The translations under genes were made by a program, and so were the position numbers. Below are positions 1-64,000 of a DNA stretch of 64,000 nucleotides, piece after piece (within the stretch, counting starts at the first letter, position 1; each line of letters opens with the position of its first letter). Source of the DNA: Saksenaea vasiformis B4078 (lineage: Eukaryota; Mucoromycota; Mucoromycetes; Mucorales; Saksenaeaceae). A model generated the notes under the pieces. It had not been told where the DNA came from and searched no databases. It saw only the letters and a program-made list of their open reading frames with translations. The stretch is taken from assembly GCA_000697055.1 (NCBI GenBank), contig JNDT01002032.1, forward strand, positions 31,177-95,176, given 5' to 3'.

Positions 1-192
1 CGAAACATAAATTCGCGTATTTGAAGTCGAATCCATAACTCTTCCTCCGAATATTTAAGATCAATTGGGCAAAGTGTTGGTGGCTCAACTTTCTTGCTGA
101 ATCCATGATCCATTCTACAAAAAGTTACATAAGAACAACTTGCTAGGAGATCAATATGTTTACCTGTTGGAAAAGACCTTGAGTGTATCTTT
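1..192 (-). CDS. 3'-incomplete gene running off the left edge, resembles DDT-type chromatin protein (tentative)
   Basis: On the minus strand two exons can be placed: 164-192 (29 bases, acceptor TATAG) and 114 down to 1 (acceptor TTGTAG), separated by an intron with donor GTAAAC. Joined, they stay open to the window edge. The second exon encodes a proline-containing linker followed by YSEEELWIRLQIREFMFR. The pattern EExL-x-x-RL-x-IREF-x-x-R recalls the segment ahead of DDT domains in chromatin-remodelling subunits. That comparison is from memory of the family and is weak because only about 47 residues are visible. The start codon and any 5' exons were not located. The alternative is that this is a fragment of another nuclear protein. 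The splice phases and charged composition make real coding likely. Confidence 0.4.
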
Positions 193-947
193 CTATATAA
201 TCATGAGTCGAAACTGTCAACTTTCATGGTTTTTTTTTGCTTTTTAGATTACATGAAATTCTCCACGACGTGTAGGTTCCTGAATTTGGCGCTCAGAATT
301 GTCTTTCATGTATTACAAGGACATACCTGTGCATCTTCCTTTGTATTATTATCAGTAAGTTTCAGTTTCTTAAAACCAAGAATAGCTGTTTGCTCCTCCT
401 TTCTCTTTTTGGCGTCTGCAGACGGTTTAAAGCATAGTCTAACAGACCCAGCGCGATTAGACTTGTTTCATAAAGGAATGCTTTCCCATTAGCGCATAAT
501 GGCTGTTCCATACTTTGTCTGGAAAAGTCCTTTTTTGCCTTCTTTTGGTGTTTCTACCATATCACCTGTGAAATAACGGTTGACCACGTTTATTGAAGAC
601 GAAAAGGAAAAGAAAAAAAAGAAACGAGACAGAATAAAATGACCGTCGCGTCCGAAATGTTGTTCAATTCAATCTTTTTTAAAGAACCGCTCCAAGCTTA
701 TTCTTGGCTGGCTGGCAGTATGCCTGGACCAATTTGAGCGAATGACAGCTCTAGAACAAAGTGCGGAGTACCCCCTACCCCAATCATCTCTTTAGAACAA
801 AGTGCGGACCTTCTCTGCTGGCGAATAAAATATGGTAAAACAATCGGTCCTTTTTTGGGACAAGCAAATGCTTTTGGTTCCTCATAGAAATAGCTTATAT
901 ATAGCGTCCACTTTTGACGCTAATCCATAATTTTGTTTCTAATTATA
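193..947. other. Intergenic region, no gene seen
   Basis: No convincing coding sequence on either strand; the open frame at 226-492 has an atypical composition. The right part looks like the promoter of the relic that starts at 948: a TATATATAG box near 895-903 and a 16-base direct repeat at 752-767 and 793-808. Confidence 0.5.
752..808. repeat. 16-base direct repeat in promoter
   Basis: The sequence TAGAACAAAGTGCGGA occurs twice, at 752-767 and 793-808, 41 bases start to start. It lies about 100 bases upstream of a TATATATAG box and 140-200 bases upstream of the ATG at 948. It could be a paired activator site of the former transposon gene or a simple local duplication. The repeat is seen directly; the regulatory role is inference. 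Confidence 0.55.
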
Positions 948-1760
948 ATGGATTACAGTCGAAGCCAGTCGTCTCAGCAAGATCCAACACCTTCGCCGTC
1001 AATATCTGGTCTCAAACTGTGTATGTATTGATGTTGAATTCTCGTGAAATATACATTAATGCTAAAAGTTAACAGACCACTCGTCTGATGAAGTCAATAG
1101 AATGGGATTAGCTTCCATGGAGGAAACGCAATCAATTCCAGAGGGACTCCCTCCAAGCGAAGACAATAGCAATGACGAGACGTCAGATGGATCGCTACAT
1201 GTTCAGTACCTGACCAGCCTGCGAGATAGACTAAAGCAAGAAATGGAACAATCACCAAAAAATATTCCCAAATGCTATCAGAATCAGAGTTATCGGGTGA
1301 CACCACCTAGTCCGTATTTTGCTCTCCGTGTCCGAAAAAGATTAGACCCTTCACCGCTTTACCATCCTCGCATGTTTGCGTGGCTAGTCCATCTGCTCAT
1401 CAAGGAGTTCAATGCTCTGGAAATTTTCACGTGTGTGGCTGGGCAGACAGACCAATTGCAAGAAAAGTTTTCGATATGCATGACAATTTCTATATCATGT
1501 TGTACAGATGTCAATGAAATTATCAAAGTTCCACCGTGCTCCTTATCAGAAGAGTTTCCTGCAATACTTTCTCAAGATGGAGCAGTATCTCGAGAATTGA
1601 TGAATACGATGCGTAGCTGCTTTCATTCCTGAATGGGACCTGGTCCATTTTCTCGAGCCATTGGCGAGCATCATCACCTGATATGATATACCTTGCTGCA
1701 TGTTTGGTACTGGATTTTCGAATGAGTATGTCATGCAGTACGCATCCCTTCATTTGGACC
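948..1760 (+). pseudogene. Degenerate transposon protein with DUF6729-like N-terminal module
   Basis: An ATG at 948 opens a short exon (948-1020), then a GTATGT...AACAG intron (1021-1075), then an open frame to 1632 that continues in phase. Family-like landmarks follow in order but in different frames: YHPRMFAWLVHLL, then GWADRPIARKVFDM..FYIMLYRC in another frame near 1440-1515, then a Leu/Pro segment ending SEEFPAILSQDGAVS, and after the stop a segment GPGPFSRAIGEHH in a third frame. The order (HPRxFxWLxHLL, Gly-Trp..Pro..Ala-Arg-Arg-Val, Cys pair, FP..L..G, GPGPF) matches the N-terminal half of large fungal transposon proteins carrying DUF6729-type domains. The frame changes and stop at 1630 mean it is broken. 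The catalytic part is absent. Family assignment is from memory and moderate. Confidence 0.55.
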
Positions 1761-2667
1761 TTGTACTACTCGACACGACATTTAGCTAACGTCGTTTCCC
1801 GCGTAATTCCAAACGGATTGTGACAGAAGAACAGCGGGGAGCCTGGATGGTGTTTCTAATATAGTAAGGATAGCAAATCGACATTTTCCTCGTTTGGAGA
1901 TAAAGACGATTACGGCGGCACATCTCGAAGTGCAAAATGTTTAAAGAATATATACAATGATTGCGTGGAATTGTGTTCGATGGACTATTATCTGCATACG
2001 AGTACATTGCCAGCTACAGTTCTCATCACAGCGAGCATAAGATAGCAAGTTATCTCTACTGTGTTTGACTACACGTAGCCTGTAGGTCACAAGGCATGTC
2101 TCTAAATTTCTCATCACTCATGTTTCTGATGGTCTTGGACTATGAAAAACGAATGCGCATAAATCCGGATTTATGGCTAGAAAAGAAACTGCCAGTCAAA
2201 TCATCATCTTTTATTATCGAGAAGGCAACAGCGCCCGTTTAGCATCAGTTAGTATAGATATAATACTTAGATAGAGCTGGAAAAGACAGCAGTTTTTATT
2301 TTGAATAAATCTCTGTAAACGGTCTTAAAGAATTTCTGTCTGTTTTCTCTGCTACTAATTTCATGTAAAAGTTAGTTCGCGCATGAAGAGACGTGCTGAA
2401 GACGTCTGACTTGAATAAAACGTGCCATAAACATGTCTCATCCATGGTGTGATAGATTGAACATCCACAGTATGATAGATCCTTTTTCTTAGGAACTACA
2501 AGCTATGGCTCCAAAAGGTGCGGGTCGGATTAGATATTGTTTGTAAGAGATCTGGTGATCTGGTGATAGATCAACAACAGTGATTTCTTTGTATAGTGAA
2601 CTATAAGATAGGAACGACCACCACATTTTAGTCCTCATTTTCTTATTTTGTCGTTTTTGCCTTTATC
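1761..2667. other. Upstream region of the Fanzor gene, no gene seen
   Basis: About 900 bases between the transposase relic and the Fanzor start. I see no coding sequence that continues for more than about 70 codons with a natural composition. No terminal inverted repeat pairing this flank with the 3' side of the Fanzor gene was recognised by eye. A local duplication GATCTGGT-GATCTGGT lies near 2550-2566. A pyrimidine-rich stretch (2632-2660) directly precedes the ATG at 2668, as in other promoters of this window. Confidence 0.4.
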
Positions 2668-5600
2668 ATGGAGGAGGTTCAGGGACCACCTCGCCGTCGG
2701 AGACGATATGGATATCAGCACAGTCCTCTATCCGACCTCCCTGGTCGTGATTATTCGTTTGTGCGAAAACTAAAACTGTCCAGCTTTCTGAGAGAGGACT
2801 ATAAGCACCTAAGGGTATATGTGTATTCCGACTTTCTCTGGACAAAAGCTAAGTCCGTTGATATAGGTTGCTTTTCGGGCACTTGCGGAAGAATACGCCG
2901 CTGCTTGCCAGTGTGCGATGTTTCTTGTCAATCTCCACATTCGTCGTTGGCTTGAAGGCCAAATAGAACTTTTCCCTCCGATTTCGAAGGAATATTTCTT
3001 CACTGCTGCTTTCAAGATGGTATTGCGACGAGAACCCCACGCTAATATCAGAGTAGCTTTTGTATGATGTTGCTATAATTGTGCAATCAGCTGACTAATT
3101 TCTTTGTCTTCTGTATACTTTATAGTCCCCCTACCGATGGTGCGTTGACCTAAGAGAAACTTTTGAGACCGTGTTTGATTTGTGCAGATTCAATCCACAA
3201 GCATCAGAAGGTGCATAAAAGAACTTAACAATTTTAAGAATATTCATACATTATTAGAAAACTATTCTCTCCCGAGACTGACCCACGTCTTAAGAGACCT
3301 GGCTCCTTCGTTTGCAGGGAAAATAACTGCCAGTGAGCACTTAATATCAAAGGGGCAAAAAGGCAGTTGTATATTTACGTTTTTTGCCTTCGTAGACACC
3401 TTTGAACATGTCACGACAAATCTCCCAGTCTATATGAGAAGAACATTTAAAGCATTCTTTCTTCGCCTTTTCGAACAGTATCCTCAAACCCAATACCACA
3501 ATGTGAATGGCCTAGGTATTATATTTTATTCATTTCCTCTACAGTAGCTAATGTGATATTTGTAATTCTAGCATCTCGCTGCACGAACGCAGTCTTGGCA
3601 CAGAACAATTTCGACCATAACGCATGGCCAGCGTTTGGTACTGATGCGGTTGCAGAGTTCGAAGCATTCTATACGTAGGTTTTATATGATTGTTAACCAT
3701 TTCGCGATTGTCTATCACTAACTGCTCCATGTTTTATAGGGAGTTTCTATGGACTTACACGGAAACGTTTGGAAACACGGACATTTCAGGCGATTTAAGC
3801 GATGAGCAGAAGGAAAGTTTACTTCCCTCCATGCTACAATTTTCTTTCCAGATGCTTAAACAATCGAACGAGTACGATGGAGAAGGGTGGTCGCTATTAC
3901 CATTAGCGAAGAATCAAATAGGCATGATTGAATGAGCGAAAGCCTCTACTTAGGTATTATGGTCTAACATGCACGCTATAGGATATGTGCCGGTTCCCCA
4001 CCCCATCCTATATTGGATTTTACAAGGTGTTGCTGTGGACCTCCCGGATCACCTCTTCGTAAGTGGTCTACAAGAAAAGTGAATGAAAACTAACTGGCCA
4101 TCCAAAAGCCTCCGTTACATAATCCTCGTACTTTTTCCAGTGCCCATCGGAGCGCAGTTTACCGTGAGCAGCTTTGGGAAGAGATTTTCTGTATAGACCG
4201 TGTCATGCCTAGGCGTTGGCGTTCGCAAGGTTTGCTTATAATTGATCACATGTAAATGCTGATTTCATCGCTCTTTGCTTAGGAGAAAACAACGAACAGC
4301 TTCCGCAAATCGAATTTGACTACGGTTTCGAAACAGACGGTGTGATGGCAGCCATCAGGTTCAAGTCTCGCAAGCCCAATCGAGGTATGGCTAATGTTTG
4401 CCACATTATGAAGCAACTAATGGGATATCTGCGTCTCAGCTTCTTACCCTTCATCCAGAAGAGACTTCCAATTCTTGCCCCGAAATAGAGACATGTCTAT
4501 TATCCAACGTGGTTTATACCACTTAAACAAGGAACCCACAGGTTTCACTGCAGCACAAAACCTAGACCCCGGATTGACCCGCATAGTGGGGATTGACCCA
4601 GGTATGTCACCCGCTTTGAAAAAAATTCAGTGATAGCTATATATTATATAGGCATCCGATCCCTGGTAACTTCTGTTGACACGGCGGATAACTTACGTGA
4701 TCGGGAAACAAGGCAGCACCATACGTTTACGGTCACCAATGATTATTACCAGTAATATAACAGGATGATGTTGGCCATGGTGTGATAACCATATCAATTT
4801 CCAGGAACTGCTCCAAGTTCACCTGGAGTCTTCAAATGGAGCGGAAGAATCGCTTAGCAGCGAATATGCAACAGGTGTATGATCGTCTGGCGGAGCACCC
4901 AAGCACGCAGGCATCGGTTTTAGGGTTTCAGAGCTATCTTTCGACGCAATTTGCCGAGAAGAATAGGTACTTTCTGGATATACACCGCTTGTATGTGTCC
5001 GTTCTAAAAGGATTTTGCTAGGACTGAGGAATACAATCGTCACTATCGTCATAGAGAAAGACGTGGGCTCCTGGAGTCTGCGAGAAAAATGACAATGGAC
5101 GTTATTGCGGATCAAGCTGCAGGCTTCTATCCTAATACAACTTTGGTAAGCCCACCAATGCATCATACGAGTACATTGATCGTTATGCGAATAGCCACCT
5201 ATCCAACATGTACACAAAGAGAACAAGAGGCAACGAAAACGAAGACGCCAGCAGCACCGGCGAAATCAGGGAGGCGGCCAACGGGACCAGCGCCAGGTTC
5301 TAATCGCTTACGGTGACGCGGACCTACATACCGGCACGTATACGACGTATGGTCCTCTGCCGGTCAAGGCAAATATTTTTGATCCATGTTGATATTGAAT
5401 TTTTAATTGCTGTTCTATGTAGACGTTTCGCAAAGTCTTGGCTCGGCGATGCCCACTGATATGTGTAGATGAGTATAAGACCAGCAGGGTCTGTAGCGTC
5501 TGTCATAACGATACTATCCAACTGCGTGATCCTAACCTACGCATTTGCAACCACAAGTATGTATAATATGCAACCAAACGCGACCAAAGGCTAAACATTA

Positions 5601-6022
5601 GAAATCGTTCATTAGAAAAAAGTACCTAAGCAAGCGCCCGAACAAACGAAAGCGGCAATACTGTCTCAATGAAAACGATGAAGTATTGCACGCTACATGC
5701 GAATGCCCTGACAGGCGTCAACTAGGTAGAGTCTTGGTACATTGTCTCTGACTAACCACCTTAATAGCTCCAACCGATTTCCGGAACATTGTCTATCCCA
5801 TTCGGCTGTGTCCCCAGTGCGTGTATGATAGGCAAGGAGAGATGACACCTTTGGTAAGTAATATGATTAGTAGGATATACTACCTCTCTAACATTACATT
5901 AGTTTTGGAATAGAGACGTTAATGCCGGCCGTAACATGCGTGAGATACTTGTCCGTTACATTGAATCCGGATGCCAGTTAACGTCTCGTCCCGAAGCGCT
6001 GTCTCGGACAGCTCAGCAGTGA
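2668..6022 (+). CDS. Fanzor (eukaryotic TnpB-type RNA-guided endonuclease), 19 exons, apparently intact
   Basis: Exons: 2668-2814, 2867-3061, 3126-3210, 3258-3332, 3396-3515, 3572-3674, 3740-3921, 3982-4078, 4141-4229, 4283-4384, 4440-4601, 4652-4751, 4805-4966, 5022-5145, 5297-5368, 5423-5556, 5616-5725, 5768-5853, 5903-6022. The sum is 2265 bases, 754 residues, with no internal stop. The C-terminal half is a RuvC nuclease: RuvC-I VGIDPG with Asp451, then LVTSVD; RuvC-II VDEYKTSRVCSVC with Glu622; a Cys finger (C629, C632, C701, C704); RuvC-III WNRDVNAGRNM with Asp720. Ahead of RuvC-I is the Fanzor-typical FDYGFETDGV (about 380-390). Known Fanzors are guided by a noncoding RNA transcribed from the gene's 3' flank and cut DNA. 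Two introns use GC donors (3922, 5369). The intron 5146-5296 is the longest and could instead be partly coding. Family call is firm; activity is inference. Confidence 0.9.
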
Positions 6023-6184
6023 GGCACTGCTATCTGGTCACTCGTTTGACAAGTAAGTATTGGAACTAGGTCTTACGAGTCACGCTTTGGAACCACGTGT
6101 TAATGAAAATTAGGGCTATCCAGACACCGTCTGTGAGCCTTATTCTTCTTTTTATCTGATTGGGCGGTCGTAATATTGTTGTTT
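6023..6184 (+). ncRNA. Candidate guide-RNA (fRNA) region downstream of Fanzor, with hairpin at 6037-6083
   Basis: In known Fanzor and TnpB systems the guide RNA comes from the region overlapping or just after the nuclease stop codon. Here that flank is only 162 bases before the next reading frame. It contains a possible stem pairing GTCACTCGT (6037-6045) with ACGAGTCAC (6075-6083), eight of nine pairs matching. No transposon end was recognised to fix the guide boundary. The location argument is established knowledge; the RNA itself is inference. Confidence 0.3.
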
Positions 6185-6834
6185 ATGGACATCCATGATG
6201 AAACAAAACGATTACCACGCTGGCAATTTAGAAAGCAATGTAAACTAAAACGACGACGTGAGAAAAGACAAAAGGAAGCTCGGGAACGAGAACAGAATGC
6301 ACCTCCTCCAACAGAAGAAGACATCAAAGAACAGCATGAAAAACAGCAAGCTGATCGGTTGGCATACGAACAACAAAAAGCTTTATGGGAAGAACGAGAG
6401 AAACGGTACACAATGATCAACATTGCGCGTAAAAGAGCACAGGAATTGGAACAGGAAGCCCGAGTCAAAGCACAGGTTTAAAAGAAAACAGAAACACGAT
6501 CTCACAACAGTTGACCTAACGCCTCACGTTTCTTCAATAGCGAAAATGGCAAGAAGCGTTAAGACGAATACCCATGTTACCGTCTGAATTTGAGGCGCTA
6601 AAAGATGAAAGTTCAAAGGTAGACATACTGATATTAGGAAAAAGGAAGTTTGTACCAACTACAAAGGATGATAGAACATCATTCAAGGTATGCCGACTTT
6701 TGTATCTAGCAAAGAGGATACAGACACAGCACAACCGAGACGGCGTTACAAGGATTTATTTCGAGAGCAAAAAGAAAAGAAGAAACAACAAGAAATGGCA
6801 ATGAACAAACTGCTCTGAGAGCAGACAACCACGC
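6185..6834 (+). pseudogene. ZRSR2/Urp-like N-terminal fragment (splicing factor), truncated or frameshifted
   Basis: Exon 6185-6475 (97 codons) joins by a GTTTAA...AATAG intron to exon 6541-6687 (49 codons) in phase. The encoded protein starts with a Lys/Arg block (QFRKQCKLKRRREKRQKEA), followed by a long Glu/Gln/Lys coiled coil containing LWEEREKRY and RKWQEALRRIPMLP. This layout resembles the N-terminal half of ZRSR2/Urp, the U2AF35-related factor of 3' splice-site recognition. The CCCH fingers and RNA-recognition domain that should follow are missing. After 6687 the natural frame shifts: a charged stretch YKDLFREQKEKKKQQ continues in another frame to a stop at 6832-6834. It begins 163 bases after the Fanzor stop on the same strand, so the island may have formed inside or beside a host gene. 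Alternative: a distinct short coiled-coil protein. Confidence 0.4.
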
Positions 6835-7786
6835 TTTTATACATATATCCTTTACTTGAACCTCATACACTGTACATACTTCTCCTTGACATATTGGGCT
6901 GCTTGTCTTTGTTGTTTGCAGGTGAATTACGCTGTGTCTGCTTTGGCAACTGTCGCAAAAAAAAGGTATATATGTAAGCTACTCCCAACAGTATAAAATA
7001 AAGGAAAGGACCCAACGCGTATCAATAGATAGATTTCATTTGGTATGGTGCCGTCCCTACTTGCTGATCATTGACTTGGGATGCAGCAGAGACTTTTAAA
7101 ATGCAGGATGATGGCAGTTTTTCCTATTGTAACCCAATTTTAGCAACCTGGGGAAAAAGAAAGATCGGTTGCTATCCTTATCATATATCACTAGTGCCGC
7201 TTGACAATAGAGTGGAGAGAGGCTACTACCTTCTTTTTTTTTCCAATGCTTTGGGTAAAGGAGATACAAATAACCCATAGTGATCCCCTTGCGCCGAGAC
7301 GCTAGAGGAGATACAACGCCATTTGCTGCATGCACAATAAAGATGTGCTCCTCTTGATAGATCTTAATGCATATGTGGAGAGTTGTATTTGGATCCCACG
7401 CAATACTAAAGACCGTAAAATCACCAACTACCATGCCTCCTCTCTGGAGAAAACATTAGCGTTAGAGAGTTCTCCTTCTTTGCTTTTGTATGATCACTTG
7501 TATCTTCATATTCAGTTAGTAAAAGCTTATGCAATCAAACAAGTTTTTCTTTTTTCCGGGAAAGGGATGAAGAAGCCCTACATCTTCTAGTGATGATCAT
7601 AAGAACAAAAACTTGTAGAGAACCGAAGCGATTTGTTTTGCTGTTGTTCCTTGATTAGGAGGTGTATTTAGGAAAACACTTGCCTTTTTCTCCTACAAAA
7701 AAAAGGCACAATCCCCCACGCTAACGTGTGCACGTCCTCCCTACAGGTATCGTTACCAATGGAAGAAATGAAAAATAAAATCTGTT
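6835..7786. other. Intergenic, no gene seen
   Basis: Open frames here on both strands have no recognisable motif and an unusual Trp/Tyr/His-rich composition. The right end holds the 3' flank of the minus-strand YPP1 gene. A possible acceptor TTTGCAG at 6915-6921 is followed by a short open stretch that I could not connect to anything. Confidence 0.4.
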
Positions 7787-10700
7787 TTATTTAACAAATC
7801 GCGATAAGCTGTCTACTGAGTTTACTAATGTCATGGTTTCACTTAATTCAAGAGCATACATAAAGCATTCTTTTGCTTGTTCTATTCTTTCCACATGCTT
7901 ATTGACCATCCCAAGCCAGTACCATGCATCTGAATGATTCCATCCTGGGCCTTTTGTAGTGCGATCCAGTAGACCTTCGGCAAGATCCCATTCTTCTAGC
8001 TCAATATACATAGTTGCCATGTTTAGATGTGTCGCAACATGATCAGGATCGATGGTGAGGGCCTTGTTAAAGGCTTCAAGAGCAACCTTCCGTAATTCTG
8101 GATGAGGATCCACTTGATCTGCTTTCAGGCACAGTACACCAAGAACGTGCCACACATCCGGATCATCAGGACCTAGCTCTTCCGCTTCCAAAATGGCCTT
8201 GCTAGCCTCTTCCAGTCGTCCTGCCTGGATATAGCTGTTTGTACACATCAGCCATAATTTGACCAACAACTGATGCCACTGATGACGCTGGCTCCTCATG
8301 AATGCGTTCTCTTTAAACACAGATGGTAAAGGGAAACTGGGGCCACTGAAGCTATTGCTCCGCAATGTACTCATGGATCGTGTCAGCACCGAAGCCAATG
8401 AAAATGAAGACGTCCCTTGAAGAACGAACGGTCAGTTCAAACGCTTCATCCCTAACTTAATCCTTACTTGGCTTTCCGTGATGATCAGTGCTTGCAGTAG
8501 TGGTGGTGGTAGTAGTGCTAGGCGAGAGATGACTATGGATGGCATTGCTATTATTGCTACTACTGGCGCTGTTGTTGCTCGCGTTACTGCCACTGTTACT
8601 GTTGCTGCCTATCCGCTTTGCCAATCCTAGATCAATAAGCTGCAAACTTTTCTTTCTAAAAGATCGGCTAGAAGTAACGCTTGTTGCCGCACTGTCCGTG
8701 TCCATAGGGTTGCTTCGGGCAGTTTCACTGTTACTTGGTTTTGGCGACCTCTCCTCTTCATCATCGTCTGTGGTACGACCTGGTATACCATTTGTACTAG
8801 TGCTACTGTTGCGGCGTCTTTCATGCATGGTGAAGGAGAGAGAACGTCTGCTACGCGAAGTCTTTGCGACAGCAATGGGTGCAGGGGTCAAATCAACGGG
8901 TTTGCCATTGATGCCAAGTTGCTGTGTTAAATGGGCATACATATGGAATAGCTCCTCATAAAGTGTCAGTACGGATTCTGATCCTTCGATCAGCTCCAGT
9001 ATCCGAACTTGTGACATCCGCGCAGTAATGTAGGCATGTGCTCGATCAAAGTGCTTTGCAGCATCGTCTTCACCCGTCCAGGATAAGAAAGGGGTCCCAG
9101 GATGCAGCTGTGTCGGGAGATCAATCTGAGCATCTTTTAATCCTGTTTGAATGATCTGCAGGGCCTGGGGAAGCTTGTTGTAACGCCTACATGCATACAA
9201 AAGCGCAAGCAAATGCCACGAAGATAAATGGTACTTATTTAATTCAATGGAACGAACGATGGATGCACATGCAGCCGTGATATCTCTGACATGGAACTGT
9301 TGCACCGCAAGCTCGTAGTACGTCTGCCATGATTGATCCTCTAGTGCCAATGATTTTTGGAAAGAAGTGATGGACTCCACATGATGACTTGATCGGAGCT
9401 CCGGATTATTGGCTTGCAAAAAAAAACAAGTTAAGCACCGCATACAGCTATCCCTTTTTCACCCTTACCTTGCGCTGCAAGCAAACCAAAGGCTACGCCA
9501 CGAGCGCGATAACACGTAGCTACTAGCGGTGCTACTGCTCTTTCTTTTGCTAGACCTGCAGCCAGATCGGCAACAGTGGCAGCCATAGGCCCGTCTGATT
9601 CACGTTGGTACAACTCCACGGCAGCCAACAAGAGTTTAACGATAACCTCTATCTCTTCGTCTGCTTTTCGTTGGAGCACCTTTTCGACATGACTTTCCAT
9701 ATCCTCCAAAGTCATCGTCATCTCATGAAGTTTGTCCACATCAGACAGACCAATGAGTTCTAAATATGTCCGCAGAGAATACTTGGCTTCCTCAAAGTTG
9801 CCCAAACGTAACAGAGTAAAGAACATGTGACGTGAGATACAAGGGCTGTTGAACGTCCTTTCTTTGGCACGGTATAGAAACTAGTTCCTCCGTTGAATTA
9901 TATTTAGAAATAAAAAGATGAATTTTTTTTATTTTATTTTTTACCTGAAGTACACGACGGACATGACTGATCTCACCCCAACCAATGGTGTCGTGTGCAT
10001 CAACCATTAGATTGGCCAATTCGATAACACGTTCGTTCTGTTGTTTAGCACTCAGGGTAGGGATGAGTGCTGACAACAGTTGTTGAAATAAGTTAAGTAG
10101 ACAATCCAGTTCTTCAAGAGCGGAAGGACGTTGCAATGCTCTAAAAAAAATTCGGATTGGTTATCCATCCCTATTTTCATAGGATTTGTTTATGTTTACC
10201 TGTCTGTCGCAGGAGCATAGGCATTTCTTTGGCAGATCTGGATCAGGTATTTTCCGTAATGACGAAAAACAACCCAGCGTCTGTGCATACGCCAATCAGG
10301 TGACCATAACGATGCAAGTTGCGTATACGCACGCGCCATCTTTAATGTTTGTTGCTGCTTACTACTTGCCAATGTAAATTCAGAATTCAACGACCGACTT
10401 TCCTACCTTGTTTGTACAGACAGTAGGACACCACGAAACAGACACTCTTCAATCCAGGAGGACAAGGCTTCACCTCTTTCAGAAGCATTTTGAACAACAT
10501 CCCATGCACTTTCGTATGTTTCTGTGGCCATGGCTTTTTCCTCCTCCATCTCAAAGCAGATGCCTTTTTCAAACAGGCGTGTGAGTTACCATGTGGCCTT
10601 TTTTTTTTATAGTGTCACTTCTCACCCTTTATGACTCGTGCCTGAACCAACAGGACAAGGCCATAACCGTCGGTCACATCTTCTGCACGTAACACAAGGT

Positions 10701-11230
10701 TTTGCAACAAAGTCAAGGCTTTCTTATACCGTCCCATTTCAAAATGAATTCGAGCCAGAATGATTTTGGACAGCTGAATTTCCCATTTAGCGTTTGTTGT
10801 GCAACCTTCTCCTGTTACCTGTGCTTGCCAATCGTCTGGTGTCGTCAGTTCTTTCTCTCCATCACCAAGCTGGTCTGCAATGATCTGCTCCAGTCTGCGC
10901 ATAATACTATGTGTCTGCCCTGAATTGAGTCTGGGTGGAAGCGTCAGCAATTGGTCATCTTCCTGATCGGGTTCATCGTTCGCTCGGTGTTGAATCAGCT
11001 GTTCCAACTCGGCTTCCACGCGTACCGTTGCTTCAAGTACTAAGATAATAAACGACGTAGTTCGTAAGTTTTCTTTTTTAAGTAGGGCCTTTTTTTGTTT
11101 TTTTACCAGATTCTTCGGGATGATATTTTTTGTACCGTTTGGCCAAGTCAGCGATAGCCAACCATTGACCTTGACATCGAGCACGATCGAGGTCTGCAGC
11201 TGATTGGCGTTGCTTCGTCACAGGTTCCAT
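7787..11230 (-). CDS. YPP1: Ypp1/TTC7-like TPR protein of the PI 4-kinase complex
   Basis: Eight exons on the minus strand: 11107-11230, 10626-11039, 10407-10563, 10200-10364, 9945-10140, 9469-9880, 8468-9412, 7787-8415; 3042 bases, 1013 residues, no internal stop. The protein is built of helical TPR units. The clearest are in the second half (EEASKAILEAEELGPDDPDV; ALTIDPDHVATHLNMATMYI; SDAWYWLGMVNKHV). The overall plan (N-terminal helices, central ELAVQQF..D..AACASIVRSIELN, C-terminal TPR block) matches Ypp1/TTC7, which anchors the Stt4/PI4KA phosphatidylinositol 4-kinase at the plasma membrane with Efr3. A low-complexity Ser/Asn/Thr-rich linker sits in exon 7, encoded by triplet repeats near 8510-8600. 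The start was chosen because it is the first ATG in phase and faces a divergent promoter shared with RPL7. The 42-base intron 10365-10406 is near the lower limit. Confidence 0.85.
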
Positions 11231-11888
11231 TCTATTATTGTGAGAGGAAGAAGAAAAAGGTCCGGTGTGGATCGTCTCTTCTGCAACCTTTTTTGTGTAG
11301 CTTCACGCTAATAGATTTGGGTATATCCACGTGTTTGGTTAGTCAACGAATTTTACCCGAAAAGGGCGTTGACACACTTTAACATGAACGATAGCAACGG
11401 GTATTACTTTAGAAAAGAATGAGATAGTAACGGGTAGCCCGTTTTTCTGTTATGTCTCCTTCGTTGTAAAGAGTAGAAAGTAGAATAACCCCGAGATTTT
11501 CTGTTTACAATAATAAAATGGAATAGACGAAATGTTTCTTCTTTTATGATTGATTTCAGCCTATCCATTGAATAAGCCTATCCCTTGAATGTGGCACGTT
11601 AAAAAAAGGTCGCATTTCTGTTCTTTCGAACCATCAGCATGATGATCTGTCCTTTTTTCTCTCACTTTTCTTTTTCAGCCTCATATGAAATAGTACACCT
11701 TAAAAGCGGGCCCAAGCTTCGTCCTTCGCGCTGAAAATTCAGCTCATAAAAGGTGAAATATCTTAAATTGACATGCCTGAGCCCAATCAAATGAGCTGAG
11801 TTTCCCAATCAGTGACGTTGAATTTTTTTTTTCCTTTCAATTTGTCCCGACAAAAAAAAAAGAGGAAAAAAAAAGCTCTTCCTGTATT
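11231..11888. promoter_or_regulatory. Shared divergent promoter of YPP1 and RPL7
   Basis: 658 bases between the two start codons. The RPL7-proximal part has T-rich and A-rich tracts (11821-11875), as is usual for highly expressed ribosomal protein genes. No coding sequence is seen. Specific activator sites could not be assigned. Confidence 0.5.
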
Positions 11889-12775
11889 ATGGCCGACAAT
11901 CAGTAAGTGAGATCCTGCAATGCCTTTGGATTACCATTTTTTCGGTCGATCTATGTAGATCTAACACATTGTTATTAGAACAGTTGCTAATCCCACGTAT
12001 GTGCCTGAGACACTCTTGAAGAAGAGAAAGATCAATGAACGACAAGCCATTGAGAATGCGCGCAAGCGAGCGGAATTGCGTAAGGTGAGTCCTACTATCA
12101 GCCTTTTGTTAAAAGAGACAGCGTTCTGACCGAGTGTGTTATGTTTGCTAGGCTAAAAAACAGAGTTTAAAGACCAAATTTAAGCGTGCGGATGAACTTG
12201 TTCGCAAGCACCGAAAGATACAGAAAGAGGATACTCGTATTCGTCGTCAGGTCAAACAGCCATTGAAAGTGCCGGAAACTCCCAAATTATTGTTTGTATT
12301 GCGCAACAAAGGTGAACGAGATCTCCATCCGAAGATTAAGCGAACATTGAGAAAGATGCGTCTGCTCCACTTGCACCATGGTGTGTTTATCAGATTGGAT
12401 GACAAGTCTGTGGAACAGCTTAGATTGGTTGAACCCTATGTGACATATGGTGAACCCAGTCTGAAGACAGTGCAGGATCTGGTGACCAAGCGTGGTTATG
12501 CTAAAATTAAGGGCAAGCGTGTGCCAATTTCGGACAACACCATGGTGGAAGAGGCTTTGGGAGAGCACAACATCATTTGTGTTGAAGATATCATCCACGA
12601 AATTGTGTCAATGGGCGAAAATTTCTCGCGTGTCAGTCAGTTCCTATGGCCATTCCGACTAAATGATCCAGTCAAGGGATGGCGTATGAAGAAGATGGAG
12701 AGTTACAATGAAGAAGGCAAGGAGGTCCAGCGCATTGAAGATGATATCAATAAGTTAGTTGAAGCCATGAACTAG
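11889..12775 (+). CDS. RPL7: 60S ribosomal protein L7 (uL30)
   Basis: Exons 11889-11902 (14 bases), 11979-12084 and 12152-12775 give 247 residues, the usual eukaryotic L7 length. The N-terminus is the eukaryote-specific basic extension (ETLLKKRKINERQ...RKRAELRKAKK). The uL30 fold follows (LLFVLRNKGERDLHPK, LRLLHLHHGVFIRL), and the C-terminus contains FLWPFRLNDPVKGW. It binds rRNA in the large subunit. Introns cluster near the 5' end, as in many fungal ribosomal protein genes: the first coding exon holds only four full codons before a GTAAGT donor. Downstream, a T-rich 3' flank follows the TAG stop. Confidence 0.97.
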
Positions 12776-14829
12776 ACGTGTGTAGTATTTCTTTTTCCCT
12801 TTTTTCTTTGTTCGCATTTTCTTTTTGTTCACCCCTTTTTCAAATGCATTAATTAAAAACTTCACTCTAAAAACGTATCCTATCGTCCAGAAAACTTTAC
12901 AAGGCGCCCTCTTGCGATACATCTTCTTACGGCTACTATGTTAGACTAACGAAATCAAACAAGAACTCTTTCTTCCTTACATGTGCAGCGATGACGATAA
13001 CAATTTCCAGCTTGCTGGTCACCGCTCTTTGGAACTGAGTTTCAAGCATGCGCCGGAACGACGGATCCTTTGCTGCGTCTCTTTCTTCTCTCGCCTTTAA
13101 AGAACAATATAGGGCTGTGTTCCAGGAGCAATCGGTATGACGCGCAAATAGCTACTCTTTACTATATTGAATCATTTTTGATTACTGATTGGTCCAAGAA
13201 AGAAGCGCTTGAATAATTATTCTCCTTTTCAAAGTGATTTTCCAGACCCTAAAAATGATGCGAAGCGTTCGGTAATTAGCGTACACAAATAGAGCAATGG
13301 AATACGTGCGCCTTAAAAAAAAAAAGACGTGCCGAAATTCGGCTCCTATTGACATCATTGAAGGAACAGTGAAAATTTGCATGCTATTCGCAATATGGGT
13401 ATCTTGTATGTGTTTTGCGGAATCGGCAACCGTAGCCGCTGATGAGTCACAGTTTCTATTATTCGATTTTGATCCTTATCGCAAACACAAGCTCAAATCC
13501 ATCTCCATCGACAAAATCAATTCACAATGCCTTCCTATCTAATAAGTAATACTGCAAAGAATTCATGCCATTGATATCGCTCGAAACGAGGTAAATATAA
13601 GAAAGAACACGAGACAACGTCGCGGAAAAGTTCTGCTATAAGGTTCCATGATATCATTTATAGATAGTGGCATAATTATGAACAACAGTACCTCATCTTT
13701 TCATGCCTTGGATGCTTCATGCTCTTCAATGCACAGACAGCCAGATGCCTATACCAGAGTGACATCGCGAAAATGTGTATCAGTTGGACGTATTTATCAA
13801 ATAGAATTTTCTCAGACTTTGATCGGAAACAGAGGCGTGTTCTCTCAAGAAATCGACAAAGAAAGCAACAATTACAATAGAAAAGTCAATTCATTCTTCC
13901 GGTGAAGTTTATCGATCCGAACGCAGCAGCATTTCTCTTTTTTTTCAGTCTCTTAGATTGTAATTATGGCACACTACGTCAATACAAAATTATCATCTGT
14001 GGAAATGCAGAGCTTTATGCCATTGTTTTTGATCCATTTTTACAAAAATAAAGTATCTTAACCAAGACCCACGTCCTCTCTATCCGATTTTTTGAAGGAT
14101 ATGGATCGTTTAAAGACCAATTCTTAAAGCCTTTGGGCGAGTCGCTTCTTAAAAGCCATCTTTAGGTGAGGATGTATGATTTCTTGCTAGAACAGGACCT
14201 CTCATCTCAGATTTATCCTACTTGCAGGAATGACATTCAAAAAAAAATGCAGGAAGAGCCAAACGTCACAATTCCAATGGTCGTCTGCCAGCAGCAGGCA
14301 TTCGTTAATCTAGTTAATTAAATTGCTATTTATGTACAGGAGTAATCATATATGAATTCTTAAGGGATGACATCTTTCTGTCCCTGACCTGTTGTATCAT
14401 AACGGTGATTCTGTCGATGTACAATAGCGTCATTCTATCCTGTTTCTCATCGGCCATTCCGTCGCATGCATTGTCATGGCAATAGCATACCAGCCTTGCC
14501 TTATATTCTAAACAATGAACATCAACATATGCCGATCCAACAGAATCCATGAGATGCTTGTTAACTAGGCAATCGTGTGAATTTTCGGAAAACATTCTCA
14601 TTCATGTTCTCGCGCAAATACGAGGGAGTCAGGAAGAGGTTTCTTCTTTGTTTGTTTCATGAGTGTTACATGTTTTCAGTTTTTTTTTCGTTGTGTTCGC
14701 CAGCTGACGTTGGACAAAAAGAAATGAGATCCAATAGCCGAAGTCTTCCCAGAGCGGAAGGTTACCCGTTCATGCAGATAAAAAAGAAAGAAAACGCGTT
14801 TCATTTTCTGTCTTCTTTTTTTTTCCCAC
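12776..14829. other. Intergenic, possible decayed coding traces
   Basis: No complete gene recognised. On the minus strand, 12985-13105 reads as a natural-looking peptide (REERDAAKDPSFRRMLETQF...) without a start codon or splice context, perhaps the remnant of a small gene. A plus-strand frame at 13297-13542 contains a hydrophobic stretch but no recognisable domain. The last 150 bases before 14830 are the T/C-rich promoter of the mannanase gene. Confidence 0.35.
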
Positions 14830-15485
14830 ATGCGACTTCCACTGTTTCCTTGTTTGTATTATTCAAGTGTTTTACTATTCATGGCTGCGATAGAGTCAGT
14901 CGATGCATCTGCATTTGTCGAGGTGGATGGGACAGGATTCACGCGGTTTGGCAAACCTTATTTTGTGGCTGGCGCCAACTATTGGCAAGGCATCAACCTT
15001 GGAGCATCGCATTGTAGTGGTGGGGACCGTCAGCGCCTGGAAAACGAGATAGCTCAGATGGCTGCCATGGGAATTAACAACCTTCGTGTCATGGCTGCTT
15101 CTGAAGGACCGGATGATCAACCTTACCGGATGAGGCCGTCTTTGATGCCACTGCCCGGACATTACAACGAAGATATCTTTGTTGGGCTTGATTATCTGCT
15201 TGATTGCGCTGCCAGGCATAATATGACCGTGATAAGTAAGTTTAATCGAAAATGGAAAAAAAAGAAAAGAAAACTCAGTGTCCCTCGCCTGTTCAGTGAC
15301 CTTGAATAATTTCTGGCATTGGAGTGGTGGATTTAGCCAGTATGTTGCTTGGGCCGATGGCAATCAATCCATCCCTTATCCAGATGATCCACACAAATAC
15401 AACGCGTTTGTAGAGTATGTTATGAAAAGATCAGGGAGATGAAAAAAGCAAGATTTATGAAGGAGTAGTAGTAGCGAAGAGAGGG

Positions 15486-15518
<33 letters not shown>

Positions 15519-16535
15519 AGAGAAATGAGGTTTGGAAGCGTGAGTTTTGCTAAACTCTCTTTTGTTTTTTCTTCCTATCAGATACGCATCGCGATTTTAC
15601 AACGATAGCAAGGTCCGTGATCATGTCAATCAGATGTTTAAGAGCCATATTACGGAGGTTCAATCACGACATAACACGTTGAACGGCAGGGTCTATCGGG
15701 AGGATCCCACTATCATGGCCTGGCAAATTGCCAACGAGGCACAGTCAGCCCCAGCGTGGTGGTATGAAGACGTGGCCAGTTTTATAAAAAAAGGAGCTCC
15801 CCGTCAGTTGGTCAGCAGTGGCATTGAAAGTAAACTTGATCGGTCGGATTTTCTCCATGCACATCAATCCAGGTCGATTGACTACACGACATGCCATTGT
15901 TGGGTTGAAAAGTAAGGAAACTTCCCCCCCCCTTTGGTCACCGATCAGCAAAAAAAAAAAAAAAAAAATCACTAAAAAAAGAACTCCTTGTTAACTTTGT
16001 TTTTATCTTTAGTTGGGGTTACTACAATGCTAGTGATCCGACAGCGTTGACAGGTGCCCAAAGATTTGCTCGTCAGTTTATTACAAGCCGTGCCGAATGG
16101 GCCGAGACGTTAGGTAAACCTATCGTTCTCGAGGAATTTGGGATGGCACGGGACGCCTGGCGTCAACCTGCGGATGACAAGTACAAATATGACTCCACTA
16201 CACCTACTGAACACAAGGACAAGTACTATGATGGTATCTATCAACAGATTGAATCACTTGCAGCATATCGAAAGTTTGCAGGTTCCAATTTCTGGGCATA
16301 TGGTGGTATGGGTCGACCCATGGATCAACCAAATGCGTACGGCATGGTATGGTTAGGTGGTGAGTAACAAAGCAAAAGTGTATTCTATGTTTGATAAACA
16401 ATAACATGCATAATTATCATTATAGATCCACCGCATGAACGCAGGGGATGGTATAGCGTGTATGACAAGGATAATTCAACAGTGCAAGTAATCAAAAGTT
16501 ACTGCCGAAACCTGAAGGAGTTAATGAAGGAGTAA
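14830..16535 (+). CDS. Secreted GH5 endo-beta-1,4-mannanase (GH5_7-like)
   Basis: Exons 14830-15235, 15297-15414, 15582-15911, 16013-16359 and 16426-16535 give 436 residues. An N-terminal signal peptide is visible (MRLPLFPC..VLLFMAA, cleavage near residue 25-28). Family marks in order: FVAGANYWQG, the LRVMA strand, LNNFWHWSGG, WQIANEAQ with the acid/base Glu227, and PIVLEEFGM with the nucleophile Glu326. This is the TIM-barrel retaining mannan endo-1,4-beta-mannosidase family, which cuts mannan backbones outside the cell. Intron 2 (15415-15581) carries a GA microsatellite. An earlier in-frame start is not supported because the signal peptide begins exactly at this Met. Its precise substrate (mannan, glucomannan or host glycan) cannot be told from sequence. 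Confidence 0.93.
15484..15520 (+). repeat. GA microsatellite within mannanase intron
   Basis: An AG dinucleotide run of about 16 units, with flanking GGGAGAGA variants, lies inside the second intron of the GH5 gene. A similar imperfect GA run lies at about 16689-16719 in the 3' flank. Both are simple repeats. Confidence 0.9.
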
Positions 16536-17002
16536 TAAAAAAGAGTTATTGGGAGTCGAAGGGACATGTGTTTTGATGGGAAATAGAGCAAAAAAAGTTA
16601 TTTTTGGGAAATGGCATGTTGAGCATGGACCTCCAAAGACAACAAAAAAAGAGTGTGTGATGGAGTAATGTGTGTGAGAAAAAGGGGGGAGAGACAGAGA
16701 CAGAGAGAGAGAGAGAGAAAGTTCGACTAAAACCGATATGAAAGCCGTTTTGCAGAGTTTTGAGATCAACGGAAAAAAAAGGGGGGAACAAAGACTTTGA
16801 TGAGAAACAAAAAGGTTAGTTTTTATGAATCGCATCTTTTTTGTCCATTGTACATTGAATGAAAACGTTTGTCCCCTTATCTGTTCTTCTTCTCCTGATG
16901 ATCTTGTGAGACCCCTGAATTTGAATCACTTTTCATATATAATAGTCTGCACTTCTTTCTACTTCCATTCTCTATTCCACAAAATTTAATCAATTTATAA
17001 TC
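16536..17002. promoter_or_regulatory. Mannanase 3' flank and kinase promoter
   Basis: No gene. A TATATAATAG box at about 16936-16945 lies 60 bases before the kinase ATG region, and the 5' leader is C/T-rich. The left part contains a GA-rich simple repeat. Confidence 0.55.
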
Positions 17003-18082
17003 ATGTCTTCTGAATCAGTACAGTTATACAGCTACAGTTCGGTTCCTAGACCTTGTCTTCAACAATCTATTGAGCAACAACAACAACAACAACAACAACC
17101 TGAACCTGCTACTATGTCTGAACGTTGTTTGAAGAACCATCGCCTTCATCCTGATTTTAATGCCAAATATGAACTCGGTCAAGAACTGGGCAGCGGAGGT
17201 TTTGGCTTTGTTGTTTCGGCATATGAACGTCGTACTGGTATCGAACGTGCCGTCAAATTCATTTTCCGTCACCGTGTCCCCAAATCCGCCTGGCGTCCGG
17301 ATCCCGACATGGGCATGATCCCCATGGAGATCTTCGTGTTGAAAAACGTTCGACACAAAAACATTATTGGATACCGCGATGCTTATCAAGACGAGGTCTT
17401 CTTCTATTTGGTGATGGAACTTCACGGAACTGAGTGGACTCAGCCCCCCGTTCCTCAACATACACCTACACTTACACATACATCCGACGACTCGCAGACT
17501 TCCTCCGTGATGGAATCACTGATGGATAGTCAGCCAGCGCCAGCCGCTCTTGGTCGTCGTACATCTTGCGATCTCTTTGAATGTATCGAACAACACCACA
17601 ACTTGGATGAATCGCTTGCGAAATACGTCTTCCGTCAAATTGTGGATTGTGTGGCCTATCTCGATTCGCTCGGTGTGTGCCATCGCGACATCAAAGACGA
17701 AAACATTGTTATTGACGCGGACTACAAAGTCAAGCTCATCGATTTCGGATCTGCTGTCATTTTACCTGTTGATCGCAGCCGGTTCTGCTTGAACAAATTC
17801 TATGGTACTGTTTCCTTTGCATCACCTGAAATCCTCCGATCTGAACCATATCGTCCTGAACCTGCTGAGGTCTGGTCTCTCGGTGTTCTCCTCTATACGA
17901 TACTTTTTGGTGAAGTTCCGTTCCATGATTTCCAGATGGCTATGGCAGCACGCTTTGCTAAACCCAAGATCGATGTTTCCCCAGAATGTATGCACCTGAT
18001 CTCTTGCATGCTCGAGGAATCACCAAGCAAGCGACCTACAATCTATCAAATTCTGTCTCACCCCTGGTTGCGTGAGAACTAA
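17003..18082 (+). CDS. PAS-kinase-like serine/threonine protein kinase, intronless, without PAS domain
   Basis: A single exon of 359 residues. Kinase landmarks: glycine loop GSGGFGFV (63-70), catalytic Lys85 in AVKFIF, HRDIKDEN (Asp229), DFG (247-249), SPE (274-276), and the C-lobe VWSLGVLLYTILFGE. HRDIKDENIVID..KLIDFGSA closely resembles the PAS kinase (PASK/Psk) catalytic domain, which controls sugar and storage-carbohydrate metabolism. No PAS domain precedes it; the N-terminus is a short Gln-rich tail. About 45 Ser/Thr/Pro-rich residues (142-187) are inserted in the hinge between LVMELHG and LFECIEQH. The lack of introns, where neighbours have many, suggests retroposition or a family that expanded without introns. 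All catalytic residues are present, so it is probably active. Confidence 0.9.
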   Translation: MSSESVQLYSYSSVPRPCLQQSIEQQQQQQQQPEPATMSERCLKNHRLHPDFNAKYELGQELGSGGFGFVVSAYERRTGIERAVKFIFRHRVPKSAWRPDPDMGMIPMEIFVLKNVRHKNIIGYRDAYQDEVFFYLVMELHGTEWTQPPVPQHTPTLTHTSDDSQTSSVMESLMDSQPAPAALGRRTSCDLFECIEQHHNLDESLAKYVFRQIVDCVAYLDSLGVCHRDIKDENIVIDADYKVKLIDFGSAVILPVDRSRFCLNKFYGTVSFASPEILRSEPYRPEPAEVWSLGVLLYTILFGEVPFHDFQMAMAARFAKPKIDVSPECMHLISCMLEESPSKRPTIYQILSHPWLREN

Positions 18083-18290
18083 TCTCCCTTTTTCTTTACT
18101 TTTGCATCTACTTTCAAACAAACTCGCACACACACACGCACAACATACACCAATTTTTTTCTGCTTTTTGATACACATAATTTCTTTATTTTTCTTTTCT
18201 TTTTTCTCTACACACAAACACACAATGGCATCTATTCTCTATTTTTAATTGCATATCATGTTTTCTTCTTCTTTTTCTATTTTTCTTTTC

Positions 18291-18336
18291 TCTCTCTCTC
18301 TTTCTCTCTCGCTCTCTCTCTCTCTGTCTCTCTCCT
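18291..18336 (+). repeat. TC microsatellite
   Basis: A nearly pure (TC)n tract with a few interruptions in the 3' flank of the kinase gene. It creates long but meaningless Ser/Leu and Arg/Glu open frames on the two strands. Confidence 0.92.
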
Positions 18337-19430
18337 CTTTTTTCCCCCTTTTCTTGCATTTTTTTTTTCACTCTAAGCTAATTTCTACACCTCCCAAAAA
18401 AAGTAAGTATATCACTTCCCATATTACGATTCGCATTCAATCTTTATATGTCTTGGCTTGCCCAAGAATCAATACACTTATTACATGTTTTTAATTTCAC
18501 ACTTCTTCTTTTATTCGTTTTACCTATGAAATTTCTTTCTTTTTTATACACACTTTTAAATATAAATCGTACATAAAGTATCAGACTCATACAGCATGCA
18601 AAATCCAACTATGGTTTAGCCACTCATCTTAAACATGTGTGGGGGATATCGTCTTGTCTCTTAGGAACGACTGCTTTATCACTATATCTTGCTTCCCCCT
18701 CGCTTCCATTATATTGGGTTACAGCTTCTTATCAAAAACAGTTCTATACAACGTGCTCTGTGACAAACAAAAAAAAAGTTTAATCTTTTACCCCGCAGTA
18801 TAATGACAACCTGTCAAAAAAGGGATTCCAGACTCAGGGAAGTGGGGAAATAGGGGTCCTTCGAAAGAGAGGCCTTCCTGCTGGCCGATCATCCAGTTTA
18901 TTGCACTTTACATGTGGAATGCAAACGGAAAGAAGATAATCTTTTAGTCGTTATATAACCCCAAAACAACGTCTTATAGTTGTTTATATTACATGGACAG
19001 GTAGTCTAATTTTCGAAAATGCCAGAGCGTCCAGTTTGAACTGCAGGTGGTTCGTGCAACTTTCCAGACGATGTGCCGAAAAGGCTTGGAGCTTCTCAGT
19101 ACAACTTTCAGCCAACAGAGGTAAATTTCTTAAGCATTATTGTCCAAATTGTGCTCTATGAACTGGTGCCGGAATTTTCAAACAAGTCCAAGCAATAGTC
19201 TCTCTTATTTTCTTTTTTAATAAAAAAAAAAGATGCGTTGCCTAGGCTACGATTCCATGACGAAAGTGAAAAATAAAATACTGAATTTGAAATCCACGTT
19301 TGCGTCAGATAAATATTATGAGACGTCCAAGCCAAATACTTTTAGCGTTAGAGAGTGATGCGTCTTGGAGTGAAGAAGCGGTTCATTTGCGTTAATCCAA
19401 GAAATAGTTCGTGCCTGGGTAACCTCAGTT

Positions 19431-19605
19431 CTGCATTAAAGTGCTTCAGCGAAGGTTTTTCGGTATTCTTCCAGAAGCAGTAAAAACGTCTCAAGGTAAG
19501 TCAAATGTTCCGTTGAAGCAAGAATATTATTTTTGCATTGAGGTACTTCAGTGATCGATTTCCCAATATTCTGTCGGAAAGCAGTAAAGATGTTTCGAGA
19601 TAAGA
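19431..19605 (+). repeat. Diverged direct repeat of about 70 bases
   Basis: Segment 19431-19500 and segment 19536-19605 align along their length (GCATT..AG.TACTTCAG, then TTC..TATTCT, then AGCAGTAAA, ending TAAG), with roughly three quarters of positions identical by eye. In one frame the second copy reads ALRYFSDRFPNILSE, so the unit may once have been coding. Origin unknown. Confidence 0.5.
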
Positions 19606-19683
19606 ACAGGTTTCATCCAAAATGATCCGTGTTTAAAGGCTTATATGAATGATTTTTAAATTCTTTGGCTCTGTTTTTCAAAA

Positions 19684-19706
19684 AGGCATCCCCGGCAAGG
19701 ATGCCT
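19684..19706. repeat. Perfect 8-bp hairpin
   Basis: AGGCATCC (19684-19691) and GGATGCCT (19699-19706) are exact inverted copies with a 7-base loop, next to an A/T-rich stretch. It could be a decayed transposon end or a chance hairpin. Confidence 0.6.
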
Positions 19707-22700
19707 ATTTATATACGTGCAGGATTACTCATGTTTTGATGTCTATTCTTTAGCCTGCATGACCTCTATCCCAAACCGTCTCGGCTGTGGTGTAGCCCAT
19801 TGTTCACCACCAGGTAAGTAAATGTTGTCATACGCAGCCTCGCTCCAACTTCCACGACAGAACTTCGCCAGCCATTGCATCGCTTCAAGTCCTCTGCACG
19901 GCGTTAAGATCCAAACTGGCATTTATGTCAGTATAATCTCTCCTGCCGCCATTGGATGGCTTAGCCCTTCGGGGGTTAAGTAAATTATCACCAAAGTATC
20001 TTCCATTTACTAACCGGAATGAATTTCTATGCTGCTCGAATAAATTTTGAGACCATCTGGGGACCAAGTTGATGTAAGTGGAGTATTATTTTATCCAATT
20101 TGTATACTGATAACCGCATGTTTCATCTCTTCCTTAGCGCAATACTGGCGCCTGATGGACGCAAGGTTTACATAGAGTAGTGTAGAAACGCATTCAATAA
20201 ACAGTATATGCTCAATATGCTGTAGTACTAGTGCCTCATTTTATCGCAAGCAAAATAATGTCGAATTTGAATCTCTTCTTTTTGAACACCTGAAGGCATC
20301 GACAAGGTGCCACGACAAAGCATGCTGGAAGATACCATCGATGGAAGGATTCAAGGCCACCCACAGCATATGACAATACATCAGAGGGACTCTATAGAGC
20401 GCGTTTTCCAGGTGTTGCTAATGAAGGCAAAGGGGTCCATCTGTCAGCTCTACTGATCATCATCCCACCCGCGTCATGCCATGGAAGGTATCTTCTCAGC
20501 TCTGTGGTAAGAAAATAGCGATAGCAGTAACGATGATATGCGCCCGTTATAACGAGCAATAGATGTTTGGAAATGTTAGACGCATTCGCGTTGTCCAGTT
20601 GCTGCAAGAACTAGAGCCAGAGTCGCGATCTGAACAAGATGATTCGCGTTTAAAAGGCAATGCAAGCGAATATCGCCCACAACTTTATATATATAATTGA
20701 TTTATTTCCGCTTCGTTATGTTAAGACGATGCCTTTAGCAGTAATGATTTAATTCCTCAGAGAAGAAAACGGGTGCGCATAGAAATTTACCAATGCGGTT
20801 GAATAATACGGATAAAATGTTGCCGAAGACAGTAAAGTCCGTACAAGAGAACAGCGAGTCTTAATTGGGGTTATGGGGATCTGTACAAGCAAACTGATTA
20901 GCGTTGTGTGCTTGTATGTTAGCGGTGCGTCGCCGGACTCAACATGTCTGACTACCTATTTGCCTTACCTTGCTCGTTTGTTGTAAGCGTTCCTCGAGGC
21001 CTCTCGCGCAAGGAACGCAGCACACTTATTTTCTTTGGTGCAAATTTAGATTCCTTGGCCATAGATTCCTATTTACCGAAGAAGCTGATGAGACATGTAT
21101 CGAAGATTTGTCGCCACATCTGACAGTGATCATGCATTTTTGGATTGAGAAGGAAGTGGACTGACTATTTTACTAATCCCTCGTATCTATGATGGCAGTT
21201 CTCGGGTAAATGTTCATTGATGGCATCGCAAGCAATGATAAAAGGAGTGGAGCATTAAAGACTGCGAACATTCTGATGAATCTGGCAAGGCAGTCTACAC
21301 GTTCACCTTTACTTCCATATGCACCACGCATATACTGACGACTCTGACTTTAATAACAGGACAAATCCTCAACCGGCTGCATGCGTCACATTGCCATCAT
21401 GGAAGTCAATCTCGGAATCAGAAGCGATTTGATCATCAGCATCCATTCCTAAATCACAAGCATCTACGCGGAACGCGATCGCGTTCCTTCCCCTTGTAGA
21501 GTATCCCTCGATAATTTGACCTTCTGCTTTCAGGCTTGAGATATTTCAACCTTTATTAGGTTCTTGTCCATAGGCTACAACTATATGATCATATGTTGAG
21601 TCAGCCTCATAGGTATTCCTTGTCATGGTCGACTAGACCGCTTTATCAACAGACCCTGAGGATGACATCTGGGACATAATCCCCATGTCGAGATATCCGC
21701 AACCACAAACTACTTCAGAAACACAACAAGGATAGAGGCGTAGCCAAATGCGATCATGCTTTACCTTCACTCCAAATAAAGTCCACTGAGGCTTCGTCGA
21801 GGATAATGGTCGCTTTGTTTTCTGGTTTTTGGCACCACGATTATGCAGAAACACATTGTTTCGGCTATGTCAGTCTGTACTTCGTATTACTATGGGATGC
21901 GGACTCATCAATGAAGAGACAGTCTTCAGGCTCGAAGCGAGGCTTTTCCATGACAAGTAACCTTCTTTTTCACCAACTGTGTAACCTCGTTTCTGACACT
22001 TGACGCATTCAAGTTTCGGAAGCAATGCTTCCATCAGTAGCTCTATAATAGCCGACAGATCCTCGCTAACCCATAAAGACAGCTTCCTTGTAGATATCAC
22101 TTAAAATACGGAAAGCGTTGCTTTTATACTTTTTCAAGGCGCTTTTATGGACCTTTTGGCACTGTAGCGCGCATCTATGCACGGAGCAGGACTCCTCAAC
22201 AGCTTCGCAGCCATTCACACAGTCAAAGGCTTCTCAAACTTCGTTTTCGAATATCCAACTTTAAGTTAGTCAGGCGTATTTTTTAAGCATGCTCGGGAAC
22301 TGGCTCTCTCATGTGGATATCAGCGGTCGTTGGATCATCGACAACGTAGCAGCCGACGCAGGTTCTATTCGCGATAGAGGGCACACTTAACAAGTATGAG
22401 AACCCGTGGTCTGACAGATGCGAGTTTCCTCATCAACAAGACGGCTTGCCTATCCTTGTAGAAAACGTGTTTGCTTATTAAAAGAAACAAGGGCGTCTGT
22501 GCAAATTGATTTCTATTCTTGTTGACCTACGGCTACAAAGTTGCGGAGTGCGAGGTTGGATGGAAAGAGTACACGATGTAGGCCATTTGAAGCGCAGCAA
22601 TCAGATAGTTGGTCAAACCTACCGGACAAAGCCTTCCAATGTTCGCAAGCTGCCAATGAAAATTCGGCAGAAGAAAGTGGAGAAATGTAACACCATCAAA

Positions 22701-24015
22701 TTTGTTGCCTAATGAGATACTATATCCGTTGATATGGCAACGGGGTCCCGTTCATTGAATCATATTCTTGCAATAACATAAATTTCCCACTGCAAAGATC
22801 ATTCAGGCCTAACGTCAAATAGCTTTCAATCGACGCCAGAACTATACGGGAAATCCAGATATTTCCGTTTGCCCATCCTGTGAATTGTTTCGGGTGTTCT
22901 GGCAATTTGTCCCACGCTTTCATGCACAGGTGATTGGAGAACCATGAAGGCGAAGCAATGCTTGTTAGATCATGTACAACGACAGATCCCCTTCCTTCGT
23001 TCTAGTCAGTTATGAGGAAGGGAGGGGGAGGAGTTGTTGTACTTCTTATTCCGAAAAGTTGGTCGTTACCACGTTGTTGTCAGTTTGAGTCGGTGTTACT
23101 TCATATGGCGAGGAAATGGCGAGATCGTCCAAGGCTTTGAATTGATTGATAGAACAAATCGACATGGCGTCTTCCTGCACGACGATGGTCACATTACTAT
23201 TCAAAGAAGGCGATGGGTCTATCTTATTCGCGAACTTTAAGTACGAATGGGCATTCTGCAGTAGCGTATAACTGTTCCTGAATCCCGCTTGCCAGGAGAT
23301 CTCAGTGTCAGCCCAAATGAAAAGGTCTCTTTTTTTTTGGTTGTTCTGTGGATAGTATGAAAGGGGATAAAAAAAATCTGACAGGCTGAAAAATGAACTA
23401 GTTTTTTTCAAACGGGTGGGGTTAGCACAGGTGTCAAGGAGTTGCCACTTTGCCGTCTCCACCGGTTTAAACAGCAAGATCATCATCAGCTGGTTCATGT
23501 CTCCTACACCTTCTCCATCATTGTAGATGGATAGTGAATGATGAGAGTCATCATTGCATAACTGAAATTTTTTTTAATTTTCGGTCCTTAGTATTTGTCG
23601 GGCTGAGCCTATCTCTGTTCACTACTACGCAGCAAAAAAAAAAGATATGAGATGGGGCCGTGATAAGACTGAGTTGCTGGGATTGAAAATGTATCACTTT
23701 CATTAACACAAAGGATTTCCTTCTTGGGCAGGGTATGGCGCAAAACGTTGTTAAATTGGTTCTCGAGCTACAGATGAATTAAATACAATCAAAGAAATGG
23801 GGGATTTGTACAATAAAAAGCGAAGAGGTAGATGTGATCTGACTAAAATCGTAAAGTAGGAGTAAAAGGGGCATAGAGGGAAAATATTTTTTGTTGTTGT
23901 GGGCGTGTGGAGGTGAGAGTGTTTGTTGTTGTTATTGCTGCTATTGCGGATAGGAAAAGTAGTAGCAGTGGATCGCCATTGGTGGAAGATGATGGAATCG
24001 AGTCATCTTCATTAG

Positions 24016-24342
24016 TTAGATGCAGATCTCGCAGGGATTGGTATTATTGTTGGTGTTGCTGTAAATGTATGAATCCTGTTCCATTTCTTGTTCTTTGGCA
24101 GCTCGTTCAGCAAGCATACGTTCCATGTCTCGTCGCCATTGTGATTTCATGACCAATAATTCAGCCATATCTTTGTATGTCAATTTAGCGACTTCTTGAG
24201 CAGTTCGATCTATCGAAAAAAGAAATGATGGGTTGGTATATTGGGCTTATTGTTTACTATTCTGTTGATAATTACCATATTCTTCATTATCAAAGGTGCT
24301 AGCAAATTCAACTTGGCAGGAAAATTGGACTCGTTTTGTCAT
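24016..24342 (-). CDS. Small conserved fungal protein of unknown function (86 aa)
   Basis: Two exons: 24276-24342 and 24016-24209, joined across a GTAATT...GATAG intron in phase 1. The total is 261 bases. The protein begins MTKRVQFSCQVEFASTFDNE, continues with DRTAQEVAKLTYKDMAELL and a charged helix (QWRRDMERMLAERAAKEQE), and ends in an Asn-rich tail with two cysteines. The pair of blocks V-x-F...EY-D-R-T..EVAKLTYKDM.EL is one I associate with short uncharacterised fungal proteins. The function is unknown; the C-terminal part should form a coiled coil. It is too short and too split to be obvious as an open frame, but the splice signals and phase fit well. The start is the only in-phase ATG of exon 1. 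Confidence 0.7.
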
Positions 24343-25833
24343 GATAAGAGAAGAGAAAAGAAGCAACTTTTTTTTTCCTTTTCTTTTTTTTCGGATTAGG
24401 AAGACTAGATGCATATTTATAACACTTTTTTCGTTCCGCGGAAAGCTAACTTGACCTAATTTTGGCCAGTCTGTGCCCACTCCGCCTTTTTGCGGCTGTT
24501 GAAAACAAAAGGGAAATCATGATTGGCGGCGGGACCGCCTGCCATTGGCTGAGATGCTTGTCACGTTTAATGATAATGCTGAAAAAGGAAATCACTCTCG
24601 GTTCACCGAAGCGAACCTGATGATGCCTTCATCAAACCGGGCTCTCATGAGATCACGCACTTTATTGTTTCAAAGTAGAAACAAAGAACTACTATCATTT
24701 CGCTCGTATTCAGACAACAATAATTAGCAAATTTAGTATAACAAAAGAAGATAAGAGAAGTTCAAAAAAGGTTCCTCATGTATAACACGTGTTTTGCTAA
24801 AACAATAGATTCCATGTGTTTATGGCTATCTGACAGCTCTTCCAACTGTCGTGGTCAAAAGGCTTTACCGAGAATAGAAAAGACACCAACTTTGTCAGGC
24901 CATCCATCTATCGGTTCGGATTATGCCATTGGATTGGTAGCTGCGATCGAAATGTGCAAGGGACCTTGAAGGGGGGACCCTTCTCCCTTCACCTCCTTCG
25001 CTACCCTTCTTCCCGGTTTATAGCTTGGCTCAATTCTAAAGACCACATGAATCCAAAATGATAATAATTTTAAAGCCTTGGCAAGTGAAAGGTACATCAA
25101 AATCTTAGTTATTCATGAATACAAGGCCGTCTTGCGCACAGTCCCATTGCTACCGTTACACTGCTTCCGGGTTTCTATGAATATTGAAGCCAGAAAAAGA
25201 ACAAAGCAAAAGCAGAAAGGAGACTCTTCTCTTATTTTATTTTATTAGTGTGCTATCTGAATTCCATGATTAGGCTCCTGATAGTGCATGTTTTACTGAT
25301 TAAACGCATTGACATCGATGCAGACGATGATATCAACGGGCGGATATGCAGATGAAATTTAGTGGTTCGATTCGTTAGCTATCTTCACAGGTCTGTTCTT
25401 TCAATCTATCAAGGCTAGACTCCCAACGCTGAAACAGAATCACGCGAATCCGTCCGCGTCCTTGCGGGATCTCGCTACGTATTGTGTGTTCCCCCACCCC
25501 TTCCCGTCGGTATAATACCACCACCACCACTACTATTAATGCAGTCGTATGTTTATCAACAGCCATGTCGTCGGGTCGCTTTTCCCTTCTTTTATTTTGG
25601 ATGTCTGCATAAAAGTCAAATAACCCTTCCTAATGAAGCACATCCATGCTTTCAGAGTAACGACAAGGGACCCTTTCCTTGTTTCTTTCGAATGCAGGAA
25701 TCAGCTGATATTTCCCCACAATCCAATGACACTTTGTTTTCCCCAGATATTTATCCACGTAAATAGATAACGTTATTGCTTTCTTTCTTTTTGTTTGTTT
25801 TCGAAATCAATTGTCTATATATCAATTCTTCAT
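24343..25833. other. Intergenic, no gene seen
   Basis: About 1.5 kb between the small protein gene (5' side, pointing left) and the 3' end of TIM13. The open frames at 24545-24727 and 24778-24969 lack recognisable features. The first 150 bases include the T-rich leader of the small protein gene. Confidence 0.4.
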
Positions 25834-26269
25834 TTACAGGCTGCCGCCCATCTGGCTGTGGGACTCGCGCTGAAGTCTAGCAACGTAGGAACGCGACACG
25901 ACGTTCCAGGCTTCCATGTAGCGATCCATGCACTTGGAGAGACAAGCCTGTTCACCGCTTTCGAGGCGAGCACCGGGCTTAGGCACGCACTTCAAGTAGC
26001 ACTTCTCGTTGATTTTCTATTAAACGGTCCAATAATAAAGCTAAGTACCGCGTGCTTTTTAGGTCCAAGATCTCCTTTGTCTTACGTTGATCAACTCCTG
26101 TGCATTGGCCAAGGCAAGTTCGCTGCGAACTTGGTCCATGACTTCTTGCTTCTTGCCGCTCTATTGATATATATTAGCCACTTGTCCATGTACGGAATAA
26201 GTACGCTTTTTTATTTCTCTTTACCAAATCGCCACCACCGAGGTTATAGTTGGAAGAATAGTCGCTCAT
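25834..26269 (-). CDS. TIM13: Mitochondrial intermembrane-space chaperone Tim13
   Basis: Exons on the minus strand: 26225-26269, 26086-26160, 25834-26016; 303 bases, 100 residues. The protein has the twin CX3C motif of small Tim proteins: C46-YLK-C50 and C65-LSK-C69, in the context KCVPKPGARLESGEQACLSKCMDRYMEAWNVVSR, shown here in pieces: PKPG after the first pair and MDRYMEAW after the second. This context is specific to Tim13. With Tim8 it forms a hexameric chaperone that ferries membrane proteins across the intermembrane space; the four cysteines form two disulfides after Mia40-dependent import. A Gly-rich N-terminus (NYNLGGGDL) is usual. A longer antisense open frame covers exon 3 but is a shadow. 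Confidence 0.95.
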
Positions 26270-26970
26270 GTTTGTTGTATGTATATATGACCGTGTGGCA
26301 GAAAAAGCAAGGGCTTGTTTGTGGGCTGGCAGATTTTGTTCATTCGCAAGCCACCCCAGCCTGACGTGTCAGACGGAGAATCAAATACTCATTCACTTTA
26401 CCCAAATGGATAAAGCCGACATCGTATCGTCACAATGTCATTGTGATAAAGAAACCGATGGCATACTCTCTTACAGAGGAAGTCTCTAGAACCATTGAAC
26501 GTTTTTAGCAATTATCAGACACATGAACCATGGATTGCAGCCATGGATAGTAATGAGAAGCCTTGATCTAGTACACTATCAGATGGTGGCATGATTCCTT
26601 ATAAACAAACCTATGACAGTAGCATGAAAACTGTTTGTTATCAAGATGTTACGATTACTGTTTTATCTATTGGTGCTTGAATTGGTACAAACAGTATGCG
26701 GAGATTTTCTAAGCTCATAACGATCTTAGCCAAGTGATCTGTATAACCTATGGCGATTTTCGACATGATCGGTAGAAAGAAAGCATACAAACAAGTTACC
26801 TTTCATTAGCAGCTTGTCCCGATGTGTTCACTGAGCGCTGCTGCTGAAGGGTGCCCTTAATAAAGATATCATTCATAGTCACGGAGGACAATCAGGCAGC
26901 AAGAATCAAAACGTCGTGCGGATTTCTTCCCCTTTCCCTTTTTTTTTTCCTTTTAGTTTTTGTTTTATCC
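26270..26970. promoter_or_regulatory. Divergent intergenic region between TIM13 and the SUN gene
   Basis: About 700 bases separating two oppositely oriented start codons. No coding sequence. A T/C-rich tract (26926-26969) directly precedes the SUN-protein ATG. Confidence 0.45.
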
Positions 26971-29319
26971 ATGGCGATTATTAGCCCTCGACGTGGCATG
27001 CATCGCTCGCCATACCAAACACCTGAATCTTCCATGCAAACAGTGCTGGACTCTAAGGAGCTACATGCACGTTCTGCACCACATCCAAGCATGACTTCCT
27101 CTCGCGACACAACAGTTAACATCGCTACTGCATTTAATCAGGCCATGTCTTCCCCTTCGCCACAAACCTTACCATCTTATTCACGAAGGAATGTCTACTT
27201 CTCCTCTCCTTCCATGCGTTCCCATAATGTTATCAACCACACTGATCCTGATCTGGACGGTGAATCCATTATGATTGAGCACGACTTCAAGGGTAAAGTA
27301 ATGCCTAATATGGATGTTCTCTAACCATCGCTACCATGAATAGGACAGGAACAACAAATGGACGATTTCTTCAATGACAGCGATGATGAAGAGGACAATC
27401 CATTTGCAGAAGTAGAACTTTTAGCAGATAACCCTGAAGAAGAGGAACGGCAACGGCTTTGGGTAGAGGGTTTTGATTCTTCTAGTACTATTCGTACACC
27501 ACTACGTGGTCTTCAAGACGATATCAACGGAACGGTTCCTACAAAAGGCTCAGAAGAGGATGAAGAAGAGGACAGTGGTAGTTCAGACGAAAGTCAGATC
27601 CGGCAGAGTGAAGATGATTTATTTTGGCCGCGAACAAGACGAGTATTTGACACAACTTTTGAACTTAGCATGTTCTGTATTTTTATGGTGTTCTACACGA
27701 TCAAAGAGACGGGTGTTGCCCTCGTCACTTGCTTGTTCCACGTCGTGACCAGTCCGTTTCTGACCGTACTGCGGTTGCTAGGGTGGAATGTGGACGTGAA
27801 CTTTCCAATGTATGCAAGCCATCGCTGGTCGTGGCTTTTCCTGGCGTTAGTCGCTACTCTCCTTGTGAGGGGAGGGAATGTATCTAGTGAGACGTCGGTC
27901 ATCCAACACGTCAGCATGTATGGTCAGCACGCGCTGAATACGATTTCGACCTGGTCACACGCACTGTTCGATAGACAGCCACAGCAGGTTCAGCCAATAC
28001 CTGAATGGGTTCCTAGGAACACAGACGATGTCGCGAAACGACTCATAGCGGTGGAAGAGGCATTGATACTGTTGACACGAGGCTACGAGCAGTTGAGGGA
28101 ACAACCCCATACTACAGTCGAACAAATGTCGAACCTATTAACGGCAATGCAGAGACTGAAGGAGCAAGCGGAACAAGAACAACAAAGGATGGGAGAAATT
28201 TTGGCGAAAACAATGGGATTTGATGCCTTATTGTCTAACGTGCATAGCCGGCTGGACCAGTTGGAGGTATCGCTTAATATGACAAGCATCAAACAGCAAC
28301 ATGTAGACGAACAGCTAGAATCGATTGATCGTCGTGTGACAGATACCCAGAGACTGGAACATACTGTCAAGGAAACCCTTGAAAAATTATCGCAGAACAC
28401 TTTGATACGGTCGGAGGATGGTCATGTGAACGTCTCTCCTGATGTCGAGCGTTGGCTCAAGGATCACTTTGCTACAAAGGATGCAGTGGAGGAGAAACTA
28501 GCGGAATTGTCGTTGTCTGACAAATGGGATATGCCTTTAGAGCAGCAGCTGCCAATGATAGAGAGCATGGTGAAGAATATGATGGAAAAGTTTATCAAGG
28601 ATCAAATAGAACAGGGGTCGATTGTCAGTAGAGAAACAATGACGGAGGAGATCGCTCGTCTTGGCCAGACAGATCACGAAGCCGGTTCGATGTTACTTGA
28701 CTCGTTACTCCAACGACATCATCAAGACATGCTTGGCATACCCGATTTTGCACTTGCTTCACGGGGAGCACGCATTGTTCCTAGGTTAACGTCAGACTCA
28801 TATGCAGTATACCCTCGCAACCCCTTGGCGCGCGGTATCTCTAAACTGACGGGCATTGGGAACAAAGTAACGACGTCACCATGGACAGTTCTCACCTCAA
28901 GCATGCAAGCAGGCGAATGCTGGGCTCTAGACGGCCACAACGGTACGCTAGGCATTGAGTTGAGCCAGCCAATAGCCGTGGAGAGTATAACGCTTGAACA
29001 TTTGACACGCCAGATGGCCATCAATATCGGCAGTGCACCGAAGGATATCGAAATTTGGGGTCTCAAACGTGTCCCTTTCAGCCTATTGAGCACCCCCGAC
29101 TGGCCGTGGGACGCCCCTGACAAGAACGCCGTTTTTCTCGGCCGCTTCCAGTACGATATCAACAAGTCTACGCCTGTACAAACATTTCAATTGAATACGA
29201 ACGATTACACTATTTTTAGGGCAGTGATAGTTCGTATCATGTCCAACTGGGGTAACAATGCATACACCTGTCTGTACAGGGTGCGAGTTCATGGCGTACC
29301 TGCAGAAGAAACAAAGTAA
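26971..29319 (+). CDS. SUN-domain (Sad1/UNC-84) nuclear envelope protein
   Basis: Exon 26971-27292 joins exon 27344-29319 across a 51-base intron (GTAAAG...GAATAG), giving 765 residues. The order is: Ser/Pro-rich nucleoplasmic N-terminus; acidic stretch (NDSDDEEDNPFAEVE); hydrophobic segments around MFCIFMVFYTIKETGVALVT and WLFLALVATLLV; a long coiled coil (about 330-480); and a C-terminal SUN domain with GECWALDGHNGTLGIELSQ, LEHL and APKDIEIWGLK, ending near VRVHGVP. This is the inner-nuclear-membrane half of the LINC bridge, which pairs with a KASH protein in the perinuclear space and links chromatin or telomeres to the cytoskeleton. The ATG at 26971 follows a T-rich leader. Upstream in-frame codons exist but read through an obvious pyrimidine tract. 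Confidence 0.9.
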
Positions 29320-31415
29320 TTCATACATCTATCCCCCTTCCTTCCTATTTTCACGCAATACGCATACACCATATTTATACACACAAACACTGTCGCATAC
29401 ACTTTCTCTCTCTCTCTCTCTTTCGAGCATTGTAAAAAAGAAATTTATAATGAATAGTAATAATTGTTTTTTAACGGATCCGAGCTGAGCACGAAAAGAA
29501 TGAGCTGTGCTTTCAAACATGGACTTTTTACATTCATTCAAAGGAGAACTCTGCGTCATAATCCAAAGAATTGCCTCAGTAGAAGGATATCTGTTCAAAT
29601 CGTAGCAGGATAGTGTACGACAAGGTCTCCACGGCTAACGAATCATTAAAGGGACCATGGATAAGCCATTGCGGATGGTTAACTTCGAAAGTGATCTTAC
29701 CGTCTGGCCGTGTTTGACTATTTGCAAGATCGACTTTTGCTTTTCGCTTCTTTGCCGCAACAGCTGTGGTTCCCACCTTAGCTTTCTAATATCTTGCTTA
29801 ACGTTTACAAGCAACCAAGTTCATGTACTGACGTTTCAAATGGTGACAAACCCTAGGAGCTGTTATATAAGGATCCAAAAACAGCACGTAAACATGGTGC
29901 CCGAATAGAGGAGCGACTTTATGTCATGCATGGGAATACATGTGCCGGTTTACTGCCGAACTATGACATTAAACACCGTGACTTTGAGATCCGAGATTGC
30001 TGAGCTGCAAGGCGGATTCATGTAACAAAGGGTTATATGCAAACGCTGCAGTACCCATTCATGAAGACGCAGAAAAACGCCTTCAGGGACAGACGTCCAT
30101 CGCGTCGTTTAGGTCTCAAATCTGCCATGCAAAACTTGCATAAAAGTAATCGTCTTCGTGTTCTGCGAGTTGTGTATCTCATGAATATTATGCACGCGGC
30201 ATTCTAAATCACTCGTGTTGAACTGGTTCTGCTTTCTCAATTACTGATGCCCAATTCTACCTTGCCCTATACGTGCGAAGCTTACAACTGAGAAGCAACA
30301 AATCGGATGAAAGCTGAGCACGCCATGAAGTCGGAAATCTCATAGAGCAGGGATAACTTATGATCAGTCTCAGTTGATGCCATCCAATCATCACTTTCTA
30401 CCCGCGTGCTTGTTCATTCACAATCAATATATGCAAGCTTTTTTTTTCTTCTTTTTCTTTCTTCTATGTGCATGGTAGAAAACTTCGATGATGACGAATG
30501 GCTTGTTTGTCTGACGGTTGTACCGTGGCTTGACGGTACAACCGACACTGTATTTGTAAGACACCGTTCAACAGTTCTTAATCATACGGGGGACTCCGTT
30601 GTGATGTTTCGAAGACGCATGACAAAGGTGGTTTTAGGGTGTATTTTGAGTTTCATCGGCGGTCTTTGTATGATCAACGGGGGGATAGATGACAATAAAA
30701 TTCTCAGACGCAAAATATATGTTATTTTTAGTCAAAAAGGGATTCTGGAATTATGGACGTCTGTCGTGCCACAATTAAACCAAGCCGGTGAAGGTAGCAA
30801 AGAGATTGAACACCTAGGCAGTTTGTGCACGGGCCGTGTTGCAGGGCATCCAGCTTTCTCGGAGCTTTGGCTAACAAAGGTATAAAAGCCAATCGGAGAT
30901 ATTTTTGTTTTAAAGCTGTCAGTAACAAGTCGCATTTTATTTTTATTTTTCAGCTGACACCTGTTGTTGTTGTTGCTTTAGCAAGATAACGAAAAAACCT
31001 TTTCCCCTTCAGCTGGGGCACGTCTTTTCCTTACTGGGGTGCAAATGATTCGTCCACCGCAGGAAAAACGGAAGGGCAATAGTGCATGGTCAGGGACATG
31101 TGGGTATGTATATATATGTGGGTCCGAACTTTTATTATTATTGTTGTGATCGACGGTTTTTCGTTTATGAGTGAATGTGTGCTACATGAGATCAATGGAA
31201 AATCGGGAAAAAACAAAACCAGGGAGACAGCGACGATCTGTTCAGCCAATGACTTGTCCGGATTTGCGAGCGTGCTTTTTCAGCAAGGATAAATTCAAGC
31301 CGCTTTAAAATAGACGTGGAGCATAGGTATGGGAGGTTAAATAAATATACAGTTATTGAGGAAGGAGAACGGGGGTGGGGGAAGGAAGTATGGACAAGAA
31401 GACAGGATTGACGTT
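29320..31415. other. Intergenic region of 2.1 kb, no gene seen
   Basis: Contains a CT microsatellite (about 29403-29424) in the SUN gene 3' flank and a perfect 11-bp hairpin at 30515-30544. A 159-codon open frame at 30406-30885 has a hydrophobic N-terminus but no recognisable domain or splice partner, so I do not call it a gene. Confidence 0.4.
30515..30544. repeat. Perfect 11-bp inverted repeat, 8-base loop
   Basis: CGGTTGTACCG (30515-30525) and CGGTACAACCG (30534-30544) are exact reverse complements around TGGCTTGA. It is GC-richer than its surroundings and lies in a gene-free stretch. Confidence 0.8.
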
Positions 31416-32712
31416 TTAGAGCGAGACCCAACCCGTTCCAGGTTTGACCCATATGCCACCTTTCTGGAGAAAGGCTACAATAAAATTAGCCGTATCCAAG
31501 GAGACGGAAGACAACGGGAGTTTTACAAGGGATTGGACAATCAGAACGGCTTTGGGATCACCTGATGCCACGATGGCCTGGATGCATTCGGGAAAACTAA
31601 GGTGACAAGCCATGGCAATGTTTGGTTCGGGTCGTGGGCGACCCTGGATAATATAAGTGCAAATTGTGGCGAGATATTGTAGCCGCAGGAGACTATCAAT
31701 GGAGTCTGGTGTTGCAAGGGACCGAATGGCCAGGGCTGAGGCTAGCAACTGACCACCTCCGAGAAACCAATCCAGATGGATTTGGCCATCACTCGTATGT
31801 CGTGCAGATACATGGATCAACCGGAGTGCGGTCTGGATAAGATCTGAAAGTGGGTCATCATCGGGGGGTATCCACTCCGCCATGTACGTCCGAAGAAGGT
31901 CGGGTTTGCTCTTTAGCAACAATTTGACTGCTGAACAGAAGGTGTTGCTACCGTCCATTTTGCCATCAAAACGTTGATCGGCATTAATCAAATCAAATAA
32001 GATCTGATTTGTTGTCTTGGTGCTATGATGCCCCCCGGTGGAACTGTTTGCACGCCCGACCACGAGCAGCTCCGAGACGTCAAGATAGCTACATGCCAGA
32101 TAGGCCAAACCTTGTGACACCATCTCTGGCAGTTGTTGCTCAAGTCCACATGCCAGATGAACTAGCGGCTGCAGTTGGGAACCGATGGATGTATATAATC
32201 TCGATTCATAAAAATAGCGTTCGACTGTCGTTTGAACGCCGTAACGCTGGATTTCTTGGTCGAAAAAGTCAAGATAATCGCCATAAGCTCTATATAGATA
32301 AAGAAAAAGGATCAGCTCATTTGTCATTCTCCCTGAAAAGAGTAAAAAAAAAACTTACGAGTGGTGACCCAGATATTCTTGCCAATTATGTTGATGAATA
32401 ACATGACTTGGTCGTTGTAATGGTTCCAAGTCTGGGAGAATCGTATGGTAGGCTTGTGTCAATTGTCTTTGATCAGCTACGGTCAATGGAGTCAGTCAGT
32501 AAAGGATTGCCTCATTCGTTATTTACAGGCATACCTCCGAATTCATGCAACGTCAGCAGAACTCTTGTTAAAACATTAGGTCTGTCGCGATGTTCCATAT
32601 GATAGACATTGTGATGTTTCTGGATAAGTTCAGCTAACAGTGAACGTGTATCATTTGTTGGGCGAGGAAATGGTGATATTGGCGCAGGAGCAATTTGCAT
32701 GGTGGTGTTCAT
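31416..32712 (-). CDS. Questin-oxidase-like protein (AflY/DUF4243 family)
   Basis: Exons on the minus strand: 32535-32712, 32359-32476, 31416-32289; 1170 bases, 389 residues. The N-terminal block LIQKHHNVYHMEHRD..LTRVLLTLHEFGG followed by AYHTILPDLEPL, then HNWQEYLG and YLDFFDQEI, follows the questin oxidase family. Its members include AflY and GedK-type Baeyer-Villiger enzymes that cleave anthraquinone rings in fungal polyketide pathways. The later part has His/Cys-rich helices (GLVHLACGLE-like: LVHLACGLEQQLP), typical of the family core. No polyketide synthase lies in this window, so a secondary-metabolite role is not indicated; early fungi carry stand-alone members of unknown substrate. 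The start ATG at 32712 was preferred over one 34 codons upstream because the upstream part reads through a pyrimidine tract. Confidence 0.8.
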
Positions 32713-33188
32713 AATGGTAGGACGCAAGAAGAAAGGGTGAAAGGAAAAAAAGAAAAAAGAGAAGGAGATAAGGTAGATGGTGTTTTCTCTGGGCTCTTTT
32801 ATATGCGCAGGCAAAAAGGGTTAGAAGGAAAAGTCACTTGGGTAATTTTCTTTGAATAACCAATTCACCTGTTGCTATTCTCGTACACTTTAGACTTTTG
32901 TGCAACCGAGCCAATATAGGAAAATAAAGCGCGCTTTGTTACTTACAGCCTAGAATTGTACACATATGACATATACACATATTTATATAGGTGTACGTTT
33001 ACGCTTGTTTCACTTGCATTAACCCTTGCTTGTAACCCAAACGTGTCGTCGTGTGGTAATACAAGCCCAATGTTATTTCTATGAAAGGTAATTTCCGTCA
33101 ATGAAGGGTTTGGATCGTTATTTCATTATTGCTATGTTGTATCGAATTTTCCATGGAATAAATTGGCTAGCTTTCTCTATAGGGATAA
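32713..33188. other. Intergenic, no gene seen
   Basis: Promoter side of the questin-oxidase-like gene (a C/T-rich tract on the minus strand near 32720-32770) and 3' flank of the LRR gene. A run of TATA-like A/T sequence lies at 32960-32995. Confidence 0.4.
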
Positions 33189-34568
33189 TCAAAGATTTTG
33201 CTCTGACGCAGCCTGTACCGCCGCAGTAATCCAGTCCATGCTTCCATATACCAACGGCATCAGTGGTGGCTGCACACGAACCTTCCTCCGACTTTGATTT
33301 TCCCTGGTTACCTTTAGGTATGTTTGCCAGCACCTGGTAGAGCAAAAGTGCACTTTTCTAACGACGGACGGATGACCCCTGTATCCTTTGATTTGAATTG
33401 ATGCGACCCATTCGTGAATGTAGGGACACTGACACCCAGGACATGTTCGCCCTTTGGTGCGCAGATCACTGACAATGGAATCGGGAAGTAGACCCTGACC
33501 GGTGCCACCATCACCAAAATTAGCCTGCAGCGCCATCCGCATAGCCAATTCGCGCAGCGAATGGATGGACGGACCTTCGGAAAGAATACGACCATCCTCG
33601 TCACGGCTGTAACTGGTGTTTGTAACGGGATTGCCGTTTAGCACGACGTTCGTTCGGCATTCCAATATGTCATTTGGCACCATGGTCAGATCATTCTCAC
33701 TTACGTCCAATAGCTCCAAGCGGATCAGCTGAGCCAGATCTAGCGGCAGTATCTGAATCTGGTTCTTTGAAACGTCGATCGTCCGTAAATCAACACATCG
33801 TACGATGGATGGCGGCAAAGACTGAATAAGGTTATTCGATAGGCGGAGATGCATTAGCGCCGGAGGAAGCTCTGCCGGAATCTGGCGTAACTGGTTGTGT
33901 GACACGTCTAGTTCTGCAAGTCCACACATGTCACCTATCTCTGCTGGCAGCTCAACTAAGGCATTCCCACCAAACTCAGATCCCAGTTGCAAGTACCGCA
34001 ACTGCTGCCATTGGTCAACCGTCCGTGGCAGGCTGTCGATCTCATTTGCGTCCAGGCGCAGACTGATCAGCGTCGGCAGACAGACTGGCAGTTCCTCCGG
34101 AATACATTGCAGTTGATTCTGAGAAAGGATTAGGACTTCTAATCCCGTCAACTCGCAGATAGGTGTTGGAACCCTTGTCAATCGGTTCGATGACAAGTTG
34201 AGCTCTTTAAGTTTACCAAGAGACCCTACCACAGGAGGCAGCGTCGTCAGATGGTTATGTGATAGGTCAAGTTGCACCAGGTTTTCTTGGAAACGTGTAA
34301 GACCTGGCCATCTCTGGAGATCATGAACAAGGTCATCCCCCTGCAACTGGCGACGACGGAGAACTAATGCATCGCTGTTATAGGCCTTTTCCCCATCATC
34401 TTCCTTTCTTTCCCCATGTGCTGGCATCCCACTATTCGACAGATAAGTTCCAGATAGGCAGATGAGTGGCTTCGTAGCGCTCTCTTCGCTCGATGGCTCT
34501 TCATCTATGGAAAGAAGTTCATTTACTGAAACACCGACAAGCGTCTGGCCAGAAGACAAGTACGACAT
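33189..34568 (-). CDS. LRRC58-like leucine-rich repeat protein with C-terminal Cys finger
   Basis: A single exon of 459 residues. About ten leucine-rich repeats of the LxxLxLSxNxLxxLP type occupy roughly residues 95-325 (for example LVQLDLSHNHLTTLPPVVGS and LELLDVSENDLTMVP). Beyond them the C-terminus runs SLRELAMRM, then LPDSIVSDL, CPGCQCPYI, VHFCSTRCW. The order of a SL.ELA helix, a LP..I...L segment, a CPxC pair and a late FCSxxC pair matches animal LRRC58. The four cysteines probably bind zinc. The cellular role in fungi is unknown; LRR proteins of this kind are usually binding scaffolds or ubiquitin-ligase adaptors, which is inference here. No introns. The start is the first Met and lies downstream of an A/T-rich flank. 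Confidence 0.75.
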   Translation of the reverse strand: MSYLSSGQTLVGVSVNELLSIDEEPSSEESATKPLICLSGTYLSNSGMPAHGERKEDDGEKAYNSDALVLRRRQLQGDDLVHDLQRWPGLTRFQENLVQLDLSHNHLTTLPPVVGSLGKLKELNLSSNRLTRVPTPICELTGLEVLILSQNQLQCIPEELPVCLPTLISLRLDANEIDSLPRTVDQWQQLRYLQLGSEFGGNALVELPAEIGDMCGLAELDVSHNQLRQIPAELPPALMHLRLSNNLIQSLPPSIVRCVDLRTIDVSKNQIQILPLDLAQLIRLELLDVSENDLTMVPNDILECRTNVVLNGNPVTNTSYSRDEDGRILSEGPSIHSLRELAMRMALQANFGDGGTGQGLLPDSIVSDLRTKGRTCPGCQCPYIHEWVASIQIKGYRGHPSVVRKVHFCSTRCWQTYLKVTRENQSRRKVRVQPPLMPLVYGSMDWITAAVQAASEQNL

Positions 34569-35496
34569 GGGACAAAGGAAAAAAAAAGGAAAGAAAATCT
34601 TGTTTCCAAAAAATCTGATAAAAAATTCTTCTGTTTGTATAACCGTACTATAAGTATTCTTTATCTGATTGTCATGCAGCTCAACATTTGAACCTTCTAA
34701 CGATGCAGCTACCCTATCTGTGTAAAGTAAGGAAGTAGGTTATTGCATCGGTTTTTCTCTTCTTACTTTGTATTTACACATCCCGAGTTTGGCATTGTAC
34801 TTTTTGGAGGAAGTATTCATCAGACGACGTGTTTGTATAGGTTCATATGACATACATGTATAAAAAAGAAACAACAAAGTTGTCCTGAATCACTATATAT
34901 TTATGTTGCTGACAGTTGATAAAAGAAAGCAAATTCATCTAAATGTCACCATCCAGATCTGTTCATAAGATTTAGTGTTGTTTCCATCCGACGCAACCAA
35001 CGGTTGCCGAGCGTTACGCTCAGATCAGCTCACGTAAAGAAAATTTGCAACACATACGAGAAGTGGATAGTTAGAAGGAGCATCTAATCTATAGCAGCTA
35101 TAAACGCAGGAGAAATTTTACTGTTCTTTTTCCCGTTAGAAAAGCACAAGGATCGTTGACGCAGTTTCAGCGTTACGTAAAAGGTGTCTCTCGTTGTTCG
35201 GCTTTACAAACAGGTCAGCAAGATCCTCTGTTGCTTTCTTTTTCGATCATCTTAGACAGATGAAAATGAGAGGAGAGGGAACAGACTCTCAATAATGCAG
35301 CTATAATTTTACCTTGCCTTTTATCTGTTAAAGCAAGATACTGCCAATAAAAAGTAGTTTGACACACTATTTCTTTTCATTTTAAGTTACTGATGATATG
35401 CTACGATGAAGAAAGATAAAGCTAGGATAAAAGTGTATGTGTCTATGAATATGTAACAAAACAAAAAAAATGTACATGGGCAGTCCTTTTTTCCTT
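34569..35496. other. Intergenic, no gene seen
   Basis: About 930 bases holding the LRR gene promoter and the NMD3 3' flank. Only very short open frames are present. Confidence 0.45.
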
Positions 35497-37332
35497 TTAC
35501 ATCATCATTTCGTCATCCTCATCCTGATGGACATCATCGGGTCCCTCTTGGTTAATCTGCATCTCGTCCAGCATTTCTTCTAATGAGATATCTGGGAAGT
35601 CTTCCTCTTCTTCGTTATCAGTCATCATATCATCCTTTGATGCTGCCTCCTTGTTCTTGAAGATGTTCATGTTTGATCGGAATTCCGGATCTTCTTCAAT
35701 ATCACGCATAAAGAGTTCCATATCGTTCTCAATACGTGCCTGCTCTTGTTTGCGTGGCAGCATTTCATCCACTTCTTTGCCGAGTTGCTGCAACTTCCAG
35801 TTACGCTGCTTGTTCTTCTTGCGGCGCAGAGGATATGATTTACGGACTAACACAATATCAGGCAATTCGCGACGATTCAGCTTGTCAAAATCTTCGTTGT
35901 TGAAGTTGCTACGCGACAGATCGTAGCCCATCACAGTGTCACCGGGGTTCAAGATAGAACCAAGATGAGAACGGACAATGTACACGTCGTCATTACGGCC
36001 AAAATCGGCAGCGCGGGCCACATGGACATCTGCCAACACATGCTTGCCCTTTACAGGTCCCAAAGGCTCGACGTCCAATACATAGAATTCGATCATGCTC
36101 TTCACCGACGCCAACGAAATGAAGGGTGCTCTCCAAAATACGCTTGAAGATATGTCGCCATGATTTAAGGTGGTCACATCCAGTAAATGTATCGAGTTGG
36201 AAATGCGTGTGCAGAGAGCCAATTGGCTCATGTTACCCATGCTATTGGCAAGCTTCTTGGGTATGCATACGAGATCGTCTTTACAAATGGGTGCAATTTC
36301 CACTACACATCCAGATTAGATTGAAATTGCTCATCATACTCAAAGGCTTTGAAGTCTAACCTGAGTATGTGAATTTGTAGTTGCTCACGCTCGTATGTAA
36401 ATCGGTTGAAATCAACTGTTCACTCGTCTTGTACCTGCGAAACATTAGTTTCTGATGCCCTACATCATGAACGCCACAACTTACTTTGTTGGGACCACTG
36501 CACTCAAAAATTCGACCATCTTGATAGCATGAGCCCGCTGACCATAGTAGAAATCAATACCATCCCTGACTTCCTTGATATTGCTAGTATCTTTGTGTGC
36601 GTTGTGCTTGAGAATCAGCTGTTCAAGGAACAGGAAAGTACGCTTGTGCTCGACCTTTTGACGGACCTGTACAACAGCTTTCCATGTGTTTTGTGCAGCA
36701 AGGCGAGTACATTCGTCACACTGTTGGTAAGAAACAATGTACTCGACTTCAAAAATTTGTTGAAGAATAGTATTGGCGAACACCTTTTTTATCCCCGGTA
36801 ATTAGGAAAAGAAAACCTTTTTTTTTGTGTTTCCGTTTTACCTCTTTCTGGATAGTCAATTTTACTTTGACACGTCTGCTGTGCGGTTCGGTCCAGATAA
36901 ACCCTGCATCGACGAGGCGCACTTTACTGAGACCTTTGAGTTTCTTCAAACATAATGTCAGAAGCTCTCTGGACTCCAACGCGGCCATCACCCAAATTCC
37001 TGGGGGCTGCAAATAGCGTTCACAATTTCTGCAGAAATGGAGCGTAGCTTGCTTAGGGATTCCTTCGGTAATGTCAACTTCATTACGAATACAGTTGACA
37101 CACATGTTTGCCGGGTTGGGTGGAGTTGGTGCACCGCATCCTGGACACTGATCGTGACATGATTTAGTTCATTTGATTTGTCAGACTGCAAGTTTCTGCT
37201 TACCAGACTAATTTATCAACAGATCGAAAAAGCAAAAACAAAAGAAATACATTATTAGAACCGCGGTGCAATCGAATATTTCATAGTCTCGACATACATG
37301 AGTTGCTCGGTAACTACAGGGTGATATTCCAT
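35497..37332 (-). CDS. NMD3: 60S ribosomal subunit export adaptor Nmd3, with a 4-base exon
   Basis: Six exons on the minus strand: 37298-37332, 37204-37207 (4 bases), 36842-37147, 36485-36783, 36361-36434, 35497-36302; 1524 bases, 507 residues. Conserved blocks: ILCPGCGAPTPPNPANMCVN, HFCRNCERYLQPPG.W, ESRELLTLCLKK, VRLVDAGFIWTEPHSRR, the QKEV/FANTILQQ junction, MVEFL, APICKDDLVC, NPGDTVMGYD, then a basic RRKKNKQRNWK stretch and an acidic Met-rich end. The CxxC pairs form the zinc-binding N-terminal domain that contacts the 60S interface; the C-terminal region carries the leucine-rich export signal used by Crm1. The tiny exon TCTG, flanked by TTAG and GTAAGC, supplies the end of Ile and the Leu of the universal ILC motif; without it the frame does not join. 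Confidence 0.93.
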
Positions 37333-39091
37333 CGGTAACTGAGAAAGCAAACGGGATAATCGAGATAAAAAAATTTGACCTTTTTGTCCAACGTGACTGT
37401 TGACGCTGCGGCATGGATTTTCCAGGTGTGGCTCCGACTGATGAGCTGCTGCGAGGTTCTGGTCGGATTACCTTTCCTGACAACTCAGGATCCATCTCTT
37501 GCGGTCAGGAAGCACAGAAACTATACATAGAATAATTGATTATCGTCGAAAAACCTTGGATCAGCTTCCAGGCTACAAGTAGATTTACTGGACGGAGAGC
37601 GATATCCTAATAGAGTGCCACGCTAACAATGCTGCCAATCAAGCTGGCTTCGAACGAGTAGAAATGAGGGATAGTTAGCGAGAATGTCATTCTATTTTAA
37701 TAAAGCGGGAATCTCCATGTGAAATGCTGCGATTCTCAACAATAGCCGGAAAATCTGTGTCACAGGAACTACGTGTATGGATGGGATTGGTACGAATACA
37801 ATACCATGAAACGTAGTGACAGACCGCTGGCTTATTTATAGGCAATCCTAGCTACATGTATACTATGACTTGATTACCGAAGGAACAAGTGTTCTTGGCC
37901 GGATTTGGTAGCGTGCTCCACACTTCGACGGGAAGTTGAATGATATAATTTTAATGACTGGGGATCATTGCCTTTCGCAACCCTTCGCTGAATTGCTCGG
38001 ATTATTGGGCTTCCATCTGATAAAGTAATTCTCCTGCCTCTTGTCCTCTTCTTTTGCCCGAATTCGCACTGGTGAATTGACCTACCCTTATGACTTGCCC
38101 AAAGGCAAACAACCATGCGTGACAGCACTTGATTGATCTTTGAATTGCTCAACTGCTACGTTCGTCATCCTTTCGGCGATTGTGTCCACTGTCGATCCTC
38201 AACGATCGCCTATCTACGCTCAGAACACACAAATTCTTGGTCGTTGCGGTTCGCGCATACTGCATATACGCACAAAAGCAGATTACGAGCTACAAAACGA
38301 GAGCAATGACAGCGCACCACGCATGCTAGGGCTCAAACCACACCAGGCCAATCCTATTGGCGTCAGTTATCGTATTTACAAAGAAAACATACACATCGCG
38401 AAAACTACGCAGAGTGTTCCTGGCACGCGACCACAAACCGATATACTCGGTGCTTAACATCTGACAACTCATCCCATGCCATGTTCGCACATGCAAGCCT
38501 ACGATAATTGGAAGGAGATCGGGCTCTCATTAGGTAAAAGGTGTTTGGTTTTCTTTTACATCTAGAAAGGTCAGCGCCACGTAAAAAGGTATCTTCGACC
38601 GTGCTGATATCAAGCGCTGCCAACCTGGTATCCTTTTCCCAGCGCCAAGGGGAAATTCACATTACGCCGGGTTGGTAGAAACTGAGTGCCATTTATTGGG
38701 AAAAATCGAGGATATCCTTGGCTTTCGCTCTCTGCTTGTAGACTATACTTATCCGATATCTTGTTCCGGCAAAAAGAAATACATGAATTTTTACTTCTTA
38801 CTAATCATGTTTGTCTATAAGAAATGCTTCAGTATCCGAACCATTTAGTAATTTTGTCAGCTTGAGTGCTTGGCTTTCTCTTCAAAGACCATAGCACCCG
38901 TGATCTGTGTCACAAGGTCACGACCGATGTTCTCATGGTCGCAATCAGAAAAGACCTAATGTGGGCTTGTAAAACACCACACGCTCTTGCTTTTCTTGCT
39001 CTCTCTTTATCTTTACGTATTTTCCTTTCTTCCTTTTTTTCTTTTTCCTCTTTCCTTCTCTCACTATTTTTCTCCTATTGTTGGCTTATCT
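37333..39091. other. Intergenic region with a possible transposase HTH remnant
   Basis: No complete gene. On the minus strand 37874-38152 encodes a peptide with a helix-like start (SKINQVLSRMVVCLWASHKG) and a basic GRRITLSDGSPIIRAIQRRV block, which loosely resembles the N-terminal DNA-binding half of Tc1/mariner transposases. This is a weak match by eye. The last 100 bases (38985-39090) are the strongly C/T-rich promoter of the bHLH gene. Confidence 0.35.
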
Positions 39092-40051
39092 ATGTATAAC
39101 GTACAGTTTCATCCATCCTCATTCAATCCAGCACAACAGCAACAAGCACAGACCCAACAGCCCGCCGATGTTTCTGTTGTAGCCGCAACAATGGGAGGCG
39201 ATAATAAGGCATTTCCTTCTCCTCTGACGACGTCCTCTCTCGATTCACCTCCAAACCAGGACCAAAAAATACAACATTCGTTCATGCCGTTGAACACACC
39301 CGTGTCTCCCAAGCCATACACACGTCAGTATGACATGCAAGCCTCGTACAGTACACCTACACCGAGCCTTAACCAGGGGCAGCCGCCGCACTCGTCGATA
39401 GCTTCCTCACCCTCAGGAAGAAAGGATTTGCAACAGCAGCAACACCAACAACAACCATTATACTATCATACCCAACAACACCACCACCAACAACAACAGC
39501 AACAACAACAGCAACAACAGCCAGATTCCCCTGTTGTCTCCCCGACAAGCACCGGTAGTTTTGACGAAGAGATGCAACAGCGAAAGTAAGTGGTTGAAAA
39601 CAGGACGGGGCATGTGAACGTTGTCGCATAATATATTCTTAGCATGCAGCATTTATTCGAGAAAAAGAGACGACGTCGTGAATCGCACAATGCTGTCGAG
39701 CGACGAAGAAGAGATAATATCAATGAACGAATTAATGAATTGGCCACACTACTGCCAGATCGAGACGCTATCAAGACAAACAAGGGTACCATTCTGAAAA
39801 AATCCGTAGAACACATTCGAGTATTGCATGAAAAGCTGAGACAGCATCAGCAAAGGATTCAGGAATTGGAAGGTATGCTAGAAATGTATCGTGTAAGAAT
39901 GGGTGGTTTGGGTATCGAGAGACAGCAACCACAGCAACAGCAACAGCAGCAACAGCAACCGCAGCAGATGATCCCACCGGGACATCCACTGGATCTATCT
40001 GGAATGCAGCCACATATGGGTAGTCATGCACCATTTCGGCGAGATGGTTAA
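39092..40051 (+). CDS. bHLH transcription factor with polyglutamine tracts
   Basis: Exons 39092-39585 and 39643-40051, joined by a GTAAGT...CTTAG intron in phase 2; 300 residues. The second exon starts in the basic region: [20 protein letters not shown] with the E-box-reading His, Glu and Arg (H-N-x-x-E-R-x-R-R), then helix 1 [13 protein letters not shown], a short loop, and helix 2 [20 protein letters not shown]. This leads into a Gln-rich leucine-zipper-like segment ([18 protein letters not shown]). The class is USF/MITF-type group B, expected to bind CACGTG or related E-boxes as a dimer. The N-terminal exon is Gln/Ser/Pro/His-rich with (CAA/CAG)n tracts at 39420-39520, and another tract is at 39925-39965; these are likely activation regions and probably length-variable. 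The start lies behind a C/T-rich promoter. Confidence 0.9.
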
Positions 40052-42376
40052 CTCATGTAGTGATTCATCCTGAACCTGCGTGTTTTTTAGCCTCTCGCTC
40101 AGTTTGCTCCAACCTTGCTTTATCCCCACCAAACGCTTGCATGTTTTTTTATTCTTTAGTCCTATGGTTGTATTTTGTGTGATGTAAACTATCCCTCTCT
40201 TCTTTCCCATTGTTTCCAGTGTAATCAAAATATTGCACTTGTGATGATTTCCTCTTTCGGGCAGAAAATGGTCGTGTGATTTTCCTTGCTATTAACCAGG
40301 CCAAGCACAACAAGATTTTTCGCTCTATGTGTCTATCCATTCTTCCACTCTCCAAGGAAGTCACGGATTGTTGCATACTTGTCAGGTTCTCATGGTCCGT
40401 ACCACAAATGTGATGAAAATCACCACTGTCCTTAAGACTGCATGTTATCCTTAACCGTATGTAGCCATTGTTCGCAACTTCGCCTCGAGTCAAGAAAATA
40501 AACTACTAAACACATTGTACTGAAACGAACATTGGATCTCCATTTGTACATAAGTTAAGTGACGCTCCCTTCTGATCATGATGCTCGGTGCTCCACTTGT
40601 TATAGCTTGTAACAGCCATTATCACATCCTTCCATATGCACTATATTACGCTTTGTGCACATGTACCAAATACAGAATCGAAAACCTAAAAAAGAAGAAT
40701 CCGTATTACATGGGTTTTCTCACTGTTTGGCTGCTCGTGATATGCGTGACATTAAAGACCAAGCTACGGCTATGCCTGTTTAAGGTCCGGTACCATATAT
40801 GCACATACTGAACGGTTCGTGATGGTCTTGTTTCTTTCCCTTTTCCCCATCATTTCATGCAGGAAGCAGTATAGTACGTACCTTGCATGTTGCTGTTTAT
40901 TTAAAGCGTCACCATTACCGAAAACGAAAAAGCTGAGGCTTCCTCAAATCAATTTCGTCGCAATTTGTCTATGAAACAACCTATCCACTTGAAGATAGCA
41001 ATAAGCAAGTTTTATTTTAGAGCTTCCTAATTGCAATTAGGATCCATATACAAGATCAAAAAAACTAGCTATACGCTAGCTGGTTCTGTACTCCTTTTTA
41101 TTTCAACTGTAGCTTATATAACACACTTAGGAAGTAAATAAACAATAAAATTGAACAATAAAAAAGGGGAACATGAGGAATCTGTTGTCTCGTGGAGTAT
41201 AGTTCGTTTGATCGACGTTCCTTTTCTGTGCAATTTGCTCATCTTCGTTCCCCGGGAACATCTTGTAAACCTTAATGGCGTGTTCTATCCTACCCTGTTT
41301 CTTGTAGGTAGTGAGCAATCTCGTTAATACCTCCAGGTACACACGGAGGCAATTAAGCATAGATCTACACGGCAAAATGGATATGTTAAGAGTTAACAGT
41401 CCTGTACGGTCTTCCATCGTGATCACAAGTGGATATCATTAGCTTGACCATGTGCTACTTTTAATGCAATGGTTACCCGCTATAGCGATGATACAAGCCC
41501 AGATAGCATCTGCATATAGAGAGTGCAGCCCTAGATCGTCATACGTGATGCACTGCACGGTCTCGTCCTTTGTCAGATACCTGTCATCATACTTCTTTTT
41601 TATAGTCAGACTATGAGCCATAAATTAAAAGCAGTTCTAAGTAGCAGTTATTTAACAGATGTATGTTCGGGCTGAGAAATGTAACGTCTACGGTTTCATA
41701 GAGTGTGTAATTGATCTAAATATCGTTGCGACTGTGACACGAAATTTGTCGAGAGCCACTACTCTAGTAGCACATTGTAGTTTATAACAGATGTAACTGA
41801 AAGTATGTAGAGTATCATGGTAAAACGGTACGTTTCTATCGCATAACCTTGTTGTATGTACCATGTACGTCATATCAATGCCAAGCCAAGTATCATCGGA
41901 AGGAGCCGCTCCTCCATTTAAGGAAAGTTCCTTTTTTATCGAACCAAACTTCTGTGAGAAGATGCGCTTAATGCAAGGGGCAGGGAAGTGTGGAGATGTA
42001 TATTAAAGGTTATTGTGTCTTCTGCTTTGCAATAACAGATAAGCTGCAGTGGTCTCTTTGGATCCAGGGGTTTTGTATTTAACGAGCGTCGGTGGGCTAT
42101 TGCGGATATTAGGTACGTATGTTTTCTCACGATCCTTTGTGAGAATAGCCTAGAGTATCCACAATGTGTCACAGTTTAGGCTCAAAACACATGGAAGCTT
42201 ATCAAAACTCCTTTGTTTACATGCAAGTTGGTGCCAACCAACATCAATGTTATGTCTTATTCGGGTCAGTTGCTGTTACATCTGAAACTACGGACTGCAA
42301 AGCCATTTGTGCTGATTGCTTCTCGCCGTTGCGGAGTCTATGATGATGAGATTGTAAAATGATTACATCGTCTCTA
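40052..42376. other. Intergenic region of 2.3 kb, weak coding traces
   Basis: No gene with recognisable domains. On the minus strand 41439-41621 and 41127-41380 contain natural-looking peptides (KKKYDDRYLTKDETVQCITY and LLTTYKKQGRIEHAIKVYKM) separated by an intron-like gap, but the phases do not join cleanly, so I leave them uncalled. An 18-base perfect palindrome lies at 41025-41042. Confidence 0.35.
41025..41042. repeat. 18-base perfect palindrome
   Basis: TCCTAATTGCAATTAGGA reads the same on both strands. It is A/T-rich in the core and not next to an identified start codon. It may be a binding site for a dimeric regulator or chance. Confidence 0.6.
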
Positions 42377-43372
42377 TTATTTCTCTACTGGCTCCAAATG
42401 GGAAGGCAGAGGTTTCAGGTCTGGTTGGATAAACTGATGGCGTGCTTCATTGGACTTGAGCAATTTTGGAGAATAGTATGCATCAATGGTACGCGGATTC
42501 TCGATGTCTGGGAACCGATGAATAAAGGTAAAAAAATCATCGTCGTCGTCGTCATTTTCGGTTTTGATAGCGAGATCAATGAGATGAATATAGAAAGAGG
42601 TAATGGTTTCATGGTACATCTGACGTTTGGCTGGGTTCTTTTCGAAATGTGCTTGAATTTGCTTTTTAATGGTTGGTGAAGCTTGCTCCTTCCCGAGTTC
42701 ACGCAAGTGGTTCCACGCCATCCGGACGTGAGAACGGTGCATCCAGCGCCGAGTGTCCAATGTGTTGTCTTCGAATGCTTTCATAAAAACTTGCTCACCA
42801 ACACTACGATAACGACGTTCATAGTACAGCAGTGGTTGTGCTTCTTCGCGTTTGCCGTGGGCACTTCCCACTCCCTCCTCTACCTTGATAACTTTGGTAA
42901 TCCACAGCTCGTGGTCACCCAAGGGCAGGACCTTGAATACCTTGCAGTACATAGAACCCAAAGTTCCCATTAAAACCGGCAAGCCTGTGGCTGAGTCATC
43001 ATAGAATGGCACGTCCTTAAACTGGTCTGCTTCTGGTGTGGAAAAGGCAACCGACTGTTGCACTTGCTCATGACTCAGCATGTTGAGGACCATGCTGCCG
43101 GAGGAATGTAACAATTCCGACGCGCGGGATGGAATGCGGACGCAAAATGAGACAAGTGGTTCCGGATGAAGGCATACCGAAGTGAACGATGACACAGTGA
43201 TACCACGTCTATGCGTCGCGTCACCGGGGTTTGACGTTGTTACCACAACGACAGGTTGTGGCACTTTTCGCATAATACTGCGCACCTCATTCGTTACACT
43301 CTTTGTCGACAAAGTCCGTACATTGGGCTTGATTGACAGAGAGATCAGTTGTGCATACCGACGCAGCGACAT
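42377..43372 (-). CDS. Flavin-reductase-like FMN-binding protein
   Basis: A single exon of 331 residues. Residues about 25-185 form the split-barrel flavin reductase domain: IMRKVPQPVVVVTT, GITVSSFTSVCLHPEPLVSFCV, SGSMVLNML, TPEADQFKDVPF, and the late HELWITKVIKVE...PLLYYERRYRS. This family binds FMN or FAD and reduces it with NAD(P)H. A C-terminal extension of about 140 residues (helical, with WMHRSHVRMAWNHLRELGK and an acidic run of seven Asp) is found in fungal members and has no known function. The first 20 residues are basic and Ser/Thr-rich without acids, which suggests mitochondrial targeting (inference). No introns; the start is the first Met with this presequence. Confidence 0.85.
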   Translation of the reverse strand: MSLRRYAQLISLSIKPNVRTLSTKSVTNEVRSIMRKVPQPVVVVTTSNPGDATHRRGITVSSFTSVCLHPEPLVSFCVRIPSRASELLHSSGSMVLNMLSHEQVQQSVAFSTPEADQFKDVPFYDDSATGLPVLMGTLGSMYCKVFKVLPLGDHELWITKVIKVEEGVGSAHGKREEAQPLLYYERRYRSVGEQVFMKAFEDNTLDTRRWMHRSHVRMAWNHLRELGKEQASPTIKKQIQAHFEKNPAKRQMYHETITSFYIHLIDLAIKTENDDDDDDFFTFIHRFPDIENPRTIDAYYSPKLLKSNEARHQFIQPDLKPLPSHLEPVEK

Positions 43373-44021
43373 GGAAAAACCAGCCGTCGGGAAAAAGCAA
43401 CAAGAAGATAAGCAAGTGACGGCCTTTAAAAAAGCGAAGCGATGCTCTTTTGCAGGTCTTTACTGCTCTTTTGGATGTCGCGAAGAAATCTTCGTCTTTT
43501 TTCTATTGTATGACACCAAGCGTGAGTGCTCAGCGTTGATGCAAGGATAAACAAGAAAGATTGTCAATTATAACGGTAGGCCTATGGAATGTATATTTAA
43601 TTAGGCACATGCTTTTGACGCAATTAGTTCTCATATCCACAGAAGAATCTAAGTTGACGTGTTGCAAGTATAAATGGATGTTGCGTGAGACAAGTGGCTA
43701 AAAGATGTGTGTCCTACATTTCTCGGGGCAGGACCAGCATATTCAAACCACAGACGATAGCACAACGACTTCGTGATATGGTTGTTGACCGCCCTTTCCT
43801 AAGAGTTCGTGCAAATTCTTCTCTATTTTGCCGTGATCATTTAATTCTTGATACCCCTTTGTATCGAAAAAAGACGCCAACTTCTGGTTACTCGCTGTAG
43901 GGTAAATTTTCTGGCAGCTTCAAACAACGAAATGGTCTCTTTACTGGAACAGACACAAATAAGTTATTCTTTGGAAGTTACAGGCATTTCTTAGAGAGCA
44001 GCTGACATCGGTGCTAATCTA
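43373..44021. other. Intergenic, no gene seen
   Basis: About 650 bases between the 5' end of the flavin-reductase gene and the 3' end of ASCC1. Short open frames only. Confidence 0.45.
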
Positions 44022-45264
44022 TCATATCACAATTGATCCCTCGCTCACATATGTCTTTCCTGGGCCGGTACGGCCCATTTTCATGATATGGAGCTTGTCA
44101 ATATGAACGACCCCGAGATCTAGGTCACCGAGGGACTTCAAAATAGGTCGAGCATCAATTGGCTGCCGCTCAGTTTCCTCCGAGCGAACTTGAGTTGAAC
44201 AATGACTTGTATTGATCAGCGTAATGTGAATCTATGTATCATTTAAGCAAAGCCTGTGAACAAATCCCTGTCTGATGTTACCTTGAGCGGTCGGTCGTCT
44301 TTCTCCATAAACCCACCTGCCACCATCTTATCGATCAGTGCAGCTGAAAAAAAGCATATCAACACCATACACGCCATCATCGTGAACGTTTCTAATTACC
44401 GCATAATTTATCCAGTACTTTATCATGCGTTTCATCCTCTGCTTCGATGTATAAAACGTCTGTCTTGGCTAAAAACAAAAAAAAATTAAGGCTATCAGCT
44501 CGTGACTACATATGCCTTCGTTATTTTACCTGGATCCGCTTGCATAACGGCCAGATGCCGAAGTCGGATTGTTAATTTCTTCTTTTGGAGAATATCATCA
44601 ATTACTTTTGGACATTCTTCTTTAAGAAAGCGAACCGCTTTTTCAATCTCGGCTTGGCTCAATAATTTAAAGACGCCCAGCGTAATATGTAGGTTAGCAG
44701 GTAGTACGATGACAGAGGGATCCAGCCCGTCGCACTTGAAGGTTGATGATAAAATGGAATTCTGAAATTCTTGAAGTTTGCGGGTAGCATAACTTGATAC
44801 AATTGGAAGAGATAGAAAATGGGTAGGACGTGAGGTATCATAAGCCTACGGAGAAGTAAGAACTTCTGTAAGAATAGTTACTACCCAAACCTGCTTAATC
44901 AGCCGATCAATGACTTCCTTTGCTTTGTCAACTTTGTCTTGGGTTCCTTTAATCATGACACTATCTTTTCCGTTAGAAATATCGATTCGCGCTCCAGTTT
45001 CAATCTTGAGTCGTTTCAAAGTACTTCCGCCTCGGCCTGCAAGGTAACCAATAAGAACCCAAGGAAGAAATATCAGCAAAGCTAGATACCAATCAAGATT
45101 CCGTGGAATGTACGATTGACAGGGTGATGGTAGGTCACAATTTCTTCGGTATAGATGCTATCTGTGTCCTCATCATTGTTTTCTGAAAAGTATTGCGCAA
45201 ATGAGGCCCTGTTACAGATGCTTTGACGAGAAAGTACCGGCTTTAGGCGCACGACGGCTCGCAT
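44022..45264 (-). CDS. ASCC1: ASCC1-like KH and 2'-5' RNA ligase-like protein
   Basis: Six exons on the minus strand: 45090-45264, 44891-45036, 44530-44845, 44400-44468, 44282-44343, 44022-44231; 978 bases, 325 residues. After a basic N-terminus and [11 protein letters not shown] comes a KH domain with the GRGG loop ([20 protein letters not shown]). An AKAP7/ligT-like 2H phosphoesterase fold follows, with two H-x-T-type motifs: [11 protein letters not shown] in exon 3 and IHITLINTS in exon 6. This arrangement is diagnostic of ASCC1, a subunit of the activating signal cointegrator complex acting in alkylation repair and ribosome quality control. The C-terminus holds [10 protein letters not shown]. 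It is divergent with MAP1 across 217 bases. The start is the first ATG and is followed directly by in-phase sequence. Confidence 0.9.
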
Positions 45265-45481
45265 GAAGCGACATGGTGGGTACTCGATAGACGCGATTTT
45301 GCACTTTAACGAGTGTCATGCCCTGCATGGATCGGTGAATACGTGTGTCAGCGTTGGATGCCATTTTATGCAAACCAAGAAGAGAAGGTGGCAGGACCCA
45401 GGTCCGCTTTTGTCCAATAAGCCACTTTCAGTTCTATACGAGACAGGATTTCTTGAGCCCTTGTTCGCCCTCTTTTTCTCG
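45265..45481. promoter_or_regulatory. Short bidirectional promoter of ASCC1 and MAP1
   Basis: Only 217 bases separate the two start codons, so both genes probably share regulatory sequence. No canonical TATA box was recognised. Confidence 0.55.
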
Positions 45482-47143
45482 ATGGCCGATTCTGATAAAG
45501 TGTGCCAGACACCTGGTTGCGGAAAGCCTGCCAAGCTGCAGTGTCCAACATGCATCAAGCTCAAAATAGAAGGTTCCTTTTTTTGTTCGCAAGAATGTTT
45601 CAAGAAAAGCTGGGTAAAGGAACATGACAGCCATGGCGCAGCTGATTCACACAGAAATGTAGCCTACGCACAAAGCTGTTCATAAAGCCAAAATGGAAAG
45701 TAAGTCCCTTTGTACAATGAAGACTGGGCAATGCTGATCGAGATTCAAAGGCGAACCGCACGATCCTTTTCCTAACTACCGTTACACCGGCGAATTGCGA
45801 GCTGTTTATCCACTGTCTCCCAAGCGTGAAGTTCCAAAGTCCATTGAGCTCCGTAAGTGGCCGTAGATCGCTCGTGGGGAATTGATTCTTATTGCTCTAT
45901 ACATTTGTAGCCGATTATGCGGTCGCCGGTAACACTAAATAGATATTTTGTTGAGCTTGCTTACTCATGCTAGCTCAGGTATCCCAATTTCTGAGCAGAA
46001 TGTCCGTGCCAGCTCTACCATTAAAGTTTTGAACAAGGAGGAAATTGAAGGCATGCGAAAAGTGTGCAAGGTACGTTGTAAGGCTGGGTAGCACGTCCTG
46101 AAAATGGTACCTGACAATTAACTTCCAGATTGCGCGAGAAGTCCTGAACATTGGCGCCGCAGCTATCCGTCCTGGTATCACTACAGATGAGATTGGTACG
46201 TAAAAAAAAAAAAATCCAACTGAGGCAATTGCTTATTTGAATCAACTAGACCGCATCATCCACGAGGCTACAATTGAACGTGGCGCGTATCCGTCACCTC
46301 TGAACTACTACAACTTTCCCAAGTCTGTGTGCACGTATGTACCAAGGAAATGAAAGATGCACACATTAGTCTAATTTTTGTTGCTTTCAAACTACCTTAG
46401 TTCAGTAAACGAAGGTAACAGATTTCGCAGGCACCACCACGGCATATGTCTAACTATTGTGATCCATAGTTATCTGCCACGGTATTCCAGACAAGCGTCC
46501 TTTGAAGGATGGCGATATTGTCAATATCGATGTGACATGCTATCTCGGCGGTTTCCATGGCGATCTGAACGAGACGTATTATGTTGGGAAGGTCGATGAG
46601 AAAGGACAGAAGTTGGTGAATACGGCTCGTGAATGTTTGGAAAAGGCTATCGCCATGGGGAAGTAGAACAGTATGTAAACTCTTTACTTACAGTGAGCGC
46701 AGTGAAACCCGGCGTCCGGTACCGTGACTTTGGCAAGGTCATTGAGGAGCACGCCAAGAAGAATGGTTTTTCTGTAGTTCGTAGCTTCTGTGGTCATGGC
46801 ATCAATCAACTTTTCCATTGCTCGCCAAATGTGCCTCATTATGCTAGTAAGTGCGCCTTTCCATATCTATGTCGATTGACATGATTTGAAAAGATAACAA
46901 GGCAATTGGTGTATGCCGACCGGGCCATGTATTTACGATCGAGCCTATGATTTGTGAAGGCACATGGAGGGACGAATTATGGTAACGTATTTATTACATC
47001 GAGTATATATACCTGTCCAACTAATATATAACGTAATCGATAGGCCCGATAACTGGACCGCTGTGACAGTGGACGGCAAGCGATCGGCACAGTTTGAGCA
47101 TACCATGTTGGTTACAGAAGATGGAGTAGAAATCCTGACATGA
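45482..47143 (+). CDS. MAP1: Methionine aminopeptidase type 1, 12 exons
   Basis: Exons 45482-45613, 45663-45699, 45751-45852, 45911-45928, 45979-46070, 46129-46195, 46250-46334, 46401-46414, 46470-46658, 46703-46846, 46894-46981, 47044-47143; 355 residues. The N-terminus is the MYND-like zinc finger of eukaryotic type 1 enzymes ([17 protein letters not shown]...FFCSQECF). The pita-bread core keeps the five metal ligands Asp203, Asp214, His277, Glu310 and Glu341 in [31 protein letters not shown] and AQFEHT. It removes initiator Met from nascent proteins at the ribosome. Two exons are tiny (18 and 14 bases). The donor after 46658 reads GGAAGT rather than GTAAGT; splicing there restores exactly the expected AMVKPGVRY. 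It may be a rare donor, a mutation or a base error. Confidence 0.92.
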
Positions 47144-47379
47144 TAAATCAGTTCCTTGATGGTGTAAATGTTTATAGTCTGCGTGGGGTTTAAGGATCTT
47201 TTTCTTTATAGATGTATAAAAGATACCAAGAAAGGTGAAAAAAAGAGTCATTAAAAAATGAATCGACCATCTGTATTTACGAAAAACGAAAGGTCCTGTA
47301 CTGCTTTACAGAAAAAAAGATAGATACGTATTGAAATGGTACTGATCATAAATATATGTACAAAATAATTATCGTAAGC

Positions 47380-48271
47380 TTAACTGGCACCCGCTGCCAT
47401 TGACTTCTCCCTTATCCTTTCTTCATTGCGTTGCTGTGCTGTGGGGAACTGAACGAACGTGTTGTGCGTTCCTGCAGCCACTCGTGAACTCCATGGGGTT
47501 GCGATGACAATGTAACCCAAACTGATTTTTGCATCCGTTATCTTGTGCGACCACATTAACGCACCTGTGAGCGCCCTTAAGCAATACACCCATTGGCCAC
47601 ACCCGACGTACACCACTTGGTATGGGAGCCCATTTTCGGCGCTGGGTGGTTCAACTACAGTAGTCGGCAGTCTGTATCCTCCGCCCGGACATCCGTACTT
47701 CCATAATGTCTCGCCATTTTCGTTGTCAATCGCCATGACCTTGCCGAGCGAGCTAGCGATTGTTACCGACCGTTCCTCCGTTGCAGCATATACCGGGGGT
47801 GCATTAATGTCGGGGTGGATAACTGCCTGCGCCTTCGGAGTCAGAACGCGACTGGCAGTACAAATGACCGCGGTAGTTTCTATTCCCATTCCCTGGGAAA
47901 GAGATAAGCAACGGGTAACTTAATCTTTAGATTACCTTGAGTCCACTAGTCCATAGTTTCTGTCCTGTAAAGAGACTATATTGCGCGATTTTTCCGTTTG
48001 TCCCAGCTAGTACGGTGTCAAAGTCTGTGACAAAGACGGAAGCAATTCCGCTGAGTCTTCCAGTGGGGAGTTTGTTGCTCCAGAGACGCGTTCCATCCTT
48101 TTTGTGAATACAGTATATTCTGCCATGTTTCGCACAAATTAGGACATCATTTCTTGTAAATTCTATGCCGTCTGTGTTAACTACAATGGAATCTCCATCG
48201 TCGTCTTCATTCATTTGGCTGCTTTTTTCTTCAACATTTTTCTCTGCTTTTTTTAGTGTAGGAAATTTCAT
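47380..48271 (-). CDS. PQQ/WD-like beta-propeller protein
   Basis: Exons 47936-48271 and 47380-47892 on the minus strand, phase 0, 282 residues. After a charged N-terminus come repeating four-strand blades: VLICAKHGRIYCIHKKDGTR, VLAGTNGKIAQYSLFTGQKL, then VTIASSLGKVMAIDNENGET and VYCLRALTGALMW. The G-x-V/I-x-A-I/L-D-x-x-x-G-x-x-x-W rhythm is that of quinoprotein-dehydrogenase-like propellers. No catalytic Asp/Glu set or signal peptide for a true PQQ enzyme is visible, so a scaffold or binding role is more likely. The protein is short for a full eight-blade propeller. The 3' end is convergent with MAP1, 237 bases apart. Confidence 0.7.
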
Positions 48272-49667
48272 GGGTGAACCGAGAAGAAAAGAAAGCGTAA
48301 ACAGGAACAGATCTTCAGCAGTTTAAGGGCATTTCGGAGTTGTGAAGGTTCAATGCTGAGCAAGGGCTGTGCATGACTTCATGTCCCTCGCTGTCCACCT
48401 GTTCCTTGAAACGATATTTGCGTGAACAGAAATGTTTTCATTCGCCAACGATATCCAAATACGCGTTACAAGAGATAAATCAACTAAAGGAAGCCGTTTC
48501 AGTATATCTGTATAGGGAAAGTAACCTATGTACCGTAGTAATCAAGCTCTCTTGCTGGCACCTGTATTCTAGTCGGAGATGTCGATTTAAGAATGCAAGG
48601 ATTGTAGAGGTCGGCCTTGATCGTTTACTGGCAATTTTGGCATGTTGTAAAAATATTCCATTCTTTGCATACCGGAAGACAGTAACGAACTACCATATCC
48701 CCGGTGATAGCACTGGCTGTGAATCTGAAATAAAATAATCTATTTGGATGCATCCGCGACAAAACGTACTAGTCTAGTTTCGCTGAACAGCTTATATCCT
48801 CGTTCTCCCGGCGTTTCAACATCAGTCAGTATCAACTAGCATTGATTCACGACCGGTTTGCATCCTCCTTTTAATTTATAATATTATCGAATAAAGTTAC
48901 CATGAAAAAGTTCTTTTCCGGTTCCTCGGAAAGGTAAGCGTTGCCAATTTTGTGGGCGGAAATTCAGTGGCGTACGGATAAGTCATCATGAACTTACGCG
49001 CGAACTGGCCAACGCTTGGCGACGATTAAGTTGACAATGTTAATTCTACCTCAACTTTGTCTGTATTTTGTTCTCCGTGCACGGACACTTATATGCCGAA
49101 CGGTGGCAAATTGGCTGTCTCCGATTCTTTTTCATCTGAGGAGCTTTCTGGTACTTGGGCAAAGTGTGAGGTGATACACGGTAAATATCACGTATGGCGG
49201 CATCCTATTTTCTATTTGGCGTTGTCGTTTGTCAGCTGACGGTCTCACAGATTAACGTAAGCGTTATATTTGATTACGAGCATTATTGCTATCAGAGCTT
49301 GACGTCCTAACATGTATGGCAGGTCTACGTATACAATCATTACCACTCAATCACTCAAGGAATGTGTTCATAAGAATAGGGGGCGTGAGCCTGTTGCAGA
49401 TGCACACATATACACAGGGTCCATCCGGCCCTCGAACGTTCTAGAGAATCCATCTGTCCTTCTATTGAAAGACAAAGCTCATCAAGTTCATTGTTTTCTC
49501 TTTACAATCATAAAGCATTGGCTTAGATTTAATGTGTGGTCAAAGTCAAGTTCAGGTCACTAAAATGAGCTTTCTATACGCAATTGATCTTGTTGATCTG
49601 TTGCGCAGTGTATATATTACCATGGATTTTCGATGCTACAAGATTTCATTGATGGTTATAATAGCCA
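48272..49667. other. Intergenic, no gene seen
   Basis: About 1.4 kb without recognisable genes. Frames at 48373-48738 and 49312-49563 lack domains. Confidence 0.4.
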
Positions 49668-51004
49668 TTAAACCAAAGCATGAGTAGAATCAAATAAAAT
49701 CGACAACGATTCGCCAAAGTGGATGCGTCGAATAGCTTCTGAGAAGATGGGAGCAACATCAAATACTTTGACATTGGGATACTTGATGTGTTGTTCTTGA
49801 GGAATCGAGTTGCTCACGACAAGCTGATCGATCGCACTTTGTTCGATGTTTTCCATTGCATTGGACGAAAGTAAAGCATGACTCACAATTGCATAAACCT
49901 TAAGGGCACCGTTTTCGCGCAGCATCCTCGCAGCTTTGGTAATGGTGTATGACGTGTCCGCAATGTCATCAATTAAGATGCATTCCTTGCCGCGAACATC
50001 ACCGACTAACATTAGATCCTTCTTCTGTGTAGCTACCTGGCGCCTTTCCTTGTGAATCAAAGCAAAGTCCATGCATAGTGTTTCGGCAATGGCTGTTGCT
50101 CTAATTGCTTGGTTGAACACCAATTGATGCTTAGTCCCATTTTTTCTTTACCTCTTTGCACCTATGGAAAATGGGTAAACAGACCGGATAGCACAGAGTC
50201 AAGTGCCACTTACCACCAGCATCAGGGGAAACAATAACAGCATTCTGATAGTTGGGGATTTGAAGTCGGATGTACTTGATCATCAATGGTCGACTAAGGA
50301 GATTATCCACAGGGCAATCAAAGAATCCTTGAAACTAGACAAAGAGATAATAAACATATCGCTGTGATCCAATAGGCATCTTACTTGAGCATCATGCAAA
50401 TCCATTGTGATAATATGATCCGCACCTAATTTATGATTTATATACAGCTACAGATTATATATTGCATCGGCTTACCCGCACAAGTTAAGAGATCTGCAAT
50501 AAGCGTACCCGATCGAGCAAGCCATTCCCGATACTGAGTTTTGCCCTCCTCCCCATACTGTTGCTCCTGCATTGATGTCTGGGCAAGGCGGCGCATAAGC
50601 TGCTTCGTTACATCCTCCATATCGTTCTGCTGTTGAGGAGTCGGGGGATATTTTGGGGTTGCGGGTGGCAACCGCGCCAATGGCGCACCTGATGCTTTAA
50701 AGGGAACGTCTGCTTGACGAGAGTAAGGAAAATAAGGTATCACGGCAGTGACACGCTTAGCGGATGCGATTTTGCAAGCATTAATCATGATAAGCAACTC
50801 GATAAAGTTATCGTTGACATGACCACAACCAGACTGAATGATAAAGACGTCTCTTTCGCGGACCGATTCATTGATTTCGACACTGGTCTCGTTGTTACTG
50901 AACTTGGACAGTTTTGTTTTCCCGGGGGTTATGCCAAGCCTATTGCATATGGATTTTGTCAAAGCGGGATGCGATGAACCACCAAACACAACGAGATTTC
51001 GCAT
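49668..51004 (-). CDS. PRS1: Ribose-phosphate pyrophosphokinase, Prs1 type, with a 10-base exon
   Basis: Five exons on the minus strand: 50476-51004, 50385-50425, 50214-50334, 50152-50161 (10 bases), 49668-50100; 1134 bases, 377 residues. It makes PRPP from ribose 5-phosphate and ATP for nucleotide, His and Trp synthesis. Motifs: [20 protein letters not shown], the flexible loop [59 protein letters not shown], and the PRPP loop [12 protein letters not shown]. An insertion of about 60 residues (after GAPLARL, rich in Pro/Gln) sits where yeast Prs1 has its non-homologous region, marking this as the regulatory Prs1-type subunit. The 10-base exon GTGCAAAGAG codes the AK of the universal GGAKRA; its flanks are CATAG and GTAAAG. 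The start has a T-rich leader. Confidence 0.93.
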
Positions 51005-54000
51005 CGTTATCGTTTCAAAGAGATAAAAAAGTGTGGGGAAAGAGCTGGCTTTTCTTTTTTTCGAATCGGATTCCCCCGGACAGTCATAAGCAGTCCTTTG
51101 TGGAGACCCCGATATTGCTTGACAAAGCAGTAAAAGCAAATCAGATCTCTTAAATACCGCAGTATCTATGGACCGTACGTTGCACAAGCACATATGCACC
51201 GAAACACACGATCTTACTCCATCAAAGCCGCTTGTTGCTGACGTTTGAGGCAAAGGACTCGGTATGATGCCTACAGAAATCCAGAAAAAAAAAGGAAAGT
51301 AGCTGTCGCAACGAAGCGGCTCAGTATTTAGAAATGCTCACAGCGTCCTGATTTAATGTAATGGTAACAGTTTACTTACGTAAGTGCTCACACAAATGAT
51401 AGCTCCGGTAACAGTAATCCAAACTTGATTCAATTTGTAGATTGACCGAAAATGCCTAGGTTCCCTGTTGAAAAGGATCCGCTCTTGTAGCAGTACATGA
51501 TTGGTTGTCATGGAGGCCGGGTAAATTCCGCAGTTCCCCTCGTTTCGAGCATGCTGATTGCACAAATCAGTGCAAGTTTATAGCTGCGTCGACAGTCTTT
51601 CGCTAAGAGTCTCGGCGGTGTGCGCTACTGTATGAACATCATTTGCTGTTATCACTTTTTTTCAGATTCTGTCCTTGCACTGATCGCAAATGTGAGAAAT
51701 ACTACTTAATAAAGGTGAGCTCTTTATACACGCTCGACATTTCTGCCTGCGTGCACCTGGTTCTCGATTGATGAGTTGCGATGGAGACATGCTCGCGTCC
51801 ACTAACGCCCAAAAATTGAAATACCGACATCGCCGCGTCAGAGAACCTGTCTTCTAATGTTATAAGGAGCATACTCTCCTAAAACCTAAAGATAAACATA
51901 TATATAGACATAATCGATCAGTAGAACCAAAGAACGGTAAAGGAAAATAGTAAGCAGCAAAATGCCACTCTTCCAAAATGTGCATTGAGCCCACGCATGA
52001 GTAGAGACCCATGCGCCACCCATGAATATCGAGACATTAACCATTACAACAAATCAGCATAATTTATCTGTAAACTCAAAGATAAGGAAAAAAGGAGAAG
52101 ATGAGAGATTAATACACTAACTATGTCCCGAATTATGCGTGTGAACCTGCTACAGATGTTCCCAGGAAGCGTGGAGACTACCGGGAGTTGCTATAATTGG
52201 TCGAATGTCTTTGTTGTGTCGTGCATCAACAACTGGTGAGAATAGAGTTCACTAAAAAAGAAGGCCAAGGCAGTAAGTTGACAGGTTAAGGACGAAAAAC
52301 AATGCGGAGAAAGCGAAAAAAGAATAAGCAGAATGGATTCCCAGAGAGCAAGATCCACAAAAGGGAACATATCTCAGGTAAAGCGATGCCGTTCGTGATA
52401 TGAAATCTCACATATCGGTTATCTGGTGTCTATTGCGAAGCGACTAGTCGAGAAGCGCTCTATTCTCATACATAGCTTCGAACCAGGGGTTAGAACAATT
52501 ACGGCAATAATCAGCACAAATCATCATCTATGCCAAAATTTCCAGGGACGTTGTGATGAAGCAGGGAGCGAACTCCGTGATAATGCTCATACGATAAGAG
52601 CGTTCATCACATCGGCATCAGCGTCGTATTAGGAGGGAACAAGGCAACAAGCAGAAACATGAGCAACAATAAAATATACCAGTTGCGTTGCCAAAAGTCG
52701 AAAGATGAGATACTTGAGAAATTCAAGCTACTGTAAGAACTGATATCAATGATCTCGAGTAAAGGTGCTACCCATAGGTATTAGCTTCTGAATGCACAGT
52801 TCACTCGTTGGACCATGAGGAATGTATAATAAGCAATCAAAGGTCATTCTTATGGAGACATCAGACGACTCCGAATGAAAGACGCAATAGCGAATCGTGG
52901 TCATGGTGAATACATCCGGCACTAAGTAGAATAAGTCATTTGAAACCCTTATCGCTGCAAGAGCATCGTGTAACAGTGAATGAATTGGAAGCCTACGAGA
53001 GCTGTCGGGTAGGTAATTCCTAGTGCGCTACCCACGTTGATACAGGTTACGGTATCAGTGTTTGTTGACATTTGTGTTATTGTTTATTGGGTGTCAATTT
53101 ATGCTATTCCAAATAAGTTCGGTGTCCATGAAGGAGTCAAGCCTACGCTGAGAAAAATAGGATATGCGTTATTAATATAAGTATGTCGCTTGTGAGAAGA
53201 AGTATAAATTTAGTTACGTCAAATTCTATCCGCCAAGTGGGCAAAATTTATTTGAGTAATTTAGAAAAACCATTCACCATAAGCACATTCGATGGTGTTC
53301 GTTGTCTCATTTACCATTGATGTAATCACGGCGCAACCCATCGGGGTGGCACGTGGTTTGAAATGCCTTTTTTTTTTTTTTGGAGAAGTACAACCCAAGA
53401 GCCAGTAAAGAAAAGAGCCATCAGGAGCTACAGATGGAGATGTTGTCAATATGTAATTGTTTTTGTCATCATTGGACTGTTTACAAAGGGGTCATATGAA
53501 ACGCGATCCCCGATATTTTTGAATCAATCACACGTTTCCTACTCAAGACAGTGTCATTTAAGTAGAGAGTCGAAGTGTAACCTTGAATTCACGCATATCA
53601 TAATCTGCAACAATTTTTTGGTGTCGATAATTTTGTCAGTAGCACAGCTGAATAAACATAGTATGAAGGGCGCGCAAATCCGCTCTCGTTGGATAGTCAA
53701 AAAGACATGAGAAAGCGCCAGTGTGGCGGACATTGCTACTATTTACCACATCTACACGGAGCAACAACGTGTGGCGCTAAAACCCAGCATTAAGGTTTTT
53801 CGGCGGTATGCAAAGCCTCTGGTACACAAGCGGGTTAGGAAATTATTTTTGGATTCTGGCAGCGATGAAATCCGAAGAATCATCTTAGACGTGGGCAACC
53901 GTGTCCGCGTAGACATGACATCTACGAAAACAATCTCGTTTTGGTCGAAATCAAGACATATTTAAGTTGATCTCTATTTTTGTCAGGTAATATCCGATTT

Positions 54001-54308
54001 GAATAGAAAAGCAGAACGTCTTAACGTGGCGAATGGAGATTATCTGTGCAAGTTAGTTCATCTGATACTCTTTCCACTATTTGAGCTATCATCTTCTACT
54101 GTTCCCGATGTTAGATGACGTTATAAGAAGACCCATATAGTGCAATACTCAAAGCCATGGTTGACAGAAGAAGGTAGGTACCCAGTTCGGATAGCCAATC
54201 ACGGAACTGCACAGCCTCTGACGCCAAAAACAAAAAAAGCCCTACTTTTTTGGACTGTGGGGAGAGTGAACTTCCTTTTTCTCTCTTCCTTGTTCTTTCA
54301 TTCGCCTC
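51005..54308. other. Intergenic region of 3.3 kb, no gene seen
   Basis: Holds the PRS1 promoter at its left end and the transporter promoter at its right end (T-rich 54230-54305). Frames at 52426-52632, 53363-53710 and 53723-53965 were inspected. None has a domain, and none connects by splicing to neighbours. Confidence 0.4.
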
Positions 54309-55597
54309 ATGGGTAAAACGAATTCTATGCAGTGCTTTGCGCAATCCATCAAAAAAAAAAGTCGACTGACAGGGCCTTCTGTATGTTGTAGACGGTCACT
54401 CTCTGTTTGGCGGGATCCCGCTCAAATATCTCTCCCTTCTGATTCTTGTGGTTCAGAACAGCGCCCTCATTCTTGTGATGCGGTATACTCGTGCTAGTGT
54501 GCCCGAAGACGAACGCTACCTTGCATCCACTGCTGTGGTCATGAGTGAAGTGACCAAGACAATTGTATGCATGGCTGTGCTTTACTGCATTCCACCTCCA
54601 CATCAACGTTCCTTCCCTCGATTCACGGCACTATTGCATCGAGAACTCATTCTAAACTGGCGCGATAGTGCTAAGCTTGCTATTCCAGCAGTGCTTTATC
54701 TTATCCAGGTAGGCACGAGTTTTGTTTTTTGTCTATTTTTTTCATTTTTAGACTTGTACGCCCACTAAAAAAAAATCCTTTTTATAGAATAACCTGCAAT
54801 ACGTCGCAGCCACGAATCTCGATGCCGCTACATTTCAAGTAACGTATCAATTGAAGATTTTGACTACTGCTTTCTTCAGTGTTGTCATTTTGCACCGAAG
54901 TTTAACGCGGCTCAAATGGATCGCTCTGGGACTGTTGACCATCGGAATCGCGTTGGTAGTGATGCCGAAAGATGCATCTCTTTCGCTTCTTGCCTATTTT
55001 ACCAGCACGGAAACGGAGTCCGAAATGATAACAGCAGCGGATATCGGCAATCAGTCCAATATGCAAGGATTCATGGCTGTGTTGATGGCCTGTGTGTTGT
55101 CGGGGCTTGCGGGTGTTTATTTTGAAAAGATTCTGAAAGCACCATCCAAACCAGTTACAACAGAAGCAAACGATGAAGAGAGTAAGAGAATGATGAGTAT
55201 GGACGAAGAAAACGACGACAATGACCACCTATCTCGTCCAGATGAAATGGCTCAAAATCAGCTGTGGATCCGGAATATCCAAATGGCGTTTTTCTCTGTT
55301 GTTCTCGGCCTAATCTTTGTGGTATTGCTGCAAGACGGAGCAACTATTGCGGAAAAGGGAATCTTTGTTAATTATACTCCCCTAACATGGTTGGTGATTG
55401 CGATCCAGGCTTGTGGTGGCTTGATTGTGGCCTTGGTCGTGAAGTACGCAGATAATATTCTCAAAGGCTTTGCTACCAGTATCAGTATTATCCTGTCAAG
55501 TCTCGTTAGTGTGTGGCTGTTTAATTTCTCTTTGAGCGGATCGTTTATTTTAGGCGCAGCTTTTGTTATCTACGCAACTTATCTATACGGCCTCTAA
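54309..55597 (+). CDS. Golgi nucleotide-sugar (UDP-galactose-type) transporter
   Basis: Exons 54309-54312 (ATG plus one base), 54392-54708 and 54788-55597; 1131 bases, 376 residues. Splicing ATG-G to ACGGTCAC gives MDGHSLFGGIPLKYLSLLIL, restoring the first membrane segment that otherwise has no start. About ten transmembrane helices follow. Family marks: LKYLSLLILVVQNSALIL, STAVVMSEVTK, PAVLYLIQNNLQYVAATNLD, QLKILTTAFFSV, GVYFEKILK, VALVVKYADNILKGFATS. These are typical of SLC35A-type carriers exchanging UDP-sugars for UMP across the Golgi membrane. An acidic cytosolic loop (about 225-255) separates the two halves. The exact substrate is not readable from sequence. The two-part start codon exon is unusual; an alternative start at an internal Met would lose helix 1. 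Confidence 0.88.
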
Positions 55598-55629
55598 AGC
55601 TGTTTCCCTCTTATCCCTAGCATGCACAA

Positions 55630-55653
55630 CGCACACACACGCACACACACACA
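55630..55653 (+). repeat. CA microsatellite
   Basis: An ACACAC run with CG interruptions in the 3' flank of the transporter gene. Confidence 0.85.
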
Positions 55654-56255
55654 GCGCAACGTTCATTTCCACATGCAACCGTACATTGATTCATAATACA
55701 GCATTTGTTTACTTTTCTTTGTTTCCAGGAAATAGTTTATTGTGTTTATCAAAATCCTTTGTCATTTATCATAACAAGTATATAGCCTACGCTTCGGAAT
55801 CCCACAAAGAAAAACCAGTGACATGTCTTGGGTTACCATTATCACCTACCTCGGCTGCTTGAATGTGTTGCATGGGTTTATCCTGCAATTTTCGCTTCTT
55901 CGAAATGCAGGTGGTCGTTCATCACAGTGAATTTCCTGATAATAGGCCACCTTCCTAATGTTTCTACTGACGTTACAATCTCGATTCCATACGGTACTAC
56001 ATTTGCTGCATCTGAGTACCGCGTGTAGTGATTGCTTCAGCGCTCCTTTGACGTTGGTCCGCTTGCTTGAACCACACTCTGAGCAGATGTTGACGTTTTG
56101 TATTCATCTATGTCGACAACTACGCAAAGACCAGAGCGCTCCTCTCCTTGAGTTTTCGGTACCCTTCATAGAATTCGTATACATTGCATTACCGAAGGGG
56201 AGAAGTGGGATTTTCTTGCTGCTCGCCGGGTCGGTTTTCCTCCATTTGGCGCCGC

Positions 56256-56490
56256 CACTGTAATGGAAAGATGTTCAGCATTATTATTTTGATCTGATTG
56301 CACGTACCTCTGTTTTTTGAGATTTACTGCTTCCTGATCGGCCTTTCTCCACCGAGCACCACTATGATGGAAATATACTCAGTGTTTATTTTGACCTAGG
56401 CTCTCATACCTTGCTGATTTTTGTTTTTTTGCTGCGTACTATATCGGTCTCTCCCTGCCCAGTGTCACTGTAATGGAAACATATTCAGCG
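56256..56490 (-). repeat. Tandem repeat with about 105-base period inside the Fanzor relic
   Basis: CACTGTAATGGAAAGATGTT (56256), CACTATGATGGAAATATACT (56360) and CACTGTAATGGAAACATATT (56466) mark successive units. On the minus strand each unit resembles an intron end (TTTCCATTACAG) followed by a short exon-like piece with G-G-x-G-A-x-A and then a donor-like GTATGA or GTACGT. So an intron-plus-exon block seems to have been duplicated. Confidence 0.65.
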
Positions 56491-57001
56491 CTGTTTCGGG
56501 CTGGAGCCTAGTACTTTTTTTTCCGACGTTTGCGTGTTGAAGGTCTGTCTTTTTTCCGTTTCTTCCTCCTTCTTCGCTGCAGCAGATGTCTGCGCCATTC
56601 GTAGAGTTCTTTCCATAGTACTTATCCCCGCCGTTGATGATGCGTGCAGCGAATCCTTCAGCAGCTTCTTGACAACCAATAAATCTTTGGCTTCTATTAG
56701 ACGCTGTAATGAAAGATACGCGACGTTATCTCCAAATCTCAAACTGGCAAAACGTTCATTATAGAAGTCGTGTAACGCATTAGGTGTTACAACATGTACG
56801 TTAGATACTTTTCCAGAGCCTCAACCTAGCCGTCTTCTAGCTCGGCATTTCCTTTTTAACCGCTCCTATTGCGGGTGTCTCTTCTCTCCATTGTCCTATC
56901 AGCACCCTCAACGTGTTATAATGTGCGAGATGGTAGAACTCTGCGGTGTACCTTTTAACAATGTCGTGTGCCTCCTTTCCATGGGCACTGCTTGATATGT
57001 A

Positions 57002-57874
57002 CAGTGGTCCCCCGATAAGATAACCCCTAATAAGATCAACTCTCAATAAGATCAACCTATTTCCATAGCCCTCTATCTTAATGGCAGGGAAATCTTCTAC
57101 TTCTGTCTAATTTCCACTTCAACCCATTTTGATGGCTTGAAATTTTTAACGACTCTACATCTTTATTTATATACATTCTTCAGGACTGAAATACGAAGTA
57201 AGTTTTGATTGCTTACAGTGTAGCATCGCCTGAGACGTATCGCTTAGGCTTTGCAACTTGGGAACCGCCCTAAGAATCTTAGGACCCAAATCGTCTTCGT
57301 CATCTAATATATCGAATAGCGTGTTGAAACAGTAAGCCTTCTCAGCAGCCGTTAGAGGAGCTCTATCAGGCGTTGTGGGATGTTCTGCTTCCATTTCATA
57401 ATTGTCATCTCCATTGTCGTCAGTGAACGGTGCTATGTTCACTGCCAGGGCAGAAATCTTCAGGAACAGCGATTAAGATACCGAATGTCAGAAACGGGAG
57501 ATCGTGAAGCTAGTATAACAATAAAGTCTTACAACTGAAACATTGACGAGTCAATGCATTTGTAGCACCCTATCTACGGCGAATCATAGAAATCGTCGGA
57601 AGTCACCTACGTAAAGAATCTAGAGTAAGATGGATCTCATCGCTAGTGAGATACGTCTGCTGATGTGTTCTGGATATCATCAGGATAGAAAGCGATGATT
57701 TTAAGGCAAGGTATAGAGATTGAGGGTACTAGAAATTTGGAGGAAGTTCATAGTAATGAACAGTGTCAAGCGAGTTCAAACCTATGCCCTTCCGGCTAAA
57801 CATTGAGCCTCCTCGCCAATTTTCAAGGTCAACTTCCAGCAACCCTCTAACGGTTGATCTTCGAGGGACCACTG
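57002..57874 (-). mobile_element. Internally deleted pogo/Tigger-type DNA transposon
   Basis: Both ends carry inverted CAGTGGTCCC (57002-57011 and, reversed, 57865-57874), with partly matching inner sequence (CCGATAAGATAACC versus TCGAAGATCAACC), and TA on both sides (57000-57001 and 57875-57876) as target duplication. CAGTGG-type ends and TA targets are typical of Tigger/pogo elements of the Tc1/mariner superfamily. At 873 bases it is too short for a full transposase; only a C-terminal piece remains. The subterminal ATAAGATCAAC is repeated near the left end, likely transposase sites. It sits exactly in the second Fanzor: removing it joins GVDLGLTDT to YISSSAHGKEAHD with one TA. Confidence 0.85.
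57167..57442 (-). pseudogene. C-terminal tail of a Tigger transposase with PIP-box-like end
   Basis: A 91-codon open frame inside the Tigger element: acidic start (TDDNGDDNYEMEAEHP), then LTAAEKAYCFNTLFDIL, and ending CKQSKLTSYFSPEECI. This matches the acidic, helical tail typical of Tigger transposases. The DDE catalytic core is absent. QSKLTSYF fits the PCNA-interaction consensus (Q-x-x-hydrophobic-x-x-aromatic-aromatic), a feature reported for pogo-type transposases. Its ATG may be incidental because the frame is a deletion remnant. Confidence 0.55.
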
Positions 57875-58351
57875 TATGTGTCAGTCAGACCCAGATCGAC
57901 ACCTTTTACATCATATTCGTCAAGCATACCATCAAAGGTGGAGATTTCTGTCTTGTTCCCTTCGCTGTCCGATGAAAGTTTGATCTTTTTGAAAGCGAAT
58001 GTAAATACGACGCTCCAAACTTTTTGATCCGTTGATTGTTTGGCCAGTTGCAACCACTTAAACGTTTTAACTTTTGAAATGTCAAACACACGTCCAGTAG
58101 GCTTCATCTTGGGTCAAACCGCCGGTCGCCAGTGGCGAAAGAGACCGTAAGGTTTGGAAATCAAGTTGAATGTATCTCCGTTGATGACGAACGGTAGGTG
58201 TCACAGGAAACAATCTTTGGTCACTCTGGCCGACCTTGGGTGCAAGCTTCCGTGGGCAATTTTCGTACCACCTTGCTGGTAAGTCGTTGAAGATACGGGA
58301 GATCATCGGCAGATAACTTTGGAAAGAGATTGCCGAGCCTTTTTGATACAT

Positions 58352-61284
58352 CCACAGTTCGAGAGGTTGTACGTGCTAGATAAATGATAACGGCTCAATC
58401 TAACACGGAGCTATCAAACTGCAACAATGTCAACACAGCAAGATTGCGTCTAAGATATACATTTGGCAGAGACGGTGTCACCTCGGCTATTCCTTTTCGG
58501 ATGCTCATAAACGGCGGTGATCCTGCAATGAGTATGCAATCATTGGTGAAACTACTGATAGCTACCTCTATCATGAAAATGCCTGGGGATGATAAATCAG
58601 ATGTTTTCGTTTAACGATTTACTTTTATGCTAGTCTATGGAAGCAGATGAATCCTTATATATCGAACACATGATGGAACAGTCCAGGCAGAATTTCCCGT
58701 TTCCTTTAATCAGCACCAATTTCTGTTCTCCTTTGCTTGAGCTTCGTCTCATTGTTGTCCTCATCGTCAACAATCCTGCGTTTCATATGAAGAGCGCCAT
58801 TAAGAGCCGAGACAGAATAACGCTTTCGATTGCCTATATTCTTGCAAGACTTCGTGCAGAAAGGTAGAATACTCCTTCATGCATCAGTCCTCGTCAACAT
58901 TTATGATCATTCATTCTGCCAAGACGAGGATCTGGGACATAAATGGTAAATCGCATCACTAAGATAGCACATTGCGCATTACATTACCTTAATGGTTAAT
59001 TCTTACCAGGCGCAATGTGATGCTTGAGGCAAAGCTGACTGATGTTATCAGTTCTTTTACCCGACCCAGAAAGATCTCACACCGACACGTGCACATTTGA
59101 AGATGCGGTCTTGTACGCGTCTCAGCATAGTTTATGCTAGCTGTCGGAGCGGAAGAGGACAATGGCCTTGGTGAAGTACTTAGATGTTGTTCCCGTCTCG
59201 CTCGTAAACAGCCAAAGCGTCGAAAGCCATTGGTCGATGTAGCCAAATCTGTTTAGCGATTTAGGCGAGGTGCTGAATCACCCGCGCTTTGTCCTGACAT
59301 CATCTGCGAAGCGTCAACGAACGGGCAGCGGAACTGCTAATAATGCTGCCATGGAAATTACGCACATCGCTGCGAATGGTAGCATCAGTAGCTTCGTTAG
59401 TCACCGCGACTACAAGGAGCTGGATGAAGCAGCGGGCACGCTGTTGAACACAAATTGGCCGGTTCCCCCAGCATCGATAATTTTCGGCAAAGGCCCTATC
59501 GGGCGCCATAATTGTTGACGCTGTAAGCGGAAAAGCGTTGTTAATCAACACCGTGGAGGTATATGGGCGCTCCCATGATACCGACTCCCATGCGGAACAG
59601 GTGTCGCCTGTTGGTGCCAGCAGTAGCTCCTCATCTATTCCGCCTGCGCATGGGACCATTTATAAGGATGTCTGGATCAGTACAGTTGTGCACACTGATG
59701 GGGCAAAGTTGGCTGTTGGAATGAAGGAGTTCAACATATTGATAACCTCCAACGTACGCGTTGATGAACCTGCCATTCCAGAATGCGGTCCAAGTACTAG
59801 CAAGCTCGTCCCTGACCGTCAGTCGTCCTTTTCGTGTAAGTTATATTTGGACATGACTAGCTGGCAGGGGAGGATGACCGTGTCTCCCTGGACGTCCGAA
59901 AATTGAGTGAACGCTGCGTGTTTGCGCACCACACACCATTTCTTTCAAAAGATATTTTCTAAATAAAACGATCACATCCTCTTTAGAAACGTTTGTACTA
60001 TCGTACGGCAACAATCACTTCAATCAACCATATTTCTTAGAACACTGGCGGTTTCCAGACGTTGCATATTTTTTCTTCATCTTTCGAATCGGAAAACGAT
60101 GTCATGTTAAAAAGCTTCTGGAGGTCCGCCTAGTAATCGTGTTGCCTTACCGCATTAATCACAAGAGAGGACGTGTCAAACGACTTGATAAATCAATGAT
60201 CGCTAGAACTGTGTTGTGCTTGGATGACCAAGTTGATAAATTATCCACAGAGATAGAACCGCGAAAACAGAGGAAACCGCACCTATCCTCTGTTTAGTTT
60301 CTTTACATCATAGGCACCAAAAAATTGCATTATTCCTGGAAAAAAAGAAGAAGCGGACGCCCTCGCTCGTTGATGTTCTGGAAACAGCCAGTTGGAGATA
60401 GTATTTGTCGACTTCTGCACTATATTCTTCTGGCTTTGCAAGACGTTATTGCAATAGGCTGAATTACCCATTACTTGCTGAAGTTCAAGGGTAAATTTAT
60501 TCTTATGAATTCGGTTCTGATAAGCACTTCTTTAGAGAGACCATGTGAGGAATCAGCCATAGCCGTTGTGCGCTTTGTTTTACTCACCCTCGATTGCGCT
60601 GAAAGTCTGCACGACACCCAAGTTGCTCGCCGTCACATATGTTTGACGCCGAATGGAAAGGAGTTACCGACAAAGCGGTGAGCCCACCAGCGTTAGCAAC
60701 TGATTTTAACCTTGCAGTCGATTCAGCATTTCCTCTGACGAGAAAGGGACTGCGAACCGAGCAAGATAGGAAGAAATTCCAAAGGCAGACTCATATTAGG
60801 TGCATCTTTGGTCCAGAATTAAGAATGCGATATCATTGGTATTAGCTTATGATTGTAAAATTATTCTGGACGGGATGGTATTCAACTACTGAGAGTGCTA
60901 TATTCTTCAGAAGAACAATTAAAAATGCTACATCTCTTGCTGTCCTTTACACATTTCTAGTGGGAACTTTACCCCGTTATCACACTTACAATGATTACGA
61001 TAGTTATGAAGATCTAATCAATGCCTGTACAAACGGGAGACGATCATTGCTGCGCAAATTCCACAGTATTCCCATGAGCGCTGCCATTGAACATCCTTTT
61101 CCCCTGCACCATTTGAGGCGCAACCTTGTCTCATACATCATGTTAATAATTCTCCCACAAGGGCGCCATACTTTCTCGTAATTGTGACCTTTGATACACT
61201 GAGAAGCGGGGCTTCAGAGACACTGGTAAGCCAAATTTAGCTACCTGTACTGCGATCCAAGTTGCAAAATGCTAAGGTACTATT
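58352..61284. other. Region of 2.9 kb with decayed coding traces
   Basis: The left part probably contains the unresolved N-terminal portion of the second Fanzor on the minus strand. The plus-strand frames at 59270-59518 and 59538-59906 have natural-looking composition (for example GTIYKDVWISTVVHTDGAKL) but no known domain, and they are offset by a frame change, which suggests another dead gene. Frames at 60475-60845 and 60849-61181 carry no motif. Confidence 0.35.
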
Positions 61285-62728
61285 TCAGATTTTACTATAC
61301 TTATACAGATAACTTCTAGATGGGTGTTGAACAAGGAATTCTTTCGGGAACCATGAATCTAAGGTTTGTCCTACAAGCAACTGAGCTATGGCACGACCAC
61401 ACAGAAACGTTCGCGGCATCCCTTTATTTCACCATTTAGTATGGAGAAGCGTCTGATAAATGACTTACCATGTCCCGTAAATCCAGCTGCGATGAACTGC
61501 CGATCCAAGCCGAAGCGACTGAGTTCGCCAACAAACGGGAATCCGTCAGGGATGCTAAACCCCATAACACCAGCCCATTCACGATAGACCGGCGTGGGCA
61601 CTTTGATCGTCTCGCGCATGAAATGTCGCAATGCTTGTGACACTGTCATGTTAAGTGTGGAATCGTCATCTTCATATTCCTGCTTATTTGGGACAACATC
61701 CCGCATGCCGCCCATGATAATATCGCCGTTAGGCCGTTGAGACATATACTGGTAACCATGATTGGCGCTGAATACAAATTCCATCTTTGGTACTGCTTCG
61801 TCTGCTTTGTAGCTCACGACTTGGTTTCGCACAGGGATGAGATGATTGCCGATTTTCTGGACGAGGTCCCGCGTCCAGCCATTGGTACAATACGCAACCT
61901 GTCCTGCCTCTATCGTGCCGCGTGATGTCTGTATATGAAGGATGTCACCGACACGCTTGACGTCGTTGACAAGTGTGTGCGTTGAGATTACAGCATGCTT
62001 TTGGACAGCTCGAGCAAGACAGAAAACGATCTTTGCTGCCCAGGTCACACCGGCGGGCTTCACCTGAAGCCCACCATGAAAAGCGTCTAACTTGGTAATC
62101 TCGTACATCTCCTTGTCAGATAGCACCTTATAATGGCGGTATCGTTTAGCCAGTTGTTCAGCTCCAACACGGCGTTGCTCCGCTTCCTCTCGGCTCGACC
62201 ACGCAATAATCATACCATGTTTCATCCATGTAAGCTCAGGATCAAACCAACCTTTGTCGTTATCACCATGCTGCTTCAAAAACTCTTCCAAGGCCTCGAT
62301 GTTACGATGGTCAAATTCTACAATCGTCTCTGCAGCTTCTGTGCCGTAGGTTTGGACCAGATCATTAAAGTCATCGTTCAGGGTAGGACACATGATTCCG
62401 CCTTGATGGTACCTATGGCTTTAGTCCACTGGTATCGGCATGTGCGCTGCTTTACCATTGCGACCAGTTGCTCCACTGGAGACACCGCGTGCATCGAGGA
62501 CCACAACACTAAGATCAGGGCGCATCTGCTGTAACCAGTACGCGGCAGATAGACCTGTCAATCCAGCTACAAGCCTATGTGTCATTGCCAACAGGTATTC
62601 CCAGCAGTTTCATCTTTACCTCCAACAATCACAATGTCAGCTTTAGTTGGCAATGGCGTTTCGGGCTGTTTTTGAAAAGGTGCATTCTCGAGCCAATAAG
62701 ATAAAGTACTGTGAGGATTTAGGCGCAT
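61285..62728 (-). CDS. FAD-dependent oxidoreductase of the DAO family
   Basis: Four exons on the minus strand: 62620-62728, 62456-62566, 61469-62401, 61285-61421; 1290 bases, 429 residues. The Rossmann ADP-binding loop spans the first intron: DIVIVGAGLTGLSAAYWL (Gly36-x-Gly38-x-x-Gly41), closed by VVVLDARGVSSGATGRNGG. The middle contains LQVKPAGVTWAAK and VAYCTNGWTRDL; the end has EWAGVMGFSIPDGFPFVGEL and the C-terminal FAD loop AGFTGHGMPRTFLCGRAIAQLL. This is the D-amino-acid oxidase/glycine oxidase/sarcosine oxidase fold; the substrate is probably an amine or amino acid but cannot be named. No signal peptide. Acceptors for exons 3 and 4 (CATCAAG, ATAAAG) are not preceded by the usual TAG but give the only in-phase, family-consistent joins. 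Confidence 0.87.
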
Positions 62729-63926
62729 TGACTGATAACGAGGAAAAGTCAAGAGCAGCAGCAAATATATCGCGAGTTGTTGATTTTGTTTCTCACGGAG
62801 TGATTCCCACGATCTAATCTTGCGGGATACACACGAAAATTACCACGAACTTTTAGTTGTCGCCTGTGGAGTATCAAGCAATATCCATGATACAAGGTAC
62901 AACGGATTGTTTGCTCGACGATCACTACCTTCTCCGCGCTTTTGTCCACGAATGCACAGATTAACCACTCTTCCACTAGCATTTCGTGCAACTATACGGA
63001 CTTCAAGCTCCGTCTGAACATGCTGACAAAGTTTTGCTCGTTTTCGATGGAAGGAACATGATACGTTACGCGATGTTTATCGTTGGTAGACTGCAATACT
63101 CTGAATTAATTAAATCTCAGAAATCTCTGGAGGCTCCGGGAATTGCTCAACTACACATCAAAAGAACAGAATCCATTCATTGGATACATGGTGGATCACG
63201 CATCTCTCTTTTTACTTTGAAATTTTCAAATACAGTCTTAGCCAATACCAGCCAGGGAAAGGGTAACAAAGGCACAACTTATTGACTTCCTTCCGACAGC
63301 CCGGTATTCCTTAGGTAGGGTTCAGTTGTTGCGGTCTCCATGACTGTCCAGCGAGAATATGCTAAATAAGATCCATCAGTTGATTGCGCACACTTTCAAC
63401 AGTTAAATGATAGTATCATGTATCATCTCGTCATCTAAACAACATATGCAAGGATTTCCATCAGTAAATGTCTTTGCCAAACCTATCGTAAGAGCCCCCT
63501 TCTTATTCATGTTAAGCTCGTATATGTGTGTTCTCGAACCTACCAGAGGTATTACAATAAGGGTGCTCGTTTATGCTGATTTTGAGCCATAGTCTGTATC
63601 AGAGCAAGCAAACAGAAAATCACTCCTATTCAGCCATTATTCATCGGTGCAGATGTGTCGTGTCTGAGATATAATCTATCGCTGTGTCAATATAATAGAC
63701 ATGATCTCCGATCATATAAATACAGCCATAGCTAGTAATTAGTTCCTGGTCTACTTTTCTACCGAAATAAACGACACCCTTCAGTCTCACTGTACTTATC
63801 AGTTCCAGTCACGACACAACATTTTTTTACAGTGAATACTACAACACACTCGATCACAAAAAAATCAAAAAACAAACCTTTATATTTTCGTTTAAAAACA
63901 ACAACAACAACAACAACTTAACAACA
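62729..63926. promoter_or_regulatory. Divergent intergenic region with right-edge gene promoter
   Basis: No gene. A CATATAAATA box at about 63713-63722 lies some 205 bases before the ATG at 63927, and the leader immediately before that ATG is an AAC-repeat tract (63897-63926). Frames at 62986-63285 and 63407-63592 lack features. Confidence 0.45.
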
Positions 63927-64000
63927 ATGTCTGCTATGAATGATAACATCAATCAGCAACCCGACATCACCATGGGTGAAAACGGAACGGAGCTCAACTT
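63927..64000 (+). CDS. 5' end of a gene cut by the right edge
   Basis: ATG at 63927 begins MSAMNDNINQQPDITMGENG and stays open to the window end (24 codons). The CAA/AAC-rich leader and an upstream TATA-like box support a real, probably well-expressed gene. The product cannot be identified from this short Asn/Gln-rich start. Confidence 0.55.
   Translation, partial: MSAMNDNINQQPDITMGENGTELN

What the first reader, a model, noticed from the sequence alone, without database searches (positions are those of the whole stretch)
2668..6022. Complete-looking, 19-exon Fanzor RNA-guided nuclease gene
Hand splicing gives one frame of 754 residues with RuvC-I Asp451 (GIDPG), RuvC-II Glu622 (VDEYKTSRVC), RuvC-III Asp720 (NRDVNAGRN) and a four-Cys finger. 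Eighteen introns have been gained or kept in a mobile-element-type gene, and no splice phase fails. That implies long residence and selection, possibly domestication or recent activity. Motifs are seen in the sequence; family function is established for Fanzor/TnpB; activity here is inference.
Basis: partly seen in the sequence, partly recalled or inferred. Interest (0 to 1): 0.95.

Follow-up and report, generated by a model that had tools for sequence, protein, structure and literature searches.

The report
Intron-rich Fanzor gene inside fungal transposon
This is a copy of a jumping gene in a fungus that carries a 19-exon gene for a CRISPR-like, RNA-guided DNA cutter together with its probable guide-RNA scaffold; it is a new, unusually complete example of a known kind rather than a tamed host gene.

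Summary
The Fanzor gene is real. Comparison with 17 paralogues in the same genome gives 19 exons, 18 introns and 792 residues (not 754); D455, E660 and D758 sit in the published Fanzor fingerprints. It is not a domesticated single gene. It lies in a 5,434-bp DNA transposon (706-6139) with short inverted ends and a perfect 8-bp target duplication, together with a broken, truncated DUF6729 transposase relic. The introns are inherited with the element: four relatives at saturated synonymous divergence keep all 18. Purifying selection acted on the lineage (dN/dS 0.16 against the nearest, also open, copy), but this copy has lost the GT donor of intron 7.

Two things go beyond the finding. The last exon and 3' end encode three RNA stems, one spanning the stop codon; 7 of 16 pairs show compensatory change. 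This is the probable omega-RNA scaffold, ending at the transposon boundary. And the element inserts at a fixed distance from a host motif, TTnnnnnnCCG (11 of 12 copies). I read it as a non-autonomous Fanzor1 transposon, mobilised in trans, whose nuclease probably recuts empty sites. Activity, splicing and TAM are untested.

The parts
679..689 (+). host target motif TTAAAGAACCG (TTnnnnnnCCG), CCG ending 16 bp before the element
   Evidence: same place in 11 of 12 A/C copies with a clean left end; background 0.0008 per position
698..705 (.). left target-site duplication TTATTCTT
   Evidence: 8 of 8 match with 6140-6147
706..6139 (+). DNA transposon copy, 5,434 bp, ends GGCT...AGCC
   Evidence: homology between copies stops here
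749..808 (+). subterminal direct repeats CTCTAGAACAAAGTGCGGA (749-767, 790-808; 95% alike)
1267..2024 (+). broken, truncated relic of a DUF6729-type transposase gene
   Evidence: tblastn to the L049/L060 DUF6729 gene pieces, E 1e-25 and 4e-9; PF20499 61 bits in sibling L034, no Pfam hit for the window's own 188-aa frame
2668..6022 (+). Fanzor1 gene, 19 exons: 2668-2814, 2867-3061, 3126-3210, 3258-3332, 3396-3515, 3572-3674, 3740-3921, 3982-4058, 4109-4229, 4283-4384, 4440-4601, 4652-4751, 4805-4966, 5022-5145, 5195-5368, 5423-5556, 5616-5725, 5768-5853, 5903-6022
   Evidence: comparative splice model, 792 aa
3922..3981 (+). intron 7 with GC donor (GT in the eight other A copies that keep the donor)
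5369..5422 (+). intron 15 with GC donor, shared by the A copies that keep it
5998..6050 (+). three-stem RNA core; stem 2 spans the stop codon 6020-6022
   Evidence: 98.2% of cells paired, 7 of 16 pairs compensated in 14 sequences
6114..6139 (+). right-end hairpin, GGCTATCCAGACACCGTCTGTGAGCC
   Evidence: 13 places in the genome, 11 exact and 2 with one mismatch (limit 3), 0 in reversed control
6140..6147 (.). right target-site duplication TTATTCTT; any guide would start at or after it

Best explanation
A non-autonomous cut-and-paste DNA transposon carries a Fanzor1 nuclease gene and its omega-RNA. Shown: the ends, the TSD, the multi-copy family, the intron-rich open gene with the Fanzor1 sequence fingerprints, the conserved three-stem structure that starts in the last exon and lies before the right end, the dead transposase relic, and related longer transposase genes elsewhere in the genome, one behind the same left end. 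Inferred: a DUF6729-type transposase acting in trans moves the element into sites a fixed 16 bp downstream of TTnnnnnnCCG; the spliced Fanzor binds the RNA made from its own 3' end, whose guide is the host DNA just right of the insertion; after excision, or on the empty sister or homologous chromosome, the complex cuts the vacant site so that repair copies the element back. Fanzor-less derivatives that keep the right end would use the same protein.
For: Element, ends and TSDs. Gene model and selection. Fanzor fingerprints DPG, E six residues before CxxC, TDG: against PMC10711439 (passages). RNA. Fanzor-less derivatives L052 and L055 with the same internal deletion (window 2877 joined to 5416) at two loci. 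Transposase relic and longer relatives. Target motif.
Against: No conserved letters lie directly upstream of the TSD in 7 sites, so a TAM adjacent to the guide, which homing needs, is not seen. L032 has no TSD match. The RNA stems vary little inside A-D (1 compensated pair of 19, reached by 444 of 500 shuffles); most compensation comes from family E, and one of the five measures on the 14-row set is ordinary (further pair types, 87 of 500 shuffles). Single-strand folding is not exceptional (z -1.9, -0.03, -0.7). Window PF07282 score 18.8 is below the 26.3 cut-off (first model, same C-terminal exons). No PDB match. The GC donor of intron 7 may cripple this copy.
Confidence: 0.8

Rival explanations
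1. The family works as described, but this copy is freshly dead: the GT-to-GC donor of intron 7 causes retention of a stop and no full protein.
For: GT in the eight other A copies that keep the donor; donor TAG|GCATGA is far from the usual GC-donor consensus (consensus recalled, not from a call); 13 of 18 aligned copies carry frame-shifting indels or in-frame stops.
Against: GC-AG introns exist; intron 15 is GC in the A copies that keep it, also in L029 with its open frame. No frame lesion in the window.
Confidence: 0.35
2. The conserved right-end hairpins are DNA sites for the transposase, not a guide RNA.
For: They lie next to the transposon boundary; Fanzor-less derivatives keep them.
Against: The core starts inside the coding exon and spans the stop codon; G-U pairs occur; family E, with a different right-end sequence, keeps the three stems with other letters.
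Confidence: 0.12
3. Domesticated host gene kept for a cellular role.
For: Open frame and dN/dS 0.16.
Against: Perfect TSD, multi-copy, selection shared with other mobile copies, introns inherited.
Confidence: 0.03

Closest known systems
Fanzor1 elements of Mucoromycota (ROr-4, PBl-3, MCi-4, MCi-2; Bao and Jurka 2013, PMC3627910, abstract and passages seen)
   Same: Fanzor1 gene in a DNA transposon without an intact transposase, in related fungi
   Different: those have MuDR-like TIRs with 9-bp TSDs, or (MCi-2) no recognizable TIRs and 11-12-bp TSDs; here 8-bp TSDs, a DUF6729 relic, a TTnnnnnnCCG target motif and 18 introns (the most exons the passages mention is ten, in Chlamydomonas CRe-2 and CRe-3)
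SpuFz1 / Spu-1 elements of Spizellomyces punctatus (Saito 2023, PMC10432273, passages and section 5 seen)
   Same: inverted-repeat element, RNA scaffold at the right end, many Fanzor-less ghost loci
   Different: Spu-1 is about 2.1 kb with a single ORF, 30-nt IRs and a CATA TAM; here the gene is split, the RNA core overlaps the stop codon and no TAM is seen
SfAV Fanzor1 (PMC10711439, abstract and passages seen)
   Same: non-autonomous TIR/TSD element, three-stem reRNA that includes the TIR
   Different: compact (about 600 residues), short TSD, viral host

Membership tests
Fanzor | RuvC-I motif DPG | tested here: met
   GIDPG at 453-457; definition
Fanzor | alternative RuvC-II Glu six residues before the first CxxC | tested here: met
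   E660-YKTSRV-CSVC; definition
Fanzor | zinc finger with RuvC-III Asp after it | tested here: met
   CSVC ... CPQC ... NRDVNAGRN
Fanzor | PF07282 above gathering score | tested here: not met
   window 18.8 of 26.3 (809-aa model); siblings L048 22.5, L045 26.4, just over. The finger has a long insert. PMC10711439 used this domain as a first search step, not as a definition
Fanzor1 | TDG motif in the WED domain, long REC half, up to about 800 residues | tested here: met
   FETDGV, 792 aa; definition. That this TDG lies in a WED fold was not tested
Fanzor1 | encoded in a eukaryotic (not IS607) transposon | tested here: met
   short TIR and 8-bp TSD, DUF6729 relic
Fanzor1 | structural match to solved Fanzor | tested here: inconclusive
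   P0001/P0002 model pLDDT 31.5, no fold search made; sequence searches of PDB empty
Fanzor omega-RNA | structured RNA at the right end, guide in the flank | tested here: inconclusive
   structure supported by covariation; transcription and guide not testable here
Fanzor | RNA-guided DNA cleavage with a TAM | not testable with these tools
   no TAM-like letters next to the TSD in 7 sites
Domesticated transposon gene | single-copy, immobile, orthologous across species | tested here: not met
   multi-copy with TSDs; other species not tested

The most novel reading that the evidence does not exclude
The nuclease helps choose the insertion site: TTnnnnnnCCG, 16 bp from the left end, is read by the Fanzor-RNA complex as well as by the transposase, so that a eukaryotic cut-and-paste element inserts at a fixed distance from a TAM-like motif into a break its own Fanzor opens.
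Probability: 0.06. Interest if true: 0.9.

Novelty: new variant of a known kind. Interest (0 to 1): 0.5.

Why it matters
What Fanzor does for its transposon is an open question (discussion passage of PMC10432273). This genome offers a family with open and broken genes, Fanzor-less derivatives, a defined RNA scaffold candidate, TSDs that mark the empty site exactly and a transposase candidate, so the homing idea becomes directly testable. It also shows that an intron-rich nuclease gene can spread as DNA with its introns, so introns alone do not argue for domestication. The target motif outside the TSD points to site-selective insertion.

Tried and rejected
First splice models were wrong: an automatic one (21 introns) and a hand one (17 introns, 809 aa); the dN/dS figures rest on the latter and are replaced. 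One search had an off-by-one in one intron and its counts are void. The searches used the 809-aa model, whose C-terminal exons are the same. Domestication: rejected (above). hAT: no TSD signature seen by eye in the TSDs (the signature is recalled, not from a call). Single-sequence folding does not support the RNA strongly; covariation does. A profile protein search found nothing. AlphaFold on P0001+P0002 failed (pLDDT 31.5), so no fold search was made. Other Fanzor families of the genome (L001-L008) do not show the three stems by eye. The left flanks of family E, which would separate transposase-led from Fanzor-led targeting, could not be fetched. Inverted 13-base words more than 1 kb apart in L060 (a full-length DUF6729 gene): none, so its ends are unknown. 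Papers: Jiang 2023 (Sci Adv, recalled) is not held; nothing from it is used.

Full report
THE GENE. The stretch 2668-6022 was read directly and spliced by comparison. My first two models gave 21 and 17 introns. Aligning the window with 17 paralogous copies of the same genome showed an intron inside my exon 4 (3333-3395) and a better intron 8 (4059-4108). The corrected model has 19 exons, 18 introns and 792 residues with no stop. In four family-B/D copies (L040, L043, L045, L048) all 18 introns are GT-AG at the same places although synonymous sites are saturated against the window (pS 0.82-0.85) and introns mismatch at 49%. In the window two donors are GC: intron 15, which is GC in the A copies that keep it and in L037 but GT in the seven B/D copies, and intron 7, which is GT in the eight other A copies that keep the donor.

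IDENTITY. The protein has GIDPG, a glutamate six residues before the first CxxC (E660-YKTSRV-CSVC), NRDVNAGRN and TDG. DPG plus the displaced glutamate are called the molecular fingerprints of Fanzors, and TDG is named as characteristic of Fanzor1, in PMC10711439 (passages). The closest proteins found, among the 7,992 candidates scored, are P0001 from Fennellomyces sp. (34%, 84% covered) and P0002 from Rhizopus microsporus (27%, 78%), so the host is probably a mucoralean fungus (inference). Pfam PF07282 scores 18.8, under its cut-off of 26.3; sibling L045 just passes at 26.4, L048 does not at 22.5. No PDB chain matches by sequence, and structure prediction failed.

THE TRANSPOSON. Similarity between copies runs from about 704 to 6139, far beyond the gene, and breaks into unrelated flanks. 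The element is 706-6139, starts GGCT and ends AGCC, and is flanked by TTATTCTT on both sides. Of eight A/C copies with both ends in hand, six have perfect 8-bp duplications (window, L029, L033, L034, L036, L037), one has 7 of 8 (L031) and one none (L032). In L033 and L037 the left boundary was set by the duplication itself, because their left-end letters differ from the others. The 26-base right end occurs at 13 places in the genome, 11 exact and 2 with one mismatch (limit three), and at none in the reversed control. Of these 13, seven are Fanzor copies, most of them broken; L052 and L055 have lost the same middle part (window 2877 joined to 5416) and have different right flanks, so a Fanzor-less form has itself spread; L053 has another deletion, L054 is a relic, and L056 and L057 are cut by contig ends.

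GENE 1. Left of the Fanzor gene lies a broken frame (1267-2024) that matches the N-terminal part of DUF6729 genes. PF20499 scores 61 bits in sibling L034; the window's own 188-aa frame has no Pfam match. Longer genes of this kind elsewhere in the genome (C566 = L049/L060, and C493 = L050) continue into a region with VDHSHK and YTDN and, further on, a 3'-5' exonuclease domain (PF01612 45 bits, tested for C566 only). That these are DDE catalytic motifs is my reading, not a tool result. At C133 (L061, L082) the same left end (82%) precedes longer transposase pieces that reach the second motif; they then stop at what looks by eye like a Tc1-type insertion. No Fanzor gene follows in the 7.1 kb seen, only the last exon of a neighbouring B element before it. 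So the Fanzor element looks like a non-autonomous derivative of this transposon. No held paper mentions DUF6729, and none holds both Fanzor and Mucoromycota.

SELECTION AND AGE. Against nine other A copies dN/dS is 0.14-0.20; against the nearest, L029, it is 0.16 with dS 0.09 over 792 codons. Five of 18 aligned copies (window, L029, L045, L046, L048) have no frame-shifting indel or in-frame stop, and four of these have GT- or GC-AG at all introns; L046 has AT at one donor. The B/D copies start two codons upstream, with MD. Close pairs run higher (up to 0.45, L043/L044), as expected when copies decay after insertion. This is selection on a mobile lineage; it does not show that this copy works.

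THE RNA. The right ends of families A to D share far more sequence around the stop codon than introns do: the 30 bases after the stop are 74-84% identical between the window and L044, L048, L045, while 0 of 220 intronic 30-base windows reach that in each comparison; against the closer L037, 10 of 220 do. Synonymous difference is low in the last exon: 0.52 (window-L044, other exons 0.66-0.98) and 0.59 (L031-L048, other exons 0.54-1.05, one lower); in window-L037 it is 0.51 but four exons (1, 2, 3, 18) are lower still, so this sign alone is soft. A 15-base stop-codon hairpin pattern occurs at 67 places and at 0 in the reversed control. Family E (L074-L081; the C525 copy about 50% identical in protein over the last 300 residues) has another right end but keeps three stems, at the same spacing, with different letters. 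Of 43 right ends extracted, L033 and L054 were left out because deletions remove stems, and L065 because of an inserted base in stem 3; the other 40 give 14 distinct cores, all used. In these 98.2% of 224 cells pair and 7 of 16 pairs have changes on both sides; no shuffle of 500 reaches either value, nor the covariation score, while the count of further pair types is ordinary (87 of 500). Slid versions pair at most 45.6%. Within A-D alone the support was weak (1 compensated pair of 19), and most of the signal rests on one deep split, A-D against E. Single-sequence folds are unremarkable. Overlap of such RNAs with the stop codon is known for some Fanzors (legend).

TARGET MOTIF. In host DNA left of the element, TT at -27/-26 and CCG at -19 to -17 occur in 11 of 12 A/C copies with a clean left end, with A at -23 in 10 of these 11; the exception is C133, inserted beside a B element. 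L052 was left out because its left end is truncated. The pattern has a background rate of 0.0008 per position in the fetched DNA. In family B the pattern lies 9 instead of 8 bases before a TSD-like repeat (7 of 8 letters) in 3 of 4 copies tested; in the fourth, L039, neither the repeat nor the motif is clear. No motif is seen on the right in 14 flanks. Directly upstream of the TSD no letters are shared in 7 sites, so the motif is not placed like the TAM of TnpB elements. The simplest reading is target choice by the transposase.

VERDICT. A Fanzor1 gene in a non-autonomous 8-bp-TSD transposon with an omega-RNA-like 3' end: a new variant of a known kind. Homing by cutting empty sites is the likely function by analogy; it is inferred, not shown.

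Noticed in passing
window 55957-56088, minus strand: Second, broken Fanzor-like piece (PF07282 24.6 bits; DEYKTS-like motif by eye) in the same window.
   Followed up: partly
whole genome G000: 137 PF07282 matches in 38.7 Mb with 150 of 388 candidates scored, so Fanzor-type genes and pieces are very numerous here.
   Followed up: partly
L063, L064, L066, L076, L079: Five of 20 family-B and E stretches asked for were cut short by contig ends, as if near-identical copies broke the assembly.
   Followed up: no
L074-L081: Family E shares the stop-codon hairpin but its copies end alike at another sequence (..CACTGG, by eye): related Fanzors perhaps in another transposon type.
   Followed up: partly
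L061 (C133): An A-type element begins 6 bases after the right end of a B-type element, without the usual target motif.
   Followed up: partly
window 6185 onwards: An open frame whose first ATG lies 37 bases after the right TSD (no Pfam match), so the element may sit in a host promoter or 5' leader; a TPR gene lies at 7787-8398 minus.
   Followed up: partly
L049/L060 (C566), L050 (C493): DUF6729 transposase-like genes followed by a 3'-5' exonuclease domain (PF01612, 45 bits, tested for C566).
   Followed up: partly
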